From assembly GCF_003065405.1 (NCBI RefSeq), contig NZ_CP026947.1:868001-932000 (forward strand): a stretch of DNA of 64,000 bases, in the 5' to 3' direction. This document shows, piece after piece, positions 1-64,000 of the stretch; the stretch's first letter is position 1; the number at the start of each line of letters is the position of its first letter. The translations under genes were made by a program, and so were the position numbers. The notes beneath the pieces were generated by a model that did no database searches, was not told where the DNA came from, and saw nothing but the letters and a program-made list of their open reading frames with translations. This DNA comes from Corynebacterium yudongzhengii. GTDB lineage: Bacteria; Actinomycetota; Actinomycetes; Mycobacteriales; Mycobacteriaceae.

Positions 1-719
1 CCGTGGATGAGGCTGGAGATCCAGCTCAGCGCCATCGCCATGCCGCCGCCGGAGCCGATGCCCGGGGTCTGCGGATCCACGCCGGTGACCTCGGCCAGAC
101 GCGCCATGCCGGCTGCGTTGTTAGCGAGCCCCGCGTCGGTGTCAGTGACCATGACCCACTCCATGGCGGCGGCGCCGGCGTTGAGCTTCGCGGTGTCGAA
201 GTCGGCGAGCTCTTCGAGCGCATTCGCCCCCTTGGGCAGGGTGTGGCCGGCGCTGTTGAGCGGGTGGATGCCGAAGGCCACGAGGATGCCCACACCCCCG
301 TCGTCCGTCACCGCGCCGTCTAAGCCGAGCACGATGCGGCGGGCGCCGCGCGACTGCGCGTCGGCGGCAAGCACGCCGATGCCGTAGCTATCGGATTCGC
401 CTGGCGTGAAGGCCTCGGTGCCGGTGACGTCGGCGGCGTCGATATACGCGGTCGCCGCCGTCTGGTCGAAGGTATAGGTGGCCTCGGTGAGCCGGCCGGC
501 GGCATCGGTGGTGGGTAAGGTAATGCGCTCGCCGCGAAACAGCGGCGCCAGGCGGGGGGCCGGCGTGCTCATCGGGGCAAGCGAGATCTCCGCATTGAGG
601 ATCACCGAGCGCACGCCCTCGCCGAGATGCTTGGCGACGTCCTCGGCGCTCAGCTCACCCGCCCCGGAAGGTGCGACGAGGACGCGGATCGGGGAAGGTT
701 CGTGTGCTGAATAGGCCAC
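1..719 (-). CDS. Glycerate kinase, GlxK/GckA family (C-terminus outside window)
   Basis: Phosphorylates glycerate using ATP in the cytoplasm. The reverse-strand reading begins at a GTG at 719 with an AAGGAG-like site about 9 nt upstream and reads VAYSAHEPSPIRVLVAPSGAG. The stretch GLDGAVTDDGG at residues 131-141 corresponds to the family signature GLGGSATNDGG, followed by a glycine-rich segment (GIGSGGGMAMAL). About 239 codons are present, and family members are around 370-380 residues, so the C-terminus lies left of the window. The signature deviates at three positions (Gly to Asp, Ser to Ala, Asn to Asp), which may mark a divergent subgroup. The family call is firm; the exact substrate and product isomer are not visible. 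Confidence 0.8.
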   Translation of the reverse strand, partial: MAYSAHEPSPIRVLVAPSGAGELSAEDVAKHLGEGVRSVILNAEISLAPMSTPAPRLAPLFRGERITLPTTDAAGRLTEATYTFDQTAATAYIDAADVTGTEAFTPGESDSYGIGVLAADAQSRGARRIVLGLDGAVTDDGGVGILVAFGIHPLNSAGHTLPKGANALEELADFDTAKLNAGAAAMEWVMVTDTDAGLANNAAGMARLAEVTGVDPQTPGIGSGGGMAMALSWISSLIH

Positions 720-788
720 GGTGGGAAAGCTCCTTTGGGCGGATCGGGGGCTGGGATGGGAGATATCGACCAAAAGTTTAGCCTCTGA

Positions 789-2294
<1,506 letters not shown>

Positions 2295-2307
2295 CGCAGT
2301 ATCGCTC

Positions 2308-2835
2308 ATGCCTTTTAGACACCGCCTCTGCGCCGCCGTGGTTATCGGCGCTGCAGGGGCGGTGTCTGCCTGCGCGGGTGGCATCGAACCCGAGGTCACT
2401 GACCTGTCCGTCACGCTGCCGGTGACCTGCGGCGAAGGCTATGAGTGCTCCGGTACGCTCGAGGTGCATTTTCTGGAGAGAATCTCCGAGTGCGCCTATG
2501 GCCAGATCCGCGAAGGCGACCCCGGCTTCGATCGCCCAGCCGATAACGAGACCTATCTCGAACTGGATGGCGCGGTGCACTCCGAGTTTTCCTCCAACCC
2601 CGACGGGTTGCTTCTCGACGAACTGACCTACCTCAACGACGAGGGCGAAGAAGTCCTCGCCCAGTACGTCACCAACTGCCGTGAGCCCGGCGACGGCCGG
2701 GTGTTCTGGACGAAAAACGTCGCCGACGGGCGCAGCTTCGAGCTCTACCAGACCTGGATCATCCCGAAAGAGGCCGACGCGGTGGTGATCGAAGGCCAGA
2801 TCGTCGATCTCGGCGCTGTGTCGTCGACTGGCTAG
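2308..2835 (+). CDS. Predicted lipoprotein, unknown function
   Basis: A 175-residue protein starting at MPFRHRLCAAVVIGAAGAVS, a short basic n-region and hydrophobic core ending in a lipobox (AVSAC, Cys about 22). It is therefore predicted to be exported and lipid-anchored. The mature part is acidic and contains five further cysteines at about residues 41, 46, 61, 122 and one near the lipobox region, which could form disulfides outside the cell. It begins 13 nt after gdhA. The longer frame from 2206 overlaps gdhA and would bury the signal peptide, so the ATG at 2308 is preferred. I do not recognise a named domain. Confidence 0.75.
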   Translation: MPFRHRLCAAVVIGAAGAVSACAGGIEPEVTDLSVTLPVTCGEGYECSGTLEVHFLERISECAYGQIREGDPGFDRPADNETYLELDGAVHSEFSSNPDGLLLDELTYLNDEGEEVLAQYVTNCREPGDGRVFWTKNVADGRSFELYQTWIIPKEADAVVIEGQIVDLGAVSSTG

Positions 2836-2862
2836 CGCGTGCCCGCTCGGTACTGTGAAGGT

Positions 2863-3579
2863 ATGTATCGCGTCTTCGAAGCCCTGGATGAACTAGTACA
2901 GACCACCGAGCAGGCCTACGGCGTGCCCATGACCAGCAACTGTGTGGTGCCGCGCAACGAGGTGCTCGCCCTCTTAGATGACCTGCGCAACGCGCTGCCG
3001 ATGGAGATGGACGACGCTCAAGACGTCCTCGATAAGCAGGACGACATCATCCGCGGCGCCGAGGAACGCGCCCGCGATATCGTCGGCCAGGCCGAAGCCG
3101 ACGCCGAGCAGATCGTCGGTGGCGCCCACGCCGAGGCCGACGATATTGTCAACGATGCCAACCAGCGCGCCCACTCCACCATCGCGAACGCCGACGAAGA
3201 GGCGGAGCGCACCGTGACCTCCGCGCGCAACGAAGCCGACCGCCTCGTCAACGAGGGCATCGCGGAGCAGGAGCGCCTGGTCAGTGAGTCCGAGGTCATG
3301 CGGCGTGCCGACGAAGAAGCCCACCGCCTCGTCGACAGCGCCCACGCCGAGGCCGACCGCCTGCGCTCGGAGACCGACGACTTCGTCGACTCCAAGCTCG
3401 CCGACTTCGAGGATTCCTTAAGCTCCATCCTGCGCACCGTGAGCTCCGATAGGGCGGCGCTGCGCCGCGGAGCGGGGCTCTCGGGCGGTCATCGTTCGGC
3501 CGGCAGCGAGTCGGGCTCCGGCTACGACTACCAGGCGCCGCGCCAGCCGCGGCAGCGCCGCCCCCGCACCGACCAGTAA
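2863..3579 (+). CDS. sepIVA: SepIVA-like DivIVA-domain septation protein
   Basis: A 238-residue protein opening with MYRVFEALDELVQTTEQAYG and VPMTSNCVVPRNEVLALLDDL, the conserved N-terminus of the mycobacterial protein SepIVA (Rv2927c). It continues as a long alanine/glutamate/arginine-rich coiled coil (about residues 60-200) and ends in a basic, proline-rich tail. SepIVA is a DivIVA-related cytoplasmic factor needed for septation and polar growth control in mycobacteria. Position also fits, since it lies immediately before yceD-rnc-mutM as in M. tuberculosis. Start at 2863 is chosen over an upstream frame at 2839 on N-terminal homology. The role in this organism is inferred from the family. 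Confidence 0.85.
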   Translation: MYRVFEALDELVQTTEQAYGVPMTSNCVVPRNEVLALLDDLRNALPMEMDDAQDVLDKQDDIIRGAEERARDIVGQAEADAEQIVGGAHAEADDIVNDANQRAHSTIANADEEAERTVTSARNEADRLVNEGIAEQERLVSESEVMRRADEEAHRLVDSAHAEADRLRSETDDFVDSKLADFEDSLSSILRTVSSDRAALRRGAGLSGGHRSAGSESGSGYDYQAPRQPRQRRPRTDQ

Positions 3580-3611
3580 GGCGTAGAGACCGAGTAGGCT
3601 AGGGGGCCGTT

Positions 3612-4136
3612 ATGAATTCTCCGTTTGTCTTCAATGTCGCCGAGCTGCTCCAGTCGAACGACGCCCTGCCGGAGGACCGTCGGCAGAAGGGCCCGTCCCC
3701 GTCGCGCATTGGTCCCGAGATGATCGCCATCGCCGAAGGCGATCCCGTCACTGTCGAAGCCACCATCACCCCTCTCGGCAGCGGGGTGATGATCGATGCT
3801 GAGGTCACCGCGATCCTGAGCGGCGAGTGCGTGCGCTGCCTGCGCCCGCTGCACCCGGAGGAGCATTTCCGGATCACGCAGGTCTTCGGCGCAGATGAGG
3901 ACTTCGTGACCGGCGATGACGCCGAAGACGCCGACGAGGAAGTCCCCAGCGTCATCGACGACACCATCGACATCGAGCAGGCCGTCATCGACGAGGCCGG
4001 GTTGAACCTGCCGTTCAACCCCACCTGCCCGGACGGCTGCGACGACGAGAACATGCCGGCGCCGGACGGCATCTCCAGCGAGGAGGACGAAGGCCGCACG
4101 GATCCGCGCTGGGCCGGACTGGAGAAGTTCCTGTGA
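3612..4136 (+). CDS. YceD/DUF177 family protein
   Basis: A 174-residue acidic cytoplasmic protein of the YceD (DUF177) family, usually found next to rRNA-processing or ribosomal protein genes. In plants and bacteria members have been linked to 23S rRNA accumulation; the molecular role is not settled. It shows the typical N-terminal MNSPFVFNVAELL, a central GECVRCLRP with paired cysteines, and a later CPDGC, which together could bind a metal. It overlaps the rnc start by 4 nt (GTGA), so the two are probably translationally coupled. Homology to Rv2926c is supported by the shared gene order. Confidence 0.85.
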   Translation: MNSPFVFNVAELLQSNDALPEDRRQKGPSPSRIGPEMIAIAEGDPVTVEATITPLGSGVMIDAEVTAILSGECVRCLRPLHPEEHFRITQVFGADEDFVTGDDAEDADEEVPSVIDDTIDIEQAVIDEAGLNLPFNPTCPDGCDDENMPAPDGISSEEDEGRTDPRWAGLEKFL

Positions 4137-4891
4137 GCCGTACCCGCAAACACCGCCTGACCGGCGAGGCCGCCTGGGCTGCCGCCTACGAGGCCGTCGA
4201 TCACACCCCGCTGCTGGAAACCATCGGCGCCTCGCTCGACGACGAGCACCTCAAACTCGCCTTAACCCACCGCTCCTTCGCGAACGAGAACGACTTCCTG
4301 CCGAACAACGAGCGGCTCGAGTTCTTAGGCGATGCCGTCCTCGGGCTGACCATCGCCGGCAAGCTCTACGAGCTGCACCCGACCCGCCCGGAGTCGGACA
4401 TCTCGAAGATGCGCGCCTCGATCGTCTCGCGCTATGGGCTCGCCGACGTCGCCCGCGAGATCGGCCTCGGCGAGCACATCCTGCTGGGCAAGGGCGAGCT
4501 GATCACCGATGGCCGAAACAAGGACTCGATCCTCGCCGATACCACCGAGGCCCTGCTCGGCGCTTTGTACCGCCAGCACGGCTTCGAGGTCACCCGCGAT
4601 GTGATCTTGAATCTCTTCTCGGAGAAGATCGACAACGCCTCCGCGGTCGGGCTGACCCACGACTGGAAGACCACCCTGCAGGAGCGCCTCGCCGAGCTCA
4701 AGGCCCCGATGCCCGTCTACTCCGCGACCTCTGAGGGGCCGGAGCACGACCTGACGTTCACCGCGCACGCCACCATCAACGACAAGATCCTGGGCACCGG
4801 CGTCGGGCATAACAAGAAGCTCGCCGAGCAGCAGGCCGCCCACCAGGCCTTCCTCGTGCTGCGCGATGATCCGCGCGCCGCCGATGCCTGA
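4133..4891 (+). CDS. rnc: Ribonuclease III
   Basis: Endonuclease that cleaves double-stranded RNA, needed for rRNA precursor and mRNA processing. The 252-residue product has the RNase III signature NERLEFLGD (about 59-67), a second acidic cluster at DTTEALLGALY and a C-terminal double-stranded RNA-binding domain from about residue 180 (DWKTTLQERLAE to KKLAEQQAAHQAF). The GTG at 4133 overlaps the yceD stop by 4 nt, and the 3' end overlaps mutM by 8 nt, so the cluster is read as one unit. There is a short basic N-terminal extension (MSRTRKHRLTGEAAW) before the catalytic domain. Confidence 0.97.
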   Translation: MSRTRKHRLTGEAAWAAAYEAVDHTPLLETIGASLDDEHLKLALTHRSFANENDFLPNNERLEFLGDAVLGLTIAGKLYELHPTRPESDISKMRASIVSRYGLADVAREIGLGEHILLGKGELITDGRNKDSILADTTEALLGALYRQHGFEVTRDVILNLFSEKIDNASAVGLTHDWKTTLQERLAELKAPMPVYSATSEGPEHDLTFTAHATINDKILGTGVGHNKKLAEQQAAHQAFLVLRDDPRAADA

Positions 4892-5720
4892 GCTTCCCGA
4901 AGTCGAGGTCGTTCGCCGCGGCCTCGACGATCACCTGATCGGCGCCCGCTTCGACGCCGTGCGCGTTACGCATCCCCGCGCCAACCGGGGTCAAGATAAG
5001 CCGCTGGCGTCCCTGCTGGTCGGGCGCACGGTTCTGGCGACCGGCCGGCGCGGCAAGTACCTCTGGTTGCTTCTCGACGACCACCACGCCCTCTTCATCC
5101 ACCTCGGCATGAGCGGGCAGATGCTCGTCGGCACGCCCGGCACCTGCACCGCCGTGCACACCCGCATCCTCGCCGACCTCAAGGGTGTCGACGGCCGCGC
5201 CCTCGAGCTCGCTTTCGTCGACCAGCGCACGTTCGGTCGCTGGCTATATGCCCCGCTTGTCGACGGCGTGCCCGCCCCCGTCGCCCACATCGCCCGCGAT
5301 CCGCTGGAACCGGATTTCGATGCCGTGGCCACCGCCCGCCGGATCCGCGCCTCGCGCTCGCCGGTGAAATCCGTGCTGCTCAACCAGGAGATTGTGTCCG
5401 GCATCGGCAACATCTACGCCGACGAAGCGCTCTTCGCCGCCGGGATCCGTCCGGTGCGCAAGGCCTATCGCCTGCGCCAGAAGGACACGGTGAACCTTTT
5501 GTCCTGCGCGCGGGCGGTCATGGAGCGCGCCCTCGAGGCCGGCGGGACGAGCTTTGATGCCTTATATGTCAACGTCAACGGCGCCAGCGGGTACTTCTCG
5601 CGTTCACTCAACGTCTATGGGCGTAAAGGTCAGCCGTGTGTGCGTTGCGGCGGAGAGATCGAACGCGTCTCGATCTCGAATCGTTCGAGCCATTTTTGCC
5701 CACGCTGCCAGCGCATTTAA
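4884..5720 (+). CDS. mutM: Formamidopyrimidine-DNA glycosylase (Fpg)
   Basis: Base-excision repair enzyme removing 8-oxoguanine and formamidopyrimidines, with AP-lyase activity. The start at 4884 places Pro2 and Glu3 (MPELPEVEVVRRGL) at the N-terminus, which is required because Pro2 is the catalytic nucleophile; a frame starting at 4866 would block it. The 278-residue length is typical. The helix-two-turn-helix includes NQEIVSGIGNIYADEALF, and the C-terminus is a CxxC...CxxC zinc finger (CVRCGG ... CPRC). It overlaps rnc by 8 nt, as in M. tuberculosis where rnc and fpg are adjacent. Confidence 0.97.
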   Translation: MPELPEVEVVRRGLDDHLIGARFDAVRVTHPRANRGQDKPLASLLVGRTVLATGRRGKYLWLLLDDHHALFIHLGMSGQMLVGTPGTCTAVHTRILADLKGVDGRALELAFVDQRTFGRWLYAPLVDGVPAPVAHIARDPLEPDFDAVATARRIRASRSPVKSVLLNQEIVSGIGNIYADEALFAAGIRPVRKAYRLRQKDTVNLLSCARAVMERALEAGGTSFDALYVNVNGASGYFSRSLNVYGRKGQPCVRCGGEIERVSISNRSSHFCPRCQRI

Positions 5721-5774
5721 CACTTTGTTCTTATAAGGTTCTCGATCGGGCCACATATGCTCTATGCTCCACCT

Positions 5775-7208
5775 ATGGACGCGATCGAGAGCTTCATCAC
5801 AGACGTTATCAATGAGAATCTGTGGCAAGTCGTTCCCTACCTGCTCATCGCCGCCGGTGTGTACTTCAGTATCCGCACCTTCATCGTGCAGGTCACCAGG
5901 GGGCCGGACATGCTGCGCGCGGTCACCGAGTCGCCTGGCGACGGCCGCGATCCCGCCTCCGCCTCGAACGGCATCTCCGCCTTCAAAGCGTTCACGATCT
6001 CCGCGGCCTCCCGCGTCGGCACCGGCAACATCGCCGGCGTGGCGTTGGCGATCAGCGTCGGCGGCCCGGGCTCGGTGTTCTGGATGTGGGTCATCGCGAT
6101 CCTCGGCGGCGCGACCGCCTTCATCGAGTCCACGCTCGCGCAGCTCTACAAGACCCGCGGCGTCGAGGGCTACCACGGCGGTCCGGCCTACTACATGACC
6201 CGCGGGCTCGGCTGGAAGCCGCTGGCCATCATCTTCGCGATCTTTTTGGCCTTCACCTACGGCTTCGTCTACAACGCGATCCAGACCAACTCGATCGTGG
6301 AGGCCGTCGGCGGCTCCATCGACCGCGACGACATGGGCTTCCGCATCCTCATCGGCGCGGTGCTGGCCCTGGTCACCGCCGCCATCATCTTCGGCGGCCT
6401 GCGCCGCATCGCGAACGTCACCCAGATCGTGGTGCCGTTCATGGCCGGTGCCTACCTGATCGTTGGCATCATCGTGGTCGTGGTGAACCTCAACGAGATC
6501 CCGGGCATGATCGCCGACATCGTCGGACACGCCCTCGGCTTCCGCGAGGTCGCCGGCGCCACCATCGGCGCCGCCTTCATGCACGGCATGCGCCGCGGTT
6601 TGTTCTCCAACGAGGCCGGCATGGGCTCCGCCCCGAACGCCGCCGCCACCGCGAGCGTCTCGCACCCGGTCAAGCAAGGCCTGGTGCAGACCCTGGGTGT
6701 CTATTTCGACACCCTCGTGGTGTGTTCCATCACCGCTTTCATCATTCTGCTCGGGCCCCAGCCGAACTACGGCGAAGAGATCCAAGGCGCCGCGTTCACC
6801 CAGACCGCACTGGCAGATTCCGTGGGCACCTGGGGCATCCACTTCGTCACGTTCATCCTCTTCTTCCTGGCGTTCTCCTCGATCATCGGCAACTACTACC
6901 TCGCGCAGGCCAACATCGAATTCCTCACCGGCTCCCGCGGCTGGCTCAACGTCTTCCGCGCAGTCGTGGTCGCGTTCGTGTTCTTCGGCTCCATCGGTTC
7001 GATCGGCCTGGTCTGGAACCTCGGCGACACCTTCGCCGCCAGCCTGGTGTTCATCAACCTCGTCGCGATCGTCCCGCTCGGCGGACTCGCTGTGAAGCTG
7101 CTGAAGAACTACGTGGCGCAGCGCCGCGCGGGCCAGGATCCCGTCTTCGAGCGGTCCATGCTGCCGGAAGCCAAGAACGTGGAGTGCTGGGAGCCGGTGG
7201 AGCGTTAG
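5775..7208 (+). CDS. Alanine/glycine:cation symporter (AGCS family)
   Basis: An integral membrane Na+ (or H+)-coupled importer of alanine or glycine. The 477-residue product contains the family hallmarks FTISAASRVGTGNIAGVALA, the long GVEGYHGGPAYYMTRGLG loop and GLFSNEAGMGSAPNAAA, with about ten to eleven membrane spans. The ATG at 5775 is chosen over 5757: no Shine-Dalgarno precedes either, but a TATGCT box at 5763-5768 sits 7 nt before it, consistent with a leaderless transcript. It is a likely insertion between mutM and acyP, which are near neighbours in M. tuberculosis. Substrate preference cannot be read from sequence alone. Confidence 0.9.
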   Translation: MDAIESFITDVINENLWQVVPYLLIAAGVYFSIRTFIVQVTRGPDMLRAVTESPGDGRDPASASNGISAFKAFTISAASRVGTGNIAGVALAISVGGPGSVFWMWVIAILGGATAFIESTLAQLYKTRGVEGYHGGPAYYMTRGLGWKPLAIIFAIFLAFTYGFVYNAIQTNSIVEAVGGSIDRDDMGFRILIGAVLALVTAAIIFGGLRRIANVTQIVVPFMAGAYLIVGIIVVVVNLNEIPGMIADIVGHALGFREVAGATIGAAFMHGMRRGLFSNEAGMGSAPNAAATASVSHPVKQGLVQTLGVYFDTLVVCSITAFIILLGPQPNYGEEIQGAAFTQTALADSVGTWGIHFVTFILFFLAFSSIIGNYYLAQANIEFLTGSRGWLNVFRAVVVAFVFFGSIGSIGLVWNLGDTFAASLVFINLVAIVPLGGLAVKLLKNYVAQRRAGQDPVFERSMLPEAKNVECWEPVER

Positions 7209-7370
7209 GAGCTGGGTTGCGGTAGGTTCTTCGGGGTTTCGGTGGCTGCGCGGTACGGATGGGGTAGGCGTGGCGGGCTGCCGTCGTTTGCTGGACAGGC
7301 TGGTGGGGCTGGTGGGGCGATCTGTCGGCGGGGTCACGTGCCTGCCTGGCTGCGCGCTTATGGTGCGTTA

Positions 7371-7460
7371 ACGCTGGCCGAAATCACCCTCACGAAAGCA
7401 CCCCCCAGACAGGCCTCCTTTCGACTTCGCGGGACTCGTTTCGGAGCGACTCGTTTCGAT
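7371..7460. repeat. Inverted-repeat element, copy 1 (degenerate right end)
   Basis: Begins ACGCTGGCCGAAA and shares the internal run CTCCTTTCGACTTCGCGGG with copy 3. The right end reads TCGTTTCGATCGG instead of TTTCGACCAGCG, so this copy has lost its terminal symmetry. Confidence 0.7.
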
Positions 7461-7500
7461 CGGGAGGGCGAACGCGGTGACGTTGTGAGGTTGGTAGGGT

Positions 7501-7590
7501 GCCTGGCGTTTTTCAAGGTTCTTCCTTCAAGCATTTGTGTTCGAGTGCCATGCAGGCCCCACGGAACCGGCCGAGACCGGGATCGAGACC
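7501..7590. repeat. Second dispersed repeat, copy 1
   Basis: Shares GTGTTCGAGTGCCA, the following AGGC-CCACG-AAC block and an upstream TTCAAG...TTCAAG motif with 14560-14660. No coding capacity is evident. Confidence 0.6.
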
Positions 7591-7612
7591 TCGCACACGC
7601 ATGCCGCGCTAG

Positions 7613-7696
7613 CGCTGGTCGAAATGAGTAGCTCCTAAAGGAGTGCTGGTTTCGACCGCGTGGGACTCGTTTCTGTGTGGGTCCTTTCGACCAGCG
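7613..7696. repeat. Inverted-repeat element, copy 2
   Basis: Perfect 12-bp terminal inverted repeats, CGCTGGTCGAAA at 7613-7624 and TTTCGACCAGCG at 7685-7696, enclosing 60 bp with a CCTAAAGGAG motif. The element is 84 bp in total, with no open frame of note. Confidence 0.85.
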
Positions 7697-7821
7697 TGAG
7701 CGCGGTATGGAGCAGGTAGGTGTGGCAGGCTGCCGTCGTATGCTGGAGGGGCTGGTGGGGCTAGTGGGGCGACCTGTCGGTCGAGTGCCGTGACCGCCTG
7801 GCCATGTGCTCATGGTGCGTT

Positions 7822-7919
7822 AACGCTGGTCGAATTCACCATCACGAAAGCACCCCGCAGACAGGCCTCCTTTCGACTTCGCGGGACTCGTTTCCGAGCG
7901 ACTCGTTTCGACCAGCGTT
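7822..7919. repeat. Inverted-repeat element, copy 3
   Basis: Terminal repeats AACGCTGGTCGAA (7822-7834) and TTTCGACCAGCGTT (right end) are perfect complements over 13 bp. Total length is about 98 bp. Internal sequence is closest to copy 1. Confidence 0.85.
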
Positions 7920-7967
7920 ACCGCTGTATGTGTTTTCAAGCGCATCCGCACCGCAACCAGAACCCAG

Positions 7968-8840
7968 CTACTCCTGGACAGGCACGCCGATGGGGCTGTC
8001 GTCGATGGCCCAGAAGGAGCCGGCGAGTTTCGGTTTCCCATCGTCGCCGATCACGCCATAAGCGTCGTCCTCGACGGTGAAGTACCCGGTGGAAGGCAGC
8101 GCGACGGGCCCGGTAAACTGCACGCGGGTTTCGAAGCGTTCCGGCACCCGATCGCCTAAGGCGGCCAGCGCGCGGGCGTGCGTCCACATGCCGTGGGCGA
8201 TCGTGCTGTTGAAGCCGAAGAGCTTGGCCGTCACACTAGAGAGATGGATCGGGTTGAAGTCTCGGGAGACTTTCGCGTACTTGCGCCCCAGATCAGCGTC
8301 CAGCTCCCAGCTTTCCTGCGGGTCGGCCTCTGGTAGGGTCTCGCGTTCGACTTCGACGGGCTTGCCGGGGACGTCCTGTCCGGTAGCCAGGTAGGTGGAA
8401 CGCCCGGTCCAGACGAGTTCTTCGCCGCAGCGGATGTTGTTGATGAGCTCGAACGTCGCCCCCTTGCGGTGCGGATTGAGGTGACTGACTCGGGACTCTA
8501 GGTCAAGTTCTTCGTGTACAGAGACCGGCCGGAACATCTTCATCGAGTTGGCCATGTGGACCGTGCCGAGTGTGGGGAAGGGCCAGTCGCGGCCGCTCAT
8601 GATCGCGGTCTGCAGGGGAAAGGTCAGGACATGCAGCCAGGTGCTCGGCACCGTGGAGGAGGGCTGAAAGCCGCAGAGCTTCTGGTAGGTGTGCAGCCGG
8701 TCGGAGTCTTGGGCGAACTTCCGCAGGCGCACGTCGCCGATGGGCGCGCCGGTGGAGGCGGGTTTGCGGCTCGCTGTCGGACGCAGAGCGGTAAACAGCA
8801 GCTTGGCGGGGTTGGGCGGTTTTTTGAATTCGATAGCCAT
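7968..8840 (-). CDS. MaoC-like (R)-hydratase / dehydratase, HtdX-like
   Basis: A 290-residue double-hotdog-type protein likely to hydrate or dehydrate 2-enoyl and 3-hydroxyacyl thioesters. The C-terminal half has the hydratase-2 motif SRDFNPIHLSSVTAKLFGF followed by IAHGMW, supplying the Asp/His catalytic pair. The N-terminal half is a degenerate hotdog. It lies first downstream of fabG4 in a minus-strand run with fadA2, exactly as htdX (Rv0241c) lies beside fabG4 in M. tuberculosis. That synteny supports an HtdX-like role in fatty acid elongation or oxidation. The ATG at 8840 follows a purine-rich site (GGAGAAGTGCC). Confidence 0.8.
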   Translation of the reverse strand: MAIEFKKPPNPAKLLFTALRPTASRKPASTGAPIGDVRLRKFAQDSDRLHTYQKLCGFQPSSTVPSTWLHVLTFPLQTAIMSGRDWPFPTLGTVHMANSMKMFRPVSVHEELDLESRVSHLNPHRKGATFELINNIRCGEELVWTGRSTYLATGQDVPGKPVEVERETLPEADPQESWELDADLGRKYAKVSRDFNPIHLSSVTAKLFGFNSTIAHGMWTHARALAALGDRVPERFETRVQFTGPVALPSTGYFTVEDDAYGVIGDDGKPKLAGSFWAIDDSPIGVPVQE

Positions 8841-8850
8841 GGCACTTCTC

Positions 8851-10218
8851 CTACTTTCCTACGAGGTTTTGGCCACAGACGCGGATCGTCTGTCCTTGCA
8901 CCGCGCCGGAGGCTGGCTGGCAGAGGTAAGCGATGGTTTCGGCGACATCCACGGGACGGCCACCTTGGGAGAGCGAGTTGACGCGGCGGGCGATCTCGCG
9001 GCGCAGGTACGGAATCTCGGCGGTCATGTCCGTTTCGATGAAGCCTGGGGCCACCGCGTTGGCGGTGATCCCGCTGTCGGCAAGTTCACGCGAGAGCGAA
9101 TCCGTGTATCCGATCACCCCGGCCTTGCTAGCCGCGTAGTTGGACTGGCCCTTGTTGCCGGCGATGCCGCTGGTAGAGGCGATGCCGACGATGCGCGCCT
9201 CGTCGCCGAAACCACCCGGCCCGCGTTCGGCGAGCAGGTCGGCGTTGATGGCCATCTCGGCTTTCAGGTTGATGTCGATGACCTGGCGCCACTTCTTCGC
9301 ATCCAGATTCACGATGGACTTATCCCGCGTAATCCCCGCGTTGTGCACGATCGCCCACAGTCGCGCATCGGCGCCGTGGGTGCGGGTGATGTGATCGGTG
9401 ATGCGGTGGGCGGCGTCGTCGTCAGTGATGTCGAGGGGGAGCGCGGAGCCGCCGATTTCGGAGATGAGTTCGCTGAGCTCACCGCCGGCGGCCGGCAGGT
9501 CGATGCCGACGACGGTGGCGCCCTGCTCGGCGAACACGCGGGCGATCGCGGAGCCGATGCCGCGGGCCGCGCCGGTGACAGCCACGATGCGTCCGGCATA
9601 AGGCCGCTTATCGACGCCGTGATCTCCCGCCCCCGTCTTAACCTCCCAGGTCTGTCCGCTCACGAAGGCAGAGCGGCCCTCGATAAGGAACGACAGGGTA
9701 GAGGCGAGATCACCCGCCTGGGTATCCGGGCAGACGCGCACGAGGTTGGCGGTGGAGCCACCGCGCAGCTCCTTGCCGACAGTACGCATGATCCCGTCGA
9801 GCGCCTCCGCCGCCGCACGCGCCTCATGGTTATCTGCTGCGGCGTCCTCCGGGCGGGGTCCGAGGATGATGATGCGCCCGGATTTCTCGAGCCCGCGCAC
9901 CGCCGGTCGCAGCACCTGGCGCAGAAGCTCCAGATCGTCGAGGAGTGCGAGGTCGGTGGCGTCGATGATGAGCGCGCCGGGTTTGTCGTCGTAGGCGGGG
10001 GTGTGGTCGTGGTGGTCGTCGATAAGCGGGGCGCCCGGTGCGATGCCGAGTAACCCTAAGGTGTCGACGGCGAGCGTGGATCGCCCGGTCGCGTAGGCGA
10101 GGATGTCGCCGGCCGGGAGGGTGTCCTCGCGGCGTAGGGTCGGCGGTTCTTTGAGCCCGAGCTGTTTGGTGAGCAGCCGGCCGGGGCCCGAGGTTGCAAG
10201 CGTTTCGAGGATGTTCAT
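8851..10218 (-). CDS. fabG4: High-molecular-weight 3-oxoacyl reductase, FabG4-like SDR
   Basis: NAD(P)H-dependent reductase acting on 3-oxoacyl thioesters. The 455-residue length, about 200 longer than ordinary FabG, is characteristic of FabG4/HMwFabG (Rv0242c), which carries a flavodoxin-like N-terminal domain (about 1-200). The C-terminal short-chain dehydrogenase domain shows TGAARGIG (215-222), an NAG motif near 293-295, a serine near 348 and YAASK (Tyr361, Lys365). It is separated from the htdX-like gene by 10 nt and from fadA2 by 2 nt, so the three are probably one operon. FabG4 is described as NADH-dependent in mycobacteria; cofactor use here is inferred. Confidence 0.9.
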   Translation of the reverse strand: MNILETLATSGPGRLLTKQLGLKEPPTLRREDTLPAGDILAYATGRSTLAVDTLGLLGIAPGAPLIDDHHDHTPAYDDKPGALIIDATDLALLDDLELLRQVLRPAVRGLEKSGRIIILGPRPEDAAADNHEARAAAEALDGIMRTVGKELRGGSTANLVRVCPDTQAGDLASTLSFLIEGRSAFVSGQTWEVKTGAGDHGVDKRPYAGRIVAVTGAARGIGSAIARVFAEQGATVVGIDLPAAGGELSELISEIGGSALPLDITDDDAAHRITDHITRTHGADARLWAIVHNAGITRDKSIVNLDAKKWRQVIDINLKAEMAINADLLAERGPGGFGDEARIVGIASTSGIAGNKGQSNYAASKAGVIGYTDSLSRELADSGITANAVAPGFIETDMTAEIPYLRREIARRVNSLSQGGRPVDVAETIAYLCQPASGAVQGQTIRVCGQNLVGK

Positions 10219-10220
10219 GT

Positions 10221-11468
10221 CTATCGTGCCTCCAGGATGGCGACGACGCCCTGGCCGCCGGCCGCGCAGATCGAGATGAGTCCGCGGGTGCCGGGACCGG
10301 CCTCGTGGAGCCGCTTGGCTAGGCCCGCGACGATGCGGGCGCCGGTGGCGGCGAAAGGGTGGCCGGCGGCGAGCGAGGAGCCGTCGGGGTTGATCTTGGT
10401 CTCATCGATGTCGATGCCCTGCGCGCGCAGGGCCGACAGGGTGGTCAAAACGGTCGAGGCGAAGGCCTCGTGGATCTCGAAGATGTCGATGTCGTCGGTG
10501 CTCAAGCCGTTGCGCTCGAGGAGCGCGGGAAGCGCATGTGTGGGCGCGAGCAGCAGGCCGTCGGTCTTTTCGTCGCCGCCCACGTGGTCGACGGCGGCGA
10601 CCTGGGCGTCCACGAAGGCTGCCCACGGGGTCCAGTTGCGGGCGCGGGCGGTGTCTTCGTCGGCAAGCAAGACGGTCGCGGCACCGTCGGTCATGGCCGT
10701 GGAGTTGCCGGCGGTCATGGTGTCGCCGAAGACGGGCTTGAGCTTCGCGAGTTTCTCGACGCTCGTGTCCGTCCGCAAAATGTTGTCGCGCTCCAGGCCG
10801 CGGTAGGGGGTGACGAGGTCGTCGAAGAAGCCCTCCTCCCACGCGAGTGCCAGGCGCCGGTGGCTTTCATAGGCGATGCGGTCCTGGTCTTCGCGGCTGA
10901 TCTCGTGGGCGGCTGTGGTCAGCGCCTGCGATTGGCCCATCGATTTGCCGGTGCGCGGCTCGCCGACTCCGGGCGGGTTCGGCGCCAGATCCTTCGGGCG
11001 CAGCGAGCGAAAAGCCTTGAGGCGGGCGCCCAGCGTCTTCGCGCGGGCGGCGGTGTTGAGGATCGTGTTGAGCCGGTCGGAGACGGTGATCGGGGCCGTC
11101 GAGGTGGATTCCACGCCGCCGGCGATGGCGATCTTCGCCTGGCCGAGGCGGATCTTGTTGGCGGTGTAGATGAAGGTCTCCAGGCTGGTGGCGCACGCCT
11201 GCTGGAGATCGACGGCGGGCGTGTGCGGGTCGAGCCCGGTGCCCAGTACTGATTCGCGGGTGAGGTTGTAGTTGCGGGGGTGTTTGAGTACCGCGCCGGC
11301 GGCGACTTCGTCGATCTTTTCTCCGGAGAGGCCGTGGCGGGCGATGAGCCCGTTGAGTGCGGCGGTGAGCAGGTCTTGGGCGGTGGTGTCGGCATAGGCG
11401 GTGCCCGCGCGGGCGAAGGGGGTGCGGTTGCCGCCGACGACGACGACGTTTCTTAAGGATGGGGTCAT
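10221..11468 (-). CDS. fadA2: Acetyl-CoA acetyltransferase (thiolase), FadA2-like
   Basis: Thiolase for thiolytic cleavage of 3-ketoacyl-CoA or the reverse condensation. The acyl-accepting cysteine is in DLQQACATSLE (Cys92 from the ATG at 11468). The later EIHEAFAS, AAGHPFAATGAR and CAAGGQG motifs give the remaining active-site His and Cys. The frame also opens with GTG at 11480, but GAGGAAG is directly against that codon and 11 nt from the ATG at 11468, so the ATG is preferred (415 residues). It is the first gene of the fadA2-fabG4-htdX run and is divergent from the TetR gene, which probably controls it. Confidence 0.88.
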   Translation of the reverse strand: MTPSLRNVVVVGGNRTPFARAGTAYADTTAQDLLTAALNGLIARHGLSGEKIDEVAAGAVLKHPRNYNLTRESVLGTGLDPHTPAVDLQQACATSLETFIYTANKIRLGQAKIAIAGGVESTSTAPITVSDRLNTILNTAARAKTLGARLKAFRSLRPKDLAPNPPGVGEPRTGKSMGQSQALTTAAHEISREDQDRIAYESHRRLALAWEEGFFDDLVTPYRGLERDNILRTDTSVEKLAKLKPVFGDTMTAGNSTAMTDGAATVLLADEDTARARNWTPWAAFVDAQVAAVDHVGGDEKTDGLLLAPTHALPALLERNGLSTDDIDIFEIHEAFASTVLTTLSALRAQGIDIDETKINPDGSSLAAGHPFAATGARIVAGLAKRLHEAGPGTRGLISICAAGGQGVVAILEAR

Positions 11469-11519
11469 GGTAGAACTCACTTCCTCGGTCTGTGTGTGAC
11501 CTAGACTACACGATACCCG

Positions 11520-11534
11520 GAGTTTCTGATACTC
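11520..11534. promoter_or_regulatory. Candidate TetR operator in the divergent promoter
   Basis: A small dyad GAGTTTCTGATACTC lies 8 nt before the regulator start and within the shared fadA2/tetR intergenic region. Arms are short (GAGT/ACTC), so this is only a candidate for autoregulation. Confidence 0.25.
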
Positions 11535-11542
11535 TCAGTTCC

Positions 11543-12169
11543 ATGAAGACGATCCACTCCACCGACCGTCCCGTCGACGGACGCACCACCCGCTGGGACG
11601 AGCACCGCCGACAGCGCAAGAAGGAGCTGTCCCGGGCGGCGCTGCGGGCGATCCGCAAGAAGGGCGCCCACGTCGGCATGGGGGAGATCGCGGAGGAAGC
11701 CGGCACCTCGAAAACCGTCTACTACCGGCACTTCGGGGACCGCGCCGGACTGTGGTCGGCGCTGACCGACCGCACCGTGGACTTCATCATTCACCGCCTG
11801 AGCCTGGATGAGACGACGAACTTAGCGGGCGACGAGATCGTCGCCAAGCTCGCCGATGCCTACCTCACCCTCGTCGAGCGCGACCCGGAAATCTACGAGT
11901 TCGTCAGCGCCGGGCCCGGGCCCACCTCCGACACGGACATCACCGATCCCGTGGTGCACGTGACCTCGCGCATCGGCATCCAGCTGGCTGCCTACCTGCG
12001 CCGGATCGGCTACGACGACCGCGCCGAGGTCTTCGCCCAAGCCATCGTGGGCGCGATCTGGGCCGCCGCCGATCGCTGGGTGGCCAACGACCGCCGCCGA
12101 TCCAAAGCTGAGGTCGTCGCCCAACTCCACGAACTTTTCCAACCCGGCCTCACACTGCCACCCACCTAG
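11543..12169 (+). CDS. TetR-family transcriptional regulator
   Basis: A 208-residue DNA-binding repressor-type protein. The helix-turn-helix lies at about residues 38-62 (MGEIAEEAGTSKTVYYRHFGDR), followed by an all-helical ligand domain ending in a variable C-terminus. The start at 11543 (MKTIHSTDRP) is used because the upstream extension to 11492 runs through the promoter region; GATACT just upstream could be its -10 box, leaving little or no leader. It sits between divergent fadA2 and co-directional fadE5, 21 nt before the latter, and probably responds to a fatty acid or acyl-CoA. That ligand is inferred from context. Confidence 0.88.
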   Translation: MKTIHSTDRPVDGRTTRWDEHRRQRKKELSRAALRAIRKKGAHVGMGEIAEEAGTSKTVYYRHFGDRAGLWSALTDRTVDFIIHRLSLDETTNLAGDEIVAKLADAYLTLVERDPEIYEFVSAGPGPTSDTDITDPVVHVTSRIGIQLAAYLRRIGYDDRAEVFAQAIVGAIWAAADRWVANDRRRSKAEVVAQLHELFQPGLTLPPT

Positions 12170-12190
12170 AACAGCCCAAGGAGTCTCGCC

Positions 12191-14134
12191 ATGACCACCA
12201 CCATTAACCCCACTCCCGCCGCACCCCGCGATCGCGCCGCCCTGGCCGCCGGCCTGCGTGCCGCCCTCGACGGAGAGTTCCACGAGTTCAAACAAGGTCT
12301 GCGCGAGCGCCTCGACGCCGAGACGATGGTTCGCCCCGTCGGCCAAGACATCGACACTGCCCGCGAATGGACCACCAACAGCCTGCGCCGGCTGACCGAG
12401 ACGGGCTACAACACCGTCGGCATGCCAGAGGAGTTCGGTGGCACCGAGAGCTTCGCGCACTCGATCGCGGCCTTCGAGGTTCTCGGGACGGGGGATCTGT
12501 CGCTGACCATCAAATCCGGCGTCCAGTCCGGCCTGTTCGGCGGGGCGATTTTGAACCTGGGCAACGACGAGCAGCGCCGCCGCTGGCTGCCCGGGGTGAT
12601 GAACCTCGATATCCTAGGCTGCTACGGCATGACCGAGCTCGGGCGCGGCTCCGACGTGCAAAGCCTCGAGACCACCATCACCTACCTGCCGGAGACCGAG
12701 GAATTCGAGGTCCACACGCCCACCGACGATGCCCGCAAGGCCTACATCGGCAACGCGGCGAAAGACGGGCACATGGCGGCGGTCTTCGGCAAGTTAATTG
12801 TCGACGGCACCGATCACGGCGTGCACTGCATCGTCGTACCCATCCGCGACGATGAGGGCAACGCCCTCGAGGGCATCGAGCTCGGCGACCATGGCCACAA
12901 GGGCGGGCTGCTCGGCGTCGACAACGGCACCATCGCCTTCCACCACGTGCGCGTACCGCGCGAAAACCTGCTGGATCGCTACGGCCACGTCAGCGCGGAC
13001 GGCACGTACTCCTCGCCGATCGAGCGCCGCGGCAAGCGCTTCTCGACGATGCTGTCCACCCTCGTCCGCGGGCGCATCTCCGTCGGCGGTGCCGGGGCCT
13101 CGGCCACCCGCCGCGGGCTGACCATCGCGGTGCGCCACGCCCTCAAGCGCACCCAGTTCACCACCCCGACTGGCGAGCCCGTGCATATCATGCGCTACCA
13201 GCTCCACCAGCGCAAACTCGTCCCCGAGCTCGCCCGCGCCTACGCCTTCGGCTTCGCCCAGAACGAGCTGATGAAAAGCTTCCAGGCCGTGGCCGACGGC
13301 GAAGGCGACGAGACCGCCCAGCGCGAACTGGGCACGCACGCCGCCGGGCTTAAAGCCGCCCAGACCCGCTGGGCGAACGACACTTTGCAGATGTGCCGCG
13401 AGGCCTGCGGCGGCTACGGCTACATGGCAGAAAACGGCCTGACCACTTTAACTGCCGACGCCGACGTCTTCGCCACCTTCGAAGGCGACAACACGGTGCT
13501 CAGCCAGCTGGTCGCCCGCGGTCTGCTCTCCGGCTTCCAGGCCTCGTGGTCGAACCTCGACATGTTGGAGACCGTGCGCCGCTCCGCCGCGCTGGTGAGC
13601 AACCGCCTTCTAGAGCGCACCACCGCCAAAGCCACCATCGACCGGCTGGTCTCCATCGCCTCGCGGAAGTCGAGCGAGGAGAAGATCCTCGCCCGCGGCT
13701 GGCACGTCGAGCTTCTCGAATACCGCGAAAAGCGCATCATCGAAGCCCTCGGCATGCGCATGCGCGAGGTACTCAAGCTGGACAAGTCCGAGCAGTTCGA
13801 GGCCATGAACCAGTGCCAGAACCACATGGCCGACGCCGCTGCAGCCCACATGGACCGCGTCATCCTCGAGGCCTTCATCGAGGGCATCAGCGAAACCGAA
13901 GAAGGTCATGCCCGCGAGGTCTTGATCAAGCTCTGCGACCTCTACGCCTTATCGACCATCCACGACAACGCCACCTGGTACCTGGAGCGCTCCGTCTACG
14001 ACGGCCCGCGCTCGCGCGGGATCGCGCAGGCGATCGAGAAGCTCTGTGCCGAACTCACTGACGACATCGAGGCCATCACCGACGGCCTCGGCGTGGAGGA
14101 GAAGTTCCTCAACTCGGTGATTGCTCAGGCTTAG
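12191..14134 (+). CDS. fadE5: Acyl-CoA dehydrogenase, FadE5-like
   Basis: FAD-dependent enzyme introducing the trans-2 double bond in acyl-CoA. At 647 residues it belongs to the long acyl-CoA dehydrogenase subgroup with a C-terminal extension, like FadE5 (Rv0244c), which has broad chain-length specificity. Recognisable segments are CYGMTELGRGSDVQSLET (flavin/substrate site), FEGDNTVL near residue 435 in the catalytic-base region, and EACGGYGYMAENGL. AAGGAG ends 7 nt before the ATG. Together with fadA2, fabG4 and the htdX-like gene it reconstitutes most steps of a beta-oxidation-type cycle. Confidence 0.9.
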   Translation: MTTTINPTPAAPRDRAALAAGLRAALDGEFHEFKQGLRERLDAETMVRPVGQDIDTAREWTTNSLRRLTETGYNTVGMPEEFGGTESFAHSIAAFEVLGTGDLSLTIKSGVQSGLFGGAILNLGNDEQRRRWLPGVMNLDILGCYGMTELGRGSDVQSLETTITYLPETEEFEVHTPTDDARKAYIGNAAKDGHMAAVFGKLIVDGTDHGVHCIVVPIRDDEGNALEGIELGDHGHKGGLLGVDNGTIAFHHVRVPRENLLDRYGHVSADGTYSSPIERRGKRFSTMLSTLVRGRISVGGAGASATRRGLTIAVRHALKRTQFTTPTGEPVHIMRYQLHQRKLVPELARAYAFGFAQNELMKSFQAVADGEGDETAQRELGTHAAGLKAAQTRWANDTLQMCREACGGYGYMAENGLTTLTADADVFATFEGDNTVLSQLVARGLLSGFQASWSNLDMLETVRRSAALVSNRLLERTTAKATIDRLVSIASRKSSEEKILARGWHVELLEYREKRIIEALGMRMREVLKLDKSEQFEAMNQCQNHMADAAAAHMDRVILEAFIEGISETEEGHAREVLIKLCDLYALSTIHDNATWYLERSVYDGPRSRGIAQAIEKLCAELTDDIEAITDGLGVEEKFLNSVIAQA

Positions 14135-14344
14135 GGTTTGGGGGTGCTGGTTGGTGCGCACTCTGACCGGCGAGGCTCCGTTTCTGGGAGGGTGAACTCA
14201 TCCAGCGGTAGCGCAACACGGGCGCCCGGCCGGAGATGCGAGGGTGGCGGCCTGACGCTTGGCCGCGCCAGGCTCATCCGCCCCACCAGCGTCTCTGGCA
14301 AGCTCGCGCGGTCTGCTGGCGCCTTCCTGGCTATAACGCGATAG

Positions 14345-14427
14345 CGCTGGACGAAAGGAGGGGCCCTAAAGGAGTCCTGCTTTCGACCGCGTGGGACTCC
14401 TTTATATAGGGGTGCTTTCGACCGGGC
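14345..14427. repeat. Inverted-repeat element, copy 4
   Basis: Left end CGCTGGACGAAA, right end TTTCGACCGGGCG, with internal CCTAAAGGAGTCCTGCTTTC. It is nearest to copy 2 in internal sequence and length (83 bp), with one mismatch in each terminal repeat. Confidence 0.75.
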
Positions 14428-14519
14428 GTGCGATAGGGGTTGTGCTGTATGGAATTCAGGGCGCTCCGCCCACAGTGGGCTGGTTTTCGTACCGTGTCAA
14501 CGTCTGTGCTGTACAAAAG

Positions 14520-14660
14520 CTTAAAGGAAGGAGCTTAAGGGGCGCGCCCTTTAAACATTTGCCTGGCGGAAATAGCCGATTTGGGCGTCCTTCAAGATTC
14601 CTCCTTTAAGTATTAGTGTTCGAGTGCCACGGAGGCTCCACGAAACGGACCGCGACTGGG
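14520..14660. repeat. Second dispersed repeat, copy 2, with imperfect palindrome
   Basis: The arm beginning CTTAAAGGAAGGAGC at 14520 is imperfectly complementary to the arm ending CCTCCTTTAAG at 14610. The downstream part (GTGTTCGAGTGCCACGGAGG) matches the repeat at 7501-7590. Confidence 0.55.
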
Positions 14661-14718
14661 GTTGAATACCCTCATTTGCATAGAGTGACAGCGCTCGTCG
14701 ACGGTCAAGTCCGCGGGA

Positions 14719-16153
14719 GTGGTGTATCTGTCCTTCCTGAATCATTGGAATCTAGTGGAGGGGGTGTCGGGGACCGGCGCGGGCTGGGTTGCTGTGCATT
14801 AGGCCGCTCCCTCGGTCGTGACGGTGTTGCTCGCGTCGACGGTGTTGGCGACGATAAGCTTTCGGGTTTGTTCCAGGCTTGCCAGTGACATGTAGCGCTT
14901 TTGTTGAATCCAATCATCATGCTGCTCGGCGAGCACTGCCCCGACGAGTCGTACTACCGCGGCCCGATTGGGGAAGATGCCGACAACGTCAGTACGCCGG
15001 CGGATTTCCCGGTTGAGTCGTTCCGTCGGGTTATTCGACCACACCTTCGTCCACACAGCTTTCGGCGTGTTCGTGAACGCTAAGATCTCATCCAACGACT
15101 CTTCCACGTATCCGGCTACTTCTGGGAAACGCTGGTGACAGAACTCTACTACTTCCCGGGCTTGGTCCCACGTGGACCTGGCGTCGGCTTGCTGAAAAAT
15201 GGAATGAAACATCCCCGACAACGTCGTCCACCCGCGCTTGGAAACTTTCGAGGAAAGGTTCTTGGCAAAATGCGTTCGGCACCGCTGCCAACCGGCAGTA
15301 GGAAGAACTTGGCCGACAGCGGCCTGGATACCCAGGTGGGCATCACTAGTGACGAGGTAGACTTCACCAAGTCCGCGGGCTTTTAAGTCCTGGAAGAACC
15401 CGGTCCAAGATTCCACGGACTCTGATGTTGCTACTTGCATGCCCAAAAGCTCCCGGTAGCCGTCGTTATTGACACCGGTGGCAATAAGCACGCTGGTCGT
15501 GACTACCCGTCCGCCTTCACGAACTTTCATGGTCACCGCATCACAGGACAGGTAGTAGTACGGGCCCTGATCAAGCGGGCGGGTTCGAAACTCCTCGACC
15601 ATGATGTCGAGTTCTTTGGCCATGTCAGAGACCTGGGACTTCGACAGGTTGGTGATCCCCAGTGTTGCGACCAGGTCGTTCATCCTGCGGGTGGAGACAC
15701 CCTTTAAGTAGCAGGTGGCGATCACTGTGGTCAGGGCCCGTTCGGTTCTGCTGCGTCGTTCCACAAGCCAATCAGGAAAGAAGCTCCCGGTGCGTAGTTT
15801 TGGGATAGCGACGTCAATGGAGCCGACACGGGTGTCGAGTTGGCGGTGACGGTAGCCATTGCGGGTGTTGGTGCGCTGCGGAGAAACAGTGGCGTAGTCA
15901 GCACCGCAGACGCTGTCGGCCTGAGCCGAGAGGATTTGGTTGATGAAGTCCGAGAGCATTTGGCGCATCAAATCTGGGGACGCTTGAGTCAGTAGCTCTT
16001 CGAGATACGCGGTCGGATCGATATGATGAGGGTCAGCGGCCATCGCAGGGTACTTCCTTTCGAGGATAGGTAGAAGTTGATTCGAAAGGTACCCGCGATG
16101 GTCGCCTTCATGCACACCGGCACAAGACTTACCGCGGGCTACAGATACACCAC
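14719..16153. mobile_element. IS256-family insertion sequence
   Basis: Bounded by exact 13-bp inverted repeats, GTGGTGTATCTGT at 14719-14731 and ACAGATACACCAC at 16141-16153, enclosing a single transposase gene on the minus strand. The 1435-bp length suits the IS256 family. The flanking 8-9 bp differ (CCGCGGGA on the left, GCTAACGG on the right), so no target-site duplication is visible. Rearrangement after insertion, or recombination between two copies, could explain that. Confidence 0.85.
14799..16043 (-). CDS. IS256-family (mutator-type) transposase
   Basis: DDE transposase of 414 residues from the ATG at 16043 (MAADPHHIDPTAYLEELL). GAAAGGAAG lies about 10 nt upstream, and the longer frame from 16115 would extend beyond the normal IS256 N-terminus. 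The catalytic residues appear as YLSCDAVTMKVREGG (first Asp), VTSDAHLGIQ (second Asp) and NNPTERLNREIRRRT (Glu), in the expected order, with the family C-x-H between the second Asp and Glu (QRCRTHFAKN). The gene looks intact, so the element may still be active. Confidence 0.95.
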   Translation of the reverse strand: MAADPHHIDPTAYLEELLTQASPDLMRQMLSDFINQILSAQADSVCGADYATVSPQRTNTRNGYRHRQLDTRVGSIDVAIPKLRTGSFFPDWLVERRSRTERALTTVIATCYLKGVSTRRMNDLVATLGITNLSKSQVSDMAKELDIMVEEFRTRPLDQGPYYYLSCDAVTMKVREGGRVVTTSVLIATGVNNDGYRELLGMQVATSESVESWTGFFQDLKARGLGEVYLVTSDAHLGIQAAVGQVLPTAGWQRCRTHFAKNLSSKVSKRGWTTLSGMFHSIFQQADARSTWDQAREVVEFCHQRFPEVAGYVEESLDEILAFTNTPKAVWTKVWSNNPTERLNREIRRRTDVVGIFPNRAAVVRLVGAVLAEQHDDWIQQKRYMSLASLEQTRKLIVANTVDASNTVTTEGAA

Positions 16154-16343
16154 GCTAACGGACGCAACCTCGTCGAATTCAGGGCCAAAGGAGGAGTCTC
16201 TCGACCTCGCCGAGCGGGGCACCGCTGATCACCGTTAATAGCCGCCTTCCGAAAGCGTGACGAGCGTCGCAATAACGCCGACAACCAACGGCATCGCGTA
16301 TTTCCGTGGATGACGTAATGCGTTGCGCTCGGATTTCGTACCC
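16154..16343. other. Gap between the IS element and the ABC permease
   Basis: About 190 bp with no recognisable gene or terminator. A frame on the minus strand (16129-16428) overlaps the permease and the IS end and shows no family features. Confidence 0.5.
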
Positions 16344-17348
16344 TTAAGGGGGGTATTTGAACTCGAGCCACGCGGAGCCACACGCCGCTATGGCACACAG
16401 TACGAAGCCAACAATAATGTGCCACCAATTGAGAGTTTCGAAATAGAGTCCAACACTTAATGGCGCTAAAGAACCCACAGCAAAGATGGCGAGGTTGACC
16501 TCAGCTGACATCAGTCCGCTTCGCCGTGCATCCCCGACTAGAACAATGTGTTCCCGGGTTTGTGGGTTGCGGCTCAGTACTGTCGTTTGAGCCGTATTCA
16601 CTACCGTTAATGCGATGAAAATAAGGGGTGAGACCCCTTCCTTAGCAATGGCCCAGCTCAACAATCCCGCGAAAGCAGAAATAAGTATCAGACTTGACCA
16701 GACGCGTGAATCATGGAGAGCGCTGGTAGCGAAGTAATTGGAGCGCAGCAGCTTCAGCGATCTCCTGCGCACTGACGTACGGACTACCGGAAGGTGTAAC
16801 CCAAAGACGAAGGCAATGGCGATACCGGTTACAGCTAACAGTGTGGCGAGGAACACTGAGCAATAACCTGCCACAAGCGCAAGGGTGAACCCGAAAAGAT
16901 AAGCAGCCAGGAGGCTGAATCGGCCATCGATGGTGGAGATCGCCAGTACAGCCAGCGACGAGAAAAGAGAGAAAATGAGGAGCGAGATGTAGCTCTGAGC
17001 GGAACCGTAACCGGCCTGGGAAAAGAACACTCCTAGCGGAAGTAGACCTTCGACTAGGTAAACGACAAGACCAATGAGTATCGATGCCAGCGCGAGGGTT
17101 TTCTCCGAAAAGGGGAAAATGAGTAGTTCACGCAGTTGGTTATCTCGCAGCCAACCTTGGAAAAGAGTACGGCAGAACAATATTGCGGCCACACCAGAGC
17201 TGAGGCCGAGAACTCGGAGATCCAAGGGAGGAACTAGGTCCGCGATCAGCACGACGACAATGCTCAGGACAACGCCAGTCACGAACACGTTGGGGCGTAC
17301 GAATTGAGCAATGATGGCTCGACAGGCTAGCGCCAGATCCTGAGTCAT
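16344..17348 (-). CDS. ABC exporter permease-like membrane protein
   Basis: A 334-residue hydrophobic protein with about ten predicted membrane spans and no cytoplasmic ATPase domain. Its ATG overlaps the ATPase stop in an ATGA, so it is the third gene of a minus-strand operon (62-residue membrane protein, ATPase, permease). The arrangement resembles small peptide or antibiotic export/immunity ABC systems. I cannot assign the substrate. Base composition is visibly poorer in GC than the backbone, suggesting acquisition with this island. The product may be non-functional in practice because the partner ATPase reading frame is broken. Confidence 0.6.
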   Translation of the reverse strand: MTQDLALACRAIIAQFVRPNVFVTGVVLSIVVVLIADLVPPLDLRVLGLSSGVAAILFCRTLFQGWLRDNQLRELLIFPFSEKTLALASILIGLVVYLVEGLLPLGVFFSQAGYGSAQSYISLLIFSLFSSLAVLAISTIDGRFSLLAAYLFGFTLALVAGYCSVFLATLLAVTGIAIAFVFGLHLPVVRTSVRRRSLKLLRSNYFATSALHDSRVWSSLILISAFAGLLSWAIAKEGVSPLIFIALTVVNTAQTTVLSRNPQTREHIVLVGDARRSGLMSAEVNLAIFAVGSLAPLSVGLYFETLNWWHIIVGFVLCAIAACGSAWLEFKYPP

Positions 17349-18068
17349 GTGGCCGGACCTTGTTCGAGAAGATGAACAATGTCCTCTGCGCGGTTCGGGA
17401 CTTGCCGCTGCCTGGACAACTCACCGTTTTGGAGGACGTACATGCTGTCGCAGCAGCGCACGAAGGATTCAGCGATGTGCGAGCTCATAAAAACTGAGTG
17501 ATCTTGATCGGCGTAGGAGAGGATCGAGTCGTAGAGGAACTCGGTGCCGGTGAAGTCAAGAAAATCAACCGGTTCATCCAGAATCAACAGGGGCGCGCTG
17601 AGGGCAAATGCGCATATCAAACGGGCCTTCTTGTTGTTTTCGCTCGATAGGTCGGATAGTTTCGTCTCCACATGGGATGCGAATGAAAAGCCGTCGATGA
17701 GGGAGTGGACCGCATCATCGTCTATGTCACGTCGGTAGACGGTGTGGAGATACTTCAGCAGATCCTCGAACGTCCACTGGGGGAAAACTGTGCTCTTCTG
17801 CGAACACGGCGTACCGAGTGGCTTTGAAGTCCTTGTCGCCAGGAGAGCTTTTCCTTCCTCGAGTCCGGAAGTCTTCCGACGACCAACCGGGCAGAAGCCC
17901 CGTTAGCCCTCGGATGAAGGTGGGATTCCCAGCGCCGTTGCCGCCGAGCAGGCCAACCACTTTTCCGATCGGAATTGCGAACCTATTCCCGCGCATGATG
18001 GGGTTCTCAGGGTCATACCAGGCCTGAAAAGAAGTAACTTCTAGCAGCGGTTGGTCAGTGTCAGGCAT
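17345..18068 (-). pseudogene. ABC transporter ATPase, frameshifted
   Basis: Two frames together give one ATPase. The N-terminal frame starts MPDTDQPLLEVTSFQAWYDP at 18068 and contains a Walker A-like VVGLLGGNGAGNPTFIRGL. The frame then breaks near 17780-17790, in a run of five cytosines and four adenines, and continues in another frame as FEDLLKYLHTVYRRDID, signature-like LSDLSSENNKKARL, Walker B LLILDEPVDFLD and a switch His (SSHIAE). Besides the frameshift, the Walker A lysine is replaced by asparagine (GNP instead of GKS/T), which should prevent ATP binding. It overlaps the upstream small gene by 8 nt and the permease by 4 nt. Confidence 0.8.
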
Positions 18069-18249
18069 CGCGGTTTTTGTGGAATCGGCTGAACCCGGCG
18101 AATAAGAGAATGAGCGTTGCGACTCCGAAAACGGCCGAGTCAATGCCAAAGCCGTTGCGGATGTAGAGCACGATGGCGATGACAAGGGTGAGAAGCGCGA
18201 GCAGGAAAGCGATGAGAGGGCTGCGGCTCTCGCGGGTCGGAACAGTCAT
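18061..18249 (-). CDS. Small two-span membrane protein of the ABC cluster
   Basis: A 62-residue protein starting MTVPTRESRSPLIAFLLALL with two hydrophobic segments (about 10-28 and 35-52) and a short basic tail. AAGGATAGG precedes the ATG at 18249. Its stop overlaps the ATPase start (ATGCCTGA), implying translational coupling. It probably accompanies the ABC exporter, but I recognise no family, and proteins of this size and type are often poorly conserved. Confidence 0.6.
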   Translation of the reverse strand: MTVPTRESRSPLIAFLLALLTLVIAIVLYIRNGFGIDSAVFGVATLILLFAGFSRFHKNRDA

Positions 18250-18322
18250 TGAAAACCTATCCTTACCACTGGGACAGTGACGCACTAGATTCTAAACCAC
18301 GTGTCCGAAAATATCTGGAGTA

Positions 18323-18959
18323 TTAAATCTCTTGAAACGCTTTTGAGTTTTCTACACGGACGATAGCTCTGCCGGTAGTAAAACCGATAAATAGTAAAAA
18401 CGCTAGTAGCATTAAAAGGATCCAAGCGTTATTTCTTGTAACAAAGCCATCGGTGAATCTGGTGCCAATGTATCCGGTTAAAACGAAAATAGACATGACC
18501 GCGATGAGGGGGCATGAAGCGGCCGCTGAAGTTGAGTGCGCCCGCCAGCCAAGTTGAAACCCCGAGTGGTGTGAGAATAATTGCGTCCGAGGGGTCTAGG
18601 GACATGCTCAAGTAAAGGCTTGAGAGTAAAATAGCTCCTAATAATAGGCAATAGCGCAAACTTTTAAGTCTGTTGCCATAAGTTGGGGGGTTGATTAGGA
18701 AAAAGACATTATCCCAATGAAGACCAACGCAGAGAATGCTCCTTTTGGAAGCGTCATATTGACCGCGGAAAAATGAGTGGACCGAAAGAGGATAAACACT
18801 ATTGAGGAATACGCCAGAGTCCGGGAATGCTAAGCGTTAACGCGTTAGCAACAAGATTCGGGTTAGCGTTTCGAGCTTGGTTAAATAGCCACCATATGCT
18901 TGCAAAAACCATGCCGTCTGCAAGGGTGCTCGAGGTTAATAGGAGTGGCCATATTTAGG
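18323..18959 (-). pseudogene. Fragmented multi-span membrane protein gene
   Basis: Reading the minus strand across three frames recovers continuous hydrophobic protein. A first part contains TLADGMVFASIWWLFNQARN. A second contains GLHWDNVFFLINPPTYGNR then RYCLLLGAILLSSLYLSMSL and ends near GALNFSGRFM. A third contains LIAVMSIFVLTGYIGTRFTD and ends AFQEI followed by TAA at 18323-18325. Frame breaks lie near 18815-18830 and 18510-18520. The total is roughly 210 codons with at least five membrane spans. The first part resembles the opening of a major-facilitator or permease protein, but I cannot name the family. Adenine/thymine content is high, as in the neighbouring ABC genes. Confidence 0.55.
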
Positions 18960-19082
18960 TGTCAGAGGCCAGGGGTAAGAGTTGTTGCCTTTTCGATTAT
19001 GTAGGAGCCGAATTCCCGCAAAACAACCCACCCGCTAGCCTGGAACCCCAAGCAACGAAAGCCCCAACGAAAGGAAGCCCCA

Positions 19083-19373
19083 GTGACCGGAGAGCACACG
19101 CGCATGACCGCCTTCGTCCACGGTCATGTTCAAGGGGTGGGCTTTCGCTGGTGGACCCGCTCCCGGGCTCTCGAGCTGGGGTTGAGAGGACACGCCACCA
19201 ACCTGCGCGACGGCCGTGTCCAGGTGGTGGCGGAGGGGGAGCGCGGGGACGTCGATAAGCTTCTGGAGCTGCTGCGGGAACAGCCGTCGACGACGCGGCG
19301 ACCGGGCAGCGTGGAGACAGTCGTCGAGCAGTACTCCGCGCCGCGCGGCGAAGAAGGCTTCATCGAGCGCTAA
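19083..19373 (+). CDS. acyP: Acylphosphatase
   Basis: Small cytoplasmic enzyme hydrolysing acyl phosphates. The 96-residue protein has the family motif HGHVQGVGFRWWTRSRA with the catalytic arginine, followed by ATNLRDGRVQVVAEG with the catalytic asparagine. The GTG at 19083 is supported by AAAGGAAG 6 nt upstream; an ATG 21 nt further on (MTAFVHGHVQ) is the main alternative. It precedes smc by 32 nt, the same order as Rv2922A-smc in M. tuberculosis. Confidence 0.92.
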   Translation: MTGEHTRMTAFVHGHVQGVGFRWWTRSRALELGLRGHATNLRDGRVQVVAEGERGDVDKLLELLREQPSTTRRPGSVETVVEQYSAPRGEEGFIER

Positions 19374-19405
19374 GCCGCGTTCGCTAGTTGCTAGTCTGAT
19401 TCATC

Positions 19406-22400
19406 GTGCACCTGAAATCGCTGACGCTTCGAGGCTTCAAGTCGTTCGCGTCCGCGACCACCATGAAGTTCGAACCCGGAATCTGTGCGGTCGTGGGGCC
19501 GAACGGTTCCGGCAAGTCCAACGTGGTCGACGCCCTGACCTGGGTGATGGGGGAGCAGGGCGCGAAGAACCTGCGCGGCGGCAAGATGCAGGACGTCATC
19601 TTTGCGGGCGCGGGCGATCGCAAGCCGCTGGGCCGCGCCGAGGTTACCCTCACCATCGACAACACCGACGGCAAGCTGCCGATCGAGTACTCCGAGGTCT
19701 CCATCACGCGGCGCATGTTCCGCGACGGCGCCAGCGAGTACGAGATCAACGGCGCCAAGGCGCGGCTCATGGACATCCAGGAGCTGCTCAGCGATTCGGG
19801 TATCGGGCGTGAGATGCACATCGTGGTCGGGCAGAACAAGCTCGGCGACATCCTCGCCTCCCGTCCCGAGGAGCGCCGCGCCTATATCGAGGAAGCGGCG
19901 GGTGTGCTCAAGCACCGGCGTCGCAAGGAGAAGGCCCAGCGCAAGCTGCAGGGCATGCAGGCGAACCTGGATCGGCTGCAGGATTTGACGGATGAGCTCG
20001 GCAAGCAGCTGAAGCCTTTGGCGCGGCAGGCGGAGACCGCCCAGCGGGCCGCGACCGTGCAGGCAGATCTGCGCGATGCGCGCCTGAAGCTCGCCGGGGA
20101 TCGGGTGGTCACGCTGCGTGCGGAGCTCGAGAAGAACACCGCCCGCGCTGAGGAACTGCACGCCCAGGTTGAGACCGCCAGCGAGCGTCTCGACGAGGCC
20201 ACCGCCCATCAACAGGTCGCCGAGCAGCGCCTCGAGGAGCTCACCCCGGCCGCGGAGGAGGCGCAGCAGCTGTGGTTTCGCTTATCGACGCTCGCCGAAC
20301 GCCTCTCCGCCACCACGCGCATCGCTCAGGAACGCGCGGACAACGCCGGTACTGTGACCGCCTACCGCGGCCCTGACCCGGACGACCTCGAGGCCCAGGC
20401 GCAGCGTGCCGACGAAGAGCACGCCGAACTCGTCGAGGAAGCCGAGATCGCCGCCGAGAAACTCGAGGACCTTCGCGAGCAGGTCGCCGAGAAGCAGGAG
20501 ATCTTCGACGCCGCCGACGCCGAGCACATGGCGCAGGTGCGGGCGATTGCGGATCGTCGTGAAGGGGTAGTGCGCCTGCTGGCCCAGGAGGAGTCGCTGA
20601 CCGGCCAGATCACGTCTGCCGAGCAGGAGATCGAGCGCGCCAGCGCCACCGCCGCCGAGACCCGCGAGCGCGTCCGCGCGGCCGATAAGGAGGTCGCCGA
20701 CGCCGCCCAGACGATCCGCGATCTCGCCGCCCAGCGTGAGCCGCTACACGAGGCCCACGTGCGCGCCAGCGCCGAAGCCCAAGCCGCGGACAAGCGTCTC
20801 GACCAGCTGCGCGACGAGCAGCGCCAGCGCGAACGCAGCGTCTATAGCCTGAGCGCGCGCATCGACACGCTCCAGGAATCCGCGCCGCGTCTGCAGGCCT
20901 CGGAGCTTCTCGACGACACCTTCGCCCCCGTCAGCGACCGCATCCGCCTCACCGACGTCTCGCTCGCCCGCGCGCTCTCGGCGGCCCTGGGTGCACACGC
21001 GGAGGCGCTGAGCGGGTCGACGACGAAGGGGGTCGTCGCGACGCTGGCCGAAGCCTCCCGCACCGTGGTGATCGACGACTCGCTCGTCGGGGAGAGCTGG
21101 CGCATGGACGCCGACCTGCCGGCCGGCACCCACTGGCTGCTGGATAGCGTGCATATCGACGACTCCCTCGCCGTCCCCATCAACCGCCTGCTCGCGGACG
21201 TGGTCGTGGCTCCGGATCTGGATACCGCCTTCGCCGTCATCGACCAAGACCCGCGCCTGCGGGCGGTGACGGCGGAAGGCGTCGTTGTCGGCGAAGGCTG
21301 GATCCAGGCCGGTACCGGTTCTACCTCGAGCGTGGAGACCTCCGCCCAGATCGAGCAGGCCACCGCGGAGCTCGAGGAGGCCAAAGCCCGACTCGACGAA
21401 CTCGCCGGCACCCTCGAAGGCGCGCGCACCGCCGCGGAGGAAGCCCGCGTGGCGGCGGCGTCGGCGACCGCGGCGCTGCGCGAACACGACGCCGTCGCCG
21501 AGTCCTGGCAGCGCGACCATAAGCGGCTGCAGAAACAGTACGAGGCCAACCGCAAGGAGCACGAACGCTCGTCGGCACGCGCCACCGACGCCGAAGCCAG
21601 CCTCGCGCAGCTGCGCGATTCCTTGGCGGAGACCCGCGACCGGCTCGCCCGCGTGCAGGCCGACGACGAACCCGAGGAAGCCTCCACCGAGCAGCGCGAC
21701 CGCGCCGCCGAAGCTCTCAACCAGATCAAGGCGATGGAGGTCGAAGCGCAGCTCGCCGCCCGCCAGGCGACCGAGCGTGCCGGGCAGAAGGCGGGGCGAG
21801 GGGATGCGTTGCGTCGCCAAGCGGAACACGAGCGCGAGGCCAAAGCCCGCCACGAGCGCGCGATGACCAAGCGGCGGTTGGCCGGGGAGCTGGCGGGGGC
21901 CGTCGCCAAGCACGCCCGGGATGTCGCCGCGCGTACCGACGACGCCCTCTCGCGTGCCACCGACCAGCGCGACGAGCTGACCCGCCAGCGGGGCGAGGTC
22001 AACCAGCAGGTCAGCCGGCTGCGCAGCGAGGTGCAGGCGGCGCGCCGGCAGGTAGACCAGCTCACCGAGAACGCGCACTCCGCCGAGATCGCGCGCTCGC
22101 AGGCGCAGGTGCGCGTCGATGAGGCGGAGGGCAAGATCGTCGAACAGCTCGGCGTGCCGATCAGCGACCTCCTGCGCGACTACACCCCCGGTGAGGACTT
22201 CGACCGCGCCGCCGAAAAAGCCCGCCAGAAGCAGGCGGAGAAGGACCTGCGCTCACTCGGTAAGGTCAACCCGCTGGCGCTCGAGGAGTACCGCGCGCAG
22301 GAGGAGCGCTACGACTTCCTGGCCACCCAGTTGGACGACGTCCTCCGCGCCCGCCGCGATCTCACCCAAGTCATCGAGGACGTGGACGCGCAGATCCTGC

Positions 22401-22879
22401 AGCTTTTTACCGACGCCTGGGCGGATGTCGAAAAGGAATTCCCCAAGGTCTTCGACACCCTGTTTCCGGGCGGCGAAGGCCGGCTCGTGCTCACCGAGCC
22501 CGAGGACATGCTCACCACCGGCATCGAGGTCGAAGCCCGCCCGCCGGGCAAGAAAGTCAAGCGCTTATCGCTGCTTTCCGGCGGCGAGAAATCCCTCACC
22601 GCGCTCGCTTTGCTGGTGGCCATCTTCCGGGCGCGGCCCAGCCCGTTCTACGTGATGGACGAGGTGGAAGCCGCGCTTGACGACGTCAACCTCCGCCGCC
22701 TGATCGCCCTCTTCGAAGAGCTCCGCAAGGACTCGCAGCTGATCGTCATCACCCACCAGAAACCGACGATGGACGTCGCCAACGTCCTCTACGGTGTGAC
22801 CATGCGCGGCGACGGGATCACCCGCGTGCTGTCCCAGCGCATGAACCCGGAGGGCCAAGCACCGGGCGCGGGGGTGTGA
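19406..22879 (+). CDS. smc: Chromosome segregation ATPase SMC
   Basis: Structural maintenance of chromosomes protein, which with ScpA and ScpB forms the condensin that organises the nucleoid. The 1157-residue product has Walker A GPNGSGKS (31-38), a first coiled coil (about 165-490), a hinge (about 500-650, containing RIRLTDVSLARALSAALG), a second coiled coil (about 655-970), the signature LLSGGEKSLTALALL, and Walker B FYVMDEVEAALDD near the C-terminus. The GTG at 19406 gives the family's usual MHLKSLTLRGFKSFA. It is followed 29 nt later by ftsY, as in related actinobacteria. Confidence 0.97.
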   Translation: MHLKSLTLRGFKSFASATTMKFEPGICAVVGPNGSGKSNVVDALTWVMGEQGAKNLRGGKMQDVIFAGAGDRKPLGRAEVTLTIDNTDGKLPIEYSEVSITRRMFRDGASEYEINGAKARLMDIQELLSDSGIGREMHIVVGQNKLGDILASRPEERRAYIEEAAGVLKHRRRKEKAQRKLQGMQANLDRLQDLTDELGKQLKPLARQAETAQRAATVQADLRDARLKLAGDRVVTLRAELEKNTARAEELHAQVETASERLDEATAHQQVAEQRLEELTPAAEEAQQLWFRLSTLAERLSATTRIAQERADNAGTVTAYRGPDPDDLEAQAQRADEEHAELVEEAEIAAEKLEDLREQVAEKQEIFDAADAEHMAQVRAIADRREGVVRLLAQEESLTGQITSAEQEIERASATAAETRERVRAADKEVADAAQTIRDLAAQREPLHEAHVRASAEAQAADKRLDQLRDEQRQRERSVYSLSARIDTLQESAPRLQASELLDDTFAPVSDRIRLTDVSLARALSAALGAHAEALSGSTTKGVVATLAEASRTVVIDDSLVGESWRMDADLPAGTHWLLDSVHIDDSLAVPINRLLADVVVAPDLDTAFAVIDQDPRLRAVTAEGVVVGEGWIQAGTGSTSSVETSAQIEQATAELEEAKARLDELAGTLEGARTAAEEARVAAASATAALREHDAVAESWQRDHKRLQKQYEANRKEHERSSARATDAEASLAQLRDSLAETRDRLARVQADDEPEEASTEQRDRAAEALNQIKAMEVEAQLAARQATERAGQKAGRGDALRRQAEHEREAKARHERAMTKRRLAGELAGAVAKHARDVAARTDDALSRATDQRDELTRQRGEVNQQVSRLRSEVQAARRQVDQLTENAHSAEIARSQAQVRVDEAEGKIVEQLGVPISDLLRDYTPGEDFDRAAEKARQKQAEKDLRSLGKVNPLALEEYRAQEERYDFLATQLDDVLRARRDLTQVIEDVDAQILQLFTDAWADVEKEFPKVFDTLFPGGEGRLVLTEPEDMLTTGIEVEARPPGKKVKRLSLLSGGEKSLTALALLVAIFRARPSPFYVMDEVEAALDDVNLRRLIALFEELRKDSQLIVITHQKPTMDVANVLYGVTMRGDGITRVLSQRMNPEGQAPGAGV

Positions 22880-22908
22880 AAACCTTCCGGAGGTGACACT
22901 ATAGGGGC

Positions 22909-24369
22909 ATGGATCAAACTCTGCTCTGGATAATTATTGCCGCCGCCGTGGTCGTGCTGATCATCATCGGCATCATCGTCGTCGGCGGCAAGCGTAAGAA
23001 GGACAAGGCGGTCAGCTTCGCAAAGCAGGAGGAACCGCGCGAGCTGACCCAGCAGGAAAAGTCCGGAAACTACCAGGCCGCCGGGGGATTCAACTTCGCC
23101 TCCGCCATCAAGAGTGAGGCCGACGAGCGGCGCCAGCCCCAGCCGGCACAGCGCGACGAGCCGGCGGCGACGAGTGAGGAGCCGGTCGTCGAGAAGCACA
23201 TCGCCGAAGGCCCCGTCAGCGAGGGCTCCGAGCTGACCACCGAGCACGCTGAGGCGGAGCCCGAGCCTGAGGCGGAGGTGGAACCGGAACCGGAGGTGAA
23301 GCCGGAGGCGGAGGTGGATCGCGCCGAGGCCGAGGAGGCCGCGACCGCCGCGCAGGCCACCGCCGAGGGGGTCGACGAGGCCGTCGAGCAGACCCCCGTG
23401 CCGGAAGGCGAGCCTGCTCCGCCGCCCGAGCCGCTCGACGACATCGCCCCGGCCACCGGCCGCATCGGGCGTTTGCGTGGGCAGCTGTCGCGTTCGCAGA
23501 ACGCGATCGGCCAGGGGCTGCTCGGCATCCTTACCGCTGGTGACCTCGACGAAGACGCCTGGGAGGAGATCGAGGACACCCTCATCATGGCTGATCTCGG
23601 CGCAGAGCTGACCGCCAAGGTCACCGAGAATCTGCGCACGAAGATCGCCGAGCGCGGCGTCAGCTCCGAAAAGGAAGCCCGCGAGATGCTGCGCGAAACC
23701 CTCATCGAGGCCGGCCGGCCGGAGCTCGACCGCTCGGTCAAGGCGATGCCGGTCGACGGGAAGCCGGCCGTCGTGCTCGTCGTCGGCGTTAACGGCACGG
23801 GCAAGACCACGACGACGGGCAAGCTCGCCCGCGTGCTCGTCGCGATGGGGCACAAGGTGCTGCTCGGCGCCGCCGATACCTTCCGCGCCGCGGCCGCCGA
23901 CCAGCTGGAGACCTGGGGTCGCCGCGTCGGGGCGACCACCATCCGCGGCGCCGAGGGCGCCGATCCCGCGTCGGTCGCCTACGACGCCGTCGCCCGCGGT
24001 GTGGAGGAGCAGGCCGAAGTGGTGCTCATCGACACCGCCGGCCGCCTGCACACCTCTCACGGGCTTATGGATCAGCTGGGCAAGGTGAAGCGCGTCGTCG
24101 AGAAGAAATCGCATGTCGACGAGGTGCTCCTCGTCATCGACGCCACCGTCGGGCAAAACGGCCTGATGCAGGCGCGGGTGTTCTCTGAGGTCGTCGACAT
24201 CACCGGCGTGGTGTTGACCAAGCTGGATGGCACCGCCAAGGGCGGCATCGTCTTCAAGGTCCAGGAGGAGCTCGGCGTTCCGGTCAAGCTCGTCGGCCTT
24301 GGTGAGGGTGCCGATCACCTCGCGCCATTCGAGGTGGAAGGATTCGTCGACGCGCTGCTGGGGAACTAA
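22909..24369 (+). CDS. ftsY: Signal recognition particle receptor FtsY
   Basis: GTPase that docks SRP-ribosome complexes at the membrane. The 486-residue protein starts with a single membrane span (about 5-28, LLWIIIAAAVVVLIIIG), then a basic stop, an acidic Glu/Pro/Ala-rich linker (about 60-175), and the conserved NG domain. The GTP-binding loops include VGVNGTGKTTTTGKLA (G1), DTFRAAAADQLETW, DTAGRLHT (G3) and TKLDGTAKGG (G4). The N-terminal anchor is typical of actinobacterial FtsY. A GGAGGTGA site ends about 13 nt before the ATG. A short dyad follows at 24371-24391. Confidence 0.97.
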   Translation: MDQTLLWIIIAAAVVVLIIIGIIVVGGKRKKDKAVSFAKQEEPRELTQQEKSGNYQAAGGFNFASAIKSEADERRQPQPAQRDEPAATSEEPVVEKHIAEGPVSEGSELTTEHAEAEPEPEAEVEPEPEVKPEAEVDRAEAEEAATAAQATAEGVDEAVEQTPVPEGEPAPPPEPLDDIAPATGRIGRLRGQLSRSQNAIGQGLLGILTAGDLDEDAWEEIEDTLIMADLGAELTAKVTENLRTKIAERGVSSEKEAREMLRETLIEAGRPELDRSVKAMPVDGKPAVVLVVGVNGTGKTTTTGKLARVLVAMGHKVLLGAADTFRAAAADQLETWGRRVGATTIRGAEGADPASVAYDAVARGVEEQAEVVLIDTAGRLHTSHGLMDQLGKVKRVVEKKSHVDEVLLVIDATVGQNGLMQARVFSEVVDITGVVLTKLDGTAKGGIVFKVQEELGVPVKLVGLGEGADHLAPFEVEGFVDALLGN

Positions 24370-24501
24370 ACTCAGGGGAGCATCGCCTGAGAAAACTATC
24401 CAACGTTCACTAGTTGAACCTAAGACAATGCGGTCGGAATACATTATGGTCTAGAGCGCACAAGACGATGCGTCTGATCACAGCAGCGAGGCGGTGTTGA
24501 C

Positions 24502-25164
24502 ATGGTAGGGTCGAATGACTCCCAGTGGTCGAACGAGCAGCCCAGTGCCGGAGACGCGCACGGCAGCTATGACTGGGCAGGCTCGACGCAGTCAGCGCCG
24601 CCAAGAAAACAGACCTCGGGATGGACAGTCGTACTCGTCGTCACCGCCGTCGTGCTGGCGGTAGCCGCCGTTGGTGTGTGGGCATGGAGTTCCCTTCGCG
24701 AAAACGGTGGCGATCCCGACCCTGTAGCAGCGGGGGTCACACCATCCGAAACCGAAACCTCCGCGCCACCCGCCGAGGAAGAAACCACCGCAGAGCAGGT
24801 CGAGAGCGAAGAAGTAGAAACGACTGAGGACGTATCTGAAACTGTCGAAGAAGAGACAGCGGAGTCACTAGGAAGCTGCGCTTTGGATGCGTTTCCTCAA
24901 GACGGAAGCCACGAATTGAGCCTTTATTGCGACGGCCAGTGGCACTTCGTCGCGCAACCATATTCAAGTCACTTCGCTTTGCTTCGGTGGAACGGCACTA
25001 GCTGGGAATCGTATGGCCCCCATGGAAGGAACGGCGTGAGTAAAGCGTTCACGTGCTACTCTGGAGAAATCTTGGAAGCTGATGGGGCGTCCGCAGGACT
25101 TTTCGACGCGCTGCAGGAATACTACAGCGTGTGCGAGCTCAACGGTTCTTATGTCCTCGACTAG
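24502..25164 (+). CDS. Membrane-anchored extracytoplasmic protein, unknown function
   Basis: A 220-residue protein with a Ser/Gln-rich cytoplasmic N-terminus, one membrane span at about 43-66 (WTVVLVVTAVVLAVAAVGVWAW), an acidic Thr/Glu-rich linker (about 75-125) and a compact C-terminal domain with four cysteines (GSCALDAF, SLYCDGQWHF, FTCYSG, SVCELNG) likely paired in disulfides. Actinobacteria have many proteins of this layout; the globular part is not one I recognise. Translation probably starts at the ATG at 24502 with a weak GAGGCGG upstream. It lies between ftsY and the Mrp operon and may be a lineage-specific insertion. Confidence 0.7.
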   Translation: MVGSNDSQWSNEQPSAGDAHGSYDWAGSTQSAPPRKQTSGWTVVLVVTAVVLAVAAVGVWAWSSLRENGGDPDPVAAGVTPSETETSAPPAEEETTAEQVESEEVETTEDVSETVEEETAESLGSCALDAFPQDGSHELSLYCDGQWHFVAQPYSSHFALLRWNGTSWESYGPHGRNGVSKAFTCYSGEILEADGASAGLFDALQEYYSVCELNGSYVLD

Positions 25165-25258
25165 GAGCGAGGAGTCATTCAGACAGCTGATTGGCCGTAG
25201 CTTAGTCGCTTTGCTGAGGTCGCAGGAGTCGAAGATCACGGGAGGGCAGTCCTTGAGT

Positions 25259-25400
25259 GCGGCGGCACCAGTGCTCGCCGCACGGCGCACCCGGTAGCGG
25301 GGACGCCCGCAAGCGCCAGCCAAGTCAACCGACAAAGGTTTTTACGCACGTGCGTAAAAACCCGCTTCTCACGATGCGGCGGCATAAGTGTCAGATGCGG
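25259..25400. repeat. Palindrome-bearing repeat, unit A
   Basis: Starts GCGGCGGCACCAGTG and includes CGCCGCACGGCGCA, then a perfect 18-bp palindrome TTTACGCACGTGCGTAAA at 25341-25358, then a second GCGGCGGCA at 25375. The same order and near-identical spacing occur in unit B, 276 bp downstream. Confidence 0.7.
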
Positions 25401-25534
25401 TTTGTTGGTAGAGCTTCTCCGGCATGACGGTAGCGACTTTTTCGGGTAGTTGGTAAAAGCCATCCGGCTTTGGCCGTCACGTCCCAGCCTCGGCGGCGCA
25501 GCAGACTCCTCGGCTCTCAGCACCCCCCCCAAAC

Positions 25535-25676
25535 GCGGCGGCATCAGTGTTCGCCGCACGGCGCAGGTGACAGTGCGTCCCGCGTGCCTATGAGTTCCCG
25601 GGATCCATTGATTTCCGATTACGCACGTGCGTAACAACCTGCTCCGTACTATGCGGCGGCGTAGCCACGGAGATGG
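25535..25676. repeat. Palindrome-bearing repeat, unit B
   Basis: Starts GCGGCGGCATCAGTG and includes CGCCGCACGGCGCA, then the 16-bp palindrome TTACGCACGTGCGTAA at 25619-25634, then GCGGCGGCG at about 25652. The sequence between these blocks differs from unit A, so only the blocks are conserved. Confidence 0.7.
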
Positions 25677-26168
25677 TGTTTCGTTTCTTCATCTAGGCCG
25701 GTAGCCTAGGGTGGCGGTCCAGCAATTCCTTCTTCATCCAAGCGTGCAGGACCCCAGAGTAAAGAGTGAATTTCGCAACCTACGCTACTCTTCGCCCACG
25801 CGGGCTGCCCGCTGCTCGTAGTGCGGGTGTGATAATTCTCATTCTTTCCCGCGTCCACGAGCGCTTTGCTGGAGGGATGCCGTACGCCCGCGGTGAGGAG
25901 AGGGGCTTACATTAGCTTTCAAGAGGTTACTGTGTAATCTTTGAGGGGATCCTGCCGTTCGCAATCGGCGTGCCTGCGAGATCCTGCGAATCATCGCCGC
26001 GCTGTGACGATCAGGTGAGACATTCATTTCCGGGTTGGATGCTTCCGGAGTTCTGCGCCCGTGTCGCGGGGTGCGCTCTACTCCGCGATGCCGGCGAGCG
26101 CTTCGTAGGTATCTAGTCCCGATGAGTCAAACTGCCCCATCGAGACCTTCCAGGAGAGCGTCGAACAA

Positions 26169-29168
26169 ATGCTAGCCCTGATAGTGGCGATCCTCGCCCT
26201 CACAGTGGCCGCGGCGCCCCTGCTGGATCGACTATTGGGACGAAACGCTGGATGGGTGCTCGCCATTCCGCTGATCGTCAGCGCCGTGATCGCGGCGCGT
26301 ACCTATCAGTCGACCACCGGGGGAAGCGGACCGTACACAGAGACCCACCAGTGGATGCCCACCCTCGGGGTGGACTTGGCGTTCCGCTTCGACGGTCTGT
26401 CCTTGGTCTTCCTCATGCTGGTGCTCATCATTGGCGCTGGTGTGGTAATGTATTCGACTCGGTACCTTTCGCCGGGTCACAACGTGGGTTTCTGGTTCTT
26501 CATCACCGGCTTCGCCGCCGCGATGACGCTTCTGGTACTGACAGATGACCTCATCGTTTTCTATGTCGCCTGGGAACTGACCACCCTGTGCTCGTTCTTC
26601 CTCATCGCCATGACCGGCGGCTTCGGCGGACGTGCCCCAGCGGTGCGCACCCTTTTGGTCACCGTGTTCGGTGGCTTGCTGCTGCTCACCGCCACGGTCA
26701 TCATGATCGTGACCACCGGCACCACTCGGCTCTCCGAGGTGCTGACCTCTGAGTCGTGGGACGAGCAGCCCGCCATGCTGGTAACCGTGGCGATCCTCGT
26801 GGCCATCGCCGCGTTCACGAAGTCCGCGCAGTTCCCCTTCCAGGCCTGGCTGCCGGACTCCATGGCGGCGATCTCGCCGGTGTCTGCCTATCTGCATGCC
26901 GCCGCCATGGTTAAGGCCGGCATCTACCTGATGCTGCGCTACTCGCCGCTGTTCAGCGATCTGTTCTGGTGGCAGATTCTGCTCATTGTCTCCGGTGCGG
27001 TCACGGCCGTGTTCGGCGCCATGACCGCGGTCAAGCGCGACGACCTCAAGGAGGTCCTCGCGTACTCGACCATGAGCCAGCTCGGCCTTCTCACATTCAC
27101 CATCGGCCTGGCTTTCGAAGGCGCACTGACCGCAGCGATCGTCCACACCATCGCGCACGCCACCTTCAAGGCGGCTCTGTTTATGTTGATCGGCATCGTC
27201 GACCACGAGGCCGGTACGAGGCGCTTCAGCAAGCTGCGGCAGATGCGCATGAAACTGCCGGTCACCAAAACACTCACCGTCATCACGGCGGCGTCCATGG
27301 CCGGTATCCCACCCTTGGCTGGTTTCGTGTCCAAGGAGAAGCTCATCGAGGCCACCCTCGATCTGCCGGTCCCGGACGCCGACTACACCGTTATTTTCGC
27401 CGGCGTGGTCGTCATCACCTCGATCATGACCTTCGTCTACTCCGCCCGCATCATCATGGGTGTGTTCGGCATGCGTCGGAAAGAGATCGACGCGGCCAGC
27501 ACCGAACCGAAGGAGGTCCACGAGGGCCCCTTCCTGTTCTGGATGGTTCCGTTGCTGCTGGCGGGCGTCACCATTGTGGTGGGCCTGGTGCCGCAGATTC
27601 TCGAGCACCCGGTGGCCGACGCCGTGCTCGCCGCCAACGGCGCGGAATACGAGCCGGGACTCGCCCTGTGGCACGGTTTCAACCTGGCGCTCGGCTTGTC
27701 GGCGCTCATCATCGTCGTTGGCGCCCTGTTTGTCCGCCGCCTCGACATCGTCCGCGGTCTGCTGTCGCGCTCGATGTCGCCGATCTCCGGCTTGGGCGCG
27801 GTGGAGAGCATCCGCGCCGGCATTATCGAAGCCGGCGGCTACATCACCCGCCTGTCGGGTACCACCTCGATGCGCCGCCACCTCGCGGCCCCGATGGTGC
27901 TGCTCGTCCTCATCGCTTTCGTCGGCATGCTCATGATCACCGACCTGCCGGAGATCGTCGGCGACCCCTCGCGTACCTCCGACTGGGTGATGACCGGCCT
28001 GATCGCCGTCGGCGTCGCCGCCGCCATCCGCGCGAACTCGCGGTTGACGGTCATCATCGTCGTCTCGATCGTGGGCTTCTCGATGACCCTGTGGTTCTAC
28101 GCCCTCGGCGCCGCCGACGTAGCGACCACCCAGCTGACCGTTGAGGTGCTCACCGTCGTCGTGATGGTGCTCGTGCTGCATCGCCTGCCCTCGGCGTTCA
28201 AGTCCGAGGGGCGTTCCAACGAGTCGCTGTCCATGGCGCTCGCCGCCGGCATGGCGCTGGCGACCTTCATCGCCATCGTCGCCCTGACCGGCCGCCGCGA
28301 GAAGTCGGACGCCGCCGAGTACTACCTGCGCAGCGCGGAGAACGAGACCGGTGGCTCCAACATCGTCAACACCATCCTGGTGGACTTCCGTGCACTCGAT
28401 ACCTTCGGCGAGCTGACCGTGCTCGGGGTGGCGGGGCTTGTGATTGCGGTGCTCGTCGCCTCGCGCCCGCTCTCGCGCCCGCACGACGCCGATTTGGACA
28501 TCGAATCCCCGATCGCCCCGCCGCGCGAGAACGCGGTCTTCCTCAAGACCTCGCTGTATCTCATCGGCCCGATCATCGTCGGTATGTCGGCGCTGCTGTT
28601 CCTCCGCGGCCACTACGAGACCGGCGGTGGCTTCGTCGCCGCCCTGGTTGCCGGCGCGGGGTTGATGCTCATGTACCTCGCGGCGCCGTCTGACGACGAG
28701 GGCCGCCTCGGCGTCTCCTACAGTGCGCTGATCTGCGCCGCCGTGACCGTCGGTGCGGTCACGGGCATGTTCGGCTTCTTAGAAGGCTCCTTCCTGGCGC
28801 CTTTCGATATCAACTTGGGCGTCACCGAGATCACCTCCACGCTGATCTTCGACCTGGGCGTCTACCTCGGCGTCATCGGCCTGGTCGTGGCCTCGGTCAA
28901 CCTGCTCGGCACAGCCGACTCGCGCGGCTTCAGCCCGGATAGCCACCTTGGCCACCCGCACCGCCCGACGCTCGGTAAGACGCGCGAGCACCTGCACCGT
29001 TCGCGTCGTCGCCAACGGGAAAACTTCGACGGCGACGCCGGCGCCGACACCGGCGAGGCGGGCCCGGTGCTCGACGAGGACGGCGACTACGTCTTCGACA
29101 CCGTGCCGGAAGACCCCGAGGAGTCCTCCGATGCCACCGAAGCCACCGATACGGCAGAAAGGAACTGA
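26169..29168 (+). CDS. mrpA: Na+/H+ antiporter Mrp subunit A fused to subunit B
   Basis: Largest subunit of the multi-subunit Mrp cation/proton antiporter in the membrane. Residues about 1-780 are a NuoL-like antiporter with KSAQFPFQAWLPDSMAAISPVSAYLHAAAM and the lysine-bearing HIAHATFKAALFML-type helices. From about residue 835 the protein becomes a recognisable MrpB domain (SLYLIGPIIVGMSALLFLRG, ETGGGFVAALVAGAG), and it ends in a charged cytoplasmic tail. At 999 residues it is an A-B fusion, which explains why no separate mrpB lies in the operon. CCAGGAGAG precedes the ATG by about 10 nt. The set serves Na+ or alkali resistance and pH homeostasis. Confidence 0.95.
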   Translation: MLALIVAILALTVAAAPLLDRLLGRNAGWVLAIPLIVSAVIAARTYQSTTGGSGPYTETHQWMPTLGVDLAFRFDGLSLVFLMLVLIIGAGVVMYSTRYLSPGHNVGFWFFITGFAAAMTLLVLTDDLIVFYVAWELTTLCSFFLIAMTGGFGGRAPAVRTLLVTVFGGLLLLTATVIMIVTTGTTRLSEVLTSESWDEQPAMLVTVAILVAIAAFTKSAQFPFQAWLPDSMAAISPVSAYLHAAAMVKAGIYLMLRYSPLFSDLFWWQILLIVSGAVTAVFGAMTAVKRDDLKEVLAYSTMSQLGLLTFTIGLAFEGALTAAIVHTIAHATFKAALFMLIGIVDHEAGTRRFSKLRQMRMKLPVTKTLTVITAASMAGIPPLAGFVSKEKLIEATLDLPVPDADYTVIFAGVVVITSIMTFVYSARIIMGVFGMRRKEIDAASTEPKEVHEGPFLFWMVPLLLAGVTIVVGLVPQILEHPVADAVLAANGAEYEPGLALWHGFNLALGLSALIIVVGALFVRRLDIVRGLLSRSMSPISGLGAVESIRAGIIEAGGYITRLSGTTSMRRHLAAPMVLLVLIAFVGMLMITDLPEIVGDPSRTSDWVMTGLIAVGVAAAIRANSRLTVIIVVSIVGFSMTLWFYALGAADVATTQLTVEVLTVVVMVLVLHRLPSAFKSEGRSNESLSMALAAGMALATFIAIVALTGRREKSDAAEYYLRSAENETGGSNIVNTILVDFRALDTFGELTVLGVAGLVIAVLVASRPLSRPHDADLDIESPIAPPRENAVFLKTSLYLIGPIIVGMSALLFLRGHYETGGGFVAALVAGAGLMLMYLAAPSDDEGRLGVSYSALICAAVTVGAVTGMFGFLEGSFLAPFDINLGVTEITSTLIFDLGVYLGVIGLVVASVNLLGTADSRGFSPDSHLGHPHRPTLGKTREHLHRSRRRQRENFDGDAGADTGEAGPVLDEDGDYVFDTVPEDPEESSDATEATDTAERN

Positions 29169-29171
29169 CCT

Positions 29172-29531
29172 ATGACTCTCGCTCTGTCTGCCGCTCTGCT
29201 GATGTTCGGCGGCGTGTACCTGATGATGCGCCGCGAGATGTTGCGCATCGTCTTAGGATTCATGCTGCTCAGCCACGCGGCCAACCTCGTGCTCATGGCC
29301 GCCGGTGGCACGGCCTGGAGGGATGAGCCCTTCGGCACCCACCAGGTCACCGACACCGCCGCGGACCCGTTGCCGCAGGCGTTCGTACTCACCGCGATCG
29401 TGATTTCCTTCTCGATCTCCGTGGTCATGCTGGTCACGGCGGTCGTCGGCAAGTCCGATGACCGCACCCGCACCGCGGATTCCGAGAAGCCTGCCGACGA
29501 TAAGGCCGACCGAAAAGAGGTGAACAGCTGA
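29172..29531 (+). CDS. mrpC: Na+/H+ antiporter subunit C
   Basis: A 119-residue NuoK-like membrane subunit with three spans (about 5-22, 28-48, 70-95), including LMMRREMLRIVLGFMLLSHAANLVLMAAG and LPQAFVLTAIVISFSISVVML. A charged tail follows. It starts 3 nt after mrpA and ends sharing a base with the mrpD start (TGATG), so the subunits are translationally coupled. Homologues match MnhC/MrpC in length and segment order. Confidence 0.93.
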   Translation: MTLALSAALLMFGGVYLMMRREMLRIVLGFMLLSHAANLVLMAAGGTAWRDEPFGTHQVTDTAADPLPQAFVLTAIVISFSISVVMLVTAVVGKSDDRTRTADSEKPADDKADRKEVNS

Positions 29532-31162
29532 TGCTCAGCTACGACACTCTGAGCGCCCTGCTGCCTGTCCTCGCGGGCGGCCCACTGTTGATGGCCGGCG
29601 TGATGATCCTGCTGGGGCGCACCTACGTGCTCCAGACGGCGCTGATGTTCGTATCGCTTCTGGCGATGCTCGGTTTCTCCATCGGGCTGATCTTCCGCGT
29701 CGACGATGGCGAGGTGATCGCCCACGGCACCGCCAACTGGCCGATGGGCATCGCGATCCCGTTCGTCCTCGACATGTTCTCCGCTTTAATGCTGTTAACC
29801 ACCACGATCCTGGCGCTGACCTGCGCCTGGTTCGCGGTGGCCTCCGGCCTGCACCGGGAGCGTTTCTTCGCCCCGCTCGTCATGATCCTCATGACCGGTG
29901 TCTACGGCGCGATCCTCACGGCGGATATCTTCAACTTCTTCGTCTTCATCGAGGTCATGCTCCTGCCGTCCTACGGGCTCTACGCCCTGACGATGGCTCG
30001 GCGCGCCCCGGACAAGCGTGTCGACGGCCTGCGCCTCTACATCTCCGCCAACCTGCTGGCCTCCACGGTGCTGTTGATCGGCGTGGGCTTCGTCTACGGC
30101 ACCGCCGGCACGGTCAACCTCGCCGAGCTCGCTGGCGTCGCGGCGGAAGACGATACCGTCGCCATCGCCATGGCCGTGGTCATGCTGGCCATGCTCACCA
30201 AGGCCTCGGTCGTGCCGATCCACACCTGGCTGACCCGGACCTACAACTACACCTCGCCGGCGATCACGGCGCTGTTCTCCGGCCTGCACACCAAGGTCGG
30301 CGTCTACATCACTTACCGCCTTTATGCCGTGGTCTTCGGCGGCGACGACCGCTTCCTCTGGGTCTTCGTCGCCCTGTTCACCGCCACGATGTTCTTCGGC
30401 GTCATGGGGGCGGTCGGCGAGTTCCACTCGCGGTCCATCCTGGTGTTCCACATGGTCAGCCAGCTCGGCTACATCCTCATGGGTGTGGCCCTGTTCACCC
30501 AGGTGGGGCTGACCGCCGGCATCTTCTACCTCGTCCACCACATGCTGGTGAAGGCCTCGCTGTTCATGTCCACCGGCGCCGTCGAGGTCCGCTATGGCTC
30601 CGGCCAGATCGGGCGGGTTACTGGCATCGCGAAGCGCGAGCCGATCATCGCCATTGCATTCTTCATCGCCGCGCTCTCGCTGGCCGGCATCCCGCCGTTC
30701 TCGGGCTTCGTGGCTAAGGCGTCGCTGATGATTGCCACGTGGGAGGCCAGCGAGGTGCTCGCGCTGATCACCATGGTGGTGGTCTCGATCATCACTCTGC
30801 TGTCCATGCTCAAGATCTGGGGCGGCATGTTCTGGGGCGACGAGAAGGACGAGGAAAAGCGTGCGCAGGCGCGGGCCCGTCGAGAGGCGCGCGAACGCCG
30901 CGCCCGCAAGGCGGCCGAAGCCGAGACCGGCGCCGCCGCAACCGCCGCAAGCGTGGCCATCGCCGAAAAGACCGACGATGTCGAAAAAGAGGCACCGCAC
31001 GAGCGCCGCATCGGCTTCTTTTTGGCTGCCCCGTCGGTCATCCTGGCGGGCATGACCATTGCCATCGGCCTGGGGGCCGAGGTGCTCCTCGGCTGGTCCG
31101 AGACCGCCGCTGAAGGACTCATGGATACCTCCACCTACGTCGAGGCGGTGCAGAACTCATGA
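29531..31162 (+). CDS. mrpD: Na+/H+ antiporter subunit D
   Basis: A 543-residue NuoM/NuoN-like proton-translocating subunit with about 14 membrane spans. Conserved elements include FNFFVFIEVMLLPSYGLYAL with the membrane glutamate, MLTKASVVPIHTWLTRTY and the HHMLVKASLFM helix with its lysine. Near residues 435-475 it carries a charged insertion very rich in Arg, Ala and Glu (DEKDEEKRAQARARREARER) before the last span, probably a cytoplasmic loop and unusual compared with shorter Mrp D proteins of about 500 residues. It overlaps mrpE by 4 nt (ATGA). Confidence 0.94.
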   Translation: MLSYDTLSALLPVLAGGPLLMAGVMILLGRTYVLQTALMFVSLLAMLGFSIGLIFRVDDGEVIAHGTANWPMGIAIPFVLDMFSALMLLTTTILALTCAWFAVASGLHRERFFAPLVMILMTGVYGAILTADIFNFFVFIEVMLLPSYGLYALTMARRAPDKRVDGLRLYISANLLASTVLLIGVGFVYGTAGTVNLAELAGVAAEDDTVAIAMAVVMLAMLTKASVVPIHTWLTRTYNYTSPAITALFSGLHTKVGVYITYRLYAVVFGGDDRFLWVFVALFTATMFFGVMGAVGEFHSRSILVFHMVSQLGYILMGVALFTQVGLTAGIFYLVHHMLVKASLFMSTGAVEVRYGSGQIGRVTGIAKREPIIAIAFFIAALSLAGIPPFSGFVAKASLMIATWEASEVLALITMVVVSIITLLSMLKIWGGMFWGDEKDEEKRAQARARREARERRARKAAEAETGAAATAASVAIAEKTDDVEKEAPHERRIGFFLAAPSVILAGMTIAIGLGAEVLLGWSETAAEGLMDTSTYVEAVQNS

Positions 31163-31536
31163 AAAACATCCTGACCTATCCTTTCCGCTTCATCGCCTTC
31201 TGGCTGTGGTACTTCAAGGAATTCTGGGTATCGAACTTCGACATCGTGCGCGACGTGGTCACCCCCGGTAACGACGCGCACCCCGGTATCGGGCGCTACG
31301 AGTGCCACAGCCTCTCCGACTGGGAATACGTGCTGCTGGCCTCGCTGATCACCATCACGCCGGGTACCTTGGTCGTCGGCGCTGGCCGCGACACCGACTC
31401 CGGGGTGCGGGTGCTCTACGTCCACGGCCTGTACGCACAGACGGAGCCCGAACTGCTCGACGAGATCCGGGATATGGAAGACCGCATGATCAACGGCGTC
31501 TCCCTCTTCCCGCGGTACAACGAAGGAGCCCGCTGA
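31159..31536 (+). CDS. mrpE: Na+/H+ antiporter subunit E
   Basis: A 125-residue subunit with the family sequence PFRFIAFWLWYFKEFWVSN and then GIGRYECHSLSDWEYVLLASLITITPGTL, followed by a soluble C-terminal domain with LYVHGLYAQ. It overlaps mrpD by 4 nt and is followed 1 nt later by mrpF. It has one or two spans at the N-terminus and is required for a full Mrp complex in the systems studied. Confidence 0.93.
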   Translation: MKNILTYPFRFIAFWLWYFKEFWVSNFDIVRDVVTPGNDAHPGIGRYECHSLSDWEYVLLASLITITPGTLVVGAGRDTDSGVRVLYVHGLYAQTEPELLDEIRDMEDRMINGVSLFPRYNEGAR

Positions 31537-31537
31537 C

Positions 31538-31792
31538 ATGGCCATCATCGTAGGAATGATCATCCTGGGAATCACGTGTATCCCGGCCGCCTACCGCATG
31601 CTCATCGGCCCGACGGCCGCCGACCGCGCGGCCGCCGCCGACCTGTTGCTGGTCGCGGTGGTGGGGCTGCTCGCGCTGCTGGGATTCCAAAATGGCTCGA
31701 ACTATATCTTTGACATCGTGCTCGTCGCCGCGCTCGTCGGATTCATCTCCGCGATCTCTTTGGCGCGCGCACTGACGGGAGGTATCCGATGA
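31538..31792 (+). CDS. mrpF: Na+/H+ antiporter subunit F
   Basis: An 84-residue protein with three hydrophobic spans, containing CIPAAYRMLIGPTAADRAAAADLL, the signature stretch of MrpF, and a central aspartate within the second membrane region. It overlaps mrpG by 4 nt (ATGA). Length and sequence fit the family well. Confidence 0.93.
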   Translation: MAIIVGMIILGITCIPAAYRMLIGPTAADRAAAADLLLVAVVGLLALLGFQNGSNYIFDIVLVAALVGFISAISLARALTGGIR

Positions 31793-32139
31793 GCTTCTTA
31801 GAAATCGTCGCGTTACTCGGCGACATCCTCATCATCCTCGGCGCCATCATCTTCGGCATCTGTGCCGTCGGTGTGTTGAAGTTCCGCGACGTGTATACCC
31901 GACTGTCCGTAATCGGTACCGCCGGTGGTTCCGGCATCATCCTCGTGATTATCGGGGTCTGGATGCAGGATCCGCAGTGGCTCGACGGGCTCAAGGCCGT
32001 CGGCGCGATCATCCTGCTTCTAGGTACCTCGGCGCTCGGCTCCATCCTCATCGCCCGGGCGGCGCTGTTGCGGCGGACCCCGATGATCGAGCCGATTTTC
32101 GACGACACCAAGCTGCTTTCCGAAGAATGCGTCGACTAA
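31789..32139 (+). CDS. mrpG: Na+/H+ antiporter subunit G
   Basis: A 116-residue, three-span subunit with GDILIILGAIIFGICAVGVL followed by KFRDVYTRLSVIGTAGGSG, the typical MrpG region. It is the last gene of the mrp operon; no clear terminator follows before the GlxR-like site at 32178. The operon lacks any separate B subunit because B is fused to A. Confidence 0.93.
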   Translation: MSFLEIVALLGDILIILGAIIFGICAVGVLKFRDVYTRLSVIGTAGGSGIILVIIGVWMQDPQWLDGLKAVGAIILLLGTSALGSILIARAALLRRTPMIEPIFDDTKLLSEECVD

Positions 32140-32177
32140 AACCGCTACCGGCGCCCGTGGGCACGCACTAGACTAAT

Positions 32178-32193
32178 GGTGACGTAGATCACC
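32178..32193. promoter_or_regulatory. Candidate GlxR (CRP-family) binding site
   Basis: GGTGACGTAGATCACC matches the corynebacterial GlxR consensus TGTGANNTANNTCACA except for the two outer bases, including the central TA. It is centred about 36 bp upstream of the PII-like start codon. It may regulate that gene with cAMP. This is a sequence-only call. Confidence 0.55.
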
Positions 32194-32221
32194 TAATAGT
32201 TGAGCAAAGTGAGTGTCTACC

Positions 32222-32584
32222 ATGAAGCTGATCACCGCAGTAATCAAGCCGGAAATCTTGACCAAGGTGCGCGACGAGCTCACCCAGCTCGGCGTGCACG
32301 GCATGACCGCCAGCGAGGTACAGGGCTATGGCTCGCTGCACGCCGCCGGATTCCAGCCCAAGGTCCGAATTGAGATCGTCGTGCCCGCCGACCAAGTCGA
32401 CGACGTCGTCGACGCTGTGTGCCGTGGGGCTTTTACCGGCAAGGCCGGCGACGGAAAGATCTGGATCACGCCCGTCGACCACGTCGTGCGCGTGCGTACC
32501 GGCGAGGCTGACCACGACGCCCTCTGGCCCGCGCGCGTGCGCCGGTGGGAAGGGGATGTGACCAGCGCAGCGGGTTCACGCTAG
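32222..32584 (+). CDS. PII-family signalling protein with shortened T-loop
   Basis: A 120-residue PII protein (ATG at 32222; a GTG 9 nt upstream is an alternative). It keeps the start MKLITAVIKPEILTKVRDEL, the B-loop TGKAGDGKIWI and the C-loop VRVRTGE that bind ATP/ADP in PII trimers. The T-loop is cut down: between GYG and PKVRIEIVV there are 8 residues (SLHAAGFQ) instead of about 19. The tyrosine normally modified by GlnD and the usual contacts to AmtB, GlnD and PII targets are therefore gone. A short basic/acidic tail follows the C-loop. It occupies the ftsY-ffh interval where amtB-glnK-glnD stands in relatives, with both partners absent. Confidence 0.88.
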   Translation: MKLITAVIKPEILTKVRDELTQLGVHGMTASEVQGYGSLHAAGFQPKVRIEIVVPADQVDDVVDAVCRGAFTGKAGDGKIWITPVDHVVRVRTGEADHDALWPARVRRWEGDVTSAAGSR

Positions 32585-32638
32585 GGTAGGAGAGATACTT
32601 TTTCCTTTTAACCCCGACCACGCGAGGAAGATACGAGA

Positions 32639-34303
32639 GTGTTTGAGTCACTGTCCGATCGCCTAACGAACGCCCTCACCGGGCTCCGCGGCAAGGGCAA
32701 GCTCACCGAGGCGGATATCGACGCCACCGCCCGTGAGATCCGCCTGGCACTGCTCGAGGCCGACGTCTCGCTACCGGTCGTGCGTGCCTTCATCAAGCGC
32801 ATCAAGGAGCGCGCGCGGGGCGCCGAGGTCTCCGCCGCGCTGAACCCGGCCCAGCAGGTAGTCAAGATCGTCAACGAGGAGCTCATCAGCATCCTCGGCG
32901 GGGAGACCCGGCGGCTGCAGCTGGCGAAGAACCCGCCGACCGTGATCATGCTCGCCGGCCTGCAGGGCGCCGGTAAGACGACGCTGGCCGGCAAGCTGGC
33001 GAAGCACCTGGCCAAGCAGGGCCATACCCCGATGCTCGTCGCCTGTGACCTGCAGCGCCCGGGAGCGGTCCAGCAGCTGCAGATCGTCGGCGAGCGTGCC
33101 GAGGTGCCCACCTTCGCCCCGGATCCCGGCACGACCCTCGATGACTCCGGCCACGAGCTGGGAACCTCCCACGGGGATCCGGTGCAGGTCGCGCAGCGCG
33201 GCATCAACGAGGCGCGGCGCACCCAGCACGACGTGGTCATCATCGATACCGCCGGCCGCCTGGGCATCGACGAAACCCTCATGACCCAGGCCCGCAACAT
33301 CCGCGACGCCGTCGACCCGGACGAGGTCCTCTTCGTCATCGATGCCATGATCGGCCAGGATGCCGTGACCACCGCCCAGGCCTTCGCCGAGGGCGTGGAC
33401 TTTACCGGCGTGGTGCTCACGAAGCTCGACGGCGACGCCCGCGGTGGTGCCGCACTGTCGATCCGTGAGGTCACCGGCAAGCCGATCCTGTACGCCTCCA
33501 CGGGTGAGAAGCTCGACGCCTTCGACGTCTTCCACCCCGAGCGCATGGCCAGCCGTATCCTCGGCATGGGTGACGTGCTCAGCCTCATCGAGCAGGCCGA
33601 GTCGGTCATGGACCAGCAGAAAGCCGAGAAGGCGGCGGCGAAGCTCGGCAGCGGCGAGCTGACCCTGACCGACTTCCTGGATCAGCTCATGATGATCCGG
33701 CGGATGGGCCCGCTGGGCAACCTCCTGAAGATGCTGCCCGGCGGCAAGCAGATGAACCAGATGGCCGACATGGTCGACGAGAAGCAGCTCGACCGCATCC
33801 AGGCCATCATCCGCGGCATGACGCCCGAGGAACGCGACAACCCGAAGATCCTCAACGCCTCGCGCCGCAAGCGCATCGCCAACGGTTCGGGCGTGCAGGT
33901 CTCGGACGTCAACCAGCTGGTGGAACGCTTCTTCGACGCGAAGAAGATGATGTCCAAGATGGCCGGCCAGATGGGCATGGGCGGTTCCAAGCGTTCGGCG
34001 ACGAAGAAGAAGCCCAAGGGGCGCAAGAACAAGAAGGGCAAGCGCAAGGCGCCGAAGAACCGGCAGAGGCAGCAGATGCCGCAGATGCCCGGTATGCCCG
34101 GCATGGATATGAATCAGCTGAAGAAGATGGCCGAGCAGATGGATGGCGGGCAGATGCCCGGCATGCCTGGTATGCCCGGTATGCCGGGCCAGGCTGGGCA
34201 GGCCGGCAACAAGCAGCCTAAGAAGCCGGAGGGTGCGGAGGACATCGACTTCGACAACCTCGACTTCAACGCCGCCATGGAGAGGTTGCGCGGCAAGAAG
34301 TAA
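32639..34303 (+). CDS. ffh: Signal recognition particle protein Ffh
   Basis: SRP54 homologue that binds signal peptides and 4.5S RNA. The GTG at 32639 has GAGGAAG 9 nt upstream. The 554 residues comprise the N domain (1-90), the GTPase G domain with GLQGAGKTTLAGKLAKH (G1), DTAGRLGIDE (G3) and TKLDGDARGG (G4), and the methionine-rich M domain (about 300-435) containing MGPLGNLLKMLPGGKQMNQ. The C-terminal tail is basic, then low in complexity, with repeated MPGMPGM units (about 480-515), as often seen in actinobacterial Ffh. Confidence 0.97.
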   Translation: MFESLSDRLTNALTGLRGKGKLTEADIDATAREIRLALLEADVSLPVVRAFIKRIKERARGAEVSAALNPAQQVVKIVNEELISILGGETRRLQLAKNPPTVIMLAGLQGAGKTTLAGKLAKHLAKQGHTPMLVACDLQRPGAVQQLQIVGERAEVPTFAPDPGTTLDDSGHELGTSHGDPVQVAQRGINEARRTQHDVVIIDTAGRLGIDETLMTQARNIRDAVDPDEVLFVIDAMIGQDAVTTAQAFAEGVDFTGVVLTKLDGDARGGAALSIREVTGKPILYASTGEKLDAFDVFHPERMASRILGMGDVLSLIEQAESVMDQQKAEKAAAKLGSGELTLTDFLDQLMMIRRMGPLGNLLKMLPGGKQMNQMADMVDEKQLDRIQAIIRGMTPEERDNPKILNASRRKRIANGSGVQVSDVNQLVERFFDAKKMMSKMAGQMGMGGSKRSATKKKPKGRKNKKGKRKAPKNRQRQQMPQMPGMPGMDMNQLKKMAEQMDGGQMPGMPGMPGMPGQAGQAGNKQPKKPEGAEDIDFDNLDFNAAMERLRGKK

Positions 34304-34433
34304 GTACAGTCCGCCTCGGCCGGTCCAGCCGTGGCGCACACCCCAGCTGGGAGTGAACGCAGGGGGAAACCACTTGGTAACTGGCGCGTTTTTGAAGGCG
34401 TTTTAAAGTCCGCGTGGCTTCGCCCGGCCTTGT

Positions 34434-34525
34434 CCGGTCGAAAGCACCCTCTCGGAAAGGAGTCCCGCGAGGTCGAAAGGAGGCCTGTTTGCGACCTCCT
34501 TTAGTGTTGGTGAATTCGACCAGCG
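34434..34525. repeat. Inverted-repeat element, copy 5
   Basis: Left end CCGGTCGAAAGC, right end AATTCGACCAGCG, with two internal GGTCGAAAGGAG / AAAGGAGTCCCGCG motifs. Part of the 174-bp direct duplication. Confidence 0.75.
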
Positions 34526-34829
34526 CAAGAGAACTATGAACGCACGGTCGGACAAGCGCGCGATTTCACCAGCCGGTCGCCTCACTGGTCTCATCGGTCC
34601 CTCTGGTGGGTCATTGTGGTTTGCTAGGTTTGTGTCGCCATGCCGCGCTTACGCTGGTCGAAAGCACCCTCTCGGAAAGGAGTCCCGCGAGGTCGAAAGG
34701 AGGCCTGTTTGCGGGTTCCTTTAGTGTTGGTGAATTCGACCGGCGTAAGAGCACTATGAACGTACTGCCGGACAAGTGCGCGATTTCACCAGCCGGTCGC
34801 CTCACTGGTCTCATCAGTCCCTCTGGTGA
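34436..34829. repeat. 174-bp tandem duplication, 220-bp period
   Basis: The segments 34436-34609 and 34656-34829 align at a constant offset of 220 bp with a modest number of substitutions. Examples are GCGACCTCC versus GCGGGTTCC and CAGCGCAAGAG versus CGGCGTAAGAG. Each copy starts GGTCGAAAGCACCCTCTCGG and ends TCACTGGTCTCATC-GTCCC. Confidence 0.9.
34651..34746. repeat. Inverted-repeat element, copy 6
   Basis: Left end ACGCTGGTCGAAA, right end AATTCGACCGGCGT, with the same internal motifs as copy 5. It is the second member of the tandem duplication. Confidence 0.8.
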
Positions 34830-34855
34830 GCTCCCCGCAGTTCTGCAGACAAGCA

Positions 34856-34904
34856 AAAGGGTGGGCCAAGTCAGGTACGACGCTACCGCTACGACCCACC
34901 CTTT
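34856..34904 (+). terminator. Hairpin downstream of ffh and repeats (possible terminator)
   Basis: AAAGGGTGGG (34856-34865) pairs perfectly with CCCACCCTTT (34895-34904) across a 29-nt loop. No long T-tract follows, so a termination role is uncertain. Confidence 0.4.
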
Positions 34905-35060
34905 CGTGTGGAATGTTTGAAATTTCGAGCATATGGGGCCGTTTGTCCGTATCGTGGCGGGTGGAGACAAAACTCCAACTTATATTTTCACGCCAATTAA
35001 ACGGTTTTCACTGGCTGCCGGGCGGAGCGAGTCCGCGGCGACTGAGACCGGAAAGGATTC

Positions 35061-36218
35061 ATGAGCTTCACAGCCCCCGAACTTCCCAAGATCGATTTCC
35101 TGTACCTGAACGAGGAAGAAATGATCGAGGCCGGTGTCGCTGACACCGGACGCTGTGTCGAGGTGATGGAAGAAACCTTGATCCTGCTCGCCGAGGGCGA
35201 CTACCGTATGGCGGGCGCATCCGCGAACTCCCACGGTGCCCAGATCAACTTCCCGGAAAAGCCCGAGCACGAAGGCATGCCGGAAGACGGTCCGGACCGT
35301 CGCTTCATGGCCATGCCCGCCTACCTGGGCGGACGCTTCCGCCGCGCCGGCGTGAAGTGGTACGGCTCGAACGCCGAGAACCGTAACCGCGAGCTGCCGC
35401 GCTCCATCCACGTCTTCGTCCTCAATGACGCTGATACCGGCGCCCCGCTGGCGATCATGTCCGCGAACACCCTGTCGGCCTACCGCACCGGTGCGGTCCC
35501 GGCCGTCGGTGTGAAGCACCTCGCCGTCGAGAACGCGGAGACCGTCGGCATCATCGGCCCCGGCGTCATGAGCCGCACCATCCTGGCCTCGTCCATCTCG
35601 CAGCGCCCGTCGATCAAGACCGTGAAGGTCAAGGGGCGCAGCGCGGGCTCCACCCAGCGCGCCGCCGACTGGTACGCGGAGTCCTTCCCGGATCTCGACG
35701 TCCAGGTCGTCGACTCCGAGCAGGAGGCCATCGAAGGCTCCGACATTCTCATCGCCGGCACCTCGACGTCGAAGGGCGGTCCGAAGGACTTCCCGTACTT
35801 CAAGACCGAGTGGCTGAAGCCGGGCGCCCTGGTGCTGGCTCCGGCCGCCGCCCGCTTCGACGACGACTATGTCGCCTCCGATAAGTCCAACCTGGTGCTG
35901 GACTACGACGGCCTGTACTCCGAGTGGTTCCACGAAAACGGCCCCGGCGTGACCTACGAGGATCTTCTCGGCATCCCGGGCAACCGCTGGTGGGACATGA
36001 AGGAAGAGGGCACGATCTCGGACGAGAAGCTCGTCAACATCGGTGACATCGCCTCCGGCAAGGCCAAGGGCCGGGAGAACGACGAGCAGATCTTCCTGTA
36101 CTCCATCGGTGGCATGCCGGTCGAGGACGTCGCCTGGGCCTCTGACCTCTATGATTACGCGGCGAAGAACGACATCGGCACCGTGCTCGATCTCTGGGAT
36201 ACCCCGCGGTTGAGCTAA
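35061..36218 (+). CDS. Ornithine cyclodeaminase / mu-crystallin family protein
   Basis: A 385-residue NAD(P)-dependent protein. The family segments are visible: substrate-side RRFMAMPAYLGGRFRRAGVKWYGS, SANTLSAYRTGAVPAVGVKHLA and the dinucleotide fold VGIIGPGVMSRTILAS (about 158-173). Canonical ornithine cyclodeaminases convert ornithine to proline and ammonia; related members act on other amino acids. It is longer than ordinary members (about 320-350), with an extra C-terminal region. In C. glutamicum an ocd gene belongs to the nitrogen-control set, and here the gene lies directly upstream of glnA. GGAAAGGA precedes the ATG by 4 nt. The substrate is not decided by sequence. Confidence 0.75.
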   Translation: MSFTAPELPKIDFLYLNEEEMIEAGVADTGRCVEVMEETLILLAEGDYRMAGASANSHGAQINFPEKPEHEGMPEDGPDRRFMAMPAYLGGRFRRAGVKWYGSNAENRNRELPRSIHVFVLNDADTGAPLAIMSANTLSAYRTGAVPAVGVKHLAVENAETVGIIGPGVMSRTILASSISQRPSIKTVKVKGRSAGSTQRAADWYAESFPDLDVQVVDSEQEAIEGSDILIAGTSTSKGGPKDFPYFKTEWLKPGALVLAPAAARFDDDYVASDKSNLVLDYDGLYSEWFHENGPGVTYEDLLGIPGNRWWDMKEEGTISDEKLVNIGDIASGKAKGRENDEQIFLYSIGGMPVEDVAWASDLYDYAAKNDIGTVLDLWDTPRLS

Positions 36219-36262
36219 CCGTTGCCCGCGGCGGGCAGTCCGTCGCAACCCGAATTTATAAG

Positions 36263-36290
36263 TCCCCCCCCGCTTTATGGGGGGATTTTT
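36263..36290 (+). terminator. Rho-independent terminator after the OCD-family gene
   Basis: TCCCCCC pairs with GGGGGGA around a short loop containing GCTTTA, followed by a run of five Ts. It begins 45 nt after the stop codon. Confidence 0.85.
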
Positions 36291-36311
36291 CATACCTAGA
36301 TCGCAAAAATT

Positions 36312-36345
36312 GCATAGGATGGTCAGCACGCTGGTTTTCCTATGC
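36312..36345 (+). promoter_or_regulatory. Leader hairpin 1 upstream of glnA
   Basis: GCATAGGA (36312-36319) is perfectly complementary to TCCTATGC (36338-36345) with an 18-nt loop. As DNA it could be an operator; as RNA it is a stem-loop in the glnA leader if transcription starts upstream. Confidence 0.45.
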
Positions 36346-36388
36346 GAGGAACGCATGCAGGACACACCAGAAGTCCGGCTTGGCCGCT

Positions 36389-36407
36389 CATGCGACCCTG
36401 TCGCATG
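36389..36407 (+). promoter_or_regulatory. Leader hairpin 2 upstream of glnA
   Basis: CATGCGAC-CCT-GTCGCATG forms an 8-bp perfect stem with a 3-nt loop, 62 nt before the GTG start of glnA. Nothing in the sequence tells whether it acts in RNA or DNA. Confidence 0.45.
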
Positions 36408-36468
36408 CGATCCTGATGCCAACCCAAAACTTATCGGTCAGGTCGGCACGACTGAGGAGTCGATCACT

Positions 36469-37911
36469 GTGCCCTTAAACTTCACCAATGCTGAAGAGCT
36501 AGTCAAGTTCATCAAGGACAACGAGGTCAAGTGGGTAGACGCCCGCTTCACCGACGTCCCCGGCATCGAGCAGCACCTCGCCGTTCCCGCCGAGATGTTC
36601 GATGAGGATCAGATCGAGGAAGGACTGGCTTTCGACGGTTCCTCGATTTCTGGTTATACCGCCGTCGAGAACTCTGACATGAAGCTTCTCCCGGATCTGG
36701 CGACCGCCTACATCGACCCGTTCCGGACCTCGAAGACTCTCAACGTGCAGTTCTTCGTGCACGATCCGCACACTGGTGCGCCCTTCAGCCGAGATCCCCG
36801 CAACATCGCGCGCAAGGCGGAGGAGCACCTCGCATCCACCGGGTTCGCGGATACCTGCAACTTCGGCGCCGAGGCCGAGTTCTACATTTTCGATTCGGTA
36901 CGTTACAACTCCACCAACAACATGAGCTTCCACGAGGTCGACTCCGTGGAGGGCTGGTGGAATTCGGGCAAGGAGTTCAACCCGGACGGCTCCCGCAACT
37001 TGGGCCACAAGGTGCGTACCAAGGGCGGATACTTCCCGACGGCCCCGTACGACCACCTGCAGGACCTGCGCGACGAGATGGGAGAGACCCTCGCCCAGGT
37101 CGGTTTCGAGGTCGAGCGCGCCCATCACGAGATGGGTTCCGGCGGCCAGCAGGAGATCAACTACCGCTTCAACACCCTGCTGCACGCGGCCGACGACCTG
37201 CAGACGTTCAAGTACGTGATCAAGAACTCCGCCCGCAAGAACGGCAAGTCCGCCACCTTCATGCCCAAGCCCATCGCCAACGACGGCGGCTCCGGCATGC
37301 ACGTCCACCAGTCGCTCTGGAAGGACGGCAAGCCGCTGTTCTACGACGAGAACGGGTACGGTGGGCTGTCAGACATGGCGCGCCACTACATCGGCGGCAT
37401 CCTGAAGCACGCTGGGGCGGTCCTGGCGTTCACCAACCCGACGATGAACTCCTACCACCGCCTGGTGCCCGGCTTCGAGGCCCCGGTCAACCTGGTGTAC
37501 TCCCAGCAGAACCGGTCCGCCGCGATCCGTATCCCGGCCATCGGCGACTCCCCGAAGTCCAAGCGCATCGAGTTCCGCGCCCCGGACCCGTCGGGCAACC
37601 CATACCTGGCGTTCACCGCCATGATGATGGCGGGCCTGGACGGTGTGAAGAACCGCCTCGAGCCGCCCGCACCGGTGGACAAGGACCTCTACGAGCTTCC
37701 GCCCGAGGCGACCAGGGACATCGAGACCGTCCCGGCCTCCCTGGAAAGTGCCCTCGAGGCGCTCGCCGAGGACCACGACTTCCTGCTGGAAGGTGAGGTC
37801 TTCACCGAGGACCTCATCCAGGCGCACATCGACTACAAGATGGACGAGGAGATCACCCCGTCCCGCCTGCGCCCGACCAGCCAGGAGTTCGAGCTCTACT
37901 ACGACTGCTAG
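36469..37911 (+). CDS. glnA: Glutamine synthetase type I
   Basis: ATP-dependent synthesis of glutamine from glutamate and ammonium; forms a dodecamer. The frame is open from 36277, but homologues begin near [20 protein letters not shown], and GAGGAG lies 9 nt before the GTG at 36469, so this start is used (480 residues). Family motifs seen are [17 protein letters not shown], the metal site in [24 protein letters not shown] and the ATP-binding [18 protein letters not shown]. The tyrosine in KDLYELPPE matches the residue adenylylated by GlnE. A strong terminator follows at 37970-38017. Two hairpins in the leader suggest added control. Confidence 0.96.
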
Positions 37912-37969
37912 GCGCTCCGGGACTTTTACGGTTCTGACCTGCGGAGATTTACGAATCTCGCACAAACGA

Positions 37970-38017
37970 CCCGGCTCCACAGATTTCCTGTCTAACAGGA
38001 CTGTGCAGCCGGGTTTT
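37970..38017 (+). terminator. Rho-independent terminator of glnA
   Basis: CCCGGCT-CCACAG pairs with CTGTG-CAGCCGGG with a small inner CCTGT/ACAGG stem, and TTTTC follows. It lies 58 nt after the stop. Confidence 0.85.
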
Positions 38018-38124
38018 CGGTGTTCCGAGGGCTCTATTTCCGTCCGTTCTACCCCCGCAGCGGCCACCGTTTCGGCTCCCGCAACGGCTAATAGACCACG
38101 GTCCCATTAGGGTCTCGTGGTCTC

Positions 38125-38331
38125 CTATGCAGCCTGCTTGTGCTCCCCTGGCGGGGCGTTACTCCATCCGGAGCTGATCACATTGTCGCCAGTGCGACGC
38201 TTGCGTGGCCGATCACCACCTGGCGGGGTCGGTGCCAAGTCTGCGTCGCGGCCAAGCTTGAGGTAACCAATGACTCGCAGCGCGTTGGACGCTGTCACCA
38301 GCACGGTTAGCAGATCGAAAACCTTCTGGGA
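38125..38331 (-). pseudogene. C-terminal coding remnant, family unknown
   Basis: Sixty-eight in-frame codons without a start codon. The reading includes VFDLLTVLVTASNALRVIGY and ends PPGEHKQAA before TAG at 38125-38127, with a strongly basic KRR segment in the middle. Upstream the frame is closed by TAA at 38332-38334. Composition looks like a genuine protein C-terminus cut at its 5' side. It could be the tail of a transposase or of a DNA-associated protein; I cannot name it. Confidence 0.45.
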
Positions 38332-38391
38332 TTATCCAGTCTCCATATACACTGATTTCAATTTCGAACGACATCGGAAACGAGGACGACA

Positions 38392-38460
38392 TTGAGGCGG
38401 CCTGAGTTGATCGTCCTCCTAGGGTAAAATCTAGTCTCCGACCAACTCAGGCCGCCTCAA
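38392..38460. repeat. 22-bp inverted repeat with 25-nt spacer
   Basis: TTGAGGCGGCCTGAGTTGATCG at 38392-38413 and its complement at 38439-38460 differ at one position only. The right arm directly abuts the truncated restriction gene. It may be a pair of abutted IS ends, a small inverted-repeat element or a strong hairpin; no T-tract follows. Confidence 0.7.
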
Positions 38461-38499
38461 ACTACCCGTTCAGACGTCCTACCCCTACCCGTCGACCGA

Positions 38500-38992
38500 A
38501 TGATCAAGAATGTACTGACCGTAGAAAAGTCGTCAACGAAAAAGTCAACGGGGTTCGTCAGAGGCCAGTACTACGGCCCGTGGACGAAGGGTCTGTTCGA
38601 TGCTGCCTCGTTTGACTCCTTCTCGGCCGAATACCAGCTAGCACACTTACTCAACTTCGACCCAGAGATCACCTGGTGGACGCGCATCTACGACGGACGT
38701 GGCGCCCAGATTGCGTACACAACACGCAACAACTACGTCCCCGACTTCGTCGTGCTGGACCAACAAGGAACGTACTGGATCGTCGAGGGCAAGGCTGAGG
38801 ACCAACGAGACGACGAGATCGTCAGCAAAAGCGCAGGCCACCGAGTGCCTACTACGCTCGCTCATCGCCCACCCCGCCTACCAGGACCAAGCGCGGGCGT
38901 ACCTCATCTCGTTTGAAAGTGACATCCGGCAAGCTGACTCGTTCGCGGACCTGGTCGCGATGGGCAGCGTGGAGAGAATGTTGCCGAGTTAG
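38500..38992 (+). pseudogene. Type III restriction enzyme Res subunit, C-terminal fragment, frameshifted
   Basis: The first frame gives GPWTKGLFDAASFDSFSAEY and WWTRIYDG, then NNYVPDFVVLDQQGTYWIVE followed by GKA. This is the PD...ExK endonuclease motif of type III restriction (Res) subunits. The frame breaks near 38830, where the continuation SAKAQATECLLRSLIAHPAY in another frame runs to the stop at 38992 (GSVERMLPS). The helicase part, several hundred residues upstream, is absent, and no mod gene is nearby. The fragment starts next to the inverted repeat at 38460, which suggests that deletion removed the rest. Confidence 0.75.
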
Positions 38993-39157
38993 ATGGGCGT
39001 TGCAGGTGGCGACCTAGTTTCAACCCCTCACAGCATACTCCACCCCGGTAAGTCTCGCGCTAAAACAAAGCGGGGTTTCGCGGGAATGGTGCCTGGTAGG
39101 GTTGTACTCCCGTTGATCGAAGAGAAGCGTGAATCTACCATTCCGCCAGCACCCCCA

Positions 39158-39203
39158 AAGCCACCGGCCTCCCGTCACGGCAGGCCGGTGGCTTCGGGTT
39201 TTA
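39158..39203 (+). terminator. Rho-independent terminator
   Basis: AAGCCACCGGCCT (39158-39170) pairs with AGGCCGGTGGCTT (39182-39194), followed by CGGGTTTT. It is a strong 13-bp stem, upstream of the sulfurtransferase gene and downstream of the Res fragment. Confidence 0.85.
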
Positions 39204-39259
39204 TGCGCGGAGGCGGGGCGATTCTGACACCGCCGTCGGCGGGCGCTACGGTCGAGGGC

Positions 39260-40085
39260 ATGACTCACCTCGTAGATTCCCGGTGGCTCAACGACAACCT
39301 CGACAACGTGGTTGTCATCGACACCACCACCGCTTTCGATCCTTCTGAACCGAGCAACCAGGTGCAGGCCCGCAACAGCCGCGCCGCGTACGAGGCCAGC
39401 CATATCCCGGGCGCGGTCCACGCCGACCTCATGGACACCCTGGCCAAGCCCGACACGCAGCTGCACTGCATCGCCCTGGACTCCGGCGCTTTCCAGGAGA
39501 TCGCCCGCGGGTTGGGCGTGTCCGAGGGTTCGCACGTCGTCGTCTACGACCAGGGGGGCAATGATGTGGGCCACCCGCCTGTGGTGGAACCTGCGCCTGG
39601 AAGGCCACGAGAACGTCAGCGTGCTGGACGGCGGCCTGCCGGCGTGGAAAGCCGCGGGATTCCCGGTCGAGGAGGGCGTTGTCGAGGCCGCGCCGGGTGA
39701 TTTCACGGCCCGCCGGCGGCCGGAACTCTACGCCACGGCCGAGGACGTGGCTGAGGCCACGGACACCGGATCCGCAGTCGTCATCAACGCCCTCGATATC
39801 GCGAGCCACTCCCAGGCCCGCATCCCGGGTTCGGTGAACGTCCCGTTCACCGACTCGTTGACCAGTGAAGGCCCGGTGGCCCGGCCGGAGGAGGTGCGCG
39901 CCAGTTACGAGGAAACCGGCGCCCTGGAGGCCGACAAGCCCGTGATCACCTACTCCAGGGCCGGTATCGCCGCGACCTTCGACGCCTTCCAGCTCGCTCG
40001 CCTGGGGCGCGAGGACGTCCGGGTCTACGACGGGTCCTTGACGGACTGGACCTCAGGTGATGCGCGGCCGCTGGAAGCGGACTAA
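39260..40085 (+). pseudogene. sseA: Thiosulfate sulfurtransferase (rhodanese), frameshifted and lacking the catalytic Cys
   Basis: Two frames make one two-domain rhodanese. The first starts MTHLVDSRWLNDNLDNVVVI at 39260 and runs to HVVVYDQGGN. The break is at a run of six Gs near 39553, and the second frame continues as MMWATRLWWNLRLEGHENVS and VLDGGLPAWKAAGFPVEEG to the stop at 40085. In the second domain the active-site loop reads VITYSRAGIAAT; the sulfur-carrying cysteine expected at the Ser position is missing. A sequencing error could create the frameshift, but the Ser would need a separate explanation. With both changes the gene is probably dead or altered. The 40103-40139 hairpin terminates it. 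Confidence 0.8.
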
Positions 40086-40102
40086 CCGCCCGCCCCACAC
40101 AC

Positions 40103-40141
40103 AAAGAACGCCTCCCCGGAAACCGGGGAGGCGTTCTTTTT
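40103..40141. terminator. Bidirectional rho-independent terminator
   Basis: AAAGAACGCCTCCCCGG (40103-40119) pairs with CCGGGGAGGCGTTCTTT (40123-40139) with a 3-nt loop, then TTT. It lies between the convergent sulfurtransferase and membrane-protein genes and can serve both. Confidence 0.92.
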
Positions 40142-40166
40142 TACTCTTTACGCGTCACGCTGTGGT

Positions 40167-40982
40167 TTAGCGCTCAGCGGTGGTGAGCTCCTTGCGCTTG
40201 GTGATCACGCTGCGGGCACCGGCGGCACCCGCGAAGGCGCTGATGACGGCACCGGCGATCAGGCCGAGCAGCGTCCACCAGATGCCTGCGCCGACCTCAG
40301 GAGCAGCCTCCTGGACGGTCTGCGCGGCCTCGTCAGCGACTTCGTTCGCCTGCTGCTGAGCCTGGTTGACGTCCTGCTGGTCGACGTTGCTGGCGGCACC
40401 TTCCGCCGCGTCGCCAGCCTGCTGGCCGTCGACGGACACGGTCTGAGCCGCGGTGTCGGCGACGCCGCCGATGGCGCTGGTCACGCCGGACAGGATGCTG
40501 GTGCCCAGCAAGCCGGTGAGGAAGAGCACCGAGACGAGGGACACTGCCCAGGTCAGGAAACCGTTGAGCAGGCCGGAACGCACGGCCAGCGCACCGGTGA
40601 TGTAACCGGCGGCCAGGAAGGCGACGACCAGGCCGATCAGGGTCCACAGACCCAGGGCCCAGCCGCCGGCGGCCTGCAGGCCGAGCGCCGCTGCGCCCAG
40701 CCCGAGGATGAGCAGGAGAGCGAGGAACGTGAAGACGCCGGCGATGATCGCGCCCCAGGCGGAGTTGCCGCTGGAGACGTCGGCGCGGTCGGTGCCGACC
40801 CAGGCTTCCTGGCCGGACTGGTTGGTCACTTCCTCGACGCGGCTGGCGCCGGCGGTGGCAGTGCGCGGCGTCGTGGACTGGCCGCGGCGGCTGACCGTCG
40901 CGGCATCATCGGCGGAGCGGTGGAGGTTCTCAGATTTGTTGATCTCGGGGTCACGGGAATGGCCCGAATTGGGATTCGTCAA
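40167..40982 (-). CDS. Multi-span membrane protein with Gln/Ala-rich segment, unknown function
   Basis: A 271-residue protein starting at a TTG (TNPNSGHSRDPEINKSENL) that follows GAAAGG by 7 nt; the frame is open further upstream to 41168, but no better start is seen. The N-terminal 100 residues are polar and cytoplasmic. Then come about four membrane spans (WGAIIAGVFTFLALLLILGL, LGLWTLIGLVVAFLAAGYI, FLTWAVSLVSVLFLTGLLG and a final WWTLLGLIAGAVISAFAG). Between the last two spans lies an Asp/Gln/Ala-rich stretch of about 80 residues, probably extracytoplasmic. No family is recognised. Confidence 0.7.
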   Translation of the reverse strand: MTNPNSGHSRDPEINKSENLHRSADDAATVSRRGQSTTPRTATAGASRVEEVTNQSGQEAWVGTDRADVSSGNSAWGAIIAGVFTFLALLLILGLGAAALGLQAAGGWALGLWTLIGLVVAFLAAGYITGALAVRSGLLNGFLTWAVSLVSVLFLTGLLGTSILSGVTSAIGGVADTAAQTVSVDGQQAGDAAEGAASNVDQQDVNQAQQQANEVADEAAQTVQEAAPEVGAGIWWTLLGLIAGAVISAFAGAAGARSVITKRKELTTAER

Positions 40983-41157
40983 GATGAAACCTTTCAGTAC
41001 ATTTGCTGGTGCGTTCCCTACGATACATAACAACGTCCGCATTTGACCAGGTGACTGCTGGACGTTTGTCCAAACTAGCGTCATCGATGCAGCGTGAGGC
41101 CGCTGTCTCCCGCCGCGGGCGTGAAGCACACATTCCTCCGGCCGCAGGCGCCGGGGC

Positions 41158-43338
41158 CTAACCTTCATCCTTGGGAAGCACCAGCGGGGCGACCGGTTCG
41201 GAGGGCTCCGCCGGGGTGATCAGCTCATCACCGGGCGAAGAGCCGGCCACGGTGTCCAGGAAGGTCGTCAACGCCTCGGCGAGGGGAGTGACCAGGGTCC
41301 GCAGGTAGTACTCGGACAAGTGGTTGTGGTCGCGGTAGACGAAGATGTTGCCGACGACCGGCGGGCACTCTTCGGCGGTGCAGAACCAGTCGGCGGTGTC
41401 GATCCCGACCATGTCGGGGTAGGAGTTCAGCACGATCTGGGCCGGATCCACCGGTGCGTAGACCTCCTCGCGGGGCATCGCGCACTCGGATTCTTTTTGG
41501 TTGTCGGCCACGCAACCGGTGGGGGCGCGCATCTCGCCGTCCTCATCGAAGCCCCAGGGGTTGTCGCGCAGGCCGAAAAACGGGATGCCGTTGTCCGCCA
41601 GGGCCTGCCAGGTGTCGCGGTAGCTCGGCGGGACGAAATCCGGGCCCCGGTAACCGTTCATCGGCCGGGTGGTCGTCGAGAACACCGCATCCGGCGGATT
41701 GTCGATGACGTAGTCGAGGACGTTCTCGTTGAAGGCGACGCATTCCTCCGAGAACTCCTGCGTGTGCGGCCCCACCACGAAAGGGCACCCCTGGCGCAGG
41801 AGCGGAACCACCCGGATGCCTTCCCGCTGACCGATCACGTGCAGGGGTGTCGACCACTGCTCCGAGTGCGAACCGCCGACCATGTAGATCGTCGTCTCGC
41901 CCTCCGGGTCGCCGTAGACGCATTCCGGCAGGTCGGGGCCGTTGTGCTGGTGGGTCACCAACTCGTCGGGTTCGTGGAAGTGGAAGTTCATGCAGCCGTC
42001 GCGCCCCACCAGCGGGTACATCTCCTCGATCACCAGCGGCGACGGCTGCGGCTGCGCCTCGGGGGTGTCCGCCCCGAACAGCGCGGCCGCCCCCGGATAG
42101 GCCGCGGGATCGAGCTGCTTGTTCTGCAGCTGGTCGCGCTGTAGGCCCAGGGTGGGGCTGAGCATCAGCAGCGCGACCGCCGCGGCGGCCAGCACCGCGC
42201 CGCCGGCCGCGCGGCCTTTCGCCGCGGTGCCCGACCGCAATCCCGCCCACGCCTCGGCCACGGGGCGTTCGCCTTTCACTGGGCGGCGCCGGTGCTGGCG
42301 CAGCGGCGCCTCGATGAAGCGGTAGTTGAGGTCGGCGGCGAAAAGGGACACCGCCAGCACCGCGACGCCCAGAGCGACCGACGGGTTCTCCTGGCCGGTC
42401 AGGACGGTGGCGGCGATGAGGATGGGCCAGTGCCAGACATAAAAGCCGTACGCGATGCGTCCCAGCCACTGCATGAGACCGTTGGTCAGGACCCGGTCCG
42501 CCGCCAAGTCGCCGGTGGAGCCGACGATGATCAGCACCGCGCCGCCGATCGGGAACAGGGCGGCCGGGCCGGGGAAGAGGGCGGCGCCGTCGAAAAGCAC
42601 GCCGGTGAGCAGCACCATGAGCAACCCGGCGGAGACCATCACCTCGCGGGGCCAGCGCGGCAGCGCCACCGCGGCACCGTAGACGGCCAGGGCCGCGCCC
42701 AGGGTGATCTCCCACGCCCGCGACAGGGTCGAGTAGTAATTCAACGGTTGGTCGACCCCGGACAGCCACGCCGCGTAGAGGAAGGACGCCACCGTGGCGG
42801 CCACCAGGACCACCCCCGCCACCTGCATCACCCACGCGCGGCGGGTACGGAACACCGCCGCCAGCAGTAAGGCGAAGAGAACGCCGGCCAGGTAGAACTG
42901 GCCCTGCACCGACATCGACCACAAGTGCTGGAGCGGCGAAACCTGGTCGGAGGCGACGTTGTAGTCCTGGCCCTGCAGGAACAGCACCCAGTTCTGGAAA
43001 TAACCGATCGACGCGGTGACCTGGGTGACCAGGTCCGGCCGGCGCCATTCGGGAAGAATCGTCAACGCCGCGACGACCGCGGCGACCAGCATCACCGCGA
43101 GCGTGGGAATCAACCGGCGCAGGGTCCGCCACAGCGGCCAGAAAGGATTCAGGCTCGCGGTGTCGCGGGAGGCATAGCGGAGTTGGGAGCCCAGGAAGAA
43201 GTAACCGGCCAGAAGAAGGAAGATGTCGACGCCGCCGGAGACCCGGCCGACGAAGATGTGGAACAGCACCACCAGAGAGATGGCGAGGCCACGCAGTCCG
43301 TCCAACTCCGGGCGGTACGCACGTTTGTTGTCGCTCAC
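41158..43338 (-). CDS. Acyltransferase-3 / SGNH domain protein (copy 1)
   Basis: An integral membrane O-acyltransferase of the OafA/YrhL type (about 726 residues) with a C-terminal SGNH hydrolase-like domain. The N-terminus has the family signature YRPELDGLRGLAISLVVLFH and about ten spans. The SGNH domain (from about 440) shows MVGGSHSEQW in place of the usual GDSH block and YRDHNHLSEY with the Asp-x-x-His pair. Such proteins transfer acetyl or other acyl groups to extracytoplasmic polymers or glycolipids; the acceptor is unknown here. The start is the GTG at 43338 after GGGAG; a GTG at 43353 is an alternative. It is a tandem paralogue of the next gene. Confidence 0.88.
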   Translation of the reverse strand: MSDNKRAYRPELDGLRGLAISLVVLFHIFVGRVSGGVDIFLLLAGYFFLGSQLRYASRDTASLNPFWPLWRTLRRLIPTLAVMLVAAVVAALTILPEWRRPDLVTQVTASIGYFQNWVLFLQGQDYNVASDQVSPLQHLWSMSVQGQFYLAGVLFALLLAAVFRTRRAWVMQVAGVVLVAATVASFLYAAWLSGVDQPLNYYSTLSRAWEITLGAALAVYGAAVALPRWPREVMVSAGLLMVLLTGVLFDGAALFPGPAALFPIGGAVLIIVGSTGDLAADRVLTNGLMQWLGRIAYGFYVWHWPILIAATVLTGQENPSVALGVAVLAVSLFAADLNYRFIEAPLRQHRRRPVKGERPVAEAWAGLRSGTAAKGRAAGGAVLAAAAVALLMLSPTLGLQRDQLQNKQLDPAAYPGAAALFGADTPEAQPQPSPLVIEEMYPLVGRDGCMNFHFHEPDELVTHQHNGPDLPECVYGDPEGETTIYMVGGSHSEQWSTPLHVIGQREGIRVVPLLRQGCPFVVGPHTQEFSEECVAFNENVLDYVIDNPPDAVFSTTTRPMNGYRGPDFVPPSYRDTWQALADNGIPFFGLRDNPWGFDEDGEMRAPTGCVADNQKESECAMPREEVYAPVDPAQIVLNSYPDMVGIDTADWFCTAEECPPVVGNIFVYRDHNHLSEYYLRTLVTPLAEALTTFLDTVAGSSPGDELITPAEPSEPVAPLVLPKDEG

Positions 43339-43454
43339 GGCCGCGGCTCCCACTGTTTCTCACCGTTTCTTATAAAGAAAACTTGTTTCGCTTCTTCGCG
43401 AGCTAAACGATACCGCCTCTTACCGGTAGTCAGGCGCTCGAGTCGGGGTATGTC

Positions 43455-45566
43455 TCAAGCTTCCAACTCCTCCAGCACCTGTTGCAGCTCATCGGCCAGG
43501 AAATTGTAGAGCGTCATAGTGTAGGCCTCGGACAGGTGGCTCGGATCGCGGTAGACGAACACGTTGCCGATCACCGCGGGGCAGTACTCCTGCGTGCAGA
43601 ACCAGTCGGCGGTGTCGATGGCGACCATGCCGTCGTACCCGGCAAGGATCTCCGCCGCCGGATCGGTCTCGGCGTAGACCAGGTCACGGTCCACGCCGCA
43701 GGCGGCGGCGTCACCGGTTTCAATCACGCAGTCGGAACGGTCCATCGGCTCCAGGTCCTCGTCGAAGCCCCAGGGGTTGTCCCGCAGCCCGGCGAAGGGG
43801 ATGTTCTCCTCCGCCAGAACGTCCCACACCTCCACATACCCGTCGGGGACGATGTCCGGGCCCGCGGCGGTGCCCGATTCCGGGCGGGTCGAGGTGGAGA
43901 TGACCAGATCCGGCTGGACCTCGACCAGATGGTCCATGACGTTTTTGTTGAATTCCCAGCATCCGTCCTGGTAGAGATCTTCGTCTTCGTCGAGGTGCAG
44001 CGGGCACCCCTGGCGGATGAGGGGGACAAGACGGAAACCGAGGTCCTGACCGATCTCGTCCAGCACCGTCGAATAGTGCTCCGCATGCGAACCGCCGACG
44101 AGGTAGACCGTGGTCTCGGACTCGGTGTCACCGAAGACGCACCGGATGTTGTCGTACTCGTCGCTCGCGTGCGTGGCGCGGTGATCCGCGGGCTGGTGCT
44201 GGTAGGTGATGCACCCGGTTCGCCAGGCCAGAGGCCACACCTCCGAGAGCACGAACGGGTCCGGTTGCGGGGCCACCCCGTCCGGCACCTCGGCCCCGGC
44301 CAGGGCGAGCGCGCCCGGGTACTTCTCCGGCTCCAGCTGGCCCTCGGCCACCTCCCGCGCGGCCTGATCGCTCAGCGGCACCGTCGTCACCAGCCCGGCC
44401 GCCGCCGCGACGACCACCACGCCTGCCACGGCGCGGGCCGCCGCGGCGGGGGAGGAGCGCACAGTCTTCCACCCGTCGACGAACGGGCGCTCCCCGGCGC
44501 GGGGGCGGGCGCGGTGCTGCCGCAGCGGCCGCTCGACGAGCCGGTGCGTCACATCCGCCGCCACGAGGCTGACGGCCAGCACGGCGAACCCCACCCCGAC
44601 CGACGGGCGGTCGTCGCCCGAGACGATCGTGGCGCCGATGAGGATCGGCCAGTGCCACACATAGAAGGGGTACGCGATCCGCCCCAGCCAGGTGCTCACC
44701 GGATTGGTCAGCGCGACCGCGCCCGCCGTCCGGCCGGAGCCGGCGAGGATCACCAGCACCGCCCCGCCGAGGGGGTAGAGCGCGGCCGGGCCGGGGAAGA
44801 GGTCGGCGCCGTCGAAAAGCAGGCCGGTCGTGGCGACCATGACCAGCCCTGCGACCATGCACACCTCCCGGGCGAGGCGGGGCAGCACCAGGTGCCGGGC
44901 GTAGATCGCGAGCACTGCGCCGAGAGTCATCTGCCACATCCGCGACAGCGTCGAATAGTAGTTCAACTCCTGGTCGACCCCGCCGAGGTGGACGGCGTAG
45001 GCGAAGGACGCCGCCGTGGCAACGACGAGCACCGGCCCCGCCACCGTCGCCACCGCGGACGGCCGGCGGCGCACTACGAGACCTATGAGCAGAGCGAAAA
45101 CGACGGCCGCCAGATAGAACTGGCCCTGCACCGACATCGACCACAGGTGCTGCAGGGGACTGACGTTCTCGGCGGCGACGGCGTAGTCCTGTCCCTGGGC
45201 CACCAGCTCCCAGTTCTGCAGGTACAGGACGCTCGCGGCCGTCTGCCGGAGAAACTCCGGCTGCCACCACTGCGGGAACCACCACCAGGCGGCCGCCAGA
45301 ACCGCGGCGACCATCAGCACCAGCACCGGGACCAGCCGCCGCAGCGTCCTCCACACCGGCCACCACGGGTTGAAGCTCGCGCCGGGCCGGGCGACGTACC
45401 GCAACTGCGAACCCAGGAAGAAATACCCCGAGAGCAGCAGGAAGATATCCACTCCGCCGGATACGCGGTCGGCGAAAATATGGAACGCCACGACCAGCGC
45501 GATGGCCACACCGCGGAGCCCGTCGAGTTCGTAGCGGTACGATGGGGGCGACCCAGAGGTAGAGAT
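43455..45566 (-). CDS. Acyltransferase-3 / SGNH domain protein (copy 2), probable ATC start
   Basis: A tandem paralogue of copy 1 with the same two-domain layout: YRYELDGLRGVAIALVVAFH at the N-terminus and about ten spans, then LVGGSHAEHYSTVL and YRDPSHLSEAY in the SGNH part. No ATG, GTG or TTG lies upstream of the YRYELDGLRG signature in frame; the first usable one (GTG at 45509) would delete it. The codon ATC at 45566 follows AAGGAG by 5 nt and would give MSTSGSPPSYRYELDGLRG, so it may be a non-standard start or a mutated ATG. Length from there is 703 codons. Function as for copy 1; the acceptor is unknown. Confidence 0.82.
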   Translation of the reverse strand: MSTSGSPPSYRYELDGLRGVAIALVVAFHIFADRVSGGVDIFLLLSGYFFLGSQLRYVARPGASFNPWWPVWRTLRRLVPVLVLMVAAVLAAAWWWFPQWWQPEFLRQTAASVLYLQNWELVAQGQDYAVAAENVSPLQHLWSMSVQGQFYLAAVVFALLIGLVVRRRPSAVATVAGPVLVVATAASFAYAVHLGGVDQELNYYSTLSRMWQMTLGAVLAIYARHLVLPRLAREVCMVAGLVMVATTGLLFDGADLFPGPAALYPLGGAVLVILAGSGRTAGAVALTNPVSTWLGRIAYPFYVWHWPILIGATIVSGDDRPSVGVGFAVLAVSLVAADVTHRLVERPLRQHRARPRAGERPFVDGWKTVRSSPAAAARAVAGVVVVAAAAGLVTTVPLSDQAAREVAEGQLEPEKYPGALALAGAEVPDGVAPQPDPFVLSEVWPLAWRTGCITYQHQPADHRATHASDEYDNIRCVFGDTESETTVYLVGGSHAEHYSTVLDEIGQDLGFRLVPLIRQGCPLHLDEDEDLYQDGCWEFNKNVMDHLVEVQPDLVISTSTRPESGTAAGPDIVPDGYVEVWDVLAEENIPFAGLRDNPWGFDEDLEPMDRSDCVIETGDAAACGVDRDLVYAETDPAAEILAGYDGMVAIDTADWFCTQEYCPAVIGNVFVYRDPSHLSEAYTMTLYNFLADELQQVLEELEA

Positions 45567-45890
45567 GTCGGCTCCTTGTCGGCTCGAACCCGGCTCGAAA
45601 GATAATCAGGACGATTGTATCCGGGTCCCCCGCCTTTCGCGCCCAAGGGCCGCGGGAGAGGATAAGGGGAAGGGATTTTCGGTTGGCGGCGGTCGTTCGG
45701 TATAGTGTACACGGTTGTGTCCAGCGGTAACAGATCCGTGGGATGCCGACCGAATACCTCCCTGCGTAAAACCGCAACCGACCACGGTCGGCCGGTACGT
45801 CACACGCAGGTTAAAACCGAGGGTTGAACCGGCCCGTCGCTCATCGACGGGCGCCTGTACTGCCCAGTGACTAGAAAGAAGGAGCCTTCC
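45567..45890. other. Divergent intergenic region with rpsP promoter
   Basis: Shared 5' region of the acyltransferase gene (left) and rpsP (right). TATAGT at 45701-45706 is a good -10 candidate for rpsP, which would have a leader of about 180 nt. No tRNA or known riboswitch is recognised. AAGAAGGAG is the rpsP ribosome-binding site. Confidence 0.55.
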
Positions 45891-46406
45891 ATGGCCGTCA
45901 AGATCAAGCTGCAGCGGATGGGTAAGATCCGCAACCCCCAGTACCGCGTCATCGTCGCCGACTCCCGCACCCGCCGCCAGGGCCGCGCGATCGAGAACAT
46001 TGGCATCTACCACCCGAAGGAGCAGCCTTCGCTCATCGACATCAACTCCGAGCGCGCCCAGTACTGGCTCGGCGTTGGTGCGCAGCCGACCGAGCCGGTG
46101 CTCGCTCTGCTGAAGGTCACCGGTGACTGGCAGAAGTTCAAGGGCCTCGACGGCGCCGAGGGTACCCTCAAGACCGCCGAGGAGAAGCCATCCAAGCTGG
46201 AGCTGTTCAACCAGGCTCTCGCCGCGGCCAACGACGGCCCGACCATCGAGGCTGTCGCCGAGCAGAAGCAGAAGGCCAAGGAAGAGGCCGAGGCCAAGGC
46301 TGCTGCCGAGGCTGAGGCTCAGCGCAAGGCCGAGGAAGAGGCCGCCGCCGCGGGCGAGGCTGACGCCGACGCCGAGGCTGCCTCCGAGGAGAAGACCGAG
46401 GAATAA
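45891..46406 (+). CDS. rpsP: 30S ribosomal protein S16
   Basis: Small-subunit ribosomal protein. The ATG at 45891 follows AAGGAG by 6 nt and yields [20 protein letters not shown] and [19 protein letters not shown] sequence typical of S16 (core about 85 residues). The total of 171 residues includes a C-terminal tail (about 115-171) made almost only of Ala, Glu and Lys, a common actinobacterial extension. In relatives rpsP precedes rimM and trmD; here those two genes lie about 9 kb further on, separated by the deo island. A terminator follows at 46428. Confidence 0.97.
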
Positions 46407-46427
46407 AAAATCCTTTTCTCAACAAAC

Positions 46428-46461
46428 GGTGCCTATCCCTGTGCGGTGTAGGCACCTTTTT
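46428..46461. terminator. Terminator between rpsP and the convergent lipoprotein gene
   Basis: GGTGCCTA (46428-46435) pairs with TAGGCACC (46449-46456), followed by TTTTT. The opposite side has ACAAAC, so it may weakly serve the minus strand as well. Confidence 0.85.
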
Positions 46462-46465
46462 GGTT

Positions 46466-46980
46466 TTAGTACATGAGCACTTCGGCGTTGTTGCCGCCGC
46501 GGCAGCTGATCACCTCTGCCGCGTCGCTGGCGCAGTACATGTCGTAGGACTGGCCGGTGACCGGGCTATGGGCGGTGACGGTCTGCGGCAGGTAGTCGCG
46601 CAGGTTCACGCTGGTGGTGCCGATATCTGCGGTGAGCGAATTGAGCACCGAGTGGGCGAAATCGCAGCTGGTGTTTCCATTCACCCCGAGTAACCCCACA
46701 CCCCAGCCATCCCCGGAGGTGCAGATGGTGACTACTCGCTCGTGGAAGCTCCCGGCGTTTGCGGCGGGGGCGGCTCGGAGGTGGCTGGCTCGTTCGAGGC
46801 CTCGGGGCTCTGCTCGGCGGATGCGCTGACCTGCCTCGTGGCCGACTCCGTCACCGTCTCCGTCATGGTTTCAGTGGCCGTCTCCGTGGCCGGTTCCTCC
46901 TCGGTGGACGTACAGCTGGCGCACAGCAGTGCGGCGGCGAGTACGGCCAGGGATGCGAGAACAGGTCGGTGCGTAGTCAT
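46466..46980 (-). pseudogene. Predicted lipoprotein, frameshifted
   Basis: The ATG at 46980 (GGAGAT 6 nt upstream) starts a signal peptide MTTHRPVLASLAVLAAALLC ending in a lipobox (CASC). A Thr/Glu/Ala/Pro-rich linker follows, ending at a stop near 46732 (QTPGASTSE). In a second frame the protein continues without a start: SFHERVVTICTSGDGWG, then VNGNTSCDFAHSVLNSL and VTGQSYDMYCASDAAEVISC to 46466. A single-base change in the CCCCCG run near 46760 would join the two, so this is one gene with a frameshift (real or error). Function unknown; the C-terminal domain has about four cysteines. Confidence 0.65.
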
Positions 46981-47104
46981 CGGATATCTCCAGCGCAAGG
47001 GCTTTAAGGCCGCGAGGCCTTGTAGGGCAATACTTTAAACATAAAGTTACTCTGGGGATACCGAGGGCAATCCCGCGGCCTTGCCGAAGCTAGACTTTGA
47101 AGGC

Positions 47105-48055
47105 GTGGAGAAACGTGACGAACAGGCCTTAGCCGCGGCGAAGCTGTACTACTCGCGGGAGCTGAGCCAGGCGGAAGTTGCCGCCGAGATGGGGGTGTCG
47201 CGCCCGACCGTCGCGAAGCTTCTACAGCACGCCCGCGAGCGCGGATACGTCACCATCGAGGTGCATGATCCCCGGGAGGTCGGCGGCCACCTCGGCCAGC
47301 TGCTGTTGGAGACCTTTTCTGCTCAAGGCCTGCGCGAAGTCCGGGTTGTCGACGTCGCCCGCGAGCGCGACGAGGACCTGCTGGCGGAACTTGGCCGGAT
47401 GGGGGCCGCGGTGTTATCCGATACCGTCTGCGACGGCCAGTCGGTCGGGGTGTCGTGGGGACATACGATGTATGCGGTCGCCCGCGCCCTCGAGCACACC
47501 CCGCGCCACGGGGTGGAGATCATCCAGCTCAAAGGCGGGATGAGTCATTCCAGCGAGTCCACCAACGACATTGAGACGATCAACTTGTTCTGTCAGGCCT
47601 TCGACGCCTACGCCCGGCCGCTGCCTTTGCCGGTGATCATCGACAATGTAGAGGCGAAGGAGATCGTCGAAAAGGACCGGCACATCAGCCATATCCTGCA
47701 GTTGGGCCGAGACTGTGACGTGGCGGTGTTCACGGTGGGGGCCGCGAACCCGGAGTCGCTGCCGCTGGTGCTCGGCTACCTCAATGACAAGGAGGCCGCG
47801 GAGCTTTCGCAGCGAGCCGTCGGGGATGTCTGCTCGCGCTTCTTCACCGCCGAGGGCAAGGTGGCGATGCCGTCGATCGACGCGCGCACCGTCGGCATCT
47901 CGCTGCGGGATTTGCGCTTACGCCCGGTGCGGATCCTGGTGGCCGGGGGACGTCGCAAAGCGGAGGCCATCGCCACCGCCTTGAAGATGGGCTTGGCCAC
48001 CCACCTCGTCATCGACGCCCCGACCGCCCGGGCGATACTCGAGCAGGTGCGCTAG
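47105..48055 (+). CDS. SorC/DeoR-type regulator of the nucleoside genes
   Basis: A 316-residue SorC-family regulator, the type exemplified by Bacillus DeoR. The N-terminal helix-turn-helix (about 20-45, LSQAEVAAEMGVSRPTVAKLL) is followed by a sugar-phosphate-binding domain (VCDGQSVGVSWGHTMYAVA, then MPSIDARTVGIS). The effector in the Bacillus case is deoxyribose-5-phosphate; the same is likely here because deoC is close. GTG at 47105 is used; TAGACT at 47091-47096 lies 8 nt upstream, consistent with a leaderless message. It converges on nupC with a 4-nt overlap of the 3' ends. Confidence 0.85.
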   Translation: MEKRDEQALAAAKLYYSRELSQAEVAAEMGVSRPTVAKLLQHARERGYVTIEVHDPREVGGHLGQLLLETFSAQGLREVRVVDVARERDEDLLAELGRMGAAVLSDTVCDGQSVGVSWGHTMYAVARALEHTPRHGVEIIQLKGGMSHSSESTNDIETINLFCQAFDAYARPLPLPVIIDNVEAKEIVEKDRHISHILQLGRDCDVAVFTVGAANPESLPLVLGYLNDKEAAELSQRAVGDVCSRFFTAEGKVAMPSIDARTVGISLRDLRLRPVRILVAGGRRKAEAIATALKMGLATHLVIDAPTARAILEQVR

Positions 48056-49266
48056 AGGGCGATCACGCCGACAATCGCGGCGTTGAGCATGTTGGTGAGA
48101 AAACCACCGAACAGCGCCTTGAAGCCTAGGGAGGCGACATCCGAGCGCCGCTCCGGGGCGAGCGCGCCGAAGGAGCCGATCTGGATGGCGATGGAGGAGA
48201 GGTTGGCGAAACCGGCCATCGCGAAGGTCGCGATGAGGATGGCCTTCTCCGACATCACGTCGACGTGCTCCGAGAACGAGGTGTAGCCGACGAACTCGTT
48301 GAGGATAGTCTTTTGCCCAATGAAGTTGCCGACGAGCGCCGCCTCGTCCCAGGGCACCCCGATGAGCCAGGCCAGCGGGGCGAAGATGAGGCCGAAGAGC
48401 CCCTCGAGCGACCAGCCGTCTTGGCCGACAAGCGAGCCGATCCCGCCGATGAAGGCAGAGAGCATGGCGATCAGCGCGATGAACGCGATGAGCATGCAGG
48501 CCACCGCGACGGCGACGCGGCCCCCGGCGAGGGCGCCGGACCCCAAGGCGTCGATGATGTTGCGGTTCTCCTCGTCGCGCACGGTGCGGACGTTGGCGCT
48601 GGCGACGGACTCCTCGGTCTCGGGGATGAGGGCCTTGGCCATCATGAGGGAGCCGGGGGCGTTCATGATGGAGGCCGCGAGCAGGTAGTGCAGCGGGGCT
48701 CCGAGGAGCGAGTACCCGATGAGGGTGGAGCCGGCGACGGAGGCGAAGCCGCCGGTCATGCAGGCGAAGAGCTCGGAGCGGGTCAGTTTCGGCAGCCAAG
48801 GCCGAATGACCAGCGGCGCTTCGGACTGGCCGAGGAAGATCACGGTCGAGGCCCAGACGCTTTCGACTTTGGAGGTGCCCATGAGCTTGCCGATGCCCGT
48901 GCCGACGATGTCGACGAACCACTGCAGAACGCGCAGGTAGTAGAGCGCGCCGATGATCGCGCCGAGGAAGATGATCACGGGAAGCACGTTGAGCGCGAAG
49001 ACGAAGCCAATGTCGTCGCCGAAGAGCGGGCCGAAGACGAAGGAGGTGCCCTCGCCGGTGAAGTCGATGAGTTTCTGTACCGCATCGGCGGTCGCGCGCA
49101 GCAGTTGGAACCCGGGTTCCCACTTGAGCACGAGCAGCGCGAAGAGGACCTGCATGGCCAAACCCACGGCGAGGGTGCGCCACTTGATCTTGGAGCGGTG
49201 CGAAGACAGCACTATAGCGAGCACGAAGATGACTGCGATGCCCAGCAGTCCCTGAAGGCGGTCCAT
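48052..49266 (-). CDS. nupC: Concentrative nucleoside transporter (CNT family)
   Basis: Membrane importer of nucleosides driven by H+ or Na+. The 404-residue product contains LGAIIGALYYLRVLQWFV, TVIFLGQSEAPLVIRPWLPKL and ELFACMTGGFASVAGSTLIGY, all typical of NupC. It then shows the C-terminal SEKAILIATFAMAGFANLSS and the end NMLNAAIVGVIAL. It lies 9 nt downstream of cdd in the same direction and is the second gene of that operon. Whether it prefers pyrimidine or broad nucleosides is not decided by sequence. Confidence 0.93.
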   Translation of the reverse strand: MDRLQGLLGIAVIFVLAIVLSSHRSKIKWRTLAVGLAMQVLFALLVLKWEPGFQLLRATADAVQKLIDFTGEGTSFVFGPLFGDDIGFVFALNVLPVIIFLGAIIGALYYLRVLQWFVDIVGTGIGKLMGTSKVESVWASTVIFLGQSEAPLVIRPWLPKLTRSELFACMTGGFASVAGSTLIGYSLLGAPLHYLLAASIMNAPGSLMMAKALIPETEESVASANVRTVRDEENRNIIDALGSGALAGGRVAVAVACMLIAFIALIAMLSAFIGGIGSLVGQDGWSLEGLFGLIFAPLAWLIGVPWDEAALVGNFIGQKTILNEFVGYTSFSEHVDVMSEKAILIATFAMAGFANLSSIAIQIGSFGALAPERRSDVASLGFKALFGGFLTNMLNAAIVGVIAL

Positions 49267-49275
49267 GGTGATCTC

Positions 49276-49686
49276 CTAGCTGCCCAAGGCCTCAGGGCCG
49301 AAGGAGTGGGGAAGCAGATCTGAAAACGCGAGCGTGGCTGGCTCGCCGCCTTCTCCCTCCACGATCACCTTCTGGCAGTTGAACTCGCGCAGGACCTGCC
49401 GGCAGGCGCCGCATGGCCAGCAGGGCGCGGCTTTGAGCCCCACGATGGCGATAGCGGCGATGGTCTGGCCGGCGGCCTGGGCGATCATGGTGGTCACCGC
49501 GTTGCGTTCGGCGCAGATGGCTTCGCCGTACGCGGCGTTTTCGACGTTGCAACCGGTGATGATCTCGCCGGTGTCGCTGATGAGGGCGGCGCCGACCGGG
49601 AAGTGGGAGGAAGGGCTATAAGAATGCCGCGCGACGTCTCGAGCGCGGTCGATGAGCGTGGCGGCGGGTATGCCGGGGCTAGCCAT
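49276..49686 (-). CDS. cdd: Cytidine deaminase
   Basis: Zinc enzyme converting cytidine and deoxycytidine to (deoxy)uridine. The 136-residue length is the usual tetrameric form. Zinc ligands are in CNVENAAYGEAICAERNA (with the catalytic Glu) and PCWPCGACRQVLREF. The ATG at 49686 is preceded by AAGGAGG; the much longer frame to 50076 is not coding. It is divergent from deoA, and the region between them carries a near-consensus promoter for deoA and GAACA-containing candidate operator sites. Confidence 0.95.
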   Translation of the reverse strand: MASPGIPAATLIDRARDVARHSYSPSSHFPVGAALISDTGEIITGCNVENAAYGEAICAERNAVTTMIAQAAGQTIAAIAIVGLKAAPCWPCGACRQVLREFNCQKVIVEGEGGEPATLAFSDLLPHSFGPEALGS

Positions 49687-49720
49687 GACGGCCTCCTTGG
49701 GGGTGGAACCCCAACAATGC

Positions 49721-49754
49721 GAACAAATGAAAATGTTAGGGTTGACATGTGTTC
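49721..49754. promoter_or_regulatory. Candidate operator of the deo regulator between cdd and deoA
   Basis: GAACAAATG (49721-49729) and CATGTGTTC (49746-49754) form an inverted pair with one mismatch. The right half overlaps the deoA -35 box, which suits repression. A related GAACATT pair precedes deoD. Confidence 0.4.
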
Positions 49755-49770
49755 CAATGGGAATGATAAT
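49742..49770 (+). promoter_or_regulatory. deoA promoter
   Basis: TTGACA at 49742-49747 and GATAAT at 49765-49770 are separated by 17 bp, a near-consensus sigma-70-type promoter, about 50 nt before the deoA start. Confidence 0.8.
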
Positions 49771-49818
49771 CGATGTATATCCCGTGACACAAGGCCTCAC
49801 AAGGGAGGATCCGGATAA

Positions 49819-51099
49819 ATGTCTCAGCATTTCGATGCCGTGGACGTCATCGCCGCCAAGCGGGACGGACGCGAGCTCTCCACCGCAGAAACCAACTACG
49901 TCATCGCCGCGTATACGCGCGGGAAGATCGGCGATGAGCAGTTCGCCGCGTTGAACATGGCCATCTACCTCAACGGCATGACCCGCCGCGAGATTGTCGA
50001 TTGGACGAACGCCATGATCGATTCCGGTACCCGCATGACCTACGGCGGGCTTAGCAAAGTCACCACGGACAAGCACTCCACCGGCGGCGTCGGGGATAAG
50101 CTCTCGCTGCCGCTCGGCTCACTGGTCGCCTCTTTTGGGGTGGCCGTGCCCATGCTGTCGGGCCGCGGGCTCGGGCATACCGGCGGCACCCTCGACAAGC
50201 TGGAGGCGATCCCCGGCTTCACCGTCGATATCGACAGCACCCGGATGATGCAGGTGCTCGACGAGGTCGGGGTCATCATCGCCGCCGCCGGCGCGGACCT
50301 CGCCCCGGCGGACAAGCGCATCTACGCCCTGCGCGATATCACCGCCACCGTCGACTGCGTGCCCCTGATCGCCAGCTCGATTATGAGCAAGAAGATCGCC
50401 GCCGGGGCCGATAGCCTGGTCTTCGACGTCAAGGTGGGAACCGGCGCGTTCATGAAGAACCTCGACCAGGCCCGCGAGCTCGGGCGCACGATGGTCGATC
50501 TGGGCAACGACGCCGGGGTTACTACCCGCGCGCTCATCACGGATATGAACACCCCGCTGGGCCTGAAGATCGGCAACGCCTTAGAGATCGAGGAGACCCT
50601 CGACGTCCTCGCTGGTGGCGGTCCTGCCGACGTGGTGGAGCTGACCTGCCGCTTCGCCCGCGAGATGCTGGAGATGGCCGGGGTCGCAGACGCCGATGTC
50701 GAGGCGGCTCTCAAAGACGGCCGCGCCATGGACACCTGGCGCGCGATGGTCAAAGCCCAAGGAGGCGATCCTGACGCCCCGCTGCCGAAGGCCACCGACA
50801 CCCATGAGGTGGTCGCAGAAAAAGACGGCGTCATCTCCCAGCTGGATGCGCTCGCCCTAGGGGTGGGCAGCTGGCGTCTCGGCGCTGGTCGCGCTAAGAA
50901 GGGAGACCCCGTCCAGGCCGGCGCCGGAATCGAGATCCACGCCCCGCTGGGAACTAAGGTGCGCGCCGGGCAGAAGATCCTCACCCTGCACACCGATACC
51001 CCGGAGCGTTTCGAACACGCCCTCGAGGCCATCACCCCGGGCATCACCATTTCCGAGGACGCGCCCGAGCGCGTCCTCGTCCACGACCGCATCGCCTAA
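49819..51099 (+). CDS. deoA: Thymidine phosphorylase
   Basis: Phosphorolyses thymidine and deoxyuridine to base and deoxyribose-1-phosphate. The 426-residue protein has the family region [20 protein letters not shown] (about 78-97), the substrate motif [20 protein letters not shown] and [20 protein letters not shown]. The C-terminal domain (from about 340) has the expected barrel-sandwich layout. AAGGGAGGATCC precedes the ATG. It begins the deoA-deoC-phosphohexomutase run; deoC follows by 22 nt. Confidence 0.94.
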
Positions 51100-51121
51100 A
51101 CCGAAAAGGAGCTTGAGAGAC

Positions 51122-51769
51122 ATGAACCGCACCGAACTCGCCCGCTACATCGACCACACGCTGCTGAAGCCGGAATCCACCGACGCGGACGTCGCCGCAC
51201 TCGTCGAGGAGGCCCACGACCTCGGCGTCTACTCCGTGTGCGTCTCTCCCTCGAAGCTGCCGCTGGAGGTGCCCGCTGACCTCAAGGTCGCCACCGTGGC
51301 GGGTTTTCCCTCGGGAGCCCACCACTCGGAGATCAAGGCCGCGGAAGCCAAGCTCTCGGTCGCCCAGGGCGCCGATGAGGTCGACATGGTCATCAACGTC
51401 GCCCGCGCCGTCGCCGAAGACTTCGACTACGTGGAGAAAGACATCCGCGCCGTGCGCGAGGCGATCCCAAAGGCCGTGCTCAAGGTCATCTTAGAGACCG
51501 CCGCGCTCAGCGACGAGCAGATCACCGCCTGCTGTCACGCCGCCGAGCGGGCCGGGGCAGACTTCGTCAAGACCTCCACCGGGTTCCACCCGGCTGGCGG
51601 CGCCAGCGTGCACGCCATCGAGGTCATGCACGCCGCCGTCGGCGGACGCCTCGGCATCAAGGCCTCCGGCGGTATCCGCGACACCGAGACCGCCCTGGCC
51701 ATGATCGTCGCCGGCGCCACGCGGATCGGGGCGTCGTCGTCACGCACGATCCTGGAAGGTGTCAACTAA
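51122..51769 (+). CDS. deoC: Deoxyribose-phosphate aldolase
   Basis: Class I aldolase splitting 2-deoxyribose-5-phosphate into glyceraldehyde-3-phosphate and acetaldehyde. The 215-residue protein shows [17 protein letters not shown] at the start, the Schiff-base lysine in [13 protein letters not shown] and the C-terminal [15 protein letters not shown]. The ATG at 51122 is chosen because AAGGAG is 10 nt upstream; a TTG 9 nt earlier has that site directly against it. Its TAA stop shares a base with the next ATG (TAATG), so the two are coupled. Confidence 0.95.
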
Positions 51770-53382
51770 TGGATCTGCAGGAAAAGGTGCGCGCCTGGAT
51801 CGCGCACGACCCGGATCCCACCACGCGCGCCGAGCTGCAAGAGCTTCTCGATCACGGCGATACCGACGAGCTTAGCCAGCGCTTTTCCGGGCCCCTGGAG
51901 TTCGGCACCGCCGGGCTGCGCGGGAGGATCGAAGGCGGTGAAAACCGCATGAACATCGCCACCGTCATCCGCGCGAGCGCCGGGGTGGCGGCGTGGCTGC
52001 GTACGCGCGTCTATAAGCCCAGAGTCGTGGTGGGCTGCGATGCCCGGCACCGCTCCCGCGATTTCTACACCGCCACCTGCGAGGTGCTCAACGCAGCCGG
52101 CTGCGAGGTCATCGCCTTACCCGCCGAGCACCCGACCCCGCTGACCTCCTTCGCGGTGCGCCATGTGCGCGCCGATGCCGGCATCATGATCACCGCCAGC
52201 CACAACCCGGCCTGGGACAACGGCTACAAGGTCTATCTGGGCGGGCGCATCGTCGACGGCGACAACGGCCGCGGCGTGCAGCTGATCTCGCCGGCGGATC
52301 AGGAGATCTCCGCGGCCATCGCCGCCACCGGCCCGGCTGATAGCATCGCCCGCAAAGCCGACGGCATCACCTTCGCCGGCCCCGAGATCCGCGAGGCCTA
52401 CCTCGCCCGCGCGGTCTCGCTTATCGACGTCGCCGATCCGCACGTACCCATCGTCGTCACGGCACTGCATGGCGTCGGCGGCGACATGCTCGTCGAGGCC
52501 CTACGCCGCGCCGGGTTCAGCGCGATCACCCCGGTGGCGCAGCAGCACGAGCCCGACCCGGATTTTCCCACCGTGGCTTTCCCCAACCCGGAAGAAGACG
52601 GCGCACTCGACCTCGCCATTGCCACCGCCCGCCAGGTGGGAGCGCGGGTCATCCTCGCGCTCGACCCGGATGCCGATCGCTGCTCGGTGGCCATCCCCGC
52701 AGGCAGTGAAGGCCAGTGGGAACAGCTCAGCGGCGATACCATCGGCGCGATCCTCGGCGAGCAGGCGGCAAAGGCCGGCGAGGGGGTCATGGCGGCGTCC
52801 ATCGTGTCCTCGCAAGTTTTGTCCGCGATCGCGAAGGCGCACGGGCTGGACTATCAGCCGACGCTCACCGGGTTCAAGTGGATCGGGCGCGTCGAGAACC
52901 TGGTCTACGGTTACGAGGAGGCCATCGGCTACTGCACCGACCCGCAGGCGGTGCGCGATAAAGACGGCATCACCGCGTGTCTGCGGGTGGCGGAGCTGGC
53001 ATCAGGGGGAGATCTCGCCGACTACCTCGCCGAGATCGACGCCGCCTATGGCGCGTGGGTGACCCGCCCGCTGACCGTGCGCATGGATGACCCAGCCGAA
53101 ATCCGGGCCAAAGTCGATGGACTGCTGGGAAACCCGCCGGCCGACTTCGGCGGCTCGCCGGTCACCGAGGTCGCGGACCTCTCGCGGGGATACCAGGGCG
53201 TACCCGGAACCGCCGGCGTGCTGCTGCGCACCGAGGAAGGCGCGCGCATCGTCGCCCGCCCGTCGGGCACCGAGCCGAAGCTGAAGTGCTACATCGAAGT
53301 GATCCGCCCGCAGCGCGCCGAGGCGGTGGAGCGCTGCGAGCAGATCAAGGCGGAGCTCGCTAGCGTACTCGGGGTGCGCTAG
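51769..53382 (+). CDS. Alpha-D-phosphohexomutase superfamily enzyme, probable phosphopentomutase
   Basis: A 537-residue mutase with FGTAGLRGRIEGGENRMN, phosphoserine loop GIMITASHNPAWDNGY (Ser144), metal loop LDPDADRCS (299-307), sugar loop YGYEEAIGY and phosphate loop RPSGTEPKLK. The family interconverts hexose (or pentose) 1- and 6- (or 5-) phosphates. Here it sits between deoC and deoD, where deoB (phosphopentomutase) is expected and missing, so converting (deoxy)ribose-1-phosphate to -5-phosphate is the likely job. Some superfamily members are known to act as phosphopentomutases. A phosphoglucomutase or phosphomannomutase role cannot be excluded. The 3' end overlaps the opposite MFS gene by 23 nt. 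Confidence 0.85.
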   Translation: MDLQEKVRAWIAHDPDPTTRAELQELLDHGDTDELSQRFSGPLEFGTAGLRGRIEGGENRMNIATVIRASAGVAAWLRTRVYKPRVVVGCDARHRSRDFYTATCEVLNAAGCEVIALPAEHPTPLTSFAVRHVRADAGIMITASHNPAWDNGYKVYLGGRIVDGDNGRGVQLISPADQEISAAIAATGPADSIARKADGITFAGPEIREAYLARAVSLIDVADPHVPIVVTALHGVGGDMLVEALRRAGFSAITPVAQQHEPDPDFPTVAFPNPEEDGALDLAIATARQVGARVILALDPDADRCSVAIPAGSEGQWEQLSGDTIGAILGEQAAKAGEGVMAASIVSSQVLSAIAKAHGLDYQPTLTGFKWIGRVENLVYGYEEAIGYCTDPQAVRDKDGITACLRVAELASGGDLADYLAEIDAAYGAWVTRPLTVRMDDPAEIRAKVDGLLGNPPADFGGSPVTEVADLSRGYQGVPGTAGVLLRTEEGARIVARPSGTEPKLKCYIEVIRPQRAEAVERCEQIKAELASVLGVR

Positions 53383-54712
53383 AACGCCGCGCCTCCTTTT
53401 TGGTCAGCACCGAGTCGCTGAGGATATAGACCACCGCGCCGACGCCGGCGATGGCCGCCACCACCCACAAAACGGCGGCGGAGCCGGCGGCGTCGGCGGG
53501 GAAGAGCTCCATGAGCGCGGCCACATACGCGATGCCCACCGGGATGGCGATGTTGATAGTCAGGTTGTAGAAACCGATCGCGATGCCGGATTTCTCGGCC
53601 GGGATGTCGCGCAGGGCGGTGTTGACGAGTGGGGCGTACATCGTCGCAAAGCCCGAGGACAATAGGATGATCGAGGCTGCCAGGATCCACGCTGAGGAGT
53701 CGATGAACACCGCGCCGAGGACGAAGGCCACGATCACCTGCACCAAACCTAGGATGACGGTCGCCCGCGTGCTCAGGGCCTTCGCGTAGACCCCGGACAG
53801 TGCGCCGACGAGCGCGCCGACGGCATAGCCCGGGGCGAAGAGCAGGGAGGCCTGGTCCAGCGACCAGTCGTGCAGCTCGCTGAGCACGAAGGGGAAGAGG
53901 AAGGTCAACGCCAGCTGGGTCGAGTAGACGATGAGCACCACGAGAAGCACCGAGACATAGCGGCCGTTGGTGAAGAACTCCGGGCGCACCAGCGCCTTGT
54001 CGTGGCTGCGGACGTGCCAGGTGAAGACCCCGATGCCCAAGATCAAGGGGATGAGCCAGAAGACGGTGAAGTTCTGCATGAACATCATCACCGAGGTGGC
54101 GATGACGGCGATGAGCAGCAGGCCAAAGATATCCAGGTGGTTTTTCACCTGAATGGTCTCCGGGACCAGCTTGTGGATAAACGGGATGGCCGCCACCGCG
54201 ATGAGCGAGACCAAAAACATCGCGGTCCAGGACACGTAGGTGGCAATGAAGCCACTGGTCAGCGTGCCGAAGAGCATGCCGAGCTGGAACATCGACGTAG
54301 AAAACCCGAGGTAGGTCTTCTGGTCCTTCTCGCTTAAGAACTTGGTGACGTAGATGACATAGAGCGTCTCCGCCGCGGCCAGACCCGAGGTCTGGATGAT
54401 GCGGCCGGCGAGCACCCAGGCGAAGGAATCCTGGCCGAAAAACCCGATGAGCGAGCCGATAGCGATGAGCGCGATACCGACGTTGAGCAGCTTGCGGAAG
54501 CTCAGAGAGTCCGCCAGCGCGGCGTAGACCACCGCGCCGATGCCGATGAGGATGCCCGGGATCGTCGCCTGCAGGCTGACCGTGGTGACGTCGAGGCCGA
54601 GGTCCTCCGAAATCGGCAACGACATGAACTTGAAGCCGTTGTCGATGATGAGGGCGAAAAGGAACACAAACAGCAGGACCGGAACGGCGCGCTTGGGATT
54701 GAGGGTGCGCAT
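53360..54712 (-). CDS. Major facilitator superfamily transporter in the nucleoside island
   Basis: A 450-residue membrane protein with about 12-14 spans, beginning MRTLNPKRAVPVLLFVFLFA. The MFS loop between spans 2 and 3 is LADSLSFRKLLNVGIAL (weakly conserved). It looks like a drug:H+ antiporter-type or purine/nucleoside-type transporter. The ATG directly follows the deoD stop (TAGATG), so the two form an operon, and its neighbours suggest that it moves nucleosides, bases or deoxyribose. The 3' end overlaps the mutase gene by 23 nt on the other strand. Direction and substrate are inferred from context only. Confidence 0.7.
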   Translation of the reverse strand: MRTLNPKRAVPVLLFVFLFALIIDNGFKFMSLPISEDLGLDVTTVSLQATIPGILIGIGAVVYAALADSLSFRKLLNVGIALIAIGSLIGFFGQDSFAWVLAGRIIQTSGLAAAETLYVIYVTKFLSEKDQKTYLGFSTSMFQLGMLFGTLTSGFIATYVSWTAMFLVSLIAVAAIPFIHKLVPETIQVKNHLDIFGLLLIAVIATSVMMFMQNFTVFWLIPLILGIGVFTWHVRSHDKALVRPEFFTNGRYVSVLLVVLIVYSTQLALTFLFPFVLSELHDWSLDQASLLFAPGYAVGALVGALSGVYAKALSTRATVILGLVQVIVAFVLGAVFIDSSAWILAASIILLSSGFATMYAPLVNTALRDIPAEKSGIAIGFYNLTINIAIPVGIAYVAALMELFPADAAGSAAVLWVVAAIAGVGAVVYILSDSVLTKKEARRSSAPRVR

Positions 54713-55435
54713 CTAGATCGCCGCCAGGGGAAGGGCGAGTTCCATCATCTGGGTAAACGCGGTCTCCCGCTCGGCCGGGGAGGTCTGCTCGCCGGTGTAG
54801 AGGTTATCAGAGACGGTGAAGAGACCGAGCGCGTCCACGCCGGCGTGGGCGGCGACGGCATAGAGGCCGGCCGATTCCATCTCGGTGCCGAGCACACCCA
54901 TGCGCGCCCACCGGTCGATCGAGGTGTCGTCGACGTTGTAGAACGCATCCGCCGAGAAGATGTTGCCCACGTGGGTGGTGATGCCGCGGGCATCGGCGTC
55001 GTCGACAAGTGCTTTGAGCAGGCGCCAGGAGGCCAGGGGCGCGAAGGTGCCCGGGATGTCGTACTGCTCGAGGAAGTTCGAGTCCGTGCAGGCGCCCTGG
55101 GCGACGATGATCTCGTAGAGGCCGATGTCCCGGCGCATGGAGCCGCAGGAGCCCACGCGGATGAGTTTCTGAGCGCCGAAGGTGTGGATCAGCTCGTAGG
55201 CGTACAGGCTGATCGACGGAATGCCCATGCCCGAGCCCATCACCGAGACCTCGTGTCCCTGGTAGGTGCCGGTGAAGCCGAGCATGTTGCGCACGGAATT
55301 GAACTGGACGATATCGTCGAGGTAGTGCTCGGCGATGAACTTCGCGCGCAGCGGGTCGCCGGGCAGCAGGACGGTCTCGGCGATGGGGGCGCCGTCGGGG
55401 TTGATGTGTGGGGTGGAGGCCGTGGTAGTCGGCAT
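54713..55435 (-). CDS. deoD: Purine-nucleoside phosphorylase (DeoD type)
   Basis: Phosphorolyses purine (deoxy)nucleosides. The 240-residue hexameric-type protein shows PHINPDGAPIAETVLLPGDP, then GSGMGIPSISLYAYEL, LIRVGSCGSM and the substrate-site GTEMESAGLYAVAA, followed by FTVSDNL with the catalytic Asp. AAGGAGCC precedes the ATG at 55435. It is the first gene of a two-gene minus-strand operon with the MFS transporter. Divergent rimM starts about 140 nt away, and a GAACATT inverted pair lies between them. Confidence 0.95.
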   Translation of the reverse strand: MPTTTASTPHINPDGAPIAETVLLPGDPLRAKFIAEHYLDDIVQFNSVRNMLGFTGTYQGHEVSVMGSGMGIPSISLYAYELIHTFGAQKLIRVGSCGSMRRDIGLYEIIVAQGACTDSNFLEQYDIPGTFAPLASWRLLKALVDDADARGITTHVGNIFSADAFYNVDDTSIDRWARMGVLGTEMESAGLYAVAAHAGVDALGLFTVSDNLYTGEQTSPAERETAFTQMMELALPLAAI

Positions 55436-55483
55436 GAAAGGCTCCTTAGGGCCGTTATGGTTATAACTGTAATTCTACTGTGA

Positions 55484-55523
55484 ATCGAACATTAGTCAGT
55501 TGTCAAGGCTGCAAATGTTCGAT
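55484..55523. promoter_or_regulatory. Candidate operator upstream of deoD
   Basis: ATCGAACATT (55484-55493) and AATGTTCGAT (55514-55523) are exact complements, 20 bp apart. The GAACA core recurs in the cdd-deoA intergenic region, so both may bind the SorC-type regulator at 47105. Confidence 0.5.
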
Positions 55524-55573
55524 CGGGGTTGCGCGTTCTCCCCTATAAAAGGTGCCCGCTAGACTGCCTAGGC

Positions 55574-56074
55574 ATGGAACTCATGATCGGCAAGGTGATC
55601 AAAACCCACGGCGTGCGCGGAGAGGTCGCCGTCGAGGTCACCACGGATAACCCGGACGTGCGCTTCGCCGTCGGCGAGGTACTTTACGGACGCCAGGGCA
55701 CGCGCGAGAAAGAACTCACCATCGCCTCCACCCGCCCGCACAAGGGCCGCCTGCTGATCACCTTCGAGGAAATCCCCGACCGCACCGCCGCCGAAAGCCT
55801 GCGGGGTCTGCAGTTTTTCGCCGAGCCTTTAGATGACGACGAGGACGAAGGCTTCTACGACCACGAGCTCGAAGGCCTGGCCGTCATCCACGAAGGCCAG
55901 CGCATCGGTGAGATCACCGGGGTGACCCACACCGTCAACCGCGCGATCCTCGAGGTCCGCCTCAGTGGCGGCAAAGAAGCGATGATCCCCTTCGTCGACG
56001 AGATGGTCCCCGACATCGACTTAGAGGCCGGACACGTGGTGGTCACCCCGCCCGAAGGCCTTCTGGATCTCTAG
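55574..56074 (+). CDS. rimM: 16S rRNA processing protein RimM
   Basis: Ribosome maturation factor for the 30S head, binding S19. The 166-residue protein has the N-terminal barrel IGKVIKTHGVRGEVAVEV and the PRC-barrel C-terminal half (EGLAVIHEGQRIGEITGV, then MIPFVDEMVPDID). The ATG at 55574 is used; TAGACT at 55560-55565 is 8 nt upstream and could give a leaderless transcript, with an ATG 9 nt downstream as an alternative. It is followed 10 nt later by trmD, the conserved order, but is detached from rpsP by the nucleoside island. Confidence 0.94.
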   Translation: MELMIGKVIKTHGVRGEVAVEVTTDNPDVRFAVGEVLYGRQGTREKELTIASTRPHKGRLLITFEEIPDRTAAESLRGLQFFAEPLDDDEDEGFYDHELEGLAVIHEGQRIGEITGVTHTVNRAILEVRLSGGKEAMIPFVDEMVPDIDLEAGHVVVTPPEGLLDL

Positions 56075-56084
56075 CTCTGAACCC

Positions 56085-57191
56085 ATGCGCATCGACGTCA
56101 TCACCATCTTCCCCGACTACCTCGAACCCCTACGCCACGCCCTTTTGGGCAAAGCCATCGAGGACGGGCACCTCACCGTCGGCATCCATGACCTGCGCCG
56201 CTGGGCCACGGGCACGCACCGCTCGGTCGACGCCCCACCGGCCGGCGGCGGGCCCGGCATGGTCATGAAACCGGAGGTCTGGGGTAGAGCACTTGACGAC
56301 GTTGCCGCAGGCGCCACGGAAGGTACCACCCTGACCAGCGCGGAGGCGCACCGTGCGGGGCCGCGTCACGACGAGCTGGTAGGCGTCGATAAGCACTACT
56401 CCGACGGCGCGCCGGGCGAGAAACCGCTGCTTTTAGTGCCCACGCCCACCGGCACTCCCTTCACCCAGGCCGACGCGCAGGCATTCTCCCGCGAGGAGCA
56501 CATCGTGTTCGCCTGCGGGCGCTACGAAGGCATTGACCAGCGCGTCTTCGTCGACGCCGAGAAGCGCTACCGAGTGCGCGAGGTCTCCATCGGTGATTAT
56601 GTCCTCATCGGCGGCGAGGTCGCGGTGCTGGCGATCACCGAGGCCGTCGCCCGCCTCATCCCCGGGGTGCTGGGCAACCAGGCCTCGCACCTCGAGGACA
56701 CGTTTTCTGACGGCCTGTTGGAAGCCCCCAGTTATACGAAGCCGCGCAGCTGGCGTGGGCTTGACATCCCGGAGGTGCTGCTTTCCGGCGATCACCAGAA
56801 GATCGCCGCGTGGCGACGCGCCCAGTCCCTCCAGCGCACCAAGAAGGTGCGCCCCGAGCTGCTCGAGCAGGCAGAGCTCACAGACAAAGACCGCTTTGTT
56901 CTCTATGCCCGGGATGTCCACACCGAGCTCACCGTGCTCATCGATGAGACACGCTGGGAGAAGATCGCCGCCAAGCTGGCGAAGAAACTGCGCCGCGACA
57001 ACTACCACGTCAGCGCCATCCACGCCGAGACCATCGATTCCGCCTGCGAGCCCTTGTGGCGGATCACCATCAACGGCCGCTCGGAGCGGGAGCTGGGGGA
57101 GCTGACGCGGCTCGTCGCCAAGCACCTACCCGCGGGCACCGCCTGGTACGGCACCTCGGACTACGGGCATGCCGGGCCTACGAGCGCTTGA
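56085..57191 (+). CDS. trmD: tRNA (guanine-37-N1)-methyltransferase with C-terminal extension
   Basis: SPOUT-class enzyme placing m1G37 in tRNA to prevent frameshifting. MRIDVITIFPDYLEPLRHAL, GGGPGMVMKPEVW, the knot motif ACGRYEGIDQRVF and IGDYVLIGGEVAVLAI are typical. At 368 residues it exceeds the usual 230-275. About 35 extra residues fall after ALDDVAAG, and roughly 95 extend past the normal end (LYARDVHTELTVLIDETRWE onward). The internal insertion occurs in other corynebacteria; the tail looks like a small alpha/beta domain with no family I recognise. Its 3' end overlaps the photolyase gene by 14 nt. Confidence 0.93.
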   Translation: MRIDVITIFPDYLEPLRHALLGKAIEDGHLTVGIHDLRRWATGTHRSVDAPPAGGGPGMVMKPEVWGRALDDVAAGATEGTTLTSAEAHRAGPRHDELVGVDKHYSDGAPGEKPLLLVPTPTGTPFTQADAQAFSREEHIVFACGRYEGIDQRVFVDAEKRYRVREVSIGDYVLIGGEVAVLAITEAVARLIPGVLGNQASHLEDTFSDGLLEAPSYTKPRSWRGLDIPEVLLSGDHQKIAAWRRAQSLQRTKKVRPELLEQAELTDKDRFVLYARDVHTELTVLIDETRWEKIAAKLAKKLRRDNYHVSAIHAETIDSACEPLWRITINGRSERELGELTRLVAKHLPAGTAWYGTSDYGHAGPTSA

Positions 57192-58491
57192 TGAGGTCAT
57201 AGGCGGCGAGCGCCTCGGCGCGGGATTCGCGCAGATCCACGATCGGCTCCGGTGCCTCTGATTCTGCTCCGTCGAAGAACTCCGGCGCCCAGCGGCGGCG
57301 GTAGCGCTCGTCGCGGTCGAAGCGGCGGGCCTGGGTGACGGGGTTGAAGATGCGGAAATACGGCGCCGCGTCATCACCGCAGCCGGCGACCCACTGCCAG
57401 TTGAAGGGGTTTGAGGCATCATCGGCGTCGACGAGGGTGTCCCAGAACCACTGTTCCCCCAACCTCCAGTGCAGGCGCAGGTTCTTAGTGAGAAAAGACG
57501 CGGTGATCATACGCACGCGGTTGTGCTGGTAGCCGGTCGCCCACAGCTCGCGCATCCCGGCGTCGACGAGCGCGATCCCCGTCTCGCCGCGCTGCCAGGC
57601 GCGCAGGTCCTCGGCCGCGCCGGGATCTTTTGGCCAGCGCCAGGGAAAGCGGTTGAACTCGCTGCGGACGTTCTCGGTTCTGAGATGCGGGCGGTGGTGC
57701 AGCCGGTGCCAGGCGAAATCCCGCCACATCAGCTGCCGGCGAAAACCGGGGTCGTCGACGTCATGCCATACCCGCTGCGGCGCTATCTCGCCGAAGCGCA
57801 GGTGCGGCGACAGGCGGCTGGTGCCGCGGCGGGCGGGGATATCGCGGTCGTGCTCGTAGTCGGCGGGATCGAAGCGTTTAAGCGCTATGTGCGCGCCCTT
57901 CTCGCCGGGTGTCCAGTGCTGGTTGAGCTTGTCGCTCCAGGGTTCTAGGGGTAAATGCTCGTCGATTTCTGCGCGGGTGCGCTCCAAGCGTACGCCTTCG
58001 CCCCGGACTGTGGGTGCTCCGAGCGGTGGGGTGGGGTCGATGTGTTCTGCCAGGCGGCGAGAAAACGGGGTGAACACGCGGTAGTAGGTGCCGTTGGTGG
58101 TGAGCACCTCGTCCGGCTCGCCGAGGAGGAAACCCTCGACGGCATGCACGGTCGTGCCGCTGGCTTTCAGGGAGGCCGAGATCTCTTCGTCGATCTCTTG
58201 CAGCGGCTGGTGGTAGCGCCGGTGAAACGCCAGCGTACGCGGCTGAAAGGAGGAGATGATCTCGCGCGGATCGCCGGCGCGCACGTAAAGGGGGATATCA
58301 AAATCGGCGAGGTCTTTCGCAAGCGCGTTGAGCGAATGATGCAGCCACCAGCGGCTCGCCGCTCCCAGCGGGCGGGCGGTGGATTCTACGATGTAGAGCG
58401 CCGTGATATCAGTGCCGGCGAGGGCGGCGAGGGCGTTGTTGTCGTGGAGACGCAGATCATCGCGCAACCACAGGAGGTGTCTACCGGGCAT
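57178..58491 (-). CDS. phr: Deoxyribodipyrimidine photolyase / cryptochrome family
   Basis: FAD-dependent, light-driven repair of cyclobutane pyrimidine dimers. The 437-residue product starts MPGRHLLWLRDDLRLHDNNA (ATG at 58491; an ATG at 58512 is an alternative). It has an N-terminal alpha/beta antenna domain (about 1-130) and a helical FAD domain with SRLSPHLRFGEIAP, MWRDFAWHRLHHRP and ATGYQHNRVRMITASFL. A tryptophan-rich region (NPFNWQWVAGCGDDAAPYFR) belongs to the flavin-binding part. The gene is divergent from tex, with a gap of about 30 nt. Confidence 0.92.
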   Translation of the reverse strand: MPGRHLLWLRDDLRLHDNNALAALAGTDITALYIVESTARPLGAASRWWLHHSLNALAKDLADFDIPLYVRAGDPREIISSFQPRTLAFHRRYHQPLQEIDEEISASLKASGTTVHAVEGFLLGEPDEVLTTNGTYYRVFTPFSRRLAEHIDPTPPLGAPTVRGEGVRLERTRAEIDEHLPLEPWSDKLNQHWTPGEKGAHIALKRFDPADYEHDRDIPARRGTSRLSPHLRFGEIAPQRVWHDVDDPGFRRQLMWRDFAWHRLHHRPHLRTENVRSEFNRFPWRWPKDPGAAEDLRAWQRGETGIALVDAGMRELWATGYQHNRVRMITASFLTKNLRLHWRLGEQWFWDTLVDADDASNPFNWQWVAGCGDDAAPYFRIFNPVTQARRFDRDERYRRRWAPEFFDGAESEAPEPIVDLRESRAEALAAYDLIKRS

Positions 58492-58519
58492 AGGCGCCAC
58501 AGTAGCTAACATAAGGCGG

Positions 58520-60838
58520 ATGTTTGCAGAATTGATCGCCGAAGAATTACAGGTTCGCCCCGCCTACGTGCAGGCGGCTTTGGACCTGCTTGCAGAGGGC
58601 AACACCGTGCCCTTTATCGCCCGCTACCGCAAGGAGGCCACCGGCGGTCTGAGCGATGTCGAGCTGCGCCGGATCGAGGAACGCCACACCTACCTCACGG
58701 AGCTCGAGGAGCGGAAGCAGACGGTGCTCAAGGCCATCGACGAGCAGGGCAAGCTAGACGATGACCTGCGCGCTCGCATCGAGGCCGTCGACACTAAGGC
58801 GCGGCTGGAAGATCTCTATCTGCCGTACAAGAAGCGCCGGCGCACCCGCGCCGACATCGCCCGCGAGGCCGGGCTCGAAGAGCTTGCCGATAAGCTTATC
58901 GACGACCCCCACGCCGACGCCCAGGCCGCCGCAGGCGCCTATCTCACCGAGGGCTTCGAGACGGAGAAAGACGCCCTCAACGGCGCCCGGGCGATCGTGA
59001 TCGATCGCTTCGCCCTCGACGCCGACCTGGTGGGAGAAGTCCGCGACAAAGTCGCTGAGGAGGCGACCATGCGCTCTCACGTGGTGGAAGGCAAGGAGCG
59101 CGAAGGCGCGAAGTTCCGGGACTACTTCGACTTCTCGGAATCTGTGACCACGTTGCCGCCGCACCGCATCCTCGCGCTCTTGCGCGCCGAGAACGAAGGC
59201 GTGCTCACCCTCGATATCGACCCCGGCGACGACGCCACCTACGAGCAGCTCATCGCCGAGCGCTTCGAGCTGGATACGGCGGCGTCGTCGTGGCTTGCTG
59301 AAGTCGTGCGCTTCGGCTGGCGCACCAAACTGAAGATCTCCTCGGGTTTGGATATGCGCCTCAAACTCAAAGAGCGCGCGGAGGAAGGCTCGCTCGAGGT
59401 CTTCGCTGCGAACCTGCGCGACGTCCTGCTGGCCGCTCCCGCCGGCGAGCGCGCCACGCTGGGGCTCGACCCGGGCTATCGCAACGGCGTGAAGTGCGCG
59501 GTGGTCGATCGCACCGGCAAGGTGCTCGAGACCGCGATCGTCTACCCGCACCAGCCCCAAAAGCAGTGGTCGCAGGCCGCTGAGACGCTCGCCGGGCTGT
59601 GCGTGCGCCACGGGGTGGAGCTCATGGCGGTGGGCAACGGCACCGCCAGCCGGGAAACGGAGAAGCTCGCCGGCGAGATCGCCACCATGGTGGCTCAGGC
59701 TGCGGGCACGCGCCCGACGCCGGTGATGGTCTCCGAATCGGGGGCGTCGGTGTATTCGGCCTCCGAGATCGCCGCCGCCGAGTTCCCGGACATGGACGTC
59801 TCGCTGCGCGGGGCGGTCTCCATCGCGCGGCGCCTGCAGGATCCGCTTTCGGAGCTGGTCAAGATCGACCCGAAGTCGATCGGGGTGGGGCAGTACCAGC
59901 ACGACATCAACCAGCAGGCGCTCACCCGCACCCTCGACGGCGTGGTCGAAGATGCCGTCAACGCGGTGGGCGTGGATCTCAACACCGCCAGCGCCCCTCT
60001 GCTGGAAAGGGTCGCCGGGGTGACGCCTGCGCTGGCGCGCAACATCGTCAGTCACCGTGATGAGCACGGCTCTTTCACTTCGCGCGCCCAGCTTCACGAC
60101 GTCTCCCGCCTCGGCCCCAAAGCCTTCGAGCAGTGTGCCGGCTTTTTGCGCATCAACGGCCACGACCCGCTCGACGCCTCGGCCGTCCACCCCGAGTCCT
60201 ACCCGGTGGTGGAGAAGATGACCGCCGCGACCGGCCTGCCGGTCGATCGGCTCGTGGGCAACTCGGCGGCGCTGGCGAAGCTGAAGCCCGCACAGTTTGC
60301 CGACGAGCGCTTCGGCGTGCCCACCATCACCGACATCATCTCTGAACTGGACAAACCGGGCCGCGACCCCCGCCCGGAGTTCCGCACCGCGGAGTTTGCC
60401 GAAGGCCTGGAGAAGGTCTCCGACCTCACCCCGGGCATGGTGCTGGAGGGTACGGTGACAAACGTCGCCGCGTTCGGCGCGTTTGTCGACGTCGGCGTCC
60501 ACCAAGACGGCCTCGTGCACGTCTCCGCGATGAGCCACTCTTTCGTGAAAGACCCGCGCGATGTCGTGCGCTCCGGGCAGGCGGTCAAGGTGAAGGTCAT
60601 GGACGTCGACGTCGATCGCAATCGCATCGGGCTCAGCCTGCGTCTCGACGACGAGCCGGGCGCCGAGAACGCGCCGAAGAAGGAATCCCGCGGGCGCTCT
60701 GGTGGGCGTGGTCGGTCCGGTGGGCGTGGTCGGGGTGGTCGGTCTGGTGGCCGGTCCGGTGGCCGGTCCGGTGCGCAGGGCAAGAAACCCTCCGGTTCGA
60801 TGGCCGAGGCGCTGAAGAAGGCCGGGTTCGGGCGCTAG
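58520..60838 (+). CDS. tex: Transcription accessory protein Tex
   Basis: Conserved RNA-binding transcription factor (772 residues). Layout: N-terminal helical region (AEGNTVPFIARYRKEATGGL), a YqgF-like nuclease fold (TLGLDPGYRNGVKCAVVD, about 315-420), two helix-hairpin-helix repeats (SAPLLERVAGVTPALARNIV region) and an S1 domain (GTVTNVAAFGAFVDVGVHQD). The C-terminal 60 residues are a Gly/Arg/Ser tract of repeated SGGRG units. The ATG at 58520 is used; a TAACAT box at 58507-58512 could give a leaderless message. An upstream extension to 58403 is not supported by homology. Confidence 0.94.
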   Translation: MFAELIAEELQVRPAYVQAALDLLAEGNTVPFIARYRKEATGGLSDVELRRIEERHTYLTELEERKQTVLKAIDEQGKLDDDLRARIEAVDTKARLEDLYLPYKKRRRTRADIAREAGLEELADKLIDDPHADAQAAAGAYLTEGFETEKDALNGARAIVIDRFALDADLVGEVRDKVAEEATMRSHVVEGKEREGAKFRDYFDFSESVTTLPPHRILALLRAENEGVLTLDIDPGDDATYEQLIAERFELDTAASSWLAEVVRFGWRTKLKISSGLDMRLKLKERAEEGSLEVFAANLRDVLLAAPAGERATLGLDPGYRNGVKCAVVDRTGKVLETAIVYPHQPQKQWSQAAETLAGLCVRHGVELMAVGNGTASRETEKLAGEIATMVAQAAGTRPTPVMVSESGASVYSASEIAAAEFPDMDVSLRGAVSIARRLQDPLSELVKIDPKSIGVGQYQHDINQQALTRTLDGVVEDAVNAVGVDLNTASAPLLERVAGVTPALARNIVSHRDEHGSFTSRAQLHDVSRLGPKAFEQCAGFLRINGHDPLDASAVHPESYPVVEKMTAATGLPVDRLVGNSAALAKLKPAQFADERFGVPTITDIISELDKPGRDPRPEFRTAEFAEGLEKVSDLTPGMVLEGTVTNVAAFGAFVDVGVHQDGLVHVSAMSHSFVKDPRDVVRSGQAVKVKVMDVDVDRNRIGLSLRLDDEPGAENAPKKESRGRSGGRGRSGGRGRGGRSGGRSGGRSGAQGKKPSGSMAEALKKAGFGR

Positions 60839-61067
60839 AGCAGGTGCTTCGGGTTGGGTGCAAGCGCTGAAAGGCTCGGTTTCCGGGGGTAGGCGCCTTA
60901 GCGGTCATGCGGCGGTATCGCGTTCGCACGCGCGGTCGAAAGGAGTCGCCCCTAAAGGAGTCTCGCGCGGTCGAAAGGAGTAGTCCTTTCTATAGTCCTG
61001 TTTTCGACCAGCGTTAGCGCTGCATGCAAACGCGGTATCCGCATCGCAGCACCCAGGCCAGCCACAA
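60839..61067. other. Gap between convergent tex and thiF
   Basis: About 230 bp containing inverted-repeat element copy 7 (60931-61014) and a downstream part resembling sequence beside copy 3 (CGGTATCCGCATCGCAGCAC). No gene is seen. Confidence 0.6.
60931..61014. repeat. Inverted-repeat element, copy 7
   Basis: Left end CGCGGTCGAAAGGAG, right end TTTTCGACCAGCGTT, with two internal GGTCGAAAGGAG motifs and CCTAAAGGAGTCTCGCGCGG. The left terminus has one mismatch to the consensus. Confidence 0.8.
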
Positions 61068-62141
61068 TCACCTCGAGCCGACACCACCGGGCAGGCTGAC
61101 CAACGTGACCCCGTCGACGGAGTAGTCGTCGACCACGCGCTGGCTGCGCACCCCGGAGGCGCAGTAGCAGACCACCGTGCCGTGGATGCCGGAAAGGACC
61201 TCGCGCAGGCGGGTGTCATCTAGTTGTGAGGTCGGCAGGTGGAGGTCAGCACCGGTGGGGATCTCGGCCAGCAGCTTCTCGTGCTCTTCGCGCACATCCA
61301 GCGCCCGGGCCTCACCGCGGGCCAGCAACCCGAGGAGGCGCTCCCGTTCCGGATCCACGCTCGGCGCAGTGCCCGACGCAGAAACAGCCGGAAGTGTGCG
61401 TACCGCTGGGCGCGCCGGATCGCGTGGCACCATATAACTACGGAAACGCGTCGCGAGCGCGTCGTAGGCCACGACCTTTCCCGGCACCGAGTCGCCGATG
61501 CCGGTGAGGTACTTCACCGCCTCGGTGGCCATGAGGGAGCCGATGACGGAGGTCGTAACACCGAGGACCCCGGCTGTCGCGCAGTCGGGTACGGAATCCG
61601 CCGGCGGCTGGACCGGGAAGAGATCCCGCAGCATCGGTGCCTCAGCGGATCCGCCGAAGAGAGCGAGCTGGCCTTCGTAGCGCAGCACGGTGCCCCACAC
61701 CAGGGGAGTAGAGGTGATCTCGCAGGCGTCGGCCACCAGGTATTTCGTGGCGAAGGTATCGGAGCCGTCGAGAACCAGATCCACCTCGCCCACCGCATCC
61801 AGGATATTCGACGAGGTCAGGCGTTCCACGCGGGCGTCGACGTCGATACCCGGCTGGATCTGGGCGAGCTTGGCGGCCGCGATCTCGGCTTTCGGACGCC
61901 CGACGTCATCGCCGGTGAACAGGATCTGGCGGTGCAGGTTGGTGGCGCCGACGGTGTCGTCGTCATAGAGCAGGATGCGGCCCAAACCGGTGGCGGCGAG
62001 CGCCTGCATCGCAGGGCAGCCCAAGCCTCCGGCGCCGACGATGAGGACGCGGGCGTCGTGAAGCTTTTCGGCGGCCGCCCGGTCATAACCGGGCAGGTTG
62101 AGCTGGCGGGCGATGCGGGTGAGCTCAGCGGTATTCATCAT
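61068..62141 (-). CDS. thiF: ThiF/MoeB-type adenylyltransferase with rhodanese domain
   Basis: Activates ThiS by adenylation of its C-terminal Gly-Gly and probably transfers sulfur. The 357-residue protein contains VLIVGAGGLGCPAMQALAAT (nucleotide-binding, about 32-51), a later catalytic-type cysteine in SVPDCATAGVLGVTTSV, and a C-terminal rhodanese domain (from about 265) ending in CYCASGVRSQRVVDDY, where the active Cys is present. Unlike many E1-type proteins, the zinc CxxC pair is not obvious. It starts right after the thiG stop (TAAATGATG; ATG 62141 or 62138). It is last in the thiO-thiS-thiG-thiF run. Confidence 0.93.
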   Translation of the reverse strand: MMNTAELTRIARQLNLPGYDRAAAEKLHDARVLIVGAGGLGCPAMQALAATGLGRILLYDDDTVGATNLHRQILFTGDDVGRPKAEIAAAKLAQIQPGIDVDARVERLTSSNILDAVGEVDLVLDGSDTFATKYLVADACEITSTPLVWGTVLRYEGQLALFGGSAEAPMLRDLFPVQPPADSVPDCATAGVLGVTTSVIGSLMATEAVKYLTGIGDSVPGKVVAYDALATRFRSYMVPRDPARPAVRTLPAVSASGTAPSVDPERERLLGLLARGEARALDVREEHEKLLAEIPTGADLHLPTSQLDDTRLREVLSGIHGTVVCYCASGVRSQRVVDDYSVDGVTLVSLPGGVGSR

Positions 62142-63133
<992 letters not shown>

Positions 63134-63142
63134 GGGTTCTCC

Positions 63143-64000
63143 TTAAACGTCAGTAGCGTGGCGCAGCGGGTCGGTGGCGCGCAGATCAATGGTGGGCGTT
63201 ATGCCGTGAATCAGCTGGGCGGTGGCCTCGGCGGCGAGGGCGGCGAGCAGGATGCCGTGGCGGAAATACCCGGTGGAGACGATCAGCTCGTCGCTGATGC
63301 GCCCGAGATACGGCAGGTCATCCGGGGTGCCGGGCCGCGTGCCGACGGTCGCCTCCACCAGCGCGCACTCCTCCAGCCCGGGCACGATCTCGATGCCGTC
63401 ACGCACCAGGTCGAAGATGCTGCCCACCCGGGGCAGGGGTTGGTCGTCCTCCCGGCTCGTGGCCCCCAGCGCCACGGTGTGATCGTCGCGCGGGATGACA
63501 TAGACGGGCCGGTCCTCCACGAAGGCGCGGATCACGCGGCTGACCAGCGGGCCGAGGTGGCGTGGAACGCTCAGGCGCAGGATGTCGCCGTAGACCGGGC
63601 GCAGCTCGAGGGGGTTGGGGCCGGGATGCCAGCCGTCGATACGTGCGGCGCCGAGCCCGGCGGCGAGCACCACCTGCTCGGCGTCGTAGGTGCCGACGCG
63701 GCCGTGGGCGCGGGCGCCGTCGATACGCGTGATGGTATCGGCGACGATCTCGACGCCCCGACGGCGGACGGCATCGAGCAGGGCTTCGGACAACGCCCGC
63801 GGCGAGACCTGGTGGTCGCCGGGGATGTGCACGGCGCCGGCGATGGACGGGGCGAGTGCCGGTTCCAGGTGGCGTGCTTCTCGACGGCTCAACCGCTCCA
63901 CCTTCATACCGTGGACGTGCTGGTATTCGGAAAGATCGCGCAGGTGGCGGGCATCCGCGTGGTCCCCGGCGATGACCAGGGTGCCTTCCGTGCGATAGCC
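63143..64000 (-). CDS. thiO: Glycine oxidase ThiO (N-terminus outside window)
   Basis: FAD-dependent oxidation of glycine to the imine used by ThiG. The visible part reads GYRTEGTLVIAGDHADARHL from the window edge, through ALAPSIAGAVHIPGDHQVSP and AEQVVLAAGLGAARIDGW, to the C-terminal GTPDDLPYLGRISDELIVST and GYFRHGILLAALAAEATAQL motif. About 285 codons are present of the usual 350-370. The N-terminal FAD-binding segment is beyond 64000. It is the first visible gene of the thi operon; any TPP riboswitch would be upstream of the window. Confidence 0.94.
   Translation of the reverse strand, partial: GYRTEGTLVIAGDHADARHLRDLSEYQHVHGMKVERLSRREARHLEPALAPSIAGAVHIPGDHQVSPRALSEALLDAVRRRGVEIVADTITRIDGARAHGRVGTYDAEQVVLAAGLGAARIDGWHPGPNPLELRPVYGDILRLSVPRHLGPLVSRVIRAFVEDRPVYVIPRDDHTVALGATSREDDQPLPRVGSIFDLVRDGIEIVPGLEECALVEATVGTRPGTPDDLPYLGRISDELIVSTGYFRHGILLAALAAEATAQLIHGITPTIDLRATDPLRHATDV

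Follow-up and report, generated by a model that had tools for sequence, protein, structure and literature searches.

A GlnK-type PII protein with a shortened T-loop at the ftsY-ffh locus of Corynebacterium yudongzhengii

The working part of a PII protein is considered to be its T-loop, and the adenylyltransferase GlnD acts on Tyr51. The closest described systems are summarized here from excerpts of the cited papers. Most of the known PII-target interactions take place via the T-loop (PMC7196632). Arg47 blocks the AmtB pore, and an R47A variant nevertheless binds AmtB (PMC4274968). The 2-oxoglutarate (2-OG) site consists of Gln39 (through its backbone, and through its side chain via Mg), Gly41 and Lys58 (PMC8395244). 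In C. glutamicum, AmtR has been proposed to be induced by Tyr51-adenylylated GlnK; according to the same excerpt, an in vitro reconstitution of the adGlnK-AmtR complex is still lacking (PMC7919409). A. brasilense GlnZ-delta42-54 binds NadE2 and relieves NAD+ inhibition regardless of 2-OG (PMC7196632). It also binds UmpH without 2-OG control, apparently via the lateral face (PMC11617674).

The PII gene and its shortened T-loop

The window, meaning the whole 64-kb stretch of DNA analyzed here, carries one PII gene (Table 1). Its 120-aa product matched the PF00543 (P-II) profile with 94.5 bits (E 9.6e-27, cut-off 25), and no second match was found by this profile in the genome (one contig of 2,511,302 bases, 100%-complete). 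The protein is predicted to have the PII fold, and the ORF is a genuine GlnK-type PII. An in-frame GTG lies upstream of it, at 32213.

Table 1 Features of the PII locus in the window, and the lone PII gene used for comparison.
Feature	Position	Strand	Basis and remarks
ftsY, bordering the ancestral amtB-glnK-glnD interval on the left	22909..24369	+	Pfam SRP54 + SRP54_N; synteny
ORF between ftsY and mrpA, 220 aa	24502-25164	+	no Pfam match
Mrp antiporter cluster, labelled mrpA(B)CDEFG	26169..32139	+	Pfam for A, D, E, G subunits; C and F named by gene order
Possible -10 element TAGACT, directly 5' of the palindrome	32169..32174	+	by eye
Palindrome GGTGACGTAGATCACC, CRP/GlxR-like	32178..32193	.	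between mrpG and the PII gene (82-base gap), which has no AmtR box
GlnK-type PII gene, shortened T-loop, 120 aa	32222..32584	+	ORF; sole PF00543 match in genome
Residual T-loop SLHAAGFQ, 8 residues (normally 19)	32333..32356	+	sequence, alignment; pLDDT < 50 at residues 39-41 (AlphaFold)
B-loop TGKAGDGK, nucleotide phosphate binding	32435..32458	+	sequence
C-loop VRVRTGE, R101 and R103 (E. coli numbering)	32486..32506	+	sequence
C-terminal extension WPARVRRWEGDVTSAAGSR, 19 residues	32525..32581	+	sequence; missing from the other 169 corynebacterial GlnK
ffh, bordering the interval on the right	32639..34303	+	synteny
Lone PII of G142, flanked by ftsY and ffh; genome lacks Amt and GlnD	L203 (G142) 9822-10157		

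The normal exposed T-loop of about 19 residues is lacking. Between GYG and PKV there are eight residues, none of them a Tyr, compared with 19 in M. tuberculosis PII. HMMER alignment of the two proteins placed a single 11-residue gap at the T-loop and otherwise paired residues 1-101. The loss amounts to 33 bases, is in frame and is accompanied by altered flanking codons, and therefore does not have the signature of a base-calling error. Standard loop length was found in 169 of the 170 intact corynebacterial GlnK (168 genomes), C. yudongzhengii being the exception, so that the short loop is not an ordinary variant.

The nucleotide-binding loops were unchanged. G87, D88 and K90 in the B-loop and R101 and R103 in the C-loop (E. 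coli numbering) were identical in all 170 GlnK, including that of C. yudongzhengii. Two claims of the preliminary description were thus borne out, namely intact B- and C-loops (TGKAGDGK, RVRTGE) and a T-loop of 8 instead of about 19 residues without a Tyr. At the 2-OG site, Lys58 is kept and the Gln39-Gly41 segment is deleted or replaced; with this segment lost, 2-OG sensing should be gone. The surviving core probably binds ATP/ADP with no response to 2-OG, like engineered GlnZ-delta42-54.

A C-terminal tail of 19 residues had been overlooked before. Despite the deletion, the protein has 120 aa, compared with 112-114 aa in 169 of the 170 GlnK. AlphaFold modelled the tail at low confidence (pLDDT < 50, residues 108-120). 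A source for it was sought in the former glnD or intergenic stretch, and no convincing match was found.

The short-loop PII is real, and it is rare among the sequences examined. Among the matches listed for 242 Corynebacterium genomes (171 of them matched; about 160 rows), there was no other short-loop GlnK, and a closer look at 33 genomes with low-scoring PII gave fragments only. A protein database search returned 7,884 hits from 8,000 scored candidates, and a search with a loop-trimmed PII profile 7,999 hits from 8,000 scored; the best 120 of each were examined. A 19-residue loop was read in 226 of the 239 PII sequences retrieved as the best rows of both searches. Eight of the 239 parsed uncleanly (five read 32, one read 25 and two gave no match, the last two showing a normal loop by eye). 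Shorter loops were read in P0141 (10 residues), P0139 (15 residues), and P0129 and P0093 (16 residues), all of them single-contig records. P0141, an E. coli-like PII with the T-loop GFG-RGAEYMVDFL-PKV on a 2.3 kb single contig (source ENA), is the only other very short loop among the matches listed, and may be an artefact. In a scan of named genomes, 78 of the 80 loci kept out of 429 confirmed read as 19-residue loops; the other two were misread and looked normal by eye. Hence the search for other 8-residue T-loops, suggested with the preliminary description, gave none among the matches listed for the genus, the protein database and the named genomes. In the open-licence literature on PII, the phrase "T-loop deletion" was not found, and "shorter", "lacking/lacks" or "truncated" T-loop phrases were absent among the matches listed.

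The ftsY-ffh locus and the partner genes

The gene stands at the GlnK locus between ftsY and ffh, and has neither a linked amtB nor a GlnD to act on a Tyr51. No profile match to Amt was found in the complete genome. Nor was a GlnD match as strong as those of the GlnD+ genomes found in it, the best one having an E of 2.6e-7. GlnD+ was defined as E < 1e-25 to TIGR01693, a model whose curated cut-off was reached by 0 of the 242 genomes; the 127 GlnD+ genomes had E no higher than 1.3e-28, the match that followed them being at 7e-16. Within the window, no trace of amtB or glnD was detectable, while the controls PII and ffh were recovered, so the PII gene has outlived both. The earlier report that the two genes are gone from the ftsY-ffh interval can be extended: they were not found elsewhere in the genome.

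The same report had held that Mrp genes stand in their place, and this did not survive a gene-order comparison of 18 contexts. Mrp lies beside amtB-glnK-glnD in G069 (ftsY-mrpACDEFG-amtB-glnK-glnD-ffh) and on the other side of glnK in G105 (ftsY-amtB-glnK-mrp-ffh). Mrp has thus long had a place between ftsY and ffh, and what happened to amtB and glnD was loss from a cluster of this kind, not replacement.

AmtR, whose presence had also been overlooked, is encoded in the genome (E 8.3e-83 to PDB 5dy1, with 5mqq and 6gy3, both named AmtR, close behind), and shares 69% identity with the G216 protein. It is the one known corynebacterial GlnK partner found still encoded. AmtR may no longer listen to the short-loop PII, because derepression in C. 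glutamicum needs adenylylated Tyr51. By a strict pattern, there was no AmtR box in the 320 bases upstream of the PII gene; the same pattern found one before amtB in G069, G216 and G099, and none in G040 and G105. The box CTATN6ATAG occurred four times in the C. yudongzhengii genome (G000) vs six times for a reversed control pattern, which is no enrichment. Two of these four AmtR-box-like sites, at window 14331-14344 and G000:C1:2406475-2406488, have the common flank CGCTGG(A/T)CGAAAGGAG, perhaps as copies of a single repeated element.

The palindrome in the upstream gap resembles what we take to be the CRP/GlxR motif. A tight pattern of this motif gave four strand-matches at two places in 64 kb (0.33 expected), the second place being inside a coding frame. 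A looser pattern was not enriched (10 found vs 14.8 expected). Since the loose pattern was unenriched and the other tight match is intragenic, the palindrome is only suggestive of a CRP/GlxR site. No promoter was found by a sigma-70 scan of 31800-32800.

T-loop residues and partners across the genus

The 242 genomes were divided into 87 with PII, GlnD and Amt, 39 with PII and GlnD, 45 with PII and Amt, two with PII and neither partner, and 69 without PII. Here, Amt+ means any Amt match and takes in partial, probably broken genes (e.g. G149, G230, G158). Of the 69 PII-less genomes, 40 had neither Amt nor GlnD, 28 had Amt, and one had GlnD at a contig edge. AmtR was kept in 15 of those 40 vs none of the 28, where AmtR+ excludes G066, G209 and G234 (E 1e-32 to 1e-36). 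GlnD at the GlnD+ level was missing from 115 of the 242 genomes; an excerpt of a 2015 review calls glnD ubiquitous in actinobacteria (PMC4285133).

Residue counts were based on 170 GlnK from 168 of the 173 PII+ genomes. Five genomes were dropped: G199 (contig end), G045, G067 and G175 (relics), and G121. The PII match of G121 (L213, near 5676) is a different, NifI-like PII by eye, and ftsY, ffh, amtB, glnD and GlnK queries had no match in its 12 kb context. The relics are decaying amtB-glnK loci, at L210 (G045), L211 (G175) and L212 (G067); in G045, a piece of amtB is in frame with the 3' part of glnK, from GAEFAADF. Second PII copies of G001, G102, G144, G145, G152, G176 and G190, with full-length spans of 318 bases, stood outside the set.

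Tyr51 was present in all 127 proteins from genomes with GlnD (87/87 with Amt, 40/40 without), and in 32 of 41 with Amt only. Arg47 was present in all 128 with Amt (87/87 and 41/41) and in 37 of 40 with GlnD only, and was altered in both partnerless proteins. Tyr46 was kept in 87/87 and 41/41 with Amt, and in 39 of 40 with GlnD only. His42 and Glu50 varied only in proteins from genomes without GlnD. By Fisher tests, which ignore relatedness, changes of R47 (5/42 vs 0/128) had a value of 8e-4 and changes of Y51 (10/43 vs 0/127, C. yudongzhengii counted) of 5e-7. On a PII-core tree of 87 columns, R47 needs four changes and Y51 six, of which well-supported branches force one and two. Judged from these patterns, the T-loop appears to follow its partners across Corynebacterium. 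This co-variation over 242 genomes supports the earlier proposal that loss of modifier and transporter went together with loss of the loop.

Two of the 173 PII+ genomes were partnerless: C. yudongzhengii, with the loop deleted, and G142, with the loop tip mutated. The G142 PII has a full-length T-loop and Tyr51, and carries E44G, V45P, Y46S and R47T (E. coli numbering) at the tip. Both genomes keep AmtR. In the Ffh tree (62 genomes), C. yudongzhengii grouped with G040, G233 and G216 (support 84-91), and G142 belonged to a separate well-supported group. Of these kin, G216 has amtB, glnK and glnD, G233 is without Amt, and G040 (ftsY-amtB-glnK-ffh) is without GlnD. Because the kin keep one or both partners, these were lost repeatedly, and both of them in C. 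yudongzhengii. Contrary to the Ffh tree, the PII-core tree joined C. yudongzhengii and G142 (SH-aLRT 89), both on long branches. Long-branch attraction is the likely cause, and a shared origin of the two proteins may be another.

Competing explanations and known systems

We see an even chance that the short-loop PII is the GlnK orthologue at the ancestral ftsY-ffh locus, where both partners were lost, the loop was then deleted, and a constrained body remains. The main rival is a relic under relaxed selection: glnK, jobless without GlnD and AmtB, would be drifting to loss, with the deletion and the read-through-like tail as early damage. The 69 PII-less genomes fit such a course, as do the three genomes with fragments or frameshifts, although true decay in the latter (G045, G175, G067) looks unlike the C. 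yudongzhengii gene. There, the ORF is fully open, the B- and C-loop residues are intact, and amtB and glnD have gone without a detectable trace in the window while the PII gene stays. The rate of core evolution bears on both explanations. On the fixed Ffh topology (58 genomes), the PII-core end branch was 2.2x the Ffh expectation in C. yudongzhengii and 1.9x in G142. The Amt-keeping G044 and G219 also reached 2.2x and 1.9x, so that faster evolution is not confined to the two partnerless genomes. When mean distances to the remaining 57 genomes were compared, the PII/Ffh ratio of C. yudongzhengii ranked only 13th of 58. PII pN/pS to four other genomes was 0.38-0.50, well below 1, and to three kin 0.41-0.50, vs 0.20-0.33 among those kin. 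Differences from G216 by codon position were 0.22/0.22/0.50, keeping the position-3 bias. Five of the 34 columns conserved at >=90% were changed (F11E, T12I, V30A, K60R, D67A; tied rank 2 of 170), and two of 28 at 95% conservation. The core is thus faster-evolving but still constrained. Relaxed selection fits the long end branch and the changed conserved columns as well, and we rate decay as a serious possibility that falls somewhat short of even. The earlier suggestion of a new partner or a free-standing regulator therefore has to be weighed against a relic, the end branch being about twice as long as Ffh would predict.

Two other explanations carry far less weight. The evidence comes from one assembly of one strain, and an artefact of assembly or sequencing might have taken away part of the loop. 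This is most improbable given the one-contig genome, the in-frame loss with changed flanking codons, the unrelated tail, and a database cluster of the short-loop protein with two members on two contigs; the genome-wide absence of Amt and GlnD also matches the loop loss. Re-purposing of the PII for the adjacent Mrp antiporter is very unlikely. The gene lies 82 bases behind mrpG on the same strand, and many PII proteins regulate transporters; however, the orders in G069 and G105 make this adjacency most simply a by-product of amtB loss. In addition, the 19 kb context of G142's lone PII gave no Mrp match, and the GlnK-AmtB contact is almost wholly made by the T-loop, as an excerpt of PMC4274968 describes it.

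Returning to the orthologue that kept a constrained body, the mechanism could be as follows. GlnD, acting on Tyr51, and AmtB, plugged by Arg47, would hold the T-loop under selection; once both were lost in the lineage, the loop would have had no purpose and been removed by the in-frame deletion. The remaining trimer would bind ATP/ADP in its lateral clefts, could not be modified, and could not read 2-OG, the Gln39 segment of the site being gone. Its lateral face would make contact with partners whatever the nitrogen status, as in GlnZ-delta42-54 with NadE2 and UmpH. We infer the nucleotide binding, the blindness to 2-OG, any partner and any activity of this protein. Whether it still signals is a more tentative matter: a natural T-loop-free PII, acting with its body only as a modification-free, 2-OG-blind ATP/ADP sensor through the lateral face, perhaps the tail, and possibly on AmtR, is conceivable, and we would sooner doubt it than expect it. 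NadE was set aside as a partner, as the NAD synthetase of C. yudongzhengii is encoded in a frame of 328 aa, too short for the glutamine-dependent type controlled by GlnZ.

If such a T-loop-free sensor exists, the C. yudongzhengii PII would stand at the end of a series running through the genus, with each T-loop residue retained only while its reading partner lasts. A natural loop-less PII in a genome without GlnD and Amt would separate the jobs of a textbook sensor. Combined with the survey of 242 genomes, such a protein would make testable both the assignment of residues to partners and a T-loop-independent job of the core that is worth keeping. GlnZ-delta42-54 gives a concrete prediction, namely binding without 2-OG control.

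Compared with C. glutamicum GlnK (PDB 6yc6, 6yc7), the C. yudongzhengii PII is without the 19-residue T-loop, Tyr51, Arg47 and the Gln39 segment, and has an extra C-terminal tail; GlnD and Amt were not found. The G142 PII is like it in having no GlnD or Amt, in the presence of AmtR, in the ftsY-ffh locus and in a fast-evolving core, and unlike it in the full-length T-loop with Tyr51 and a mutated tip. A. brasilense GlnZ-delta42-54 (PDB 5ovo, with DraG) is engineered and keeps Gln39, whereas the C. yudongzhengii PII is natural and without Gln39.
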